From positions 393,667-449,157 of the forward strand of contig JAHNZQ020000092.1 in the NCBI GenBank assembly GCA_019155205.2: 55,491 nt of DNA, read 5' to 3'. The DNA is from Gracilaria vermiculophylla. Taxonomy: Eukaryota > Rhodophyta > Florideophyceae > Gracilariales > Gracilariaceae. Positions within the stretch are counted from its first letter, which is position 1. Each line of letters starts with the position of its first letter. This document shows, in pieces, positions 1 through 55,491 of this stretch. Position numbers and translations under genes: made by a program. The notes beneath the pieces are model-generated. The model made no database searches and was not told the origin of the DNA. It saw only the letters and a program-made list of their open reading frames with translations.

Positions 1-157
1 TCCAACACTCTAGGTAACCGCCTGAAGGGCTGCCCTCGATCTTACAAATCGGCTTCGCCGTGGCACGCCCAGAGTGGCTCTGTTTGCTTTGCTACCCTAG
101 AAGGGGAAGATTCCGAACGTCTTCGTGTTGTTTTCCCGCCTTTGGCGTTGCACTACA
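1..157 (+). mobile_element. 3' end of a second-family LTR (LTR-B), inserted in element A's 3' LTR
   Basis: This stretch matches the last part of the complete LTR at 24313-25074 almost base for base, including the terminal GGCGTTGCACTACA. It stops exactly at that CA end. The sequence after it resumes the element-A LTR, beginning CTCAC, which is probably the target-site duplication; its partner lies outside the window. By comparison with 24313-25074 this is most likely a solo LTR, but the left end is not visible, so a full element cannot be excluded. Confidence 0.8.
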
Positions 158-350
158 CTCACCACTGCAGGATTTACCTTCGTAGATTAACTAAAATTAA
201 TAATAATTCTACCGTCCCTCAAAGATACTGTAGCGCACGCGGGTAGAATTATGCACCACGTGGCCCAGCTCATAATATACGAGCCCTCCTTAGGAATATT
301 ATGCCATGAGGTCACATCACCGTTTTTCCCTCAGGAGCCTCTGTACTACA
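158..350 (-). repeat. 3' LTR of element A (partial)
   Basis: It matches the TGTAGTACAG-end half of the 553-bp family LTR. Read on the plus strand it ends CTGTACTACA at 350. The other part is displaced by the LTR-B insertion and lies outside the window. It contains family CCT-N-AGG sites such as CCTTAGG and CCTCAGG. Confidence 0.85.
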
Positions 351-352
351 TA

Positions 353-363
353 CCCCCTTTCCT
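353..363 (-). promoter_or_regulatory. Polypurine tract 2 (PPT2), next to the 3' LTR
   Basis: On the minus strand the sequence reads AGGAAAGGGGGTA and is followed at once by the LTR start TGTAGTACAG. This is the expected place for the plus-strand DNA primer. The same tract lies at the same place in element E (51969-51979). A second copy follows pol at 2611-2623. Confidence 0.75.
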
Positions 364-413
364 AAATTGCACCACGTCCTCGAGGTGCATCTTTCCACTC
401 CCTGATCCCCGGA

Positions 414-1833
414 GTGGCTCCTATCGATGGTAAGGCAAGCGCGGCCTCCGGCGATTGGCACATTCTCTCCTTCAGGCGTTCCTCCACCCATTCATACTCC
501 TGCGCGGCGTATTGCCGCGGGCTCGCGTTTCATCTTGCGCAGTGTTTGCGGACCCTGCTCCTCCTTGTCTCGGTTGCTTCTCCTCCCTACCAGCGTATCC
601 TGTCTGTGCAACCGCTCCAGTTGGCGGCGTGAGCTCCCGCACACTTGAGTTCGACGTGTGCGGTGCAGCCGCGCAACCTCCGTGGCCGGCGCGTGGGTCA
701 ATTCAGAGTGGACACTGACTCCCTTGAGGCGCTTGCCACTCCGATTCCTTCGAAGATTCTCCTTCGGAAAACACCCATTTCAAGGCTTCCGTTCATTCAT
801 TCCCCGTGAAGGTGCAAGTCTCATAATCCTCTCGTCTGCGTCCCTGTTGTCCTCCACTAGATATGAACGTACGCCTCGCTATGGTGCTCCTTACCTCGCC
901 TAATTCCGGTCGCCCGGCTTCTCCTCGAATTCCACAATGGCGGCTTGACGCGGCTACCTCCCCAGTCGGGCGTATAACGGCGGGCCGTTCCCCAAGTGGT
1001 GTCAGATCACTCTCCTTAGGTGTTACCACGCATTCGGTGGCTATTCATCCGGCTTCCTACACCTTCGGCATGTCTTCTCCAACTCCGGCGCCTACGTCTC
1101 CCTCGAATCTTGAGGTGTACCACACCTCGACCGGTGCACCGTTCCGTCCAGGGGATCATTTTGACAATTGCGCCACGCGGGTCTTCGTCCAAGGATATGA
1201 GCGCCTCTCCTGAGGTGATAGCTCCGCGGCCCGCAGCAATGCCGGGTGCTCCCGCAGTGGTAGCCGCCGTGTCACCTATGGATGAGGACGACATTGCTTC
1301 CGTCCCGGTACCTTCGGCCCCAGTGGTGCAATCCCGACTGCGGAGCGTCCCTGCGCCTGTTCGTCAGTCTCGCCTGAGGAGCGTTCCAATTCCCGCACCG
1401 CAGTCATCTCCGGTGTCGCCGACTCCGTCCTTGGCTTTGCCGACCTCCACTGCAAAACCTTCGGAACCCTGTCGAGGAGCCCCTGTCCCAGCTGGTCCGC
1501 CGTCCGCAGCTCCTTCCGGGGCAGTTGTTCTGCTGTCAACGAAGGTGGTCGCATCGGGTGCACCGTCGGGCTGAGTCTCCACTTGGACTCTGGAGGCTGC
1601 CTTCCAGGATTTTAGTGCAGGCGTGCCTGGTGACGGGTCGTCCTGCTCCGACTTCTCTTGTAGAGGTTCTGCTTGAGACGCGTGCTTGGGTCTTAGAGCC
1701 CCACAAGGCCCATGCAGACCGAGCCTCGATGGCGGCCATCAAGGAACACCTGTCAGAGTTCTTCGATAGCCAAGTGCTGACGGCAAAATTGCGCCTCGAA
1801 GCGGAGTATTCAACGCGATTCGGTGACCTGTAG
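414..1833 (+). pseudogene. Convergent accessory gene (aORF) of element A, internally deleted and frameshifted
   Basis: This gene lies between the two polypurine tracts of element A, on the strand opposite gag-pol. Conserved blocks are shared with element E (52018-54556) and element B (35452-34970). They are an upstream serine/leucine-rich block (414-632), an N-terminal block (863-1213) containing SPSGVRSL and YTFGMS..TP, a Pro/Ser/Ala-rich linker with repeated RLRSVP units (about 1230-1560), and a C-terminal helical block (about 1620-1833) ending in RFGDL. Compared with E about 1.1 kb is missing, the join falling near 1180-1195 where both E flanks carry CGTCC. The blocks are in three frames, so this copy is dead. 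No known domain is recognised and the function is unknown. It is not gag, which is present separately at 7200-9060. Confidence 0.65.
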
Positions 1834-1850
1834 GTGATAGAACCCTGGCG

Positions 1851-1856
1851 AATAAA
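1851..1856 (+). terminator. Polyadenylation signal AATAAA of the aORF
   Basis: AATAAA starts 18 bases after the stop of the convergent gene. The same hexamer follows that gene in element E (54574-54579) and in element B (34830-34835, minus strand), within a conserved AATAAAAGRTCC context. This supports a separately processed transcript opposite to pol. Confidence 0.6.
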
Positions 1857-1953
1857 AGGTCCTTTGGATGGAGCAGAAGCTCCATAAACGGTAGTTCCAA
1901 TATGAACTAGGCAGTGACCGCGTTCTCAGACACACGAAGTGCCGGCGCGGGAG

Positions 1954-2507
1954 TGTGGTACTGTCAGCCCTCCTGTCGAGGTAGTAAAGCACAACGTCCG
2001 TTAGGAGTTTTTAGTGACTCCAAAGGCGCGTATTTCTAAAGGTGGTCTCCGATATCCGCTGTCGCGAGCCGGGGGAATTCTGAAAGGGATCCGCAAACAC
2101 CAAGCGGAGGGGAAGGTTCACTGGGCGGACAATGCTCCTACAGGCGCTGCTATGATGCGTCCTGGGGATCGGCGGCTTAGAAACCTGGGTGAATAGACAA
2201 GAGACTCCAACCGAAAAATGTAGAAGAAGACTCAAGGGTGCTTGTCTTTACTTCCCCAGAGGTGGAGCTCAACCGGCAGCTTCAATATCTAGCCGGGAGC
2301 CCGCCTCGGCAGGTCGCACTACTGTGCTAATTACCTGCATAAAATATCTAAAATAAATAAAAAATTCTACCGTGCCTTAAGGATACTGTAGCGCACGCGG
2401 GCCATATTATGCACCACGTGGCCCAGCTAATAAACTACGAACCCTCCTTAGGAATATTATGCCTTAAGGCCAAACCACCATATTTCCGTAGGAGCCACTG
2501 TACTACA
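1954..2507 (-). mobile_element. Solo LTR of the A family with TSD GGGAG
   Basis: This is a complete 554-bp LTR, TGTGGTACTG...CTGTACTACA read on the plus strand. It is flanked by GGGAG at 1949-1953 and 2508-2512. Element E has continuous sequence at the equivalent point (about 54660-54690), so this is an insertion into element A. LTR-LTR recombination is the usual origin of solo LTRs. Confidence 0.93.
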
Positions 2508-2610
2508 GGGAGCATGCGTAAAGCGAGCAATGGCATCCTGGAGGCGAAAAAGAGAACTCTAGGTGGAGGATAGACTGCGAAGAGGAAAAAAAACTCCTGT
2601 TGGGGGCCCA

Positions 2611-2623
2611 CTCCCCCTTTCCT
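2611..2623 (-). promoter_or_regulatory. Polypurine tract 1 (PPT1), just after pol
   Basis: On the minus strand it reads AGGAAAGGGGGAG, about 12 bases after the pol stop. It repeats the core of the LTR-adjacent tract at 353-363. The same tract follows pol in B (34624-34640) and E (about 54769-54784). Confidence 0.6.
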
Positions 2624-2635
2624 GAACGGAAGCGC

Positions 2636-3991
2636 CTATGTGGAAAGGCGTTTCCGCACCAGATTGGCGTGGTATCGCCTAAGGAAGTTCTCCGGGATAT
2701 GTTCCGGAGGTTCTTCCGTTTCGTCCGTCGAGGTGTACCAATACCAGCGGACGCGGCACAGTATTCCTGTAGGGGTTTGTCGATGGGAGACAATATGGAC
2801 CACTGCGAAGAGGATGTCACCTTCAGGGGTCAGGATGACATCGGGAGCCTCCGGTAATGGTTCACCGAGAGCAGTGATGCGCTTCCCAGTATCCCGTGGA
2901 GTCGTCGCGCCTGAGGTGGTCGGATGAGGAAGTTCCGCGCGTTTTCCTTGAGGTGGGGTGGCTGGCATCCCTGAGAAGCTGGGCGTTCGGACTTTCGTCA
3001 CCCCATCACGAAAGACGACGTCTCTGAGCCCGTTCACCTCAATGGCGACACTATCCCTATGGGTGGCCAGGACTGTGTAGGGCCCTGAGGTGGTCGGCGC
3101 TAACTTGCGCGTGACTTCCGGCGGTTCGTCGAATGTTTCCTCAGGTTTGTCGAGGAAAACCTCGTCGCCTTTCTTCAGATAAGGGCCTTCCATCACTTTC
3201 CGGTCGAAGTCCTGTTTGTATCGCATCTGCGAGGCGATGAGTCTCTCCTTTGCGAGGGAGAGTGCGTTCTCATACAGCCTTAAGATGGAGCATTTGGCTT
3301 GCGCCGCTGTTGGCGCCTGTGGCCTATCCGCCGGGTGCGCCGTGGTGCGTGCCACAATGACGGCACTTGGCGGGATGCGCGAGAGCATCAGATTGAAAGG
3401 AGCGGTCCCCGTGGAGCGGTGTACCTGCAGGTTGTATGCATACGTGAGGGGGCCCACATATGCGTCCCAATTCTTCTGGTGGTCCGCGACGAAGTGCTTC
3501 AGCCTCAAGGCGATGGTCTTGTTGAACCTTTCCCCCTGTCCGTTGGTCTGGGGGTGACAAGCAGGTGTAAACAAATTTTTCATCCCCAGCATTCCGGAGA
3601 CGGCGCTGAAGAGCTTCGCCGCGAACTGGGGGCCGTTATCCTTGAGGAGGTACAATGGTATCCCGTAGAGGTAAACCCAATGTTCCAGAAAGGCGCTGGG
3701 AATCCATGCTGCAGTTGTGCTCTGGAGGGGGATGTCCCGCGTGATTTTCGAGAAACGATCCGTGATCACGATGACAACTAGGTGCCCTCGCTCCGTCTTG
3801 GCGAGAGGACCCAAGATGTCCATTACCACAAACTCCAACGACCCTGAAGGTGGGAACAGCGTGAGCGGCGTCTGTTGTTTCCGTATATTCCCCCTACAGC
3901 GGTGCAGGAGTAGCAATCCACCACCGTTTGGAAGGCGCCATAAGGCATTTTCGGCCAATTGAACTCCCTCCGCATTGTGAAATACATCCAA
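2636..3991 (-). pseudogene. Integrase with C-terminal chromodomain, element A pol
   Basis: Integrase inserts the retrotransposon cDNA into host DNA. The open frame (about 451 codons, first part in a shifted frame relative to the zinc-binding region) shows the DD35E core: D in MDILGPL, D in KDNGPQF, E in NGQGERFNKT. Then come the conserved PLTYAYN..HRSTG.AP block and a basic linker (RKLAPTTSGPY). The last 65 residues form a chromodomain: IVSHRQ, then CRVRWYWY, EEPPEHIPEN and LRRYH. Chromodomains can steer integration to modified chromatin in chromoviruses. It overlaps the RNase H/zinc-binding frame, meaning at least one frameshift in pol. The core itself is unbroken, unlike the copy in element B. 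Confidence 0.85.
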
Positions 3992-4761
3992 GATCCGCCG
4001 GGGTGCCTGGAGAGGCGAGGACAGTGCGAGAGATACAGCACCCTCGCCCGTAGTTTCGCCGGGGCCACCTTCTGGAGAACTCCATCAAGGGGGTCGCGGC
4101 CTACGAGCACGCCGTCTCGGTCAACGCCAAATGACGATGTCAAACTCCCCACATTGGCGAGGCACTCCATGCAGTATGCATCCATTCTCTGCTCCTTCAG
4201 GAACTCCGCTACGGTGATGGGGAGAACTTCTTTCTCCTCCTCAAGGAGAGCCATCTTCTCAGGGAGTCCATTATACCTTCCTTCAGGTTCACAGCATTCC
4301 AAACATTCTCCATCGGATCCTTCTTTCCCGTCGGCGTCATGGATAACCAGACACGGGATTTTGTCCTCCGAAGGTGTTTTATCCTCCCCATCGGTAGAGA
4401 CTCGCGAGAGTGCGTCCGCTACCTGGTGTTTAATGCCAGGACAGTGGACGAAGTCAAACCCGAACTCCAGGAGGCGTAACCTCCACCTTTCCGGGCGACC
4501 GGAAGCATCCCTGAAAGACTGTATACACTTCAGTGGGGCGTGGTCTGTCCTCAAGGTGAAACGCGCGCCTTCCAGGTACGGTCGTAAAAGCAAAACCGCC
4601 CACACGATGGCAAGACATTCGCGCTCCAAAATGGAGTAATTCCGTTCCGTAGGTGTGAGGCTGCGAATCTCGTATCCGATGGGTCGAAGTCCACGTTCCG
4701 GTTGTTCCTGTTGGAGGGCACATCCGACCTGGTATTTACAGGCGTCAGTGTCCAGCATCAA
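3823..4761 (-). pseudogene. RNase H and integrase zinc-binding region, element A pol
   Basis: The frame of about 312 residues begins in the RT connection (LDTDACKYQVGCALQQ). It continues through the Ty3/gypsy RNase H signature: ERNYSILERECLAIVWAV, then RTDHAPLK, then HCPGIKHQVADALSRV. It ends with the H2C2-type zinc-binding segment, LSHCPRL..HPG and then CYSCTA. RNase H removes the RNA template during reverse transcription. The ends run out of frame with both RT and the integrase core. Element B has the homologous segments at 32570-33471. Confidence 0.85.
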
Positions 4762-5580
4762 TCGCCGTGCCGCTTCGGAAGTACCAAAATCGGCGGTTCT
4801 ATTAGTTTCCTCTTCAGGGTGGTAAAGGCTTCAAACTCCTCGTCCGTCAAGATAGCCAATCGCGTCGGCTTGCCTTTCTCCAAGAGGAGATTTAACGACG
4901 CAGCTATACGGAAGAAATTCGTTACTAACCTCCGTAAGACGGTACACAACCCTAGAAAGGAGTGGAGCTCCGTATGGTTTGTGGGAGAGTGACTTTCCTT
5001 GATGGCGTCTTGAGTTTTCCTGGAAACCTGTAGGAGGCCCGGGAGCACATTCGACCCCAGGTAGTCCACCGACGACTTGAAAAAGAAACATTTCTCCAGC
5101 TTCAAGGTGAGTCCAGCATCCTTTAGGAGTTGGAGCACGTGCTTCACATGCATGAAGTGCTCCTCCACGCTGCAGGAGTATATGGTGACGTCATCAATAC
5201 ACACCAAGGCGTACTGCCACTTCACCTTTGACAGGATTATGTCCACAGCTGGTTGGAACGTAGCGGGTGCATTCTTCAATCCAAATGGCATCCTTAGGAA
5301 CCTGAAGATCCCACAGTGTGAGGTGAACGTTGTCTTATCCTTATCGGAGTCGTCCATTTCTATCTGCCAGTAGCCGCTAATGGCATCCAGCGTGTGGAGA
5401 ACACGGACGCATCGCCTAAGGAGTCGATACATTCATCCATCCGGGGTATCGGGTACGAGTCGCGTACCGTCACCTCGTTAAGGCGCCTGTAGTCAATACA
5501 GAACCGTAGGGAGCCATTCTTCTTCTTGAGAAACACCACTGAGGAGGCTCATTCGGAATTAGAAGGCTCGATAACGCCTT
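4758..5580 (-). pseudogene. Reverse transcriptase, element A pol
   Basis: Reverse transcriptase copies the element RNA into DNA. Minus-strand frames give the finger region (FCIDYRRLNEVTVRDSYP, about 5550-5450), then LDAISGYWQIEMDD and FLRMPFGLKNAPATFQ. The catalytic box reads ALVCIDDV, where YIDD is usual, near 5191-5205. The thumb reads TELHSFLGLC. A frameshift near 5430 separates the finger region from the rest, so the enzyme is not expressed intact. A spacer frame lies just upstream at 5584-5859. Confidence 0.87.
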
Positions 5581-5583
5581 TCT

Positions 5584-5859
5584 TCAGCATCCGGTGAACC
5601 TTATCGCGTTCAATATCGCACGCCTGGGGTCCGACCCTCCTCGGGAGTAATGTACCGGTTTTGCATCGGGTGTTAGCTGGATCCTGTGCTTGGCCAGGCT
5701 AACCTGCCCCAGGTGACCAGACCACATGTCCTCAAAGGCGGGTAGCATCCCGAGTATCTTATGGCGATACCCTTCGAAATCCTCGCCAATTTGGAGCTTC
5801 TCCTGCCACAGGGCAGGATTCTCTTCCTCTGGAGCCGGTGGAGTCACCTCAGCCTCCAT
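5584..5859 (-). pseudogene. Protease-RT spacer of element A polyprotein
   Basis: About 90 residues (PPAPEEENPALWQEKLQ, IGEDFEGYRHKI) are conserved in B (31454-31645) and D (50990-51232), so this is a real part of the polyprotein between protease and RT. Its end, VSLAKHRIQLTPDAKP, resembles the usual entry into gypsy RT (K-H-x-I-x-L). No separate function can be assigned. Confidence 0.65.
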
Positions 5860-5913
5860 TGTGGCGATTGCATCGTGGTTCGCAAGGTCTTCCGCACGAG
5901 GAAGATGAGCCAG

Positions 5914-6756
5914 TTATGCAGGGGCGGATAGTGCCAGTCCAACGACAGTTCCTTTCCGGAGCCGTAACGGCGACTCCTTCAGGTTGGCGAGCACAAACCT
6001 GAAGGGAATGTTCGGTATTATTTCCATAACACCGTTCGCCACAATGTAGTGCTGCTTCGTCGTCAGGTGTGGACTACTCTTGAGGAACGAAAGGCCAGAT
6101 GCAGAGGCCTGCACCCAAACTTCGGCCTGACTGCTCGTGGGTATTTTGATGCTCTTCACAACCTGGAGTTTATTCAACTGCTTCTCTTTTGGAAGCTTAC
6201 CCACGTGACGTGCAATGGCGTCCGGCCCGGGAAATGTGGCAACGATACCTACAGGGGCGGCGTTGTGAAACGTCACCTTCCGCCGGCCTTGGTAAATTGC
6301 ACGTACATACCGATCCACAAAGGAAGTGCCCAATATGCATTGTGCGGCAAAGTTGGTCGCCACGAGGAACCACACTTTCACCTGTAAGGAGCCCAACTGG
6401 AGGTACAAGGGTATTGCTTCGAGGATGTTCAATGCTCGACGCCACCCAACGCGCACCGTAGGGAACTTGCTAGTCCTCAAGGAGCCGAGAGCAGACCGTG
6501 GGAGCACGTCAGCGTGCAGGAGATTGCGACCGGCTCCGGTATCACGGATAGCGCGCACCGTGGTTGAGGCGAGCGGGGAACATCCGATAGAGGTAAATAC
6601 CTTGTAATTCTCACGGCGGAGCGTGTAAACAGAATCCGCAAAGGTGTCGAATGCGTCCAACAGGATTGGCCGGCTTGCCAATTCTGCGTTGACGGAGCAG
6701 ACGGCTTCTCGCACTTTCCTAAAGGCGACCTCCGTGGAGCTGAGGCTCGATAGCAA
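5914..6756 (-). pseudogene. Retropepsin-like aspartic protease region, element A
   Basis: This is an open frame of about 280 codons. The protease signature RAIRDTGAGRNLLHAD holds the catalytic DTG. A beta-rich fold follows (YLQLGSLQVKVWFLVATN, CILGTSFVDRYV), as in retroelement pepsins. The protease cuts the Gag-Pol polyprotein. A C-terminal extension of about 110 residues ends LRLRKGTVVGLALSAP and is also conserved in B (30722-31484) and D (50123-50978). The motif in A reads RAIRDTGAG, where B and D read RAILDTG[AS]G. This is the best preserved frame of element A apart from the integrase. Confidence 0.8.
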
Positions 6757-6968
6757 GGAGCCATGCGGAGCCTCTACGCGTGGCTTTGAGAGTTTTCCTG
6801 GTTGGAGAGGGGCTGAGTTCCAGCCGTGGACGGCTTCTGTGGTGGAGAATCGCGATGCGACGTGTTCCCTTGAGGTGCATTCGGCCTGGGCACCAGCACC
6901 TGCATTGCAAGTGCACGTGACAATGAGACAGACTGCAATCCCCGTGGAGCACGGTAACCGTGGTTTCC

Positions 6969-7554
6969 TTAAGGGGAGCGGATGTCACGATGCGCGGTTC
7001 GATTACTTCCGCTCTCCGTTGCTGTGTCTTTCAGGTCCTGGAAGTTCTTTTTTCGTTCCTGCAGGATGGCGGCCCTCATTGACGGGGTGGGAATCGTACA
7101 GTGTACTGGCTCTGGAGACAAGCAAATCCTGCAAGGCGGTGGGTAGCCTCGAGGGTTCGGGAGTCGGACACTCCTGTCTGTAAGGTCCTGCCGAGGCCTA
7201 CGAAGTAGAAGACGAGGGTGCCCTCGTCCTAGACGGAGCTCCCTGAGATGAGGCGTATGTGAGGGCAAGGGCCACTTGCTCTCCAACAAGCGTAAGCTCG
7301 TCGGCCTCTTCTGAGGTGCTGGAGTCCAGCCTCAGGGCGAAAGCCCGAAGGGTCCTTGAGAACGACGGTTTGTCCGAGAGTGGAGCGTGGCTGCGACGAG
7401 CGGCACGATGGGAATCGCCATATGATCTCGCGAAACATGCTGGCTCTGTATAGGTGGTCTTTGGGTGCCTTGTCAGGTGATTACGCACCCTCGCGCAGAT
7501 CGATGGAAGGAGTCCCTCGACAAACAGCGACTTCAATCGCCGTTCGGATTTCAC
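6969..7554 (-). pseudogene. Gag C-terminal region with a cysteine cluster, element A
   Basis: Two overlapping minus-strand frames (7554-7198 and 7289-6969) continue the capsid. They contain LKSLFVEGLLPSI..RVRNHLTRHPKTTY, typical of the Retrotrans_gag region. Further on is GYPPPCRICLSPEPVHC, a C-x2-C-x6-H-C cluster where a CCHC knuckle would be expected. The same cluster occurs in B (about 30150-30225). Gag packages element RNA into virus-like particles. A frameshift lies between the two frames. Confidence 0.65.
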
Positions 7555-7578
7555 GTTCCCACACCGTAGGGCCTTCGT

Positions 7579-7938
7579 TCACAGCTTCAGTGAGAACTCC
7601 GTCTCGGTCATTCCGGTGTTCTGTCTATAGGAGGTCACTTCAGCATCAGCATCGGCTATGACCTCTTCCGTGGCGTACCTTTTAAGGAGGAAGTTGAATA
7701 CCTCCGGGTACTTCGTCAAGATTTCCTTTCCAGGATCATCCACAATGGTGCTCTCCCCCGTGAGGCGCGGCTGCACCAGCGAGTGGGCTTGGTCTGTGAG
7801 GTAGAACTGAAAGCACCATACGGAGGTACCTTCATGGACACCATTGGTATTACACGCTGAACGGAAGCGCGTAAGAAAATTCAACACCGAGAGGGGGTCT
7901 TCGCCTGAGAAGGAGTGCTTCTTCATTTGAATATCCAT
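7579..7938 (-). pseudogene. Gag capsid core, element A
   Basis: The segment MDIQMKKHSFSGEDPLSVLNF, then LTRFRSACN..GVHEG and WCFQFYLTDQAHSLVQPRL matches the Retrotrans_gag capsid pattern. It is conserved in D (48915-49493) and, more broken, in B (29385-29800). It forms the particle shell of the retrotransposon. It is separated by frameshift and stop from the N-terminal Gag block. Confidence 0.75.
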
Positions 7939-8000
7939 GCGGCGCTGGATCTTCGTGAGTCATTTAGCGACTGACGCGCTGTAAAGTGTGGAGCGACCAT

Positions 8001-9062
8001 TCAACCTATAGGTGTCGTAGTCCACCACTTTGGCGAAGAGGTCGTTAAGCGGGACGACCTTCCTGACCCTTCTGCTTTTCTTCTTTGGAGGTATACTGTC
8101 CTCCGAGCTGGAGCTGTGTACGGATTCAGAGTCTGAGATTCTCTCCGAATTGGTGTCTCGTTTTCGTCTTTTCTCCCTCTCTTTCTTTCTTCTTTCTTTC
8201 TTCTTCTTTCTTTAGGGTGGTCTGGGTTGCTGACGATACCCCGGTTATCGCGATCCACCCGAGGAGTATCCTGTCCTTCTCTCCTTAGGTGGACTTCGTC
8301 GCGACCGGTATCCTGTCCTCTTCCGCGGGGCGTCAGGTCCAGACGGTTCATAGCAAGATTCCTGAGGTGGTCCCGTTTCCTTACGGCAGTATCCGTTCCT
8401 CCTCTGGCGTAGGGGGTGGCAGTATCTTGTCCTTTTCTACCCGGGGTCACCTTAGGTGTTGATAGACGGAACCTCTCCTGTACCGAAGAAAAACTTTGAA
8501 ACGCCTCTAGGGAGAGCAGCTGCGCCGTTTGGGAGCGAGCCTCCGCACGGATAACGTCTGAGATCACCTCGAGGAAGGGATCGAAATCCAGCAAAGCATC
8601 CACAGCACCTCGAGCGTTTTCCGTTGTGATTTCCTCCACAAGGGTGTGGCAGCGCGCTCCAAAGTGGGCTTCAACACCTGCATGTACTCTTTCGACCAGC
8701 TCTTATGAGAGCCAATCCGTAAGGCGCGGGGCCAGCGACTGTAGGAGGGAGTAAGCCTCCGGGCGTTCCCGTCCCTGCAGCTCCTGAGGTGGCGGCTGCG
8801 ATGCCGTGTGCGGTTCTTCAAACTCCACTTCGGCGTTCTCCAGAGATGTCGCGGGGGATTCCGCTTGCCTCCGATCATGCATTCTTCTAAGGCAATTCCT
8901 GAAACGCTCCACAGAGGAGCCAGGATTGCGAAGGAGACTTTCAGGGTCCTCCAGTGTGGCGGCCATCTCCTGGGGAGCGCTGCACTTGCTGCATCCACCG
9001 ACGGAGCCGGTTGCTTGAGGATCCTGTAGGGGGGTTTCTATTGGATGTTCTGAGGAATCCAT
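8001..9062 (-). pseudogene. Gag N-terminal region, element A
   Basis: The start MDSSEHPIETPLQDPQ at 9062 matches the starts in B (28268) and D (47405), which supports this start. The N-terminal block (9062-8703) is acidic and Pro/Ser-rich. A second block (8639-8001) contains EVISDVIRAEARSQTAQLL and three R-x-GQDT repeats, then a very basic K/E/R tract. That tract accounts for the pyrimidine-rich stretch at 8165-8216. A frame change lies between the blocks near 8640-8700. The function, an RNA-binding particle protein, is inferred from position. Confidence 0.65.
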
Positions 9063-9195
9063 AGAGGAGAAGGTCGAAGGTGATTTTCTTCCATTTCCGA
9101 ATCACCTTAAGGAAGAATTCCACTGTTGGGGTTCGGTAGTTGCCCACTATACACACCGTTTTGCTGCGACTTTTGCAAATCCTTCAGGAAACTGA

Positions 9196-9215
9196 CCTTC
9201 TAAGTCTGGAGACCA
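9196..9215 (-). promoter_or_regulatory. Primer binding site of element A
   Basis: Two bases inside the 5' LTR the minus strand reads TGGTCTCCAGACTTAGAAGG. Starting with TGG, as sites complementary to a tRNA CCA end do, it is the expected minus-strand primer site. B (28115-28134) and D (47251-47270) carry close variants. Confidence 0.65.
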
Positions 9216-9217
9216 GT

Positions 9218-9770
9218 TGTGGTACTGTCAGCTCTCCTCTTGAGGTAGTAAGGCACAAATTCCGTTAAGAGTTTTTGTTAACTCCAAAGTTACGTGCTCC
9301 TAAAGGTGGTCTCCGGTATCCGCTGTGACGAGCCGTGGGAATTCTTAAAGGGGATCCGCAAACATCAAGCGTAGGGGGAGGTTCACTGGGCGGACAATGC
9401 TCCTACAGGCGCTGCTACGATGCAACCTGGGGACCGGCGGCTTAGAAACCTGAGGATGATCGACGAGAGTCTCTAACCGGAAAGGCAGATGAAGACTCAA
9501 GGATGCTTGTCTTTACTTTCCCAGAAGTGGAGCTCAACCGACAGGTTCAGTATCAAGCCGGGAGCCCGCATTGGCAGGTCTTACTACCGTAGTAAGTTCC
9601 TGCGTTGATTAACTAAAACAAATAATAATTCTACCGTCCCTTAAGGATACTGTAGCGCACGCGGGCAGAAGTATTCCACGTGGCTCAGCTAATAAAATAC
9701 GAGCCCTCCTTAGAAATATTTTGCCATAAGGCCCCACCACCGTTTTTCCCTTAGGAGCCATTCTACCACA
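9218..9770 (-). repeat. 5' LTR of element A
   Basis: This 553-bp LTR runs from TGTGGTACTGTCAG to TTCTACCACA read on the plus strand. It belongs to the same family as the LTRs at 1954, 12161, 27557, 46696 and 51414. Its outer edge abuts a Harbinger transposase frame at 9771 (flank ATATA). The matching target copy would lie left of the window. Confidence 0.9.
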
Positions 9771-10547
9771 ATATACAAGAGGTGTGGAGGACGGCATCTA
9801 AATCGTGAACCTTCAGTGCAGGAACTGAGACGAATTGAAGGGGAGTATAACAAAGTCGGATTTCCGGGATGCATTTGGTGGATCGATTGTATTCACATAC
9901 ATTTAAAAAACTGCTCGAAGTCTATGAAGGGGCAATACCACAAACCGATAGATGGGAAGTTGGCTACAATGTCCTGTGAGGCGTTGTGTGATCGAAACCT
10001 AAACTGTTGGCACTGGTTCCTTGGGCACTGCGAAACCAATGATGAGATCACAGTTGTCGACAACAGTTCTCTTTTCATCGATATCTTCTCCGGTAGACAT
10101 CGAATGACATTCTCGGAGGGCTACGCAGTGAATCAATGTCACCGTAACGCTCTGCGCAACTATCTAGTCGACGGTATTTACCCTCCTTGGGCCATACTAG
10201 TCAGCCCGAATCACGCTGCCGTAAATGAGAGAGAAGTAAACATGAAAACTGCGCAGGAGGCAATTAGAAAGGACATCAAAAGAATGTTCGGTGCTCTAAA
10301 GGGACGGTTCAAGATTCTCCGTCACGAACGTTTTCAGTGGAGTCATGAACTAAATATCTTTTTAAGTCAAGCGTGGGTTATACTGCACAATATGTTGGTC
10401 GACATGGATTTGCGAGATGAGTTTCATAACGAAGTGACGGGAAACGAATCGGACTTTAGCATCGTGGAGGAGTTTTCACATGAACAAGGGCAATCGAGCC
10501 ATAATGAAGTCACAGCAAGTGTGGAACATAATACTGCATCACATTAA
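9771..10547 (+). pseudogene. PIF/Harbinger-type transposase (DDE_Tnp_4), 5'-truncated
   Basis: The frame is open from the LTR junction to the stop at 10547. The protein shows GFPGCIWWIDCIHIHL (first catalytic D), HKPIDGKLATMSCEALCDRN, then NDEITVVDNSSLF (second D region), and DGIYPPWAILVSPNH. The block QEAIRKDIKRMFGALKGRFK follows. In this family that block usually reads DVERAFG, so the third catalytic residue E appears replaced by K. The enzyme would cut and paste its own transposon. Its N-terminal part was displaced by element A. Missing N-terminus plus E-to-K argues for inactivity, although the remaining frame of about 259 codons has no stop. Confidence 0.85.
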
Positions 10548-10944
10548 ATGGATGGACTGCATGATTTACTTGCAGAGAACGAGATTAGTACCAACGAGGT
10601 GGCTCATACTTCTCTCACAACCGCACTTTCTCATCATCTTTGGGCGAAGCGTAGTGATTTCGCATAAACCATCCTTCTCATTCTGTCACCGTCTACAGCT
10701 GCCATTAAAGCACGGTTTTCAGCGCGTTTTACGTCACAAAGTCGCCTCCGGCGTATTCTAGGTTTCGAGTTGCGCTTCGTCCGCTTGGGGTGATGAACAG
10801 AGTTCAGTACTCGTAGCGGAGCTTATAATCAAGCTCGTTGGATTGGTTGACGCTTTGTGGGACTGCCTTCCGTCCTCCATAATCGCGATGTTGTTAGATA
10901 GCGCAGCAGACAGAAATGTCTACATTCGCCTCATTCCAATCCGG

Positions 10945-11748
10945 CTAAAAGCCTCCAAGTTGCGCAGCTCTTTCCATTAATTTTTCCAGACGGTTGTTCA
11001 TGATGGGGGTAGGAAGGGACATGCAGTGCGATATCTTCAGTTGTAAGGAAATAGTAACAGCCTGCTTTTTGCATATTGCTGACGATTTAAGGGTATTTTC
11101 CATGTCCTGCACGCTACAGGCAACTTTGGAAATGGTATTCTTGATTGCCTTCTCGACCTTCTGGCGTTTAGCACCCTTAGGGCGGCAAAAGGGCGGCGTC
11201 TCCATTGAAACTTCTCCTGGTCTCTTTGATGAGTTTATATTGTCATCTGTATCGTTACCTTCCGGCTCATCTCCTGCCATCGCGCGATAGCCTACGGCTA
11301 GCTGAGATCTACCACCAATATTGGCAGCAAACTTTGGGCATGTGGAAAGAAGCCAAACGGCAGATAGAAAGCGGATCGGACCAGGCTTCTTTTCGTCTCC
11401 GTTCTTGATATACTTGTTCTTAGTGCTGTACAGAATCATTGTATTCTGCAGAGTATTTTCTTTTCTTTTCGCGTAAGGAATGGCTGAGCGATAAATTTTT
11501 TCCGCTGCCAAATACTTCTGGAATACCCGAGAAATAGTACTACATCGAAATTGCAAGCTAATTGCAGTACGGAGGCGATAGTACTCTGGTTGACTTCGAA
11601 ATTTGTCGAGTACACTGGTCCAAAAAGTATCAGCGTTCTGCTCCAGAATGGTTTGTGTAGCAGATATCCAGGATCTTGCAAGTGCAAGGTCCTCAGCGGA
11701 ACTGACGTTTGTGCCTCTGGTCGAGGTTTCTCCAACTGCATCAGTCAT
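10945..11748 (-). CDS. Harbinger-associated ORF1-like protein (putative DNA-binding/NAM-associated type)
   Basis: This is an intact frame of about 267 codons on the minus strand, convergent with the transposase. PIF/Harbinger elements usually encode a second, Myb/SANT- or NAM-associated-like protein needed for transposition, and the position fits. Visible features are an N-terminal segment LALARSWISATQTILEQN and a motif RPKGAKRQKVEKAIKN, like the RP.G.KAAKR motif of NAM-associated proteins. A C-terminal helix NRLEKLMERAAQLGG follows. No stops or frameshifts are seen, unlike most frames here. The assignment rests on context and short motifs. The 400 bases between the two genes hold no other recognised feature. 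Confidence 0.6.
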   Translation of the reverse strand: MTDAVGETSTRGTNVSSAEDLALARSWISATQTILEQNADTFWTSVLDKFRSQPEYYRLRTAISLQFRCSTISRVFQKYLAAEKIYRSAIPYAKRKENTLQNTMILYSTKNKYIKNGDEKKPGPIRFLSAVWLLSTCPKFAANIGGRSQLAVGYRAMAGDEPEGNDTDDNINSSKRPGEVSMETPPFCRPKGAKRQKVEKAIKNTISKVACSVQDMENTLKSSAICKKQAVTISLQLKISHCMSLPTPIMNNRLEKLMERAAQLGGF

Positions 11749-11749
11749 G

Positions 11750-12083
11750 ACTGACCCTGCATTGGAACTGGGTCCACAAAGAAACTAGCAGGACGAGTTG
11801 TCGTCTTGGAACGATGTTATGCGCAGCGATAGTTTTGGCGCGAAGACGAGCATGTACTGTGACGTAACTTAATTTCATTCGCACTACCGTGTAGCCTGAG
11901 AGATAAGCGGTCTGCTAAATCTTGTACGATTTGAAATTCCGCTTAGCTCGAAAGCCAAATATTTTCGCTTTACCTCTTCTAATAGAGATGCAAAAAGGTA
12001 TGCTAAAGCCAAAAACATGTATATTTAGCTACTTGGCTCGACTGATAGAGTTGCTCTTAGAAAAACGTGAAGCCAAAAAACAG
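11750..12083. other. Unassigned stretch, probably right end of the Harbinger element
   Basis: No coding frame or clear inverted repeat is found. The Harbinger left terminus is outside the window, so the matching right terminus cannot be fixed. Confidence 0.3.
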
Positions 12084-13812
12084 TTTCAAAAAATATGATT
12101 ACCAGTAATAAATCTTATGTGCGACGCTCAATAGTTTATTTTGCTTTTTTTGCTGTATAATGTAGTACAGTGGCTCTTAAGGGAAAAACGGTGGTGCGGC
12201 CTTATGCTGTAATATTCCTAAAGAGGGCTCGTATTTTACTAGCTGGGCCACGGGTGCATAATCCCGCCCGCGTGCGCTACAGTGTCCTTAAGGGACGGTA
12301 GAATTATTATTCACTTTAGTTAATTTATGCAGGTTAATACTACAGTAGTAAGACCTGCCGAGGTGGGCTCCCGAATTGATACTTAATCTGCAGGTTGAGA
12401 TCCACCTCTGGGAAAGTAAATACAAGCACCGTTGAGTCTTCATCTACTTTTCCGGTTGGAGCCTCTCGTCGATCAACTCAGGTTTCTAAGTTACCAATCC
12501 CGAGGTCGCATCATAGCAGTGCCTGTAGGAGCATTGCCCGCCTAGTGAACGTCCCCCTCCACTTGGTGTTTGCGGATCCCCTTTAAGAATTCCCCCGGCT
12601 TGTGACGGCGGATACCGGAGACCCCATTTAGGAACCCGCACCTTTGCAGTAAACAAAAACTCCTAACGGACGTTGTGCTGTAGTACCTCGAGAAGAGAGC
12701 TGACAGTACCACATATATCGCTAATGCAACGTGTTGGAATCGCATTGATATACTTTTCCGCTTTTGATACTTTTATAGATTTCCAGCAATTATTAATACA
12801 GTTTTTCTATTTCAGAAATAGTCTTAATCTCCCTTCCGTGCGGCTTAATCATCTTAGCAAGCAGTCTCCAAACGTTATCGATCAAGTTCGAATCTTGTGA
12901 GTGCTTTGGGTGTTTTAAATCAGATACCTCTGACACCTGTAGCCAATCTTTTATTAAAGAGGCTGTGTTGACTAACAAATTACTGTGTTAAAAATTGAAC
13001 TTTTCTTCATAGGAATATAATTTAAATGGTAGCAAATAGTTGTATAGAAGGTCTCGCTATTTTTCCGCGTTCATGGTTGTTTTCATAAATGCAATGTCAA
13101 GGAGACCTTCTTTATAAATGCCAGCCCAGACCATTATAAAGCCTCCATCTGAATGCCTGGTATAAAAGTCATGACGTTCTTTGTAAAGATCACGCCAATA
13201 AAATTTGAAGTAATCTTGTCGGTCTAAATTTAACTTTTTTTCATCAATATAAATAAATTTTTCCCATTTTTTTTTACAGTAGGCTTTTCCAGCACACGAT
13301 TAAATTCTCTTCTACTTGTGATGGTCATGAAAAAAGAATGGTTTCTTCATTTTTCTTGTACTTAAATGAATTTGTGTTCTTTATATGCTTCCATATAGTT
13401 GGTTTTTGAAACGTTGAGATTGAAATTCATTCCAAATGTTATGCACGATTCTTTTCCTTTGACTGAAGCTTTTTAAATTCCGTTCTTTTCTGTTGGACGG
13501 AGCTTTTTATGGCGTTCTGGAGATCGTTTTTGTCCAAAAAGAGTTGGATGTTTTGAGGACATTAACAATTGTGACCCTAAAACGCTTCACTTTTCCAGCG
13601 ATAGCTGTTGGAATATTTTTTGGCATATGAATTTATGAATTGAAGCTGTTTTTGCTTGGAAATTGGAGGACCTTGAGCTATTTCTACTAGAAAGAAGACA
13701 ATGTACATATCTTTTTGAAGCAATACGACATAGAATACGTGCAATATCTAGCCTACAGTACAGTTTTGGCGCACTTTTAAGGGATAATATGTTTTTGAAA
13801 TGGATTGCACCT
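12084..13812 (-). mobile_element. Tc1/mariner copy 1, dead, split by a solo LTR
   Basis: On the minus strand it runs from a terminus CATTTCAAAAACATATTATC near 13812 to AAACTGTTTTTTGG near 12084. It aligns along its length with the copy at 37225-38392. Transposase remnants include WRDLYKERHDFYTRHSDGGF, then FIMVWAGIYKEG. The tail is SLIKDWLQ..SEVSD and NLIDNVWRLLAKMI, the Tc1 C-terminal signature. Many stops and frameshifts are present. The A-family LTR at 12161-12713 splits it near its 3' end. Without that LTR it is about 1.17 kb, the same as copy 2. Confidence 0.75.
12161..12713 (+). mobile_element. Solo LTR of the A family inside Tc1 copy 1
   Basis: This complete 553-bp LTR starts TGTAGTACAG and ends CAGTACCACA. 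The flanks are TATAA (12156-12160) and TATAT (12714-12718), a duplication with one mismatch. The Tc1 sequence is continuous across the site when compared with copy 2 (38290-38320). It contains several CCT-N(1-2)-AGG sites, for example CCTTAAGG near 12290 and CCTGTAGG near 12520. Confidence 0.92.
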
Positions 13813-15400
13813 TTTTTGTTCCTGTTATTCGCCTATCCAGCTGAACTGCAACACACCGCCGAACATCAACTCAGGGCCGTTTCAAACAAGCACATATATG
13901 CGTCTTATTTATCAATATTTATATACTTCATTTTGCTGTCAGCCAAGCAAACAGCAGCCTATTTGCCTTTTGGGTCTACAGAAAAGCTTTTTCAGGTTTT
14001 GCTGGTCTCTCAAGACGTCTGAAACAAGCTCTCCACTCTGCGCAATCCTAAAATCATGCCAAATCCGTGAATTCTCTGTATTTTTATTATCTTGAGCACA
14101 AAAAACGCAGAACGACTATCCTAATGTACTACAAAGTGCAAATGGTCACGTTCTCATGCATCAAACTAACGTGGATTCGTTTCTCTTCAAATCCTGTCTG
14201 ACAACTCTAGATCAACGAGATAAAGCCTGTCTTTTGCGCTTTTTTGTAGCGCAAAGCACTGTTATCCATGAAATTAATCACTTTGTACTGCCGTTGAATC
14301 CTGTTTACTATTGCATTGTTTTCTTCGTCATATCTGGCCCGCTCCATGTTTAATTACACTTTGCATACTGCCGTTCATGCTTTAAAAGCTAATTCCAGGC
14401 GCGGAAGGCCCTCCGATAGGCTCAAAATCTCATCTTTGACATCTTCGCGGTCTTGTTGCACACATGGTTTTTTCGCACATTTCTGTTTTTGTTTTACGGT
14501 CTCACTGTAGCTCCTTCCTCATATCTGGCATCATCGTCGCATATCACCTCTGTGGTCATACTCAGCATTGACATGTCTTCATGCTGTGGTCCTAGCCTTC
14601 ACACAAGAAATAAAAGCAGCCCCCGTTTGAAATCAGCAGTTAGATCTCCATTACTTGTATTTCGCAAAACGTTAGTGAAGCGCGATCTGTGGTTCTATCC
14701 AGAGGCAACCCATTGATCTTAAATCACGGTTATCTGTCTTTTGAACTCAGTGGATTGTATTTTCAACATAGTTACCGTACAAAATGTGATAGGGCGTTGT
14801 TTTGAATTCACGTGATCAATTTGTTCCCTAAAATGTAAAAATTTATACCCTGCTTAATCAGTAAACATGTTTTTCACAATGATCCAAAATGATTCCCTTG
14901 TTACGATAGCATCAATGTGCGTTTTTGTCGACTTTAATTCAATTTTCTTTTAGTCAGTGCAAATCGTGCTCTTTATTATCCCTAAGCAGCACAAAGAGAC
15001 GTGCAAACGCGTTCATTGTAAACTTTCGTGCAGATATTTTTACTTGCTTTAGGGAGTCGGATCAATGTGAGTTGCTTTCAGGTGTTTCTTCTAGATTGGA
15101 AGTTTTGGGCTTTTCTCTTTGAAGCCTACGACGTGTAATCTCTTCTTTTCTTGTAAATGATTCAGAATATGTTCTACTTTGGTTATGCCTGTAGTGAAAT
15201 TCCCCGGAGGAGAAAGTACCACGAAGGATGTTCGGATCCTTCCTCTCGCGAGCTGGCATAGAAGCAGAGCTTTCCTCAAGCGAGGAACACAAGCCATGCA
15301 TACCTCCAGGGCCAATCCGTCGGAATGAATGCAGGAAGAAAGACAAATTGAGAAACCGAGTGTCCGGCACGTCTTGTGATTGAGGCAGTTTTCGTAAGTT
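13813..15400. other. Unassigned AT-rich stretch
   Basis: Short frames in all phases show no recognisable domain, and I see no clear terminal repeats. Only one CCT-N(1-2)-AGG site (CCTCCAGG near 15303) is seen between 12714 and 16000. Confidence 0.3.
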
Positions 15401-16064
15401 CGGTGAAATTTCCCTGTAGTATATCGGGCTATCTCGGGACGACCGGGTAATATATTGCGCATCGCGGGTATCAGACAAACTGCGTTGAGCGGGTTGTGGA
15501 CCTAGTTCGAAAAGGTGTAAGCCGGAGGTCGGATAGGGCTAGCCTCCTACGAGAGCGAACCTGAGAGAGGGAAAGAATAGTTCGGATAATGGCTATCAGG
15601 GTCAAGGGCGGTTGCCTTCCGTAGTCCACGGCGTATATCTCCAAGGTGGAGAGAGTTACTCGCGTGAGTGGCAAGTTCAGACCGGAGATCCCGCTTGGTG
15701 CGGTCTACTCGGCGCAACGGCCGGAGTGCCGTCGTGCTTAGTACTGTAGCTCTAAGGCTAAAATATCCAAAAAAACCAAATGAATAAATATCGAAAGTGC
15801 TGAAATAACCGTGCAAATCGTGTGTCATCCGGCACCCATGCTGTAGCTAGAGGGCCGCGTGCGGTTACCCGGCGCGTGCCGGGAGGCCGTCCGTTGCGCG
15901 TGCCACGTCGCGCGACGCGCTGGGTTGGCTACTCTTGAGTCCAACGTGCAAACGGACCTGAATCGCTCCTGCGACATTAAGCATCTTCATATATACCGCC
16001 TGCCCGGAATCCAGTGAATCAGCAAAGAGCCAAATAAAACCTCCCTGGAGGGCGTTGCACTTCA
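15400..16064 (-). repeat. 3' LTR of element F (outer end unresolved)
   Basis: On the minus strand it starts TGAAGTGCAACGCCC directly after a purine tract. This is the same terminus as the LTR-B at 24313, although the bodies differ, so the two are related subfamilies. A TATATA lies near 15990. I could not find a convincing CACTACA end, so the left boundary is a guess. Confidence 0.5.
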
Positions 16065-16068
16065 TATC

Positions 16069-16079
16069 TCCCCCCTTAA
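16069..16079 (-). promoter_or_regulatory. Polypurine tract of element F
   Basis: The minus strand reads TTAAGGGGGGAG five bases before the LTR start at 16064. This is the usual plus-strand primer position. Confidence 0.65.
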
Positions 16080-16154
16080 GACAGGGCGCGCACCTCAATG
16101 TGGAAGGGCCATGTCGGAAAGCGGTAATAAGAGCACGCCCGACTCGCCGGCTTC

Positions 16155-16682
16155 GTGTATTTCGATCCTTGGAATTACACGGATATCAGGTGCGCTGAGG
16201 TGGAGATCTATCGCAATGCGCCCCGGAGATTCCCGGCTGATCACCCTTGTAGATACATTGACGCCTGCGGCTATCACTGTGCCTATGCGGAAGGTGACCC
16301 CATAGTGGATCACGAACCCGCAGTGGCGGTAGACTATGTGGTTCCTGATACGGGTGATTCCATTTACGGGGTGGACGTGGTGCCTACCAAGCAGAGATGC
16401 ACCTCGATTCAGGAGGACGACATGCGCGATAGGAGTGCTGCTGCTTCGGCGGATGTTCCTGAGGCCATTAATCCGATCGCTCCCTCGCATGCAGCGACCC
16501 CGGCGACTCCGCCCGCCACGGTAGGGGTTACCGGTTCTTCCGCGTATCCTGCAGACTCGGTGCCTGGAAGCGATGTCATTGTGCAGTTCCTGCGAGAGGT
16601 TGGGCTTCGACCTAGCGAGATTTCGGGGGATGTGTCTACGATGCGGGAGGACCTGGCAATCCACCTTGGCAGGAGTACCTGA
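16155..16682 (+). CDS. Convergent accessory ORF of element F
   Basis: This frame of about 175 codons is opposite to pol, between pol and the 3' LTR, the same place as the aORF of the A family. The N-terminal half is aromatic and acidic (FDPWNYTDIRCAEVEIYRN, then YIDACGYHCAYAEGD). A Pro/Ala/Thr-rich linker follows, then a C-terminal helix (FLREVGLRPSEISGDV, MREDLAIHL). Globular part, P/A/S linker and terminal helix is also the layout of the A-family aORF, but clear residue homology is not established by eye. An overlapping frame starting at 16111 is an alternative N-terminus. Function unknown. Confidence 0.5.
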   Translation: MYFDPWNYTDIRCAEVEIYRNAPRRFPADHPCRYIDACGYHCAYAEGDPIVDHEPAVAVDYVVPDTGDSIYGVDVVPTKQRCTSIQEDDMRDRSAAASADVPEAINPIAPSHAATPATPPATVGVTGSSAYPADSVPGSDVIVQFLREVGLRPSEISGDVSTMREDLAIHLGRST

Positions 16683-16741
16683 TCATTGGAGAGGCAGCAG
16701 TAATCGCTGACCGTCACGAGGACTCCCCTGGATAGATTAGT

Positions 16742-16747
16742 AATAAA
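16742..16747 (+). terminator. Polyadenylation signal AATAAA after the element F aORF
   Basis: AATAAA lies 60 bases after the stop of the convergent ORF and parallels the signal seen in A, B and E. Confidence 0.45.
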
Positions 16748-16754
16748 AATGCGA

Positions 16755-17260
16755 GCAACGTGCGTCCTCCAGGAAAAAGCCTTGCGGCTTTCTTTGCTTG
16801 CAATTGTTCTTGCTCTTATTGGAGGTCAGAGGGGCAAGGGAAAGTTCAGGGGATGCAAAGGAAGTTCGCCAGCTCTGGCTTGGATTTACTTGGAGGTGTC
16901 TTGACCACGACGTATATAGTGGCGCAGTCGCACCGACTAGCTTGCATTAGAAATTACACTAAAAAGGCGAGACACTCAATACTACCAATCATATTGTAAG
17001 ATGACATAAATGTACTAGCCACAATTCAATAATGCTTACAACAGCAAGGCACAACAAGGCATGACAGTNNNNNNNNNNNNNNNNNNNNNNNNNNNNNNNN
17101 NNNNNNNNNNNNNNNNNNNNNNNNNNNNNNNNNNNNNNNNNNNNNNNNNNNNNNNNNNNNNNNNNNNNTATGGTAGTGAACAACGTGCCGAATAGCACAG
17201 CTGCACACGTGTACCACACAAAGTCAACATTAAACACAGCCCATGGTCCCCGGAACATTT
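16755..17260 (-). repeat. LTR-like dispersed repeat (LTR-C) with internal gap
   Basis: The minus strand of 16820-17068 aligns with the plus strand of 46265-46530, sharing CTCCAAGTAAATCCAAGCCA and TATGATTGGTAGTATTGA. A TATA box (TATATA, 16913-16918) stands 5' of the most conserved block, as in an LTR promoter. It lies between pol and the convergent ORF of element F and is probably an insertion. Outer limits are uncertain because of the gap. Confidence 0.5.
17069..17168. other. Assembly gap of 100 N
   Basis: Exactly 100 undetermined bases, a conventional scaffold gap. The true distance across it is unknown, and the gap lies within a repeat. Confidence 0.99.
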
Positions 17261-17597
17261 AGTTGTCAGTGACAGCATAGGCACCTTATCCAACAGCTCT
17301 TGCGTAAAGCGGGAATCTAGCGATAATCACCGGCATATGTCGGAAATTGTGCCATCATCGATGGAAAACCCGTGCTCACAGTGACTCGCCTTGCACGATG
17401 AAACCAGCGATCTGGATAAAATACCTATGAGTGTTAAAAGGGTCGGAGAAGAGATTGAGGATTGAGAGGTTGATTTTATGTTCCACTGTCGACGTCCGCA
17501 CTTCGCGGTTGGGATGCGCTCCTTCCGTGCTAATTGTTCCTTATACCACTTGGGTATATACCAGTGTTTCCGGCAGAGAGATCTTCCGTTTGCGGTG

Positions 17598-20460
17598 TTA
17601 CTGTAGGGCCGCAGAGTGAGGCAGATGCTCGTTTGGCTCTAGCATATCCCAATTCGGGTCATATCTGTACCAGCGGACTTGGTACCAGATGATCCCCTGT
17701 GGGTCCACTTCGTGTCCGACAACTCGGTCAAGGACGTACTATTGGATATACACTTTCCGGACTTGCTGCGTTGGTATCAGGCCTGGGGCGTTCTGATTCC
17801 CTTCCTAGGGTCAGGTAGCTCTCAGCAGTGTTTTCAAGGAAAACATTTGCTCGAGTTCCTCGTCCTCCAGGTATTCCGGATAAGTCTTTCTAGGTTTGGG
17901 GGAGCTTCCAGGCTAGCGTTCGGTTGGCGTACCGGACGAGGTGTTCCGAGTTGCGGTCTATGACTGCTCAGCGGGTGTTATTACGGCGTGGTCTGGAGCG
18001 CCGATTGGATGCAGCCGAGCCGGGTCCGTGGAAAAGTCTTGATCGCAATCCGCCTCCGGAGTGTTCATCCGGTACCGCGAGGTTGCGTCATCCGACTACA
18101 CAGATCCGTCCCTGGGTGCATGCGCGATTGGAAGCCCAGGCGCTTCCGCTTCCGGGTTTCTGGCGCTGTTACCGCTCGCGGATGGTGGCACAACAACAGC
18201 GTTCCATCGCGACGGAAAGTGACAACGATTCGCGAACGAGCGGCTGGCTTCCCTCCCCTCAGACGGAAGAGCAACCTGTGGTAGCACCGTAATCATTGGA
18301 CGGGGATACATGCCACGGAGAGGTGGACGGTACAGCGTGAGCGAGGAAGCCGGTGGATCCGGAGCACCCAACAATGTCGGAAGGTTTAAAAGTCTCCACG
18401 TGGGGGTGCGAAGCACGAAAGTTTGAGATATTGTGGTGTTGGAAAGGCCAGATACCGTACCATAAGCATCGTTGGCTGTTGAGACCTCACGTGCGGGACG
18501 AGGCACTTGTACGACGTGGTGGCGTGACAGGCACTCCTTCTCCTCGCCATCTGCGGTTACCACCGTGTGACGGCGCAAACGGTCATCAAAGTTTCGCTTG
18601 TACGCGGCTTGAGCGTGTTCCATCGCGTTACGGACAACCGGCACGAGCTTGGAAAGCCAATCTTTCAACCGCAGGCGATATTAACCGAGTAAAGGGAAAG
18701 CATCCGCATGCGCATGGGGTTCCAGCGCGAAAGTTGGGGGCGTACGCGATAAGACCAGCTCGAAGGGAGTACGGCCGGTGGTCCGGTGTACCTGCGTATT
18801 GTAGTCATAGGTCACTGCATCCGTGAAGAGATGCCATCAGGTTGGGTGACCCACGACATATTTGCGCAGCTACGCGAGTAGTGTTCGGTTAAACTGTTCA
18901 ACCTGCCCATTAGTTTGCGGGTGATAGGTTGTGGTGAAGAGATTCCTCCCATCCAGTATGCAGCAGACGTCTTAAAAAATCGCGAGGCGAATTGCTTGAC
19001 GTTGTCGGATAGTACCTCGCCGGGGTGCCCATAAACAAAGACCCAATGCGTTACAGACGCCTGAGCAATGGCAGAAGTGTAGATCGTCCTCAAGATATTT
19101 GTCTAAACAAGCTTCGCTAAGCGGTCGGTGATTACGAGCAGACAACTGTTCCTTTTTCTTCATCTTCCAAAGAGGGTCGAGGTCATCCTGGCAAAAAACT
19201 TGAAAGGAGCCCCTAACGGAAAAGCTTCAACGTCTTTGAATGTTTTCGGAGTTTTACCCGATTCCTTGTGCATTTTTTGCAGAACAGCACAGCGGCGTAG
19301 CAATCCCCCGGCATCGCGAGCTAGTAAACATCCCTCCGAATGGTTATATAAAGTTTTCTCCTACCCGGGTGGTCACCGAGTTTCGGGTAGTGTGACACTT
19401 GAAGGACCCTGAGCTGGAGGGAATAGATCCCCACATTTTGTTTGTGACGCTCCTCTTTCCGGACCAGGTAGCCCGTTTTGCTCACCTCAAAAGGTAGGCC
19501 TTCGCCACCGTTCATACGGGCACGTAGTTCCATGCCGAATGGGTCCCGGAACTGTTATCGGATCATTTCCTTCATACTGATGGGCGTGAAAGTCCCCTGT
19601 TGGGCATGCTCGACGTCCTCTGAAGCTAAAAACTCGTCTATTATGCCTGAGCTAGCCTTTTTGGAGGTTCAGTGTGGAGCTTCCGGGGGAATCCCTTCTG
19701 CAACAAAGCAGGGGATCTCGTGCTCGTCGACATCGCCGACCGCTTCTCCCTTTGTGGGCGAGCGCGGTAGGCCATCGGCTTGCGCGTTCTGTGCGCCCTT
19801 CTTGTAAACCACATCAAACATGAATTCCGCTAGACCGAGCTTCAACCGCCTTGAGCGGCCTGATGGATCGATGATGTTCATCAGCCACCTCAAGAAGAAA
19901 TGATCCGTGAATACGGTGAAGTGCACCCCAGTTAGATAGGGGCGTAATCTCGAGAGAACTCACAGCATGGAAAGGCACTCCTTCTTTTAGACGGAATAGT
20001 TCCTCTCGTGATCGTTGGAGTCCGGGATTAATATCCTGTTTGTTTGCGCTCCCATTCGGGGCTTGTTTGAAACACAGCACAGCCCACTTGGTGGTCTCTG
20101 GAACCCGTATCCACGAGGTATAGGATACCCAGCTTGGGAAATGACAACATTGGAGCTGTCGTCACTTCCCGGATTAGGGACTGAAAAGCAGCCAGTGGAT
20201 CGGTGGTGAATGGCGGAAGGTTCGGCTGCTGCCCTTTCCGCAATGATGCTTTAAGCGTTGCGGCGGTATCCGACAAATATGGTACGAACCGTCAGTAGAC
20301 GTTGACTAATCCAAGGAAGGATCTCAATTCCGTTCGCGTCCAGCGTTCTTCCGCCTCCGTGAGGGGCTTGACTCCAATCTCTTTATCATAAACCGTCCGC
20401 TGAAGTGCAAAAAATGTTGTACGGTGAGGATTTTGGCTAATTTTCGTAAGGGGGCCAAAG
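17598..20460 (-). pseudogene. pol remnant of element F (RT thumb to chromodomain)
   Basis: The minus-strand frames, in pol order, start with an RT thumb with SFLGLVNVY and RFVPYLSDTAATLKA (about 20330-20240). The RNase H start has LVDTGSRDHQVGCAV, then FTDHFFLRWLMN and KKGAQNAQADGLPRS (19926-19669). A zinc-binding segment VSHYPKLGDHPGRRKLY (19420-19340) follows. The integrase core has VLSDNVKQFASRFF and HPITRKLMGR-type residues (19093-18812). The integrase C-terminus includes NAMEHAQAAYKRNFDDRL (18668-18096). The chromodomain has IIWYQVRWYRYDPNWDMLEPNEHL without its first word and stops at 17598. Several frameshifts and stops make it a clear pseudogene. Confidence 0.8.
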
Positions 20461-22070
20461 AGTATCTCTTTCAGAGTAGATAGTAAGCTGCGATCACTAT
20501 TCTAGCTCATACTGTCAATAACTTATTTATTTCAATAATCGAAGACAGTGTAGCTTGAAGACTGTCTTCGAGACAATATTTGACGACAGTGTGGCCTATA
20601 GACGGTCTTTGTGGTAGTCTGTGTCCAAATACCTCTACATGTGTTACAGGTATAAATTTTCTGAGTTGGCACCCATTTGAGGTGCTCTCCGCGCCCAGAG
20701 GAGATGCTTTCTTTCTCACAGGAGAAGCCCTGAACTCGGGAAAACCAATGCAAGCAATGTCGAATCTTGGGGACGATCGATTGTTGTTATCGCAGGCACA
20801 AAAGAAATAATTTGGGTCATACCTAATGTGTGAGGAAACAAAGCCCATGGAATATTTCCCCTTTTGTTTTATCTCTTGATTTACTCAGGCGATTAGTAAC
20901 CTTGTAGGGAGGTTATCGCCTTTCCCAAAATAACTTCTGTGAATATGTGATGTAATTTTCTTCGCTTCTCAAGGCCACCATTACTGTAACTGTGGGTAAA
21001 CGCTTTCATTTGCTGTTCACGCAAAAAGAATTTAGTGTCATATAACTTTATGATAACTTGCATGAAGGTGTACAATTACGAAGTCGTAAAAGTTAAGTAC
21101 TAGTCATTAGAATCGCAGTTAGGAAATAATTTTAGGTTTTGGTAACATTGAGATCTCTTTCAAGACTTGAATGCCAAACTAGTGCGTTCAATATTTTGAT
21201 TTCAATGTTGCTAATAGGGCCGAGAATGGAATTCTACTTCAATATGTCTACGAATTTTGGAAAGAAACAGGCCTGTATCTTTGCAAACTTGTGTTAATTT
21301 GTTTCCCACTCTTCAGGGACTATAGGACTATATCGAATACAAAAATGTACATTTTCAATACGATACATCGATTTTTCTTACAGAAAACGTGTAAAACCTT
21401 CCTATCCGTTTTCAATTCAAACATATGTGTAATAGTTTTTTCTTGTTCATTGCTTCTCATAAAAATTTTCTTTCTATTTTATTCCTTTTTCAAGCTAATA
21501 TCTGCTTTTGAAAAATTATTTTCAAAATTTTCTTTTAGAATTTCCAAACTCACTATTTTTCATGCAAGTTGATTTTGCGTTAAACATGAGTTTTTGAAAT
21601 ACGCCAGTAAAAATGGATACTCATTTTGGTTTACTTGGATCTAAAATATTTCATTGTTTTGCAAAGTTGCTTCTGATTAATGCCTAACTTTGAGAAGCCG
21701 TTTTTAAATTTATAAAACGTGCAATGGGATATACGATAACTGTAATTGGGATTCTAAAATAGTTTTCTATGCATTTTTACATCATGTACTATATTGTGCA
21801 GGTGACTGTTTACCGTGCAATGTTTTATACAATCTAATACTTTTTTAAACTGAATAAGTATATCAGCTACATACTGCTTGGTAGAAACTGTAAATAAAAG
21901 CACGGTATTTTGCCCGGCAGGACATGCTTTTAAATAAAATTTATTTATCGAAACAAATACGGCCAATATAATAAGCTTTGTAACACCTGGTAGATTTCTT
22001 TGTTCTTTAACCTTACCAATAGCAAGCAAGTGTTGATCCGAGGACAGTCGAAAAGGTTTATGCAGACACC
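20461..22070. other. Unassigned AT-rich stretch
   Basis: No recognisable domain is seen. A short perfect hairpin lies at 20540-20570. Frames such as 20507-20848 and 21754-22029 (minus) have no family resemblance I can see. Confidence 0.3.
20540..20570. repeat. Short perfect inverted repeat
   Basis: Arms CGAAGACAGT and ACTGTCTTCG are separated by 11 bases. A degenerate relative (GACGACAGT...GACGGTCTTT) follows at about 20582-20610. It could be a DNA-transposon remnant. No function is assigned. Confidence 0.5.
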
Positions 22071-22325
22071 TGACGGTCTTAGTTTAGTTTCCGTAAATGA
22101 AGCAAGCCCTCTTATAGTGCGCGGAGGTTGCTCTATTGAGCTACAAGATGTTTAGGGCGCATACGGGGATACGTGGGCGTGGATGTCTGTTCTTACCTAT
22201 TACATCACCGTTTTCCAAACGGGATAATGCAAGAATTGAGTTGGGATTGTGTGGAATACTCTCAAGGTCTTGATTTACGCCGTACCCAGATGAATCCTAT
22301 TTAGTCTACTGTGTACGTCACGACA
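22071..22325 (-). repeat. 3' LTR of element G
   Basis: This LTR is about 255 bp. The minus strand starts TGTCGTGACGTACACAG right after a purine tract. It aligns with 36510-36768, sharing GTACACAGTAGAC and TAGTTTCCGTA.ATGAAGC on opposite strands of reading. The outer end is approximate and no target duplication is evident. Confidence 0.75.
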
Positions 22326-22328
22326 TCA

Positions 22329-22338
22329 CCCCCCCAGG
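22329..22338 (-). promoter_or_regulatory. Polypurine tract of element G
   Basis: The minus strand reads CCTGGGGGGG three bases before the LTR start, the standard position. Confidence 0.65.
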
Positions 22339-22490
22339 TCTATTCCTCTTTTTGATTGAATTCCTAGTACAACCGACCGATTTATAGTATCGGCGGAAAG
22401 TTCTTAGGTTGAAAAATGTTCGTACGGGTCCCAACCAGGAGCGACGTTTTTGTTCTTCTACAAGATATAGATACTCATGTTTACAACGTT

Positions 22491-23456
22491 TTATAGGACG
22501 ATATTTGCTCTCCGGTTTATTTCGTGTGTGTTGTCCTTAATCACGGTTTTGTTTCCAATTCTTGCAATAAGTTCCAAGTGGTGCGCGGGTACCGTTCTTC
22601 GAAGCCGGCAGAATTCATCGCGCAACACATATGATCCACGCCGGTTCTTCCGCATTACTGTGAACGGACCTTTGTAGAGGGTATCCCATTTGGATTGTTT
22701 AGTAACATCTCTCATCACTATAATAAAACCTGTTGGGAAGGTGTACTGACCCACTATATGGCGGTTGCAACTCAGTAATTGGGCTTCGTCCTTCTTCACT
22801 TTACGAACTGTTTGAGACACTGCAGGAAAGACATGCTCCGCAACTTGTTTCTGACGCAATTTACACAGTTCATTTTTCATAAGAGATTTAGTTTTGGTTT
22901 GCCTGAACCTTTCAAATCCATTTGTTATTCTACAGAAACATTAGCGAGAACGGTATGGATCCAGTTAATGCAGCAGTCGTACAATGATACGCTACATGAA
23001 CGAACTGCACATATTATTGCCATCGATGCGTCAGCTTCCTTCAGTAGCTTTGTCTCAACTGTTCCATTCATTCATTTGACCACTACGTTTGATCGTGGTT
23101 GGTATGGTGATATGGTGCGGTAGTAGATTGCATGAAGTTTCGTGATTTCTGTGATCAACCCGTCTAAACACTCCGAACCGTTGTCAAACTGTATTATCCT
23201 TAGGACTCCGAAAATTGAGAAGATATCTCAAAGCTCGCGAGCTACTTCTTCCATAACCTTGCTTTGGAAAGGTCCGAGGATGAAAAACTTTGTCATCAGG
23301 CATACGGTAGTGAGCAGGGTATTGTGTCCACTGCCTGATATTTGAAGTGAAGTCACGAGCTCTACTGCGATGTGATCCCAAGGCAGCTCTGCCATTATCG
23401 ACTTCAGCAGATGGAACTCTCTTTTCTCTATATTGTATCGTAGGCAGGGGACGCAA
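22491..23456 (-). pseudogene. Integrase remnant of element G
   Basis: The C-terminal frame (22880-22491, about 129 codons) has VAEHVFPAVSQTVRKVKKD, then SKWDTLYKGPFTVMRKNR and GSYVLRDE, the integrase SH3-like C-terminal pattern. The core region (23456-23184 and neighbours) is broken into frames. One has SHRSRARDFTSNIRQWTQY, which matches integrase cores. No chromodomain is visible after it, which separates it from families A and F. Confidence 0.65.
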
Positions 23457-23589
23457 CCCCGCGTTTCTTTATTGATTTCATTCTTGATGCCGTCCCACCA
23501 GTGTCCGACATGTTACAGTTTCTTGAATGCCTCGGTTTCGCCAACGTTTCTGTAAGTATGGGGACAATAAACCAATAAGTTTCTATCTC

Positions 23590-24312
23590 CCTCAGTCTCT
23601 GGTGCAGTTTAGTGGCAAATCAGCTGCGACACGGTGAGATTGGCCAGCGTCGCGCATTTCATCTTGCCGCTGAGAGCATCTGCAAGACCATTATGCGGTC
23701 CCGGAAGTTGGGTCACAGCAAAGTCGTACTGTATGATCTTTTCGAACCATCTTGCCACGATCTGGTTTATAGTACGCAGGGTGTGAACAACCGTGAGGGA
23801 GCCTTGGTCTTTGTACAGGATAAATCTGCACCCCAGTAGGTAGCATCGAAACTATTCCATCCCCTTTTCTATTGCAAGAAGTTCTTTCTTCATTGCCCTG
23901 TAGTTCCTCTCGGGGTTTGACATTAAATGGGATGCAAACACCACTAAGCAAAGGATGATTGAGTCTTGGTTATATCTAATCGCTGCAACTAAGTCATAAT
24001 CTGACGCATCAGCGCCAATAAAAATCGTTTTATCGTCTACCAGATATGCTAGAATCGTCGCCTCAGACAATTCTTTCTGATCAGGAGAAATGAATTCTTT
24101 ATTCTGGGTGTCCGTTTTAGAGGGCCTCGACCTTTGCGGTCCATTTCAAGTGGTTTTAAGATATATGAGAACCGTGGAATATACTGGTGGAAGTAATTCG
24201 CTGCTCCAAATGAGCTCAGAAGTTGCTTCACGGGTTGAGGATGTTCCCACTTTGTGATTGCTTTCCGTATCGCTAGATCTTTTTTATTTCCTGCTCTAGT
24301 GACTATAAAGCC
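23590..24312 (-). pseudogene. RT thumb and RNase H remnant of element G
   Basis: The reading is TRAGNKKDLAIRKAITKWEHP, then LLSSFGAANYFHQYIPRFS (thumb). RNase H follows with IGADASDYDLVAAIRY and NPERNYRAMKKELLAIEKG. A later frame gives LLGCRFILYKDQGSLTVV and LPGPHNGLADALSG. This is the canonical gypsy order. The RT frame joins directly to 25080 when the LTR at 24313-25074 and one target copy are removed. Confidence 0.8.
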
Positions 24313-25074
24313 TGAAGTGCAACGCCCTTCCGGGGTATTTCTCACGACTTAGTCGGTACTTGCACTCCGAAGAGGTATGGTTATTTTATGATGGATAGCG
24401 CAGCGGCTGGCCACTGAGGGGCACGCCGTACTGCCGGGTGGCACACGTGGGTACAGTAAGGATGCACGGCATTGCTGGACAAATTATATATTTTACTTAG
24501 ATACTTTTGGGCGGCGCGCCCCACTGTCAGGGTGGCGCGCCGACTGCAGTATATATATCCCGCTACGGCGGCTGCCCAGTAAACCCTATGACGGGCCCAA
24601 GAGGGTCGTGGCTCTGAACTTTTCCGCCTCCGGCGTCGCTCACCGCTGCTGCGTGTTAGCACCCGTTTGCACGGCAGTTCATCCTCCCTCGAGACTTAGA
24701 GAGTGTCACCACAACTTGTATCTATCCCTTACCGACATTGTCGTGTACTCGCCCCAGCATTGGGTCCTGTTTTGTTTCTCTTTTCGTCCCGTGCCCACAC
24801 ACCAGTGGACACGCTGTCGCTACAGGTACCTACCGTATCCTTCACCCTCGCCCGCTCGCGGGGCTCCGTACCGATTACTCGTGGTTCCTGCCGCTCCGCA
24901 TTGGAGGAATCTCATACTCAACACTCTAGGTAACCGCCTGAAGGGCTGCCCCCGATCTTACAAACCGGCTTCCCCGTGGCATGCCCAGAGTGGCTTTGTT
25001 TTGCTTTTCTACCCTAGAAGGGGAAGATTCCGAACGTCTTCGTGGTGTTTTCCCACCTCTGGCGTTGCACTACA
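24313..25074 (+). mobile_element. Solo LTR-B (762 bp) with TSD AAGCC inside element G RT
   Basis: The ends are TGAAGTGCAACGCC and GGCGTTGCACTACA, which are inverted complements. AAGCC stands on both sides (24308-24312 and 25075-25079). A TATA box (TATATATA near 24550) is followed by a GC-rich stretch. Removing it restores the RT reading ...KVTLLG|FIVTRAG across the junction, which proves an insertion. Orientation follows the TATA direction. The same LTR end opens the window (1-157), and the same terminus starts the element F LTR. Confidence 0.93.
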
Positions 25075-25079
25075 AAGCC

Positions 25080-25969
25080 AAGAAGCGTAACTTTTATCTG
25101 TGGGAACAGACACTTGTCGGCTCTAATGGGGATGTCCCTGCGCGGGAGCGTATCGATGACGGTCCGAACATGTTCTGCATGTTCGGTCACGGTGGTTTAG
25201 AGGATGATTATATCATCAACGTACACTTCTACGTACGGTACACCGCCGAAGATCTTATCCATCGATTGCTGGAACTTTGCGGACATGGTTTGGATACCAA
25301 AACGTGCCGTACACATTTGGTTTCTGTGCCTCGCTATCGAAAGGCAATTCAATTTTGGTCAATCTCCGGGATGGGATAGCGTAAATATCCGTCCCAAATG
25401 TGCAATTTCGTAAAGACAGCATCTGGCCCTGATACAGACCTAGAAAAGTCATATATGTCTTGAATTTTCGATAGAGGGTAGTCGCGGTCCAGTAGAAAGA
25501 ATATGAGTGGACGTAGGTCTATAATTGATCTCGCATCAACCTTTGTTCCATCACCGGCCTTCTTTGGAACGCTTGGGATTAAAAACGAATTTTCCCAGTC
25601 TGTGGGTGTGTGTTCGATCACTTTAGCCGCCAACCATTGGTTTTTGTATGAAATGAAGGGGCTTTTGTCTTTTGGTGCACAAAAAAACGCTACTACAGGT
25701 CGGTGACGGCGATATTTACGCTGTACGCAAAGCACTGTCAGAGGATGAATGCATCTGGCTGACACGGGTACTTCCTGGTTTCTGTTCAATTGTGTTGCGA
25801 CTTCGTGAAAAATGATCGACGGAGAATATCTGTCTTCTGGTCCTGATTTGTCTTCTTTTTCAACGTGGTTTGGTGTGGACTGTTGTCCGTCTAGTACCAG
25901 CGCAACTGTCCGTGGCAGTTCCTCTAAAAAGTATCCGAACACGGTGAAATGCGGCAGGCCGATGATCAT
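25080..25969 (-). pseudogene. Reverse transcriptase of element G (fingers and palm)
   Basis: The long frame 25969-25349 covers the protease-RT linker and fingers: WENSFLIPSVPKKAGDG, then DARSIIDLRPL and RDYPLSKIQDI. A second frame gives RFGIQTMSAKFQQSMDKIFG, then EVYVDDIIIL with an intact YVDD box (about 25212-25223). One frameshift near 25370 separates them. The thumb continues beyond the LTR insertion at 24312. Confidence 0.82.
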
Positions 25970-26035
25970 GTCAAGTTGTAGGTGATATTTGCATAAATTC
26001 GGCTGTGATCAAGGCAGCTAGTGCCCAATTCAAGA

Positions 26036-26588
26036 CGTTGGTACCGTCAGTTCTCCTTTAGAGGTGGTAGTGCATAACATCCGTTAGGACTTTTTGGTGA
26101 CTCCAAAGGTGCAAGTTCCTTAACGTAGTCTCTGGTATTCGCTGCCACGGGCCGGGAGGATCATGATAGGCGATCTGCAAGTACCAAGCGGAGAAGGGGG
26201 TTCACTGAGCGGACAATGCTCCTACAGGCACTGCTACGAAGCGACCTGAAAATTGGCGCCTTAAAAACCTAGGAATGTTCGACGAGAGTCTCCAACCGAA
26301 AAAATTGATGAAGGCTCGAGAGCACCTGGTATACTTCTCCAGATTTGAAGCTCGACCGACGGAATAAGTTCCGCGCGGGGAGTCTGTCTCGCAGGTCTCA
26401 GAACTGTAGTAATTACCTGCACTAGTAAAATGAAATAAATCAAACTTCTACCGGATCCGAAGGGTACTGTAGCACACGTTTGCCTAATAATACACCATGC
26501 AGCTTAGTTAATAAAATTCGAATCCTCTTTGCGAATATTCCGTCGTACAACTACATGACCATATCACCTTGGGATTCACTGTACTACA
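26036..26588 (-). mobile_element. Old solo LTR of the A family in element G
   Basis: It is 553 bp and aligns from TTGGTACCGTCAG to CTGTACTACA, but differs from the other A-family LTRs at many positions. Several CCT-N-AGG sites have decayed. The flanks CAAGA and GTGAC do not match, consistent with age or rearrangement. It lies between the gag and RT parts of element G. Confidence 0.85.
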
Positions 26589-27056
26589 GTGACATTGATT
26601 ATCTTGAGACCTTTAAATTTTGGCAATACTTATCCTTGACCATCCCGGATGATCCCAGTCGCCTCTTCGACAAGTATTCCGTGTTTCTTTACAAATGCAG
26701 TTGATATGAACGATGAAAGTGCTTCAGAATCCACCATCGCCCATCTCTTGACATTATGTTTTTAAGATTGGAGTGTACATTAGAGCTGAGTGTTTCTCAG
26801 CTTTGTGGTCCAGAGTGTCTGCGTTCCGTAGCTGGTATTTTGGGCAAATTGAACACAGCCCTTCCGGATGCCAGCTACCTATTAGCCCAAGTGTGCCGCT
26901 CTAGCTTTTTAAGTTGTTTAACCAGTATTATAGAACTTTCCACTTACAGGTTTGCTGCGTGGGGATTTTCCTTTGTGTTTTTGTTGCAGTCATGCCCCGG
27001 CTTCCATGGTTTCCTGCACTTGAAGAGCTTCGCTTCCTTCTCAAGCTGCTCCTTTT

Positions 27057-27551
27057 TCACGTACTCCATACAATTTTTGTCCTATTGAGCAGACGGTTCT
27101 TTCTTTCCTCTATAGTCTCTTTTAGGGTGGTTCGTAGACCTAAATATGGTGTAGTGTGTTTTCTTATTCCTGCTTGATTTCTGTGCTTCGATTTTACGAG
27201 CACCGCCGTGCTGCTCTTTTTCATTTCCAGACGGCCGTGAAGAGTCAAGAGTAATGACGCTTGAGATCTTTTCAGAGATGGACACTAGAGGTATTCTTTT
27301 TGATTTTTCCGTCTCCACATGTTGAAGGTTGCTGCTCGTCCCACTTTCGTGAGGTAATGCAGATTGGAGTAGAGATCTTCGATGTAGATTGCAACAAGGG
27401 TCTTGTCGTCAATCTTTCATCCCGTGCTGGTCATGAGACTTGTCAACCGATCGCTATATTCTTGTACTGATTTAGATTCTTCCTGAGAAATAGTCATGAG
27501 TTCTCCAATGAGCTTGTCTCTTATCGCTCGTGATCCGAAGTGGTGGAGATT
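27057..27551 (-). pseudogene. gag remnant of element G (part after element B)
   Basis: A minus-strand frame near 27551-27370 reads HHFGSRAIRDKLIGELM, then ISQEESKSVQEYSDRLTSLM, a Retrotrans_gag-like segment. It is followed by a stop. A further downstream frame (27248-27057) is Lys/Arg-rich. Element B cuts this gene at 27556; its N-terminal part is at 36088-36369. Confidence 0.6.
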
Positions 27552-27556
27552 CTTGG

Positions 27557-28112
27557 CGTAGTACAGTGGCTCCTAAACGAAAAATGGAGATATTGCCCTA
27601 TGGTATAAGATTCGTAAGCAAGGCTCGTATTTTATTAGCTGAGCAACGTGGTGCATTATTCTGCCCGCGTGCGCTACAGTATCCATAAAGGGCCGGTAGA
27701 ATTATTAATTTTTTTAGTTAATTTACGCAGATAATTACTACAGTAGTGAGAACTGCCGAGACGGGCTCCTGGCTTAATAATTAATCTTCCGGTTGAGCTC
27801 CACCTCCGGGGAAGTATAAACAAGCACTCTTGAGTCTTCATCTACTTTTTCGGTTGGAGTTCTTCGTCGATCATCCTCAGGTTTCTAAACCTCCGATACC
27901 CAGGTCACATCATGGCAATGCCTGCAGGAGCATTGAGCGCCCAGGAAACCTCCCCCTCCGCTTGGTGTTTACGGATACTCTGTAAGAATTACCACAGCTC
28001 GCGACAGCGGATATCGGAGACCACCTTTAGGAACACGCACTTTTGGAGTCAAGAAAAACTCCTATCGGAAGTTGTGCTCTACTTCCTCGAAAGAAGAACT
28101 GGCAGTAGCACA
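27557..28112 (+). repeat. 5' LTR of element B
   Basis: It is 556 bp, starting (C/T)GTAGTACAGTGGC and ending GCAGTAGCACA. The first base is C where TG is normal. It contains CCTCAGG (27875), CCTGCAGG (27921) and CCTTTAGG (28024). Confidence 0.92.
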
Positions 28113-28114
28113 AC

Positions 28115-28134
28115 TGGTCTACTGACTCAGAAGG
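28115..28134 (+). promoter_or_regulatory. Primer binding site of element B
   Basis: TGGTCTACTGACTCAGAAGG starts two bases inside the LTR, matching the positions in A and D. Confidence 0.6.
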
Positions 28135-28267
28135 TCAACTTCCTAAAGGATTCGCAAAAGTCGCAGCAGAACAGTGTTTCTAGTTTGCAATGACCAGACC
28201 TCAACAGTGGAATTCTTCCTTAAAATGATCCGGAAGTGAAAGAAAAACACCCCCGACCTACTCCTCT

Positions 28268-30420
28268 ATGGACCCCCCAGAACCCCCTATGGAAATCTCC
28301 CTACAGGATCCTCAAGCAATCGACTCCGTCGATGGGTGCAGCACGCGCAGCGCTCCCCAGGAGATGGCCACCAGACTGGAGGATCCTGAAAGTATCCTTC
28401 GGAACCCTGGCTCCTCTGTGGAGCTTTTCAGGAATCTCCTTAGGAGAATGCACGATCGGAGGCAAGCGGAATCCTCCGCTATACCTCTGGAGAACGCCGA
28501 TGTGTAGGTTGATGAACCGCATACGGCATCGCAGCCGCCACCTCAGGAGCTGCAGGGACGGGAACACCCGGAGGCTTACTCCCTCTTCGAGTCACTGGCC
28601 TCCCGCTTTGCGGATTGGCTCTCACAAGAGCTGGTTAAAGGAATACCTGCAGGTGTTGAAGCCTAACTCGGAGCGCACTGCCACGTACTTGTGAACAAAA
28701 TCGCAACGGAGAGCGCTCACCGTGCTGTGGATGCTTTGCTGGATTCTAACCCCTTCCCTTAGGTGATATCAGATGTTATCCGTGCGGAGGCTCGTTCCCA
28801 AACCGCGCAGATGCTCCCCGAAGCGGCGTTTCAAAGTTATTATTCCTTACAGGAGAGGTTCCTTCTATCAACACCTAAGGTGACCCCGGGAAGAGAAGGA
28901 CAGGATAATGCCGCCTCCTACGCCAGAGGAGGAAAGAATTTTGCCGTAGGGAAACGGGACCACCTCAGGAATCTTGCTATGCACTGTCTGGAGCTGACAC
29001 CCTGCGGAGGAGGACAGGATACCGGTCGCTAAGAAGTTCACCTAAAGAGAGAAGGACAGGATACTCCTCGAATGGATCGCGATAGCGGGGGGTATCGTCA
29101 TTTACCCAGACAACCTCAAGGAAAGACGCCGAAAGAAACGGAGGGAGAAAAGAAGAAAGCGAGACACCGATTCGGAGAGAAGCTCAGACTCCGAATCCGT
29201 GAACAGCTTCAGCTCGGAGGACAGCATACCTACCAAGGAGAAGAGCAGAAGGGTCAGGAAGGTCGTCCCGCTTAACGACCAATTCGCCAAGGTGGTGGAA
29301 TATGACACCTACAGGTTGAATGATGGCTCCAATCTTTACGACAAGTCGGTCGCTAAGCGACTCACGAAGATGCAGCGCCGTATGGATATTCAAATGATGA
29401 AGCACTCCTTCTCAGGCGAAGACCCCATTTTGATGTAAAAGTTTTTCACGCGCCTCCGTTCAGCGTGTAATACTAATGGTGTCCATGGAGGTGCCGCCGT
29501 AGGGTGTTTTCAGTTCTACCTCACGGACCAAGCCCACTAGCTGGCGCAGCCGCTCCTCACGGGGGAGAGCACCACTGTGGTTGATCCTGGAATGTAGATC
29601 TTGACGACGTACCCGGAGGTAGTTAATTTCCTCCTAAAAAGGTACGCCACGGACAAGGTGATAGTCGATGCTGACGCTGACGCTGAAGTCACATCCCGTA
29701 GGCAGAGCACGGGGACGACCGAGACGGCGTTCTGACAGAAGCTGTGGACGAAAGCCCTTCGGTGTGGGAACGTGTACTCCGAACGGCGGTTGAAGTAGTT
29801 GCTTGGCGATGGACTCCTTCCCTCGATCCCGACGAGGGTGCGTAATCACCTGAACAGGCACCCAAAGACCACTTATACGGAGCAAGCGCGTCTCGCGGAA
29901 TGCTATGGGAATACCCATCGTGCCGCGCGTCGCAGCCACGCTCCACTTGCAGGTAAACCAGGCGGCCTCAAGGACCCGTCGGGCATCCGCACTGAGGTTG
30001 GACTCCAGCATTTCGGGGGACTTCGACGAGCTCACGCTCGTGGGAGAGCAAGAGACCCTTGCCCTCGCATACAACGCATCTCAGGGAGCACCGTCTAGGA
30101 CAAGAGCACCCTCTTCTCCCTCTTTTTACGCCTCGGCAGGATCTTACAGGAGTGTCCGGTTTTCGAATCCTCGAGGCTACCTACCGCTTTGCAGGATTTG
30201 TTTGTCTCGAGAGCCAGTACACTGTACTACTCTCACCGTGGCAATGAAGGCCGCCATCATGCAGGCTTGGGAGAAGAACGTCCAGGACCTGAAAGACACA
30301 CCAACGGAGAGCGGAAGTTATCGAACAGCGTATCGCCACATCCACTCCCCTCAAGGAAACTACGGTTTCCGTGATCCACTGGGAGTGCAGCCTGTTCCAC
30401 TCTCACCTGCACCAGCAACG
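28268..30420 (+). pseudogene. gag of element B (broken into several frames)
   Basis: It starts MDPPEPPMEISLQDPQ at 28268. The blocks follow those of A and D. An acidic N-terminal block runs to 28507. Next is a block with MISDVIRAEARSQTAQ and GQD repeats (28763-29032), then a basic tract. The capsid remnants are TYRLNDGSNLYDKSV..KRLTKMQRRMDIQMMKHSF (29285-29436), and then 29799-30098. The cysteine cluster CRICLSREPVHC lies at about 30185-30225. Stops such as TAG at 28504 and frameshifts make it non-functional. Many CCT-N(1-2)-AGG sites lie here at roughly 100-bp steps. Confidence 0.75.
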
Positions 30421-30569
30421 TAGGCTCCGGTATCCAAACGGTTTGCAACTTCAGAGGACACATCGCATCTTGATGCACAACCGCAGAAGCCGTCCCCTAC
30501 TGGAGCTTAGCCACTCTTCAACCAGAAAAAACCTCAAGGCCACGCGTAGAGGCTTCACGTGGCTCCTTA

Positions 30570-31484
30570 CAATCGAGCCTCAGCTCCATGGAGGTCGCCT
30601 TTAGGAAAGAGCGAGAAGCCGTCTGCTCAATCGAGGCATATTCGGCGGGCCCCCCAATCCCGTTGGACCCCTTCGACACCTTGAGGATTCTGTTTACACG
30701 CTCCGTCGTGAGAACTACAAAGTGTTTGCCTGTATAGGATGTTCCCAGCTCGCCTTCATCATGGTGCGTGCTATCCTTGATACTGGTGCTGGACCCAATT
30801 TGGTGCACGCTGACATGCTCTCGCGGTCTGTTCTCGGGTCCTTGAGGACTGGTAAGCTCCGTACGGTGCGGGATGCGTCGTCTCGAGCATTGAACATTCT
30901 TGGAGCGATTCTCCTGTATCTCCGGCTGGGCTCCTTACAGGTGAAGGTGTGGGTCTTCGTGACGACCAAATTGGCGGCACAATACATATTGGGCACTTCC
31001 TTTGTGGATCGGTATGTACGTAGAATTTCCACACGCCTGCGGAAGGTGACATTTCACGATGCCGCCCCTGTAGGTGTCGTGTCCGAATCCCCAGGACCGG
31101 CCGACAATACGCGTCACGTAGGGTAACCATTCAAAAGAGATGCAGTCGAATAAGCTCCGGGTTGTGAAGAGCACCGAAATACCCGCGAGAAGTCAGGCCG
31201 AAGTTTGATTGCAGACCTCTGCATCTGGCCCTTCCCTCCTACAGGGGAGTCCACACCTGTCGACGAAGCAGCAGTCCATGATGGAAAACGGTGTTATGGG
31301 AATAGTGCGGAATATTCCCGTCAGGATCGTGCTCGCCAATCTCAAGGAGTCCCCGTTACGGCTGCGGAAAGGAACTAATGTCGGCCTGGTCGTACCCGCC
31401 CCTGCAGGAATGGCTAATCTTCTTCGTGTGGAAGACCTCGTTACCGAGATGCAATGGTCACCATGGAGGATGAAGCGACTTTAA
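30570..31484 (+). pseudogene. Protease region of element B
   Basis: The frame 30722-31126 holds RAILDTGAGPNLVHADMLS (catalytic DTG), then YLRLGSLQVKVWVFVTT and YILGTSFVDRYV. A second frame (31209-31484) carries the conserved extension IVLANLKESPLRLRKGTNVG. A frameshift and stop separate the two. It is homologous to 5914-6756. Confidence 0.78.
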
Positions 31485-31732
31485 TGGCCCAAGAGGAAGA
31501 GATTTCTGCCACTTGGCACCAGAAGCTCCAAATTGGCGAAGATTTTGAAGAGTATCGCCATACGATAGTGGAGATGCTATCTGTCTTTGAGGACATTTGG
31601 TCTGGTCGCCAGGGCCAGGTCAGCCTGGCCAAGCACAGGATGTAGCTCACACCCGATGCAAAACCGGTACATCATCTGCCGCTGAGGGCCGGACCCCATG
31701 CCCGCGATTTCGAACGCGACTAAGTCACCCGG

Positions 31733-32854
31733 ATGCTAGAGAAGGGCGTTATCGAGCCTTTCAATTCCAAAGGGGCCTCCTCGGTGGTGGTTTTGAAGAA
31801 GAAAGATGGCTCTTTGAGTTTCTGTATTGACTACAGACGCTTCAACGAGGTGACGGTATGCCATTCGTATCCAATACCTCGTGTGGATGAATGTATCGAC
31901 TCCTTAGGCGATGCGTCCGTTTTTTCCACACTAGGTGCCAACAGTGGCTACTGGAAGATTGAGATGGACGACTCCGATAAGGATAAGACAACGTTCACCT
32001 CGCATTGTAGGATCTTCAGATTCCTAAAGGTGCCATTTGGATTGAAGAATGCACCCGCTACGTTCCCACGAGCGGCGGAGATAATCCTGTCAAAGGTGAA
32101 GTGGCAGTACGCCTTGGTGTATATCTATGACGTCATCATATACTCCCGCAGCGTGGAGGAGCACTTCATGCATGTGAAGCACGTGCTCCAACTCCTAAAG
32201 GATGCTGGACTCACCTTGAAGCTGGAGAAATGTTTCTTTTTCAAGTCGTCGGTGGACTACCTGGAGCCGGATGTGCTCCCGGGCCGCCTACAGGTTTCCA
32301 GGAAAACTCAGGACGCCATCAAGGACGCTCACCCTCCCACAAACCAGACGGAGCTCTGCTTCTTCCTAGGGTTGTGTAACGTCTTCCAGAGGTTTGTAGC
32401 AAATTTCTCCCGTATAGCGGCGCCGTTAAATCGCCTCTTAGAGAAGGACAAGCCGCCGCAACTGGCTGTCTTGACGGACGAGGAGTTTGAGGCCTTTCAA
32501 ACCCTGAAGAGGAGACTTGTAGAGCCACCGATCTTGGTACTGCCGAAGCGGCAAGGCCGAATGGTGCCGGACACTGACGCCTGTAAATACCAGGTCGGAT
32601 GTGCCCTCCTACAGGAGCAACCTGACGGTGGACTTCAACCCATCGGATACTGGAGTCGCAGCCTCACACCTACGGAACGGAACTACTCCACCTCGGAGCG
32701 CGAATGTCTTACCATCGTCTCGGCAGTTTTCCTTTTACGCCCGTTTCCGGAAGGTGCGCATTTAACCTTGAGGACGGACCATGCACCACTGAGGTGGATA
32801 CTGTCTTTGACGGATGGTTTTGGTCACCTAGAAAGTGGAGGCTACGTCTCTTGA
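31733..32854 (+). pseudogene. Reverse transcriptase and start of RNase H, element B
   Basis: This is one frame of about 373 codons. It reads FCIDYRRFNEVTVCHSYPIP, then YWKIEMDDSDKDKTTF, FGLKNAPATF, and a catalytic box VYIYDVIIYS. In the box the first D of the usual Y-x-DD is replaced by Y, so the polymerase should be inactive. The thumb reads TELCFFLGLCNVFQRFVANF. RNase H begins PDTDACKYQVGCALLQ and reaches LRTDHAPLRW before frameshift. The spacer (31454-31645) precedes it after a stop. Confidence 0.87.
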
Positions 32855-33471
32855 ATTTCGAGTTTGACATCTTCCACTGTCCAGGCATAAAACACCAGGC
32901 AGCGGACGCGCTCTCGCGAATCTCCACCGAGGGAGAAGACAAAATACCTTTGGAAGACAACATCCCGTGTCTAGTCATCCAAGACGCCGACGGTAAAGAA
33001 TAATCCGATGGAGAATGCTTGAAATGCTGTGAACCTGAAAGAAAGAATAGTGGGCTCTCTGAGGTGATGGCTATTGTTGAAGAGGATAAAAAAGTTCTCC
33101 CCATCACCTAGGCGGAGTTCCTGAAGGAGCAGAGTACGGATGCGTAATGCATTGAGGGCCTCGCCACTGTGGGGAGTTTAACACCGTCATTCAATGTCGA
33201 CCGGGACGGCGTGCTTGTACGCCGCATTCCCCTGGATGGAGCACTACAAAAGGTGGTCCCGACAAAACTACGGGCGAGGGTGCTGTATCTCTCGCACTGT
33301 CCTCGCCTCGCCGGGCACCTCGGTGGAACGTGGATGTATTTCACCATGCAGAAGGCGTTCTATTGGCCAAATATGGTTAGTGACGCCTTCCAGGAGGTAA
33401 CGGATTGCTACTGCTGCGCCGCTGCTAGGGGTAATATACGGAAACAACGGACGCCACTCATTCTGTTTTGA
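32850..33471 (+). pseudogene. RNase H end and integrase zinc-binding region, element B
   Basis: The frames give FDIFHCPGIKHQAADALSRI (32865-32925), an acidic linker with stops, then LSHCPRLAGHLGGTWMYFT and CYCCAAARG (33169-33471), the H-x-C-x2-C part of the zinc-binding domain. This copy has several in-frame stops (near 33001, 33110 and 33145). Confidence 0.75.
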
Positions 33472-33483
33472 CCTTCGAAACCG

Positions 33484-34611
33484 TTGGAGTTTGTGGCCAT
33501 GGACATCTTGGGCCCTCTCCCCAAGACGGTGCAGGGGTACCGATTTTTCCTCGTGATCACTGATCATTTCTCGAAGATCACGGATGCTATCCCTCTCCGG
33601 AGCACCACTACACCAGTGACTGTCGACGCCTTTCTGCAGCACTGGGTTTACCCATACGGGATACATTTGTACCTGCTCACGAACAATGGCTCAAAGTTCG
33701 TGGCGAAGCTCTTCAGCGCCGTCTCCGGAATGCTGGGGATGAAACAGCTGTTTACAACTGCTTATCACCCCCAGACCAACGGACAAGCGGAAAGGTTCAA
33801 CAAGACCATCTTCTCGAGGCTGAAGCAGTACGTCTCGGACCACCAGAAGGATTGGGACGCATACGTGGGACCCCTCACGTATGCATACAATCTACAGAGC
33901 ACCATGGCGCACCGAGCAGATACGCCCCAGGCACAAACAGCTGCGCACGCCAAACGCTCCATTCTAAAGCAGTATGAGAACGCACTCTCCCTCGTAAAGA
34001 AGATACTCAACGACTTGCAGAGGAGATATAAACTGGACCTCGACCGTAAGGTGAAAGAAGGCACTCACCTTAAGGAAGGCGACGAGATTTTTCTCGAAAA
34101 ACGGGTGGAAACATCCGACGAACGGGCGGACGTCGCGCGCAAGTTAGCGCCTACCACCTCAGGGCCATACAAAGTCCAGGTCACCTATAGAGATACTGTC
34201 GTCATTAAAGTAGACGGGCTGAGGAAGGTCGTCTCTTATGATAGGGTGACGAAACTACCGACGCCCAGCCCCTCAAGAATGCCCGCCACCCCACCTCAGG
34301 GACCATGTGCGGAACTTCCTCATCCAACCACCTCAGGAGTGACGACACCGCTGGATAAAGGGAGCCGCATCACCGCTCTGGGTGAACCATTGCTGGAGGC
34401 TCCAGACGCCAGTATGACCTCTGAAGGTGACATCTTCTACGCGGTGGACCATATGGTCTCCCACCGACAAACCCCTGCAGGAATACTGTACCACGTCCGC
34501 TGGTATAGGGACACCTCACAGGACAACACGGAATGTCCTCCGAAGCACATCCCGAGGAACTTCCTTAGGCGATACCCCGCCAATCTGGCGCGGAAGCGCC
34601 TCTCCACATAG
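33484..34611 (+). pseudogene. Integrase with chromodomain, element B
   Basis: A single frame of about 375 codons. The core keeps D in MDILGPL and E in NGQAERFNKT. The second catalytic D is replaced in LTNNGSKF (A reads KDNGPQF). About 27 codons after PLTYAYNLQ, present in A, are missing in frame. The chromodomain near the C-terminus reads VDHMVSHRQTPAGILYHVRW, then PPKHIPRNFLRRY. The stop is at 34609-34611, 12 bases before PPT1. Confidence 0.87.
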
Positions 34612-34623
34612 GCGCTTTCGTTT

Positions 34624-34640
34624 AGGAAAGGGGGAGGGGG
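34624..34640 (+). promoter_or_regulatory. Polypurine tract 1 after pol, element B
   Basis: AGGAAAGGGGGAGGGGG stands just after the pol stop, far (nearly 1 kb) from the LTR. Its core equals the LTR-adjacent tract of A and E. Confidence 0.6.
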
Positions 34641-34829
34641 CCCCCAACTGGAGTTTTTTTCGTCCCCGCAGTCTACCCCCCACCTGGAGTTCTCTTTATC
34701 GCCTCAAGGATGCTGTTGCTTGCTTTTCCTCCGCTCCCGCGGTGGCACGTCGTGTCGCTGAGCGCGAGGGCACGGCTCATTCGTATTGCAACTAACGTTC
34801 ACGGAGCTTCTGCTCCACCTGAAGGATCT

Positions 34830-34835
34830 TTTATT
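34830..34835 (-). terminator. Polyadenylation signal of the element B aORF
   Basis: AATAAA on the minus strand, in the same AATAAAAGATCC context as in E, after the end of the convergent gene. Confidence 0.55.
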
Positions 34836-34889
34836 CCACCGCTACTGAGAGCTCATACCCATCCCCAGGGGTCTATCACCTACAGGTCA

Positions 34890-35452
34890 CTGAATCGCGT
34901 TGAATACTTCGCTTCAAGGCGGGGTTTTTCCGTGAGCGCTTGGCTCTCCAAGAACTCCGACAGACTTTTCTAAGTGGCCGTCGTCGAGGCACGGTCCGCC
35001 CGGACCATGTGGAGTTCTAAGACCCAGCCACACGCCTCACGCAAAGCCTCTACAGGAGAAGCCGGAGCAGGACGGCCCGACACCAAGCACGCCTGCACCA
35101 CCTCCTGGAAGGCAGCTCCTAGAGCCCCAGAGGATACTCCGCCCGACGGTGCACCCGAAGCGGCCACTTCCGTTGATAGCTCAACAATCGCCACGTACAC
35201 CTCAAGATTTGATGGAGACCTTGGCCCCGGAGTTGGAGAAGACACGCCGAAGGTGTAGGAAGCCGGATGGATGGCGACCGAACGCGTGGTAGCACCTGAG
35301 AAGAGTGATCGGACCCCACTTGGGGAGCGGCCCGCGGTTATTCGCCCGACCGGAGAGGGAGCGGCGTCATGTGGCCATTGCGGAATTCGCGGAGAAGCCG
35401 GGCGACCGGAAGCAGGCGACGTATGAAGCTCCATAGCGGGGAGTACTTTCAT
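34890..35452 (-). pseudogene. Convergent aORF of element B, internally deleted
   Basis: The minus-strand frame 35452-34970 (about 160 codons) joins the N-terminal block (SPASGRPASPRIPQW, RSPSGVRSLFSGATT, PASYTFGVSSPTP..SNLEVY) directly to the C-terminal block (STEVAASGAPSGG, PVEALREACGWVLELH). About 1.5 kb present in E is missing, yet the frame is kept across the join. A TAG at 34970 stops it 31 codons before the usual RF.DL end. This is the most compact version and shows that the middle part is dispensable or lost easily. Confidence 0.65.
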
Positions 35453-35590
35453 ATCCAGTGGAGGCTGACTGTGGCGCAGACGAGAGAATTATGAGATTTG
35501 CACCTTCACGGAGATGGAACGAACGGATGCGATGAAGCGGGTGTTTCAACAAGGAGGACCCGCGAAGGAACCGGAGCGTTACGGGCCTGT

Positions 35591-35902
35591 TCTGGGAAAG
35601 TAAAGACAAGCACCCTTGAGTCTTCATCTACTTTTCCGGTTGGAGACTCTCGTCGATCATCCTTAGGTTTCTAAGCCGCTGATCCCCAGGTCACATCAAA
35701 GCAGTGCCTGTAGGAGCATTGTCCGCCCAGTGAACCTCCCCCCCTGCTTGGTGTTTGCGGATACCCTTTAAAAATTCCCCCGGCTCGCCACTGCGGATAC
35801 TGGAGACAACCTTTAGGAACACGCACCTTTAGAGTCAACTAAAACTCCTAACGGACGTTGTGCTCCACTACGTACCTTGAAAGGAGAGCTGACAGTACCA
35901 CA
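35591..35902 (+). repeat. Truncated 3' LTR of element B
   Basis: It corresponds to LTR positions from about 249 to the end (CAGTACCACA). The sequence to its left is aORF upstream sequence, so one deletion removed that region, PPT2 and the LTR start. It is followed by the target duplicate CTTGG. Confidence 0.88.
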
Positions 35903-36087
35903 CTTGGCATGGATTCATTCCATTGCAATTCATACTGGTTCTGCTCTACCTACTGGCGATTGTAACAGCCTACGGTGAACAAAAGTGCTAGAAGCCAGAG
36001 CATGAGCATTTGCAGAACTTCGGTTGGCTGACAGAGTTGTTTTAGACCTTTTCAAAAAAAGATAGCATTTAGATCCGTTTTTCGGAA

Positions 36088-36480
36088 TCACGGCACCGTC
36101 GGAACATAATAAGGTGCTCCAAGAGGTTCCATCGGATCCTCAGCGTAACGTTTTCTTGCACTTGACGAGTATATATTTAAACGCGCAGAGGCTATGCGTC
36201 GGTTGGCAGTATTTATGTGTTTCAGCACGCTATCAAGATCTCGTTCCGCATGGTCTGTTCTTCTCTTGAATCCTTCACTATGAATGGCATTCAGAGGGGA
36301 CGCATCAACACGTGCAAGCTTGTAGTACTCCTTTGCCAACATCAAAAAAGTGGGCGATAGCGACTGCATGTCGACCTCCTGTTTTCGAAGCAGGGCTGCA
36401 ACAAAATTTTGGGATTTCTCAGCAATGGTAAATGTTAGGAAAATGTGAGTCGGATTACCGATTGAATAAAATTTTGATCC
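36088..36480 (-). pseudogene. gag N-terminal part of element G
   Basis: The minus-strand frame 36369-36088 (about 93 codons) has MQSLSPTFLMLAKEYYKLA and KRRTDHAERDLDSVLKHIN. It lies directly inside the 5' LTR of element G and is cut from the rest of gag by element B. No known motif is visible. The call rests on position. Confidence 0.5.
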
Positions 36481-36509
36481 GAAGAGAGCCGAGAAAGTTC
36501 CATTAGATA

Positions 36510-36768
36510 TGTATCGGTCTCGCTATAGTTTCCGTAGATGAAGCGAACCCTCTAACAGTGATCGAAGGTCGCTCTATTGCACTACAGGATTTATAGTGCA
36601 CACACGCGGATGCATGGGTGTGGATGACTGTTATATTCTATTACGTAATGGTTTCCCACGCAGGAGAATGAAAGACTTGAGTTCGAATGGCGTTTAATCC
36701 TCTCAAGGTCTTTCATTACGCAGTACACAAATGAATTTAATTACGTCTACTGTGTACGTCACGGCACA
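36510..36768 (-). repeat. 5' LTR of element G
   Basis: About 259 bp. The minus strand starts TGTGCCGTGACGTACACAG and aligns with 22071-22325. It is flanked inside by a possible primer site containing TGGAACTTTCTCGG. Confidence 0.72.
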
Positions 36769-37224
36769 AAATATTTTTAAAGAAAAACTCTTTAGATTTA
36801 TTGTTCAAAAAGAGAGACTTGGCTGTAGTTCTGTAACGTATCAATCATGTAATAGAAAAATCAAACTGTATTTGGAGAGGATACGACAAATAACGTCTAC
36901 TGTTTTTATCAGCAGAAGAGATAATTGTGGCCTCAGCTCAAATGTCGACCAAAGTCTGCTGAGGTGTACACTGAAGGCCACATATTGTCTGTCCTATTTT
37001 CGGCAACGTTGCGAACTGATTGTCGTATCTTTTTGACTTTCCTCGAAATATATTTCGAGCCTATCTAGTTTTTTGCATCTTGTTCATTGTGAAGTATCTG
37101 TCTTCGAAGAACGCTACGAATTTCGTGCGGTGTGATTTATCTATTTACAAATTGCACGTGAATGTTTAATGCGGTTTTGAAAACACGTTATGACATCCTA
37201 CTTCAGACCTAAGCATTACATGTA

Positions 37225-38392
37225 CAGTGCGTTTCAAAAACACATTACCCCTAAAAAATGGGCCAAAACTGTACTGTAGGTTCGATTTTGCAAATAGTCG
37301 ATGTAGAATCGTTTCAAAACGATATGTACACCGTCTTTTTTCTGGTAGAAATGGATCGAGATACTCCACTTTCCAAGCAAGAACAATTTGAAATCATAAA
37401 TTTAAACGCCCAGAAACACTCAAACTGTGCTATCGCTCAAAATTTGAAGCGTTCTAGGGTCACATTTTCTACTTTTCTCAAAATTCCGTCTCTTTATGGA
37501 TTGAAAATATCTCCCGGACGCCCTAAGAAGCCCAGTCTAGCAAAAAAAGGAATTGAAAGAGAGTTATACAAATGAAAAGTATCATGCAAAAACATTGGAA
37601 TGATCCTCAATCTCAACGTTTCCAAATCAACTTCATAGAGGCAGATAAACAACACAAATTTAATTAATTATAAAAAAATGAAAAGCATGTCTTTCTCCAA
37701 GACGATCACAAGCAAAAGAGAGTTGGCAGGTGTAATGAAAAAGCCTGCTGGGAAAAAGAATGTGAAAGTTTTATTTTTACTGATGAAAAAATTCTCCCTT
37801 TTGGCGGACCAGATTGCTACAAATGCTATTGGCATGTTCTTCGTGAGAAAAGTCATGAATTGTATACCAGACATTCAGATGGAGGCTCTGGAATGGTCTG
37901 GGCTGGCATTTCCAAAAAAGGTCTCACTAAAATCGCACTTGTTGAAGGAACCATGAACGCGGGAAAATATCAAGAATTTCTGTACAATTATTTGCTACCT
38001 TTTTGCGCATGTGTCCATGAATAAAACTTCCTTTTTTAACAGTATAGTGCGCCTGTACACACTACATCTTTAATCAAAAATTGGCTACAGGAGTCAGAGG
38101 TATCTGTTTTAGAGCGGCCGGCGCGCTCACCACTTTTGAACCTAATCGAATACGTTTGGATACTGCTGACGAGGATGATTTATGCGCATGGAAGGCAGTT
38201 TTGCACAGTTTTGGAATTCAGAAAGTGTATTAAAAAATGCTGGAAATCTTTAACAGTTTCAATTGTGCAAAAGTACATGAATTCGATGCCAAAACGTTGC
38301 ATTAGCGATATACAGCAGCAAAAGTGCAAAATAAACTACTAAGCGTCGCGTAGTAAAGATTTTTTATACATTATCATATGTTTTTGAAACTG
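37225..38392 (+). mobile_element. Tc1/mariner copy 2
   Basis: The left terminus is CAGTGCGTTTCAAAAACACA, preceded by TA. The right terminus is ATATGTTTTTGAAACTG. It aligns with copy 1 (12084-13812). No TA is seen at the right edge, so that boundary is approximate. Confidence 0.75.
37351..38340 (+). pseudogene. Tc1/mariner transposase (copy 2)
   Basis: It starts MDRDTPLSKQEQFEIINL, a helix-turn-helix DNA-binding start, with CAIAQNLKRS and SPGRPKK. A frameshift follows near 37570. The catalytic part, in another frame, has FTDEK (first D), then YTRHSDGG and GMVWAGISKKGL. At the second D the usual DNAPxH reads YSAPVH. The end is ARSPLLNLIEYVW, where SPDLNPIE is usual, so the D-L-N-P part is also altered. 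A stop (TGA) interrupts near 38020. The enzyme cannot be active. Confidence 0.78.
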
Positions 38393-38442
38393 TTTCTTGA
38401 CTTTAATGTTTTCTAAAACCTAGTTTTGGAGGCGTACAGTAG

Positions 38443-39778
38443 ATAGACTGTTTCAAAAGTATAGGAAACATGGCATTTTGATGCAAATCATCGTTTTTCG
38501 AACTGTACAGCCACCAAAATCAGTTTTGAAAATCATTCAAGTTCAAAAGCCGTTTCAAAAACATAGGACATTTCACTTTCAAGCTTCATTTTGCCTTCCT
38601 CAGTTTTTGATTTTCGCTTTTGTGTACTAAATAATACTTATTCACCGCTTTCGCATCGCGTTTCTCTACCGTCCCATACTTAAAGCATTCAAAAATTTCA
38701 TGCTATTTCTAATACTTCTGTTTCAATCAAAACCCGTTCATAATGGCCTGTAATGGCCACAAAGAAGTCTAACGAGTACATCTAATTCATTTTCAAAGGA
38801 GTTGAAGTGAACAGAACGCGTACGTAATGGCCTGGCATTAATGTATAGCTAGAGAGGAACGTTTCTCATTGTTATATAGTCCTAAACAGTGGCGCTATCT
38901 TGGTAAAAAAAGCATATAACATTTCTAATTAGATATGTAAAACTTTATGAAAAGTTATGTGAAAGCATTTGTATGCCTTTTTGAGTTTATAATGCTTACT
39001 GAACAGACTTTTTATGTATTTATTTTTATTGAGGGTCAAGTGCATAGCACAAATTTAGCTCGAATAGAACTTTACTATGTTAAAAATTTGTTTGATCTTT
39101 TTTTCTTAAAACAGCAATACGTAAAACACTGTTTTTTATCAAATGCAAAACTTTACTCTATACAAAATACATTATTTTAGTTTCTGTCTTTCTGTCAGTG
39201 CTCATATCTAACTGTGGCACATTTTTTGTTTTTTTAAGGTTTTGAAAAGAAGTTTTGTTCAGGTTTATAAACGAAAAGAATTTTGAAGCGTTTTTCCCTT
39301 TTGTTTATTCTTTTTCTGTGAACCTATCGTTTTCTTAATGAATTTTTGAGTGCAATATACATTGCCATGATAATATTTTTGCAAAACTTTATTCATATTG
39401 TTGCACGTCAGGACTATTAAGCTATCAATAAAACGTTATGGTTATATTACATTAAATATTTAAGAAACTGGTATAAAATGAGAACAACGGCCCAGATCTA
39501 AAGTACTGTATGAATTATTGTGTTATAAACTTTAAATGTAGAAGATTGTTTACCTTTTTGAGGGAAAAAAAAAACGTGTTGTGGAAACAATCACGCACGA
39601 GTTTGAAATGTCCTATACTTTTGAAACGCGGTTTTAAGGGTTTTAACGAAGAGGGGTGGCTACAGTTGGCAAAAATCCATATTCGGGCGCGCTTTTGCAC
39701 TGTCCTATACTGCTGAAACGCACTGTACGTTTGGTAGTTTTTTTGAAATTTCACAGCATGTCATATGTTTATGAAACA
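38443..39778. repeat. Nested inverted-repeat (Tc1-like) remnants
   Basis: The outer pair is GACTGTTTCAAAAGTATAGG (38447) with TATGTTTATGAAACAGTC (to about 39774). The inner pair is CCGTTTCAAAAACATAGGAC (about 38565) with GTCCTATACTTTTGAAACGC (about 39610-39630). A third terminus TGAAACGCACTG ends at 39725. All share the GTTTCAAAAxxATAGGACA core of the Tc1 termini. The interior is AT-rich and has no transposase, suggesting non-autonomous copies inserted in one another. Confidence 0.55.
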
Positions 39779-39779
39779 G

Positions 39780-42700
39780 TCTGTAACAATGTCAATTATA
39801 GTTTCAGCTTTTTTCCGCGGCTGACAAGCGAATCATCCAAACATGCTGTACCTTCGTTTCCCGAACAGGCGATTGCACTAAGTCGCCTCCGCACGCATGC
39901 TTTGTGCCAAGCCGCCTTGAGTAACCCCAGGGCCCCGTCGGACCCTTTGTATTTGGCCACCTACGCTCGAAGCACTCAAACGCACCACAGCCTGCGCCGC
40001 CTGTCCTCTTCTGCTGCCACTGCCACCGTCACCGCTTGAGCGCGCTGCGCGAGGGGGCGCGCACGACGCCACTCACAGCGCGCCGAAGTGCTAGAAAGGG
40101 GAGTGGCTGTTGCTACCTTGAACGTCACCGTTCGAACGTTGCCGTTGACACAAGCGTGCACGGTGCGCGCTCGCGCCGCTCACCCGCTGTTCACATCGCT
40201 CAGCTGCTGTGCGCACTCTGCTTACCTGTTTGTGCTTGGACTCCGATTTGTACTGCTTCTGCGACCGCCGCCGCCCGCATGCGCGCCGCCTTTTTGCTGA
40301 ATGGTGGCTCGCGCTCTTACACCCTCGCCGGCGCTATCTTTCTGTAACAGCTTTTGCCGCTCCGCCTTCCTCTTCCCTGGCACCTCTGCCTCTCCATGTA
40401 CATCCATCCGCACCGTCCTCCATTTGCTCTCCCCACCGACGCTGTTGCGTGGACTTTTCGTTTTATCCACGCTACTTCAGTTCGCCGGCGGAAACGACTG
40501 GCTTGTCCCAATTCAAAGAAATCGAAAAACAGGCAATACTCCTTGGAGCGTGCGTCAAAAGCAACAATGTTGAACCTTTATTGGAAAGATGTTTACAGCG
40601 TAACGTGCAAATGGCTATATTTAGCGAATCAAGCGCGTGAGTAAGACTTTCAGAAATACTCGAAAGTTTTAGTGTCTGAAATTAGAACAAAGCACATCCT
40701 GTGTTACGCATTTCGTCAACGAAAATTGTTTTATGTTCCATGTGTTGTTCGCACAATTAAAAAAAACATAGTGTACCAAAGAGCGATTGAGAGAAGGCAG
40801 GCCAGCCCTAAACTTTCATTCTAAGTACATAAGTTGTTCATGTACCATAGCTACTGTACCTGTTGGTTGGCACAGCACCTTGTCGCCGTGCGCTTGAATA
40901 ATACGCCGTGTGCAGCAGTAAACTTGGGACCCACGGCGCCCAGTCGCGTTCCGCTTGCAGCGCACCGCGCGGCTACTGGCAATTACATCGGTGAGTGCCA
41001 TACACTGTCTGAGCTTGCGGCCGTCGCAATTGCGTTGTTCGCCCAAAGGCTGACAGTTTTAGTCTATAGTGCGTTGCACGTAGAGAGTTGATCAAGAAAT
41101 TACAGCCGTGTATGTTTTGTCACGATGCACAGCTCTTGGAGCGCAAAAATGTTGAAATTATGTTTTGCACGAAGTGGTGAAACGACTCGCAGTGACATTG
41201 CACAGATTGAAAGTGCGGTTGCAGCTGTAATTTGTAAGCAAAAGACACAGATGTTACAATAAGTTTTGTGTCGATGTTGTGACATCCTTTATTTCAACAA
41301 ACTGTGACTTTTTCATTTTCCCGCTTCCTCCAGACACTGCATGTGGCTTTTGAAGGAGAGGTAAGTTGATATTTGACAGTAGAAAAATTTTAAAGAAATC
41401 ACAATCTTCGTCTTAAACAATTGTCGTTCATGCTCGCAGAAACCTTAAAACAACAGATCACACTGAGAGTTATGTGACTTCAAATTCTGCCAAAGTTTTC
41501 ACAAGCCAGCCTACTCATTATGAGGATATCTAGTTGAGTGTGATGTATGGATTCTAAAAGTACAACCTTGGTTTATAGCATTTGCTTTACGAGGAAATCT
41601 TTGAAATCTCAATTCACGTCAATTCATCCGGTTTGAGCCGCGATTAATTAGATTACGACTTGACTCTCCCCAGTCTGGTTGGGTGTACGCACCGGCCTTA
41701 CCCTTTATCATAGGAGTCATGCTGGAACGTGGGAACGCTGTGCGCTGTTCTAAAGAATGTTTACAATCGCATTATTCAGCGATGATATCAATCAGCGTAT
41801 CGTAAACCAATATTCTGTAAATGATACTACTTTGTGACGCACATTTGTCCAAGATTAAATGATCGAATTCGATTTGTTCGCAATTTTTGGCAGGCAAGGT
41901 GTGCATCTAATTCTGCTGACCGCTTTAGGGACATCAGAATCCTCACGATGTGATTCTGGACAAACAAGTAGCGCTGCACAAAATGAACCACAGGTAGGGG
42001 CCGAGAAGCAAAATGGACACAGCACCGCATGAGTAACGAAACCGCACGACTTCGTCTGTCTCTGGCTCAGAGTAATTCTGCGATGAGGGTCAGTAGCAGC
42101 TTATCGCATGGAAGCTGTTGTGGGTGGTGCGATTTGTGTAAATATTTAACTGTTTCTTGTTTGAAAGCTTGTAGTTGAGAGACTGACACTGTCATGAGAG
42201 GGTGCAAGTAGAACTTTACACAATACTGCCTCCATATATACTTGGCGTATCTATGGAAGATGATCCAGTTTCGGGAATGTGTAACAGGCAAAGGACTACG
42301 ATGGCGCATTACAAGCTGCCCCGAATGAAAGTTCTCAATGGGTTCAAACAGGTCCTTGAGACTTTTAATGCTGCTCCGTGTGGGCGAATGGGGAACTCCA
42401 ATCACAAGACACCACGGCAGCGGTATAGACAATTCAAAGCACAACGAGGCGCATAAAAATTATTAAAATCCGGATTGTTTAGTCAGGCTCCTTCAGCAGT
42501 AGCAATGATCGGCAACAGCCATGTGATCATGATCTACGATATCATTGCGGAGCCAAAAAAGTCAATGTGTGCGTCTACTAGCTGTAAGCGTTGACTTTTG
42601 AGTATGCAGGATCATGGTACAATTGCACTCGCACCAACAGGTACAGGATTGCGGTTCATTGGATGATATTTTTCTACAACCCATCTGTATGTACCACAAT

Positions 42701-44200
42701 AAGTGATGCGCGAGACAAGATCTTCAAATATTTCACAAGCTGGCATTGTTGACAGGAGGAAGGACGTGAAGAACGCGTCAGACAAGGATACATAAATACG
42801 GTTTACAATTATCGGGCCAATGAACGTTTGGAGCTGGCAATGTTGGACACCACGACTCCAATGTATCAACGCTCAGCATGAACGGCTCCTCTGACGCGCA
42901 GCGAACGCACATACGCGCGCGCCCCGTCTCACAAGAGTGCAGAAATTGGATGTTTATGATTTATTAATGCAGAAAAACTTGTTTGTCGTGCCCACCGTTT
43001 CCAATGCAGGTTACCATTACATGCGCCATAATACTTTTCGAGTTATTATTATAGGAAAAAAACAAAAACTGCTCATGGTAATAAAAGTGCGTGTCATAGT
43101 CCCGGCAAAACGACAGAGCTAAACCGGAACTTGGGATGTGGGATGTAGCCGCATGCGACCATATGTACCATATGGCTGGTTCGTTGAAAATACCTGTCAG
43201 GCCATACACGAGTAACCGCTTTTGAGCCAGTAAGGTGTGCATGATCGCTGCAAGGCTGTGAGCAACTATGTTTCAAATGTTGACCAAAAGAACCTGCTGG
43301 CGCTTTCGTCACTTACGATACGTATCTGTAAGGATAAAAATATAAATTTCACTTACGGTTTTCACGACATATTTGTATTCATAAGGATTGCCGCTGCTCA
43401 AAGAGGAGCCCACTCTCCGAATTTCCCACCCCTCCGTACCGTGCAAATGGAAAACTCATCGCAGGAAACCAATATGCCACCCACAGGAACGTCCCTCGAG
43501 CCGGGCCCCTCGTCGCAGTCGCCACTGTCGCCACCGCCGCTACCGCTGCCACAGACCCCCGCCCAGACATTGACTGCAACTGTCCTTCACCATCCATGCA
43601 CCCCGCGCCCTGCCCTTCTAGCACACAAACCAGCTTGTTCTCCCCCACCCTTTTATTTGCCGCAGTCCGTCTATGACTCAAGATGATGTGTATGTCGAGA
43701 AGGACGCTACATTTCACAAACCTGATTGGACTTCGCAAGATTCAGCTTCATCTCATATGCTTCCAGTTCCAAAAACTTTGTTGTTAAGAGATTGGAATGG
43801 TGTGATATGCTTTTACACACACTTCCACATCTGCATGTGCTAGTAGTATAGCTTTTCGTTAACGGAATCACCCGCGGTACCCGATAAAACGGGTAGTACC
43901 GGATCGGAAAAATGAACAGACCATAAAATCTCTTGTTTAACTTCTTGTTCACCTCGCTTTCGCTAACGATTCGATCTTCTTCATTCAGTCTTTGATTCCC
44001 TGGGAAAACAAAATGCGGCTATAAAGAAGATGTGCGCTGCCCGATCCAACTTCCAGTTCTACAAGGCGGTTGTAATGTAGGTTGAGCAGTAGAGATCTTT
44101 GAATAAACGCAGCATTGTTAATCTTACCATCTTGGCTTGACCACGAATTTCCGTCAAACGTAGAGCTATAATTGTGCTTACATTAAGAATAGGAGGCAAG
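39780..44200. other. Unassigned region with a GC-rich segment
   Basis: 39860-40480 is GC-rich with CpG-containing frames. One frame (40209-40634) ends KEIEKQAILLGACVKSNN, then VEPLLERCLQRNV, just before GTGAGTAAG, a consensus 5' splice site. No partner exon is identified. 42067-42444 (minus) and 42612-42869 (minus) are open but unrecognised. A Pro-rich frame lies at 43237-43686. I see no domain, terminal repeat or CCT-N(1-2)-AGG site here. Confidence 0.3.
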
Positions 44201-44206
44201 AGGCTA

Positions 44207-44290
44207 GTGTCTATCGCACTGGTGCGCTGACCTCATACCTTATGAGGTCAAATTGACCTAATAGGAGGTACTGCACCATCCCGCAAAATA
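44207..44290 (+). repeat. MITE fragment related to 47897-48290
   Basis: It begins CTAGTGTCTATC, followed by TGGTGCGCTGACCTCAT and then TATGAGGTCAAATTGACC. This matches the right end of the complete MITE in element D in inverse orientation. Its other end is not found. Confidence 0.55.
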
Positions 44291-44410
44291 AAAAATAAAC
44301 ATTGTGATTTGACCCGTAGGCCAATACCATGGGAATTCTAAATTTAATATTTGCTCACCAGGGCTGCCTGTAAACAATAAATAGTTCTAGAACCCCCATT
44401 CGGTGCTCAT

Positions 44411-44487
44411 CGCAGCTCAGTGGTCATCAGACTAAATGCGTGCTACAAGTCCTGAGTTCGAACCTCGCCGAGTTCCTAAAAACTCCA
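44411..44487 (+). ncRNA. tRNA-like sequence, possible SINE head
   Basis: It has an A-box-like GCAGCTCAGTGGTC and a B-box-like GAGTTCGAACCTC, 45 bases apart, with a possible acceptor pairing GGTGCTC/GAGTTCC. The D and anticodon arms do not fold well. It is therefore more likely a tRNA-derived SINE or tRNA pseudogene than a working tRNA. Confidence 0.35.
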
Positions 44488-44499
44488 AACCTTTTATGG

Positions 44500-46260
44500 G
44501 AGGTCGACTAATTATAAAAATATTTTACGTCTCAGAACGTTTTCAACACCCACTTGAACAGCAGACAGGATGAGGTGAAATATGTTAAGGAGACACTTTT
44601 GTAATACACTTTCAATAATCTAGCGAGTCTGAGAAACGCGGATTGAATTAATAATAGGCTTAAACTAAAAGAACTTTTGCTCAACTTATGCACTGAAACA
44701 TAGAGTTTTACTTTAAAACACAAAGATTGACAACTTCGTGGAGATTTCTTCTAGATATTATGTTTCTGAATACCGTGACACCCCTCAAAGTGTTTCATAA
44801 AACAATCTCTATTAATACCAGTGTGATATAAAAACACTTCTCCCGTCTTCGTTGAAGAGCATCCAAAACATAAAAACTTGAATTTATTGTTACCTTTGTA
44901 GTGATTGCATTGTTTTTCATATAAAAGGTTTTGTAATCATTCCATTTTTTGTTTTCCTTCTTCTATTGGTTTATATTAAATGCAAGCCGGTGCCAGAAAG
45001 CATTTGTGGTTGATGAATTATTTTCTTTTCCATTTCGCTTCTGTTTTTTAACTCCGTTGTGTCCCTAGTATTGCATATAACTTTATCACTCAACTCACAA
45101 TGAAAATAGTAAGAACGTTTAACGATTAGGCTTTCATTTGCTGCTTTACACGGTCTGCACGCATTTATAGTTCAAATTGCTGTACAGGAACAATTTACTT
45201 GACATTACCACTCTTTCACTACTATTTTCTTTTCAAGATTCAGATCATCGTTTTGGGATCTGTTATGGCGATCGACTATTGAACATGGGTTTGTAGTATT
45301 CATAACAAATCTCAAGAACTACAACCTCAATTTCTGTTTTCTTATAAATAGTTCCCTCCTTTCTCCATCTTTCCCTAACAATAAGAGTACCTGTATTAAA
45401 CGTGACAGAGGTTGAAATAGAATACTTTTCGTTTCGATCCATCTACTACGCAGTAATAATATCACTATTGCTGTGGTATCAGTTTTACGTCATAGATAAA
45501 ATGTCCCCTCTGTTTTGTAAAAATAATTCAGATAATTGTTTCATAGGTAAGTCTCGAGAAGCATTTTTGATTACTTCAGTAAATCTCAACCCGTTTTATA
45601 TGAGTGCCTTAGTGGTGTTGACAGACGCAAGAAAGGAATCGGCGCCTACCAAAGGATCTGATCCAAACCACGCATGTACTAAATGTATTACAATAGCTCT
45701 TCTATGGGCAATATCGGAATCAAAATCCTGTTCCATATTATTAGCACTCATATTGAGCTCATTTCATTCAGAACTGTACCACCTCGTCCACAACTAGCAG
45801 CGTTGATTTCAAGATCATTTTCCTGCGTTCTATCTAATGCTGTTTGGTATTGAAGCCCAACATTTATCCAATTACCTCCTAGTCCCTACCATCATGACAT
45901 CCCCTCGTCATTACATAAAGCATATGATATCGTTACAAAAGAGTGGCGATGATTATTGGCCGCCTTTACAGATTCGACCATGAAGGATCATCCTACGATT
46001 CCTTGCTCTTCAGTAACACCATTTCCACTAAACTATGTGCCATTCATGAGCAATTTGAATCTGCCTCGTGACATACCAAGCTCAGTATTTGGTGGCGGAA
46101 TGTTAGCAGGAATGAGCTACTGTCCCTGCTGTCGCAGCGCATTGCTGTTCCTGACATATATAGCTGCTTTTGTATGGAACCGGATTACGATGACACCCAG
46201 GATCCGTGAATTTGTGCACTGTCATGCTCTCGTGAGTTTACGTAGCGGTTATGCCCTGCT
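44500..46260. other. Unassigned AT-rich stretch
   Basis: The longest frame (45402-45797, about 131 codons) has a hydrophobic segment YYAVIISLLLWYQFYV but no family I recognise. No terminal repeats are seen. Confidence 0.3.
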
Positions 46261-46264
46261 TTGC

Positions 46265-46540
46265 ATCACTTGTGCCTTGTTGTGCTTTGTTGTTGTCAGC
46301 CATATTGAATTGTGGGTAACAATGTGGGTAGCACATTTATGTAATGGTTTAATATGATTGGTAGTATTGATTGTCCCTGAATTGTAGTGTAGGTTACACT
46401 CTGATCGGCCTGGTGCACGTTTGCCACTATATAAGGTGGCCTCGAGGCACCTCCAAGTAAATCCAAGCCAGAGCTGCCGAACTTCCTTTGCATCCCCTCA
46501 ACTTTCCCTTTGCCCCGCTGACCTCCATTACGGAATATAC
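46265..46540 (+). repeat. LTR-like dispersed repeat (LTR-C), second copy
   Basis: It aligns with the minus strand of 16820-17068. A TATA box (TATATAA, 46428-46434) precedes the conserved CTCCAAGTAAATCCAAGCCA, then CTTCCTTTGCATCCCCTCAA. It looks like an LTR or promoter-bearing repeat. Borders are unresolved. Confidence 0.5.
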
Positions 46541-46695
46541 TTAAAAAAAGGCTTATTGTTTGAAAGATCTCGTTTCTTGAAAAACTCGATACAAGTCATA
46601 AAAATAGGAGCTGTAACGCTTTGGAGCAGTTCCCCTCCTTAGGTCCTCCGAGCGCCTCTAATTTCTAGTCCAATACTTGTTTTGCTTACGATAAA

Positions 46696-47248
46696 TGTAG
46701 TACAGTGGCTGGTAAGGAAATACGGTGTTCTTGCTTATCGGCGTGATATTCTTGAGGAGTGCTCGTAATTTATTAACTGAGTCACGTGGTACATAATTCG
46801 GCCCGCGTGCGCTACAGTATCCTTAAGGGGCGTTATAATTTATATTTATTTTAGTTAATTGGTGCGGGTAATTACTACAGTAGTGAGACCTGCGGACGCG
46901 GACTCCCGGCTTGATACTTAATCTACCGGTCGAGCTCCACCTCTGGGGAACGAAACCAAGCACACTTGAGTCTTCATCTACATTTCCAATGGAGACTCTC
47001 GTCGATCATCCTAAGGATTCTAAGCTGCCGATCCCCAAGTCGCCTCATAGCAGCGCCTGTAGAAGTATTGTGCGCCCAGTGATCCTCCCCCTCCGCTTGG
47101 TGTTTGCGGATCCCTTTTAAGAATTCCCCCGGCTCGTGACAGCGAATACCGGAGACCACCTTTAGAAACTTGCGCCTTTGGATTTAACAAAAACTTCTAA
47201 CGGACGTTGTTGCTCTACTACCTCGAAAGGAGAACTAACAATATCACA
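46696..47248 (+). repeat. 5' LTR of element D
   Basis: It is 553 bp, TGTAGTACAGTGGC...ACAATATCACA. The body aligns with the other A-family LTRs. Confidence 0.92.
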
Positions 47249-47250
47249 AC

Positions 47251-47270
47251 TGGTTTCCGGACTTAGAAGG
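47251..47270 (+). promoter_or_regulatory. Primer binding site of element D
   Basis: TGGTTTCCGGACTTAGAAGG starts two bases inside the LTR. Confidence 0.62.
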
Positions 47271-47404
47271 TCAGTTTCCTAAAGGATCCGCAAAAGTCGC
47301 AGCAGAAAATTGTTTCTGGTTTCCAACGATCGGACCCCAATAGTGGAATTCTTCCTTAAGGTGACTCGGAAGCGGAATAAAATCACCCCCGACCTACTCC
47401 TCTA

Positions 47405-49800
47405 TGGACCCCTCAGAACCCCCGATGGAAACCCCCCTTCAGGACCCTCAAGCAACCGACTCCATGGGTGGGCGCAGCACGCGCAGCGCTCCCCAGGAGA
47501 TGGCCCCCAAACTGGAGGATCCTTAAAGTTCCCTTAGGAATCCTGGCTCCTCTGTCGAGCGTTTCAGGAATCACCGTAGAAGAGTGCACGATCGGAGGCG
47601 AAAGGAATCCCATGCGACACTTCTGGAGAACGCCGACGTGGAGGTTGAAGAGCCGCACACGGCATCGCAGCCGCCAACTCTGGACCTGCAGGGACGGGAA
47701 GACCCGGAGGCCAACTACTTCCTGGAGTCGCTGCCCCGGCGGCTTATGGATTGGCTCTCACGGGAGCTGGTCGAAAAGAATACCTGCAGGGGTTGAAGCA
47801 CACTTCAGAGCGCGCCGCCACGTCCTTGTTAAGGAAATCAGAACGGAGAGAGCTCACCGTGCTGTCGGTGCTTTGCTGGATTCCGACCTCTTTCTAGTGT
47901 CTATTGGACCAGCGACCTCAGATGAGGTCAATTTTAGTTACTTTAGAATTGTACCAAAACATTTAAAATATTTCCAATTTATTTTCAATGTGATATCTTA
48001 ATCGTGTCTACTAGACCGGCAGCGCCGAACCATGTCCACAACACTCAAAAAACATTTGTAGCTGTTGAATCAGTTGCGGTTGTCACCAGCATCTATGAAA
48101 TGGTGCATTGAAGACAGATCTTTGCATAACTTGATTAGCTCCGTAGGCCGTTTTTCAAGTTTTAAATTCCAAATGTAAAGGTCTACGGATCAGATTTCAA
48201 TATTTTAAAAATTTTGGCGTGATGGTGCGCTGACCTCATATGAGGTCAATTTGGCCTCATAAGAGGTCACTGCACTGGTCTGATAGACACTAGAGGTGAT
48301 CTCAGATTTCATGCGTGCGGTGGTTCGTTCCCAAACCGCGCAGCTGCTCCCCGCAGCGGCGTTTCAAACTTATTCTTCCGTACAGGAAAGGTTTGCTCTA
48401 TCAACACCTAAGGTGACCCCGGGCAGAGAAAGACAGGATGGTGCCACCCGCTACACCAGAGGGGGAAAGGATACTGCCGTAGGGAAAGCGGACCACCTTA
48501 AGAATCTTCCTATGCACCTTCTGGACCTGATGCCCTGCGGAAGAGGACAGGATACCGTTCGCGAAGGAATTTGGCCAAAAAGAGAAGGACAGGATACTCC
48601 TCGGGTGGATCGCAATAACGGGGGTATCGTCAGTAACCCAGACCACCTCCAGGAAAGACGCCGAAAGAAACAGAGGGATAAAGAAAAAAGCGAGACACCG
48701 ATTCGGAGAGAAGCTCAGACTCTGAATCCATAAACAGCTCTAGCTCCAAGGACAGTATACCTCCCAAAGAGAAAGCAGAAGGTTCAGGAAGTTCGTCCCT
48801 CTTAACGACCTCTTCGCCAAAGTGGTGGATTATGACACCTACAGATTGAATGATCGCTCCACTCTTTACGACTCGTCGGTCGCTAAACGACTCACGAAGA
48901 TCCAGCGCCGCATAGATATTCAAATGAAGAAGCACTCCTTCTCAGGCGAAGACGCGATTTTGGTGTTGAATTTTCTTACGCGCTTCCGCTCAGCATGTAC
49001 CACCAATGATTTCCATGAAGGTGCCACAGTATGGTTCTTTCAGTTCTATCTCACGGGCCAAGCGTACTCGCTGGTGCAGCCGCGCCTCACGTGGGAGAGC
49101 ACCATTGTGGATGACCGTAGAACGGAGATCTTGACGACGTATCCGGTGGCGGTGAACTTTCTCCTCAAAAGGTGCGCAAAGCACGAGGTGATAGCAGATG
49201 CTGACGCTGAAGTCACCTCCCATAGGCAGAGCACGGGGATGACAGAGACGGAGTTCTCACAGAAGCTGTGGACAAAGGCCCTACGGTGCGGGAACGTGTA
49301 CTCCAAACGGAGGTTGAAGTCGTTGTTTGTCGAAAGACTCCTTCCCTCGATACGCGTGAGGGTGCGTAATCACCTGAAAACGCACCCAAAGACCACCTAT
49401 ACGGAGCAAACGCGTCTCGCGGAATCTTCTCGGGATACCCACAATGACGTTTATCGCAGCCACGCTCTACTTTCGGATAAACCGACGGCTTGAAGGAACC
49501 GTCGGGCATCCGAGCTGATGTTGGACTCCAGCACTACAGAAGAGGTCGACGAGCTCACGCTTGCGGGGTAGCAAGAGGCCCTTGCCCTAACATACGCCTC
49601 ATATCAGGGAGTACTGTCAGGGACGAGGACACCCTCGTCTCCCACTTTGTACGCTTTGGCAGGATCTTACGGGAGTGTCCGATTCGCGAACCCTCGAGGC
49701 TACCCACTGCCTTTCAGGAATTGCTTTCTCGAGAGCTAGTACACTGTACGACTGTCACCCCAGCATTTACGGCCGCCATCCTGCACGAACCGGGAAAGAA
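47405..49800 (+). pseudogene. gag of element D
   Basis: It starts MDPSEPPMETPLQDPQ at 47405, with a stop at 47524-47526. The N-terminal block runs on to 47796. After the MITE, 48296-48733 carries RAVVRSQTAQLLPAAAFQ and the GQD repeats (GRGQDT, REGQDT). 48822-49493 is an unbroken capsid frame of about 223 codons: VDYDTYRLNDRS, VLNFLTRFRSACTTNDF, WFFQFYLTGQAYSLVQPRL, then RVRNHLKTHPKTTYT. This is the best Gag capsid of the three copies. The cysteine cluster is degraded here. Confidence 0.8.
47897..48290. mobile_element. 394-bp MITE with imperfect terminal inverted repeats
   Basis: The left end is GTGTCTATTGGACCAGCGAC. The right end, as complement, is GTGTCTATCAGACCAGTGCA. TA, or CTAG if extended, flanks both sides. 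Near the right end is an 18-bp palindrome TGACCTCATATGAGGTCA. It interrupts gag of element D exactly where A and B are continuous (GCTGGATTC...GTGATATCAG). It has no coding capacity. Confidence 0.85.
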
Positions 49801-49989
49801 CTACTAGCACCTGAAGGACACACCAACGGAGAGTGGAATTTACCTAACCGCGTATCGGGACATCTGCTCCCCTCAAGTAAACCGCGGTTACCGCGCTCCA
49901 CTGGGAGTGCATCCTGTTCTATTTTCACTTGCACCAGCAGCGCAGATGCCGGTATTCAAACAGGTTGCATCCCAAGGGAACACATCGCA

Positions 49990-50978
49990 TCTCGATGCGC
50001 AACCGCAATAGCCGTCCCTTACTGGAGCTCAGCCCCCCTCCAACCCGGAAAACCCTCAGGGCCACGCGTAGAGGCTCTGTGTGGCTTCTTACCGTTGACT
50101 CTCAGCTCCACGGAGGTCGCGTTTGGGATTGGGGGAAAAGCCGTCTGCTCCGTCAACGCAGAATCGGCGGGCCCCCCAATCCCGTTGGACCCATTCCACG
50201 CCTTTTGAGGATTCTGTTTGCACGCTCCGCCGTGAGAATTACAAAGTGTTCGCCTCTATCGGATGTTCCCCGCTCGCCTCCATCACGGTGCGCGCTATCC
50301 TCGATACCGGATCTGGCCCCAATCTGGTGAACGCCGATGTGCTCTCGCGGTCGGCTCTCGGGTCCTTGGAGACTGGAAAGCTCCCTACGGTGCGCGATGA
50401 ATCGCTTCGAGCATTGAACATCCTTGGAGCGATACCCCTGTATCTCCGGCTGGGCTCCGTACAGGTGAAAGTGTGGTTCGTCGTGGCGACCAACGTGCCG
50501 ACACAATACATATTGGACACATCTTTTGTGGATCTATATGTACGTGGAATTTACCCACGCCTGCGGAAGGTGACATTTCACGATGCCGCCCCTGTAGGTA
50601 TCGTGTCCGCATATCCAGGACCTGACGCCAATACGCGTCACGTAAGGTAACCATTCAAAGAAGACGCATTCAAATAAGCTCCGGGTTGTGAAGAGCATCA
50701 AAATACCCGTGAGGAGTCAGGCCAAAGTTTGGGTGCAGACCTCTGCATCTGGTTTTTCCCTCCTACAGGGGATTCCACACCTGAAGACGAAGCAGCACTC
50801 CATGATGCAGAACGGTGTTATGGGAATAGTGCGGAACATTCTCGTCAGGATCATGCTCGCCAACCTCAAGGAGTTCCCGTTACGGCTCCAGAATGGAACT
50901 GTTGTCAGCCTGGCCCTTTCCGCCCCTGCAGGAATGGCTCATCTTTCTCGTGTGGAAGACCTCGTTACCGGGGTGTAA
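49990..50978 (+). pseudogene. Protease region of element D
   Basis: The frame 50123-50650 has RAILDTGSGPNLVNADVLS (catalytic DTG), YLRLGSVQVKVWFVVATN and YILDTSFVDLYV. The extension is in 50688-50978 (IKIPVRSQAKVWVQTS, LANLKEFPLRLQNGT). A frameshift after 50650 separates them. Confidence 0.78.
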
Positions 50979-50989
50979 TGGTCACCATG

Positions 50990-51413
50990 GAGGATGAAGC
51001 GACTTCAACGGCCGCAGAGCAAGAGAATCCTGACACCTGGCAGAAGAAGCTCCAAATTGGCGAAGATTTCGATGAGTATCGCCATAGGATAGTGGAGATG
51101 CTATCCGTCTTTGAGGACATTTGGTCTGGGCGCCTGAGCCAGGTTAGCCTGCCCAAGCACAAAATCCAGCTCACACTTAGTCCGAAACCGGCATACCAAC
51201 TCCCGAGGAGGGCTGGACCACATGCGCGTTAATGAGAACGCGATGAGGTCCACCGGATGCTAGAGAAGGGCATTGCCGAGGCCTCCCATTCCAAATTGGC
51301 CTCCCCGTTGGTGTTTTTGAAAAAGAAAGAGGGCTCCTTGAGGTTCTGTATTGACTACAAACGCCTCAACGAGGTGACAGTACGCGATTCGTACCCGACA
51401 CCCCGGATGGATG
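50990..51413 (+). pseudogene. Protease-RT spacer and RT start of element D
   Basis: The spacer EDEATSTAAEQENPDTWQKK, then IGEDFDEYRHRIVEMLSV is followed by the RT entry LEKGIAEASHSKLASPLVFL and FCIDYKRLNEVTVRDSYPTP. The frame is lost at 51413, where element E begins. It matches 31454-31880 in element B. Confidence 0.8.
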
Positions 51414-51966
51414 TGTGGTACTGTCAGCCCTCCTCTCGAGGTAGTAGAGCACAACGTCCGTTAGGAGGTTTTGGTGACTCCAAAGGCGCGTATTCCTAAA
51501 GATGGTCTCCGGTATCCGCTGTCGCGAGCCGTGGGAATTCTGAAAGGATATCCGCAAACACCAAGCGGAGGGGGAGGTTCACTGGGCGGAAAATGCTCGT
51601 ACAGGCGCTTCTATGATGCGACCTGGGGACCGCCGGCTTAGAAACCTGCGTAGATAGACAAGAGACTCCAACCGGAAAAGTAGAAGAAGACTCAAGGGTG
51701 TTTCTCTCTACTTCCCCAGAGGTGGAACTCAACCGGCAGATTAAGTATCAAGCCGGGAGTCCACCTCGGCAGGTCTCACTACTGTACTAATTACCTGCCT
51801 AAATTAACTAAAAAAAATAATATTTCTACCGTTCTTCAAGGATACTGTAGCACACGCGGGCGAGATTATGCACCACGTGGCCTAGCTAATAAAATACGAG
51901 CCCTCCTTAGGAATATTACACCTTAAGGCCAAACCACCCTCTTTCCGTAGGAGCCACTGTAATACA
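51414..51966 (-). repeat. 3' LTR of element E
   Basis: It is 553 bp. On the plus strand it runs TGTGGTACTGTCAG...CACTGTAATACA and is close to the solo LTR at 1954-2507. Confidence 0.92.
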
Positions 51967-51968
51967 TA

Positions 51969-51979
51969 CCCCCTTTCCT
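51969..51979 (-). promoter_or_regulatory. Polypurine tract 2 of element E
   Basis: The minus strand reads AGGAAAGGGGGTA directly before the LTR start. Confidence 0.72.
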
Positions 51980-52017
51980 GACTTGCACCACGTCCACAAG
52001 GTGCATCTTCCGCTTTC

Positions 52018-52470
52018 TTGATCCCTGGGGTGGCTACTATCGGTGTTGCAGCACGTGCGGCCTCCGGCGGTTCAGCCGTTCTCTCCTTCAGGCGTTCTTT
52101 CTCTTCTCCATTCTTCCGCGCGGTGTGTTGCCGGGGGCTTGCGTTTCACTCCTTGCGGCGTTCGAAGGCTCTGCTTCTCCTTCACCCGGCCGCATCCGCT
52201 CCTTCTTGGTGTCACCCTCCGGTGCTGCTGCGCCAGTCGGCAGCGCGAGTGCCTGCATCCTTCAGCGCACCGCGCGCGGTGCAAGCGCACAACTTCCGTG
52301 GACGGAGCGTGGGTCAGCCCGGCGAGGATACCGACCCCCTGGAGGCGTTAGCCACTCTGACTCCTCCGAGGTTACTTCTTTTGGCAACACCCGCTTCTTC
52401 GCGTCCGCTCATCATATCTCCGTGAAGGCGCCGGATTCATGAGTTTCTCGTCCGCACCTCCGTCGTTCTC
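52018..52470 (+). other. Conserved upstream block of the element E aORF
   Basis: This segment is also present in element A (414-860). Frames here share LSFRRS, RGLAFH and (E)DTDxLEALAT with A. It could be an N-terminal part in a shifted frame, a leader exon, or the promoter and 5' untranslated region of the convergent gene. The sequence does not decide. Confidence 0.4.
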
Positions 52471-52472
52471 CA

Positions 52473-54556
52473 TTGGATATGAGCGCAAGCCCCGCGATGG
52501 TGCTCCAAAACTCGCCAGATGCCGGTCTCCCGGCTTCGCCTCGGATTCCACGATGGCGGCTCGACAGGGCTCCCTCGGCGGTTGTACATATAGCGTCTAA
52601 GCGATCCCCGAGCGGTGTCAGGTCTCTCTCCTCAGGTGCAACCACGCGTTCGGTCGCCCTTCACACTGCTTCGTACACCTTCGGAATGTCCTTTCCTACT
52701 CCGGCGCCGACATCCCCTTCCAATCCTGAGGTGTATCACACCACGACCGGAGCACCATTCCGCCCAGGAGAACACTTCGATCATCGCGCCACGCGGGTGT
52801 TCGTCCCGTTCCACGATATGCGCGTGAGTCTCCCGTGTCCCGTTAACCATTTCGGGCCGTACCTGCAGGCGATGCGATTCCGCGCCGTCCCGGAAATTGC
52901 GTGGACCGACCAGAAGTGGAACCGCGTCGATGCATACCGCGCCCATTGGCTTCACACTCCAGTACATGGTGACAATGCTCCAACCACGGTAGGACACTGC
53001 GACACGCTCTACCTGGGGTGCGCGGAAGATAGAGAGAGCCAGGCGCGCCTCCAGGTCCTGCTCCACAGGGAGAGTTCGCACCAGAGAGCGGGGCGATCCG
53101 GAAGCATCGCCGATGGACGCTCCGCGCTTGCGGTGCTACCCTTCGATCCCCCATACGACCGCCTGTACTGGCTCAATCGGAATCGATGGGGGACGCACCT
53201 CGCGGACGAAACTCGCGTACGCACTGCATTTGGGTACTTCTACGGGTGGCATAACACGGAATTCCATGATATGCCCTCCGGGTAACGTCCGAAGTACTAC
53301 CTGAAGTTGAACGACTCCTGGAGGGACCATTGGGATTCCCCGCATTTCTGCGTGGCGACTCCCATAACCTTCGCGTATCGTACCTCTGAGGTTCTGGATC
53401 CACATGACTCCTTAGGGCGGTTCGTCATGTTGGTCGCCTCGACGGAGTTTGCGGTCGGCACCCTGATGGCGTACCTTCAAGCGGCGGACGAAGGCGTAAC
53501 TTCCTATACCCAATGCCGCGACGGCCGCCTCTACTAGGACTCGTCGTATCAGCCGACCGCCGGGCGTTTGCTTCCCTTGTCGGCGTCCATCATACGGGTC
53601 CTGCGCTCCTTCGGCATCCAAAATCTGGTTAAGGGCACCGCATAGAGCGAGTCCGACGGGAGACACTGTTGGCTTACAACCTCCAGGTGGCGTGGCGTGA
53701 CACACCGGGTTTCCTCTGGTACGACTACGGCGAGGACAAGTTTCACCCCATTGTGAGGAGTCCGAATGGAGACGATGGTGGGCACGCATACCCTGCCTTT
53801 CCCCGTCTGTTGGCATCTCGGGTTCCTCAGGTGCCACGGCGTCGGGTACCCGACTACGACCCTTTGATGGAGACTCTGGCGTTTGATGCGCCCCGTCGGT
53901 TACCGGCTCCGTCCCAGGATATTGGCGCACCTCCTGAGGTGAAAACTCCGCGACCCGCCGCGGAGCCGAGTGCTCCCGCAGTGGTCGCCGCGGTGTCTCC
54001 AATGGAAGAGGATGAGATTACTCTCGTCCCGGTACGTTCGGCACCAGTGGTGCAACCCCGATTGTGGAGCGTCCCTGCGCCGAGTACTCAGCCTCGCCTG
54101 CGGAGCGTTCCAGATCCCTCACCACCGTCACCTCCGGCATCACCGACTCCGCCCTTGGCATTGCCGTCCTCCACTGCAGAACCCGCGAAATCCCGTCGGG
54201 GAGCTCCTGTCTCAGCTAGCCCGCCATCTGCAGCTCCCTCCGTGGTGGTTGTTGCGCCGTCAACGGAGGTGGCCGCATCGGGTGCGCCTTCGGGAGGAGT
54301 TACCTCTGGGGCTCTGGAGGCTGCCTTTCAGGAGTTGGTGCAGGTGTGCCTGGTGACAGGCCGTCCTGCTCCGGCTTCTCCTGTGGAGGCTCTGCGCGAG
54401 GCGTGTGCTTGGGTCTTAGAGCTCCATAAGGCCCGGACAGACCGAGCCTCGATGGCGTCCCTCAAGGAAAGCCTGTCGGAGTTCTTTGATAGCCAAGCGC
54501 TCACAGCGAAAGCGCGCCTCGAAGCGGAGTATTCATCGCGGTTCGGTGACCTGTAG
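52473..54556 (+). pseudogene. Convergent accessory gene (aORF) of element E, longest copy
   Basis: It is about 2.08 kb, opposite to pol. Part 1 (52473-53285) starts MDMSASPAMVLQ, then gives SPSGVRSLSSGATTRSV, PFRPGEHFDHRATRVFV, WTDQKWNRVDAYRAHWL and LAVLPFDPPYDRLYWLN. A TAA at 53283 interrupts and the same frame continues (53307-53537: HWDSPHFCVATPITFAYR). A shift near 53640 leads to 53669-54556: YNLQVAWRDTPGFLWYDYG, a Pro/Ser/Ala linker with repeated RLRSVP, and a helical C-terminus SLSEFFDSQALTAKARLEAE ending RFGDL. The first part is about 390 residues and aromatic-rich, so it looks globular. No known domain, zinc knuckle or membrane segment is recognised. It is not Gag, which the family encodes in sense. 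Breaks make this copy a pseudogene. Function unknown. Confidence 0.7.
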
Positions 54557-54573
54557 ATGATAGGACCCTGACC

Positions 54574-54579
54574 AATAAA
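54574..54579 (+). terminator. Polyadenylation signal of the element E aORF
   Basis: AATAAA lies 17 bases after the aORF stop, in a context conserved in A and B. Confidence 0.6.
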
Positions 54580-54768
54580 AGATCCTTCGGATGGAGCAGA
54601 AGCGCCACAAACGGTAGTCCAAACATGCATAGGCCGTGCCCGCAAGCTCAGCGACACAAAAAGCCACCGTAGGAGCATGCGAAAAAGCGAGCACAGCATC
54701 CTGGACGCGGAAAGGAAACCTCTAGGTGGGGGATAGACGGCGGAGGCGAAAAACACTCCGGTCGGGTG

Positions 54769-54784
54769 CCCCCTCCCCCTTTCT
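54769..54784 (-). promoter_or_regulatory. Polypurine tract 1 of element E
   Basis: The minus strand reads AAGAAAGGGGGAGGGGG, just after the pol stop and about 2.8 kb from the LTR. Confidence 0.58.
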
Positions 54785-54797
54785 TAAACGGAAGCGC

Positions 54798-55491
54798 CTA
54801 TGTGGAGAGGCGTTTCCGCACCAGATTGACGTGGTATCGCCTAAGGACGTTCTCCGGGATATGTTCCGGAGGTTCTTCCGTGTCGTCCTTCGAGGTGTAC
54901 CCACACCAGCGGACGCGGTACAGTACTCCTGCAGGGCTTTGCCGATGCGAGACGATATGGTCCACCGCGTAAAGGATGTCACCTTCAGGGGTCAGGATGG
55001 CATCTGGAGCCTCCAGGATTGGTTCACCGAGAGCGGTGACGCGGTTCCCAGTATCCCGTGGTGTTGTCGCGCCTGAGGTGGTCGAATGAGAAATCTCCGC
55101 GCGTTGTCCCTGAGGTGGGGTGACGGACATTCCTGGAATGCTGGGCGTTGGGACTTTCGTCACTCTATCACGGGAGACGACATCCCTAAGCCCATTCACC
55201 TCAATGGCGACAGTATCCCTGTAGGTGGCCAGGACTTTGAAGGGCCCTGAGGTGGTCGGCGCTAACTTGCGCGTGACGTCCGGCGGTTCCTCGGAGTTCT
55301 TCTTGGGTTTATCGAGGAACACCTCGTCGCCTCCCTTCAGGTGTGGACCTTCCATAACCTTTCGGTCGAAGTCCCGTTTGTATCTCCTCTGCGTGGCGGT
55401 GAGCCTCTCCTTCGCGAGGGAGAGTGCGCTCTCATATCGCCTTAGGATGGAGCGTTTGGCTTGTGCCGTTGTTGGCGTCTGTGGCCCATCC
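54798..55491 (-). CDS. Integrase C-terminus and chromodomain of element E (partial)
   Basis: An unbroken frame of about 185 codons from 55355, open further toward the window edge. It shows the integrase tail GDEVFLDKPKKNSEEPPDV, then RKLAPTTSGPFKVLATYRD. The linker is Pro/Thr-rich. The chromodomain reads AVDHIVSHRQSPAGVLYRVR, W.GYTSKDDTEEPPEHIPEN and LRRYHVNLVRKRLST. This is the best preserved chromodomain of the family here. The 5' part lies outside the window. Confidence 0.85.
   Translation of the reverse strand, partial: DGPQTPTTAQAKRSILRRYESALSLAKERLTATQRRYKRDFDRKVMEGPHLKGGDEVFLDKPKKNSEEPPDVTRKLAPTTSGPFKVLATYRDTVAIEVNGLRDVVSRDRVTKVPTPSIPGMSVTPPQGQRAEISHSTTSGATTPRDTGNRVTALGEPILEAPDAILTPEGDILYAVDHIVSHRQSPAGVLYRVRWCGYTSKDDTEEPPEHIPENVLRRYHVNLVRKRLST

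What the first reader, a model, noticed from the sequence alone, without database searches (positions are those of the whole stretch)
52018..54579. A long gene on the opposite strand, convergent to pol, inside a chromovirus family
Three A-family copies that reach this far (A, B, E) carry a homologous ORF between pol and the 3' LTR, on the strand opposite gag-pol, ending in a stop followed by a conserved AATAAA. In E it spans about 2.1 kb, with one in-frame stop and one frameshift. In the N-terminal block about 95 codons align between A, B and E without indels. It has no recognised domain: an aromatic-rich, possibly globular part, then a Pro/Ser/Ala linker with RLRSVP repeats and a terminal helix. 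Gag is present separately, in sense. Extra antisense ORFs between pol and the 3' LTR are known in some plant Tat-lineage elements; a separately polyadenylated one of this size with no known domain appears new. It may act as a silencing antagonist, a motif-binding protein or a structural protein, all inference.
Basis: partly seen in the sequence, partly recalled or inferred. Interest (0 to 1): 0.87.

Follow-up and report, generated by a model that had tools for sequence, protein, structure and literature searches.

The report
Backwards accessory gene in algal retrotransposon
A family of jumping genes in what is probably a red alga carries, read backwards near its end, an extra protein gene of unknown fold that natural selection kept working about as strictly as the element's own enzyme gene, so it probably helps the element; backwards genes in this place are already known in plants and in one fungal group.

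Summary
Between pol and the 3' LTR of a chromodomain-bearing Ty3/gypsy element (copy E) lies an antisense gene: ATG 52479, TAG 54554-54556, AATAAA 54574-54579. In E it is broken (three in-frame stops, a frameshift, four codons missing); an unbroken 696-codon copy exists elsewhere. At least 63 places carry it. Its frame has 2.55 internal stops per copy against 12.6-20.4 in the other five (33 copies). Its main domain (codons 81-450) has pairwise dN/dS of median 0.26, below 1 in 741 of 741 pairs, 0.15 against the most diverged copy. By one method, domain 0.28, whole gene 0.39, pol 0.41. Private variants look neutral, shared ones do not: decay after insertion, constraint while active. One relative outside the genome (31% identity over 79%) shows protein-level conservation. 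No Pfam, NCBIfam or convincing PDB relative; AlphaFold failed twice.

The host is probably a red alga. The protein family and probable host group look new. Most likely role, inferred: a nuclear regulatory or anti-silencing accessory protein.

The parts
52479..54556 (+). Antisense accessory gene of copy E, broken: three in-frame stops, one frameshift, four codons missing
   Evidence: selection
52719..53830 (+). Approximate extent of the conserved domain (codons 81-450 of the reference copy) in E
   Evidence: match to P0002 at 52764-53743
54574..54579 (+). AATAAA, possible end signal of the antisense mRNA; exact in 23 of 28 copies, in the least variable 30-base window of ten tried
51967..52478 (+). 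Leader between 3' LTR and ATG; possible promoter region, no clear extra constraint overall
   Evidence: shared-variant density 0.395
51414..51966 (-). 3' LTR of copy E (element sense is the minus strand)
   Evidence: repeats of this stretch elsewhere in the window
54798..55355 (-). 3' end of pol with chromodomain
   Evidence: PF00385 E = 1.8e-8
863..1834 (+). Remnant of the antisense gene in copy A, internally deleted
34879..35452 (-). Remnant of the antisense gene in copy B, internally deleted

Best explanation
Shown: a chromodomain-bearing Ty3/gypsy LTR retrotransposon family of a probable red alga carries a ~696-codon protein gene between pol and the 3' LTR, on the opposite strand and convergent to pol, kept by purifying selection while the elements were active and decaying about neutrally after insertion. 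Inferred: it is transcribed from a promoter in the leader or in the 3' LTR read backwards and ends near the AATAAA, about 220 bases short of the pol stop, so that its mRNA is antisense to the 3' untranslated part of the genomic RNA but not to pol. Inferred: the product acts in trans as a regulatory or anti-silencing accessory protein, with a folded N-terminal domain, a flexible linker with RLRSVP motifs that bind a partner, and a short helical end, most likely in the nucleus. The gene part is close to certain (about 0.97); the regulatory role is about 0.4. The figure below is for the whole statement.
For: Gene: 31 of 33 ATG; internal stops 2.55 against 12.58-20.39 per copy; ratio to expectation 1.06 for private and 0.61 for shared variants, domain 1.17 and 0.50; dN/dS median 0.259, all 741 pairs below 1, 0.147 against L034; other frames 1.09-1.51 except one; pol in 26 loci 0.58 shared, antisense domain in the same 26 loci 0.47; distant relative at 31%. 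End signal: 54570-54599 shared-variant density 0.133 against 0.411. Role: no enzyme, capsid or envelope family found; low-complexity linker with motifs, RSVP shared with P0002; analogy with antisense gene23 of Grande (nuclear) and HTLV antisense proteins (PMC7264820 and PMC11963269, passages); host has three Piwi-domain genes.
Against: No transcript, protein or localisation data. AATAAA by itself ranks only 19 of 233 hexamers, private variation in its window is high, 0.6, and the leader shows no strong conserved block. No fold, no DNA- or RNA-binding family. The pol-strand frame sharing the wobble position also has a low ratio, 0.37, though with 15.85 stops per copy in the domain. Leader pseudo-frames give 0.73-0.83, so the method's background is below 1. 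Nothing shows nuclear location.
Confidence: 0.42

Rival explanations
1. The protein is a structural or assembly factor: a second capsid-like, envelope-like or chaperone protein needed for particles, placed on the antisense strand so that it is made apart from gag-pol.
For: Selection as strict as pol's; aromatic-rich domain of about 370 residues; no gag domain confirmed by Pfam in the sense ORFs tried, so a structural role is not filled beyond doubt.
Against: No capsid or envelope family in Pfam; the one PDB hit of the profile, a phage capsid, is at E = 0.48 and lies in the linker and end, not the domain; best 19-residue hydropathy 1.49-1.68, no clear membrane anchor.
Confidence: 0.2
2. What matters is the antisense RNA: convergent transcription makes double-stranded RNA at the 3' end of the genomic RNA and limits or times transposition; the protein is secondary.
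For: Any antisense transcript here would be complementary to the genomic RNA (geometry); Piwi-domain genes present; PMC7264820 proposes such a role for plant elements (passages).
Against: Constraint is at the amino-acid level and third positions vary freely, which an RNA-only role does not predict.
Confidence: 0.07
3. The frame is a passenger: a captured host gene or a mirror of another coding frame, without use to the element.
For: Most copies are broken: 5 of 33 lack internal stops, 18 of 33 lack frame-breaking indels.
Against: Shared variants depleted in amino-acid changes while private ones are not; dN/dS falls with divergence; the other five frames hold 12.58-20.39 stops per copy.
Confidence: 0.02

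Closest known systems
Boty-like elements of Botrytis cinerea and Sclerotinia with antisense gene brtn (Zhao et al. 2011, not seen itself; seen as cited in PMC7264820 section 5, PMC4227169 passages, PMC8365987 passages)
   Same: Extra antisense gene between pol and 3' LTR; gag-pol with a chromodomain; product of unknown function
   Different: Fungal host; BRTN sequence not held here, so kinship of the proteins could not be tested
Retand lineage of plant Ty3/gypsy elements with antisense TRP28 proteins (PF04195) (PMC11963269, passages)
   Same: Long pol-3' LTR region with antisense ORFs found in nearly all families studied; proposed regulatory role
   Different: Described as non-chromovirus; TRP28 domain not found here in 14 of 14 sequences; plant hosts
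Maize Grande gene23 and rice RIRE2 antisense ORFs (PMC7264820, section 5 and passages)
   Same: Same place and strand; gene23 has its own upstream promoter and a nuclear product
   Different: Plant elements; no protein similarity could be tested
HTLV antisense proteins (as described in PMC11963269 and PMC7264820, passages)
   Same: Protein made from the antisense strand of a retroelement, antisense promoter in the 3' LTR
   Different: Retrovirus of primates; no family match between the proteins by Pfam
Tekay 5' aORF of plant chromoviruses (PMC11728184, passages)
   Same: Extra ORF of a chromovirus, Pro-rich and largely disordered, suggested to modulate silencing
   Different: Lies upstream of gag-pol; here it is downstream and antisense

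Membership tests
Antisense additional ORF between pol and 3' LTR (aORF-3R) | Lies between pol and the 3' LTR, antisense to gag-pol | tested here: met
Antisense additional ORF between pol and 3' LTR (aORF-3R) | Present in most copies, conserved about as well as other element proteins | tested here: met
   copies were found by searching for the gene, so copies lacking it would be missed; conservation as for pol in 26 of 30 loci, 0.394 whole gene against 0.411 pol
Retand antisense TRP28 protein | TRP28 domain PF04195 | tested here: not met
   0 of 14 sequences match at E up to 10
Retand antisense TRP28 protein | Non-chromovirus element | tested here: not met
   chromodomain at the pol end; no RT tree was made
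Boty brtn | Chromodomain element with antisense gene before the 3' LTR | tested here: met
Boty brtn | Protein homologous to BRTN | not testable with these tools
   BRTN sequence not held
Chromovirus (Ty3/gypsy) | Chromodomain at the end of integrase; RT, RNase H and integrase in that order | tested here: met
   PF00385 in E; PF00078, PF17917/PF17919 and PF00665 (the last below its cut-off) in A and B fragments
Chromovirus (Ty3/gypsy) | RT falls in the chromovirus clade | not tested
   no RT tree made
Env-like additional ORF | Sense orientation | tested here: not met
   antisense
Env-like additional ORF | Transmembrane segment | tested here: inconclusive
   best 19-residue hydropathy 1.49-1.68 in three sequences

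The most novel reading that the evidence does not exclude
A new protein family, so far only in this element family of a probable red alga and in one unplaced relative, encoded antisense by a chromodomain retrotransposon and acting as a dedicated antagonist of Argonaute-based silencing, in a host in which no cytosine DNA methylase was found.
Probability: 0.18. Interest if true: 0.82.

Novelty: new member of a known kind. Interest (0 to 1): 0.58.

Why it matters
In the reviews seen here, the function of antisense genes of LTR retrotransposons is unknown. This one shows selection about as strict as pol's, in a probable red alga, with a constrained block where its own mRNA could end and a distant relative that marks which parts matter. 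That makes it a good test case for what such genes do, and it widens their spread beyond plants and fungi.

Tried and rejected
Led nowhere: Pfam, NCBIfam and PDB sequence searches (only chance-level hits); alignment search of the protein database (nothing, not even P0002; only the 7992 candidates sharing most words were scored, and words from the low-complexity linker may have filled that list); search with the P0002 domain (only itself); viral and prokaryote contigs; two AlphaFold jobs, mean pLDDT 29 and 31, so no fold search was made; a bacterial-type promoter scan (nothing, and not suited to a eukaryote). No Fungal_trans, hydrophobin or elicitin match in the genome; none of the three rang in the controls, so these absences are weak.

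Considered and rejected: a fungal host (my own first guess), after phycobilisome linkers and light-harvesting proteins were found; a glaucophyte is not excluded. Mirror of a sense frame: rejected. Hypermutation at CpG as the cause of decay: not seen, the C-to-T rate is about equal in all contexts. The frameshift between residues 656 and 657 seen in most copies is a peculiarity of the query copy L026, not of E. My first count of stops (3.45 per copy) included the terminal stop codon; the recount without it is 2.55.

Full report
Observation. Copy E of the element runs on the minus strand and is cut by the window's end. Its 3' LTR is at 51414-51966 and its pol end, with a chromodomain, at 54801-55355. 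In E it holds three in-frame stops, one frameshift and a gap of four codons. Copies A and B hold only internally deleted remnants.

The family. A DNA search of the genome gave 43 matches from 40 scored places of 580 candidates, a protein search 65 matches from 63 scored places of 1327, so the number is a lower bound. Thirty loci came and nine short ones. One copy has an unbroken frame of 696 codons, and L026 one of 711 codons with a shifted end. In the register of the reference copy 5 of 33 copies have no internal stop and 18 of 33 have no frame-breaking indel.

It is a gene. The start codon is ATG in 31 of 33 copies and the terminal codon TAG in 30 of the 32 with letters there. Internal stops per copy: 2.55 in this frame, 12.58 to 20.39 in the other five (one search gave 3.45 with the terminal stop counted in). 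Variants found in one copy only are spread as expected without selection (ratio to expectation 1.06; domain 1.17), while variants shared by copies are depleted in amino-acid changes (0.61; domain 0.50; codons 451-697 0.82). By codon position in the domain, shared variants number 113, 75 and 206, private ones 164, 166 and 120. The integrase-chromodomain part of pol, in 26 of 30 loci, gives 1.03 private and 0.58 shared; the antisense gene in the same 26 gives 1.02 and 0.59, its domain 1.10 and 0.47. Pairwise dN/dS of the domain: median 0.259 over 741 pairs of 39 loci, all below 1, falling from 0.38 to 0.18 over the quartiles of dS, and 0.147 for the most diverged copy against 38 others; the linker (451-609) has 0.67, with 582 of 630 pairs below 1. 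Frame controls on 33 copies, domain: 0.276 in frame; 1.21 and 1.37 in the other frames of the strand; 1.09, 0.37 and 1.51 on the pol strand; pol itself 0.411 in 26 loci; whole antisense gene 0.394. The 0.37 belongs to the frame that shares the wobble position, and that frame holds 15.85 stops per copy in the domain. Pseudo-frames of the leader give 0.73-0.83, so a ratio somewhat below 1 is the background of this method. The pairs share ancestry and are not independent; no significance is claimed from their number.

A relative outside. Of a database of 5.77 billion proteins, of which the 7994 candidates sharing most words were scored, one matched: P0002 (769 aa, on a contig of 3849 bases, source 'lgn'), E = 2.2e-53, 31% identity over 79%. 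It shares the domain, an RSVP motif in the linker and a C-terminal segment. Its host, and whether it lies in an element, are unknown. Further searches found nothing more.

The mRNA end. AATAAA is exact in 23 of 28 copies and ranks 19 of 233 hexamers in the stretch up to the pol stop, so by itself it is only fairly conserved. But the 30 bases at 54570-54599 have shared-variant density 0.133, against 0.411 for the 241 bases of 54557-54797, the lowest of the ten windows tried there; private variants in it are dense, 0.6, as expected of a stretch that was constrained while active and free afterwards. This fits an end signal placed before pol; it is not proof. The leader shows no such drop (0.395; lowest 60-base window 0.283).

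The protein. Residues 1-80 are rich in Pro, Ser and Ala; 81-450 hold most of the aromatic residues and most of the match to P0002; 451-610 are again rich in Pro, Ser and Ala (51% in P0001), with RLRSVP at two places, exact in 21 of 38 and 24 of 36 copies; then follows a short conserved end. Pfam gave nothing above chance for 14 sequences, nor did NCBIfam for three or PDB. Both models are too poor to use. That the end is helical is my reading of the sequence, not a tool result.

The host. Eleven phycobilisome-linker matches at seven places, five of them on contigs of 1.9 to 6.0 Mb counted once each by gene or more, and ten light-harvesting matches point to a red alga (contig lengths); a glaucophyte is not excluded. 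Three Piwi-domain genes are present. No cytosine DNA methylase was found although that search rang in 10 of 14 controls; these controls are prokaryotes. C-to-T change is not raised at CpG.

What is known. [quoted passage not shown] other passages). Retand elements encode TRP28 proteins there (PMC11963269, passages). A Boty-like gag-pol with brtn has a CHROMO domain (PMC4227169, passages); brtn is also named in PMC8365987 (passages). Chromodomain Gypsy elements of Ectocarpus were looked at only in passages of PMC12477816, and the Tekay 5' aORF in passages of PMC11728184. So the arrangement is a known kind. Ten library searches listed no paper whose title or printed abstract start tells of an antisense gene in a red-algal element; most listed papers were not opened, and subscription journals are mostly missing.

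Mechanism. Selection on the amino-acid sequence, about as strict as on pol, means that the protein helped the element while it was active. Place and strand, lack of a clear membrane anchor, lack of known enzyme or capsid families, and the analogy with Grande gene23 (nuclear) and HTLV make a regulatory or anti-silencing role the best guess, at about 0.4. The chain of events (antisense promoter, short mRNA, nuclear protein, motif-bound partner) is inferred throughout.

Noticed in passing
window 1953-2507: An LTR-like stretch, 90% identical to E's 3' LTR, sits between A's pol end and A's remnant of the antisense gene, as if a solo LTR had inserted there or a deletion had joined two elements.
   Followed up: no
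window 7582-7959, -: A sense fragment of copy A looks like a Gag capsid domain by eye, but Pfam does not recognise it.
   Followed up: partly
L013 and L026, downstream of the antisense stop: Both have a different sequence after the antisense stop, without the AATAAA at the usual place, so there may be a subfamily with another end.
   Followed up: no
genome G000, C11:1366077, C17:1455037, C14:4339853: Three Piwi-domain genes in long open frames, while no cytosine DNA methylase was found by a six-frame search.
   Followed up: no
L013 4730-5563; L023 6-614: Second stretches of the antisense gene lie close to the first copy, pointing to nested or neighbouring elements.
   Followed up: no
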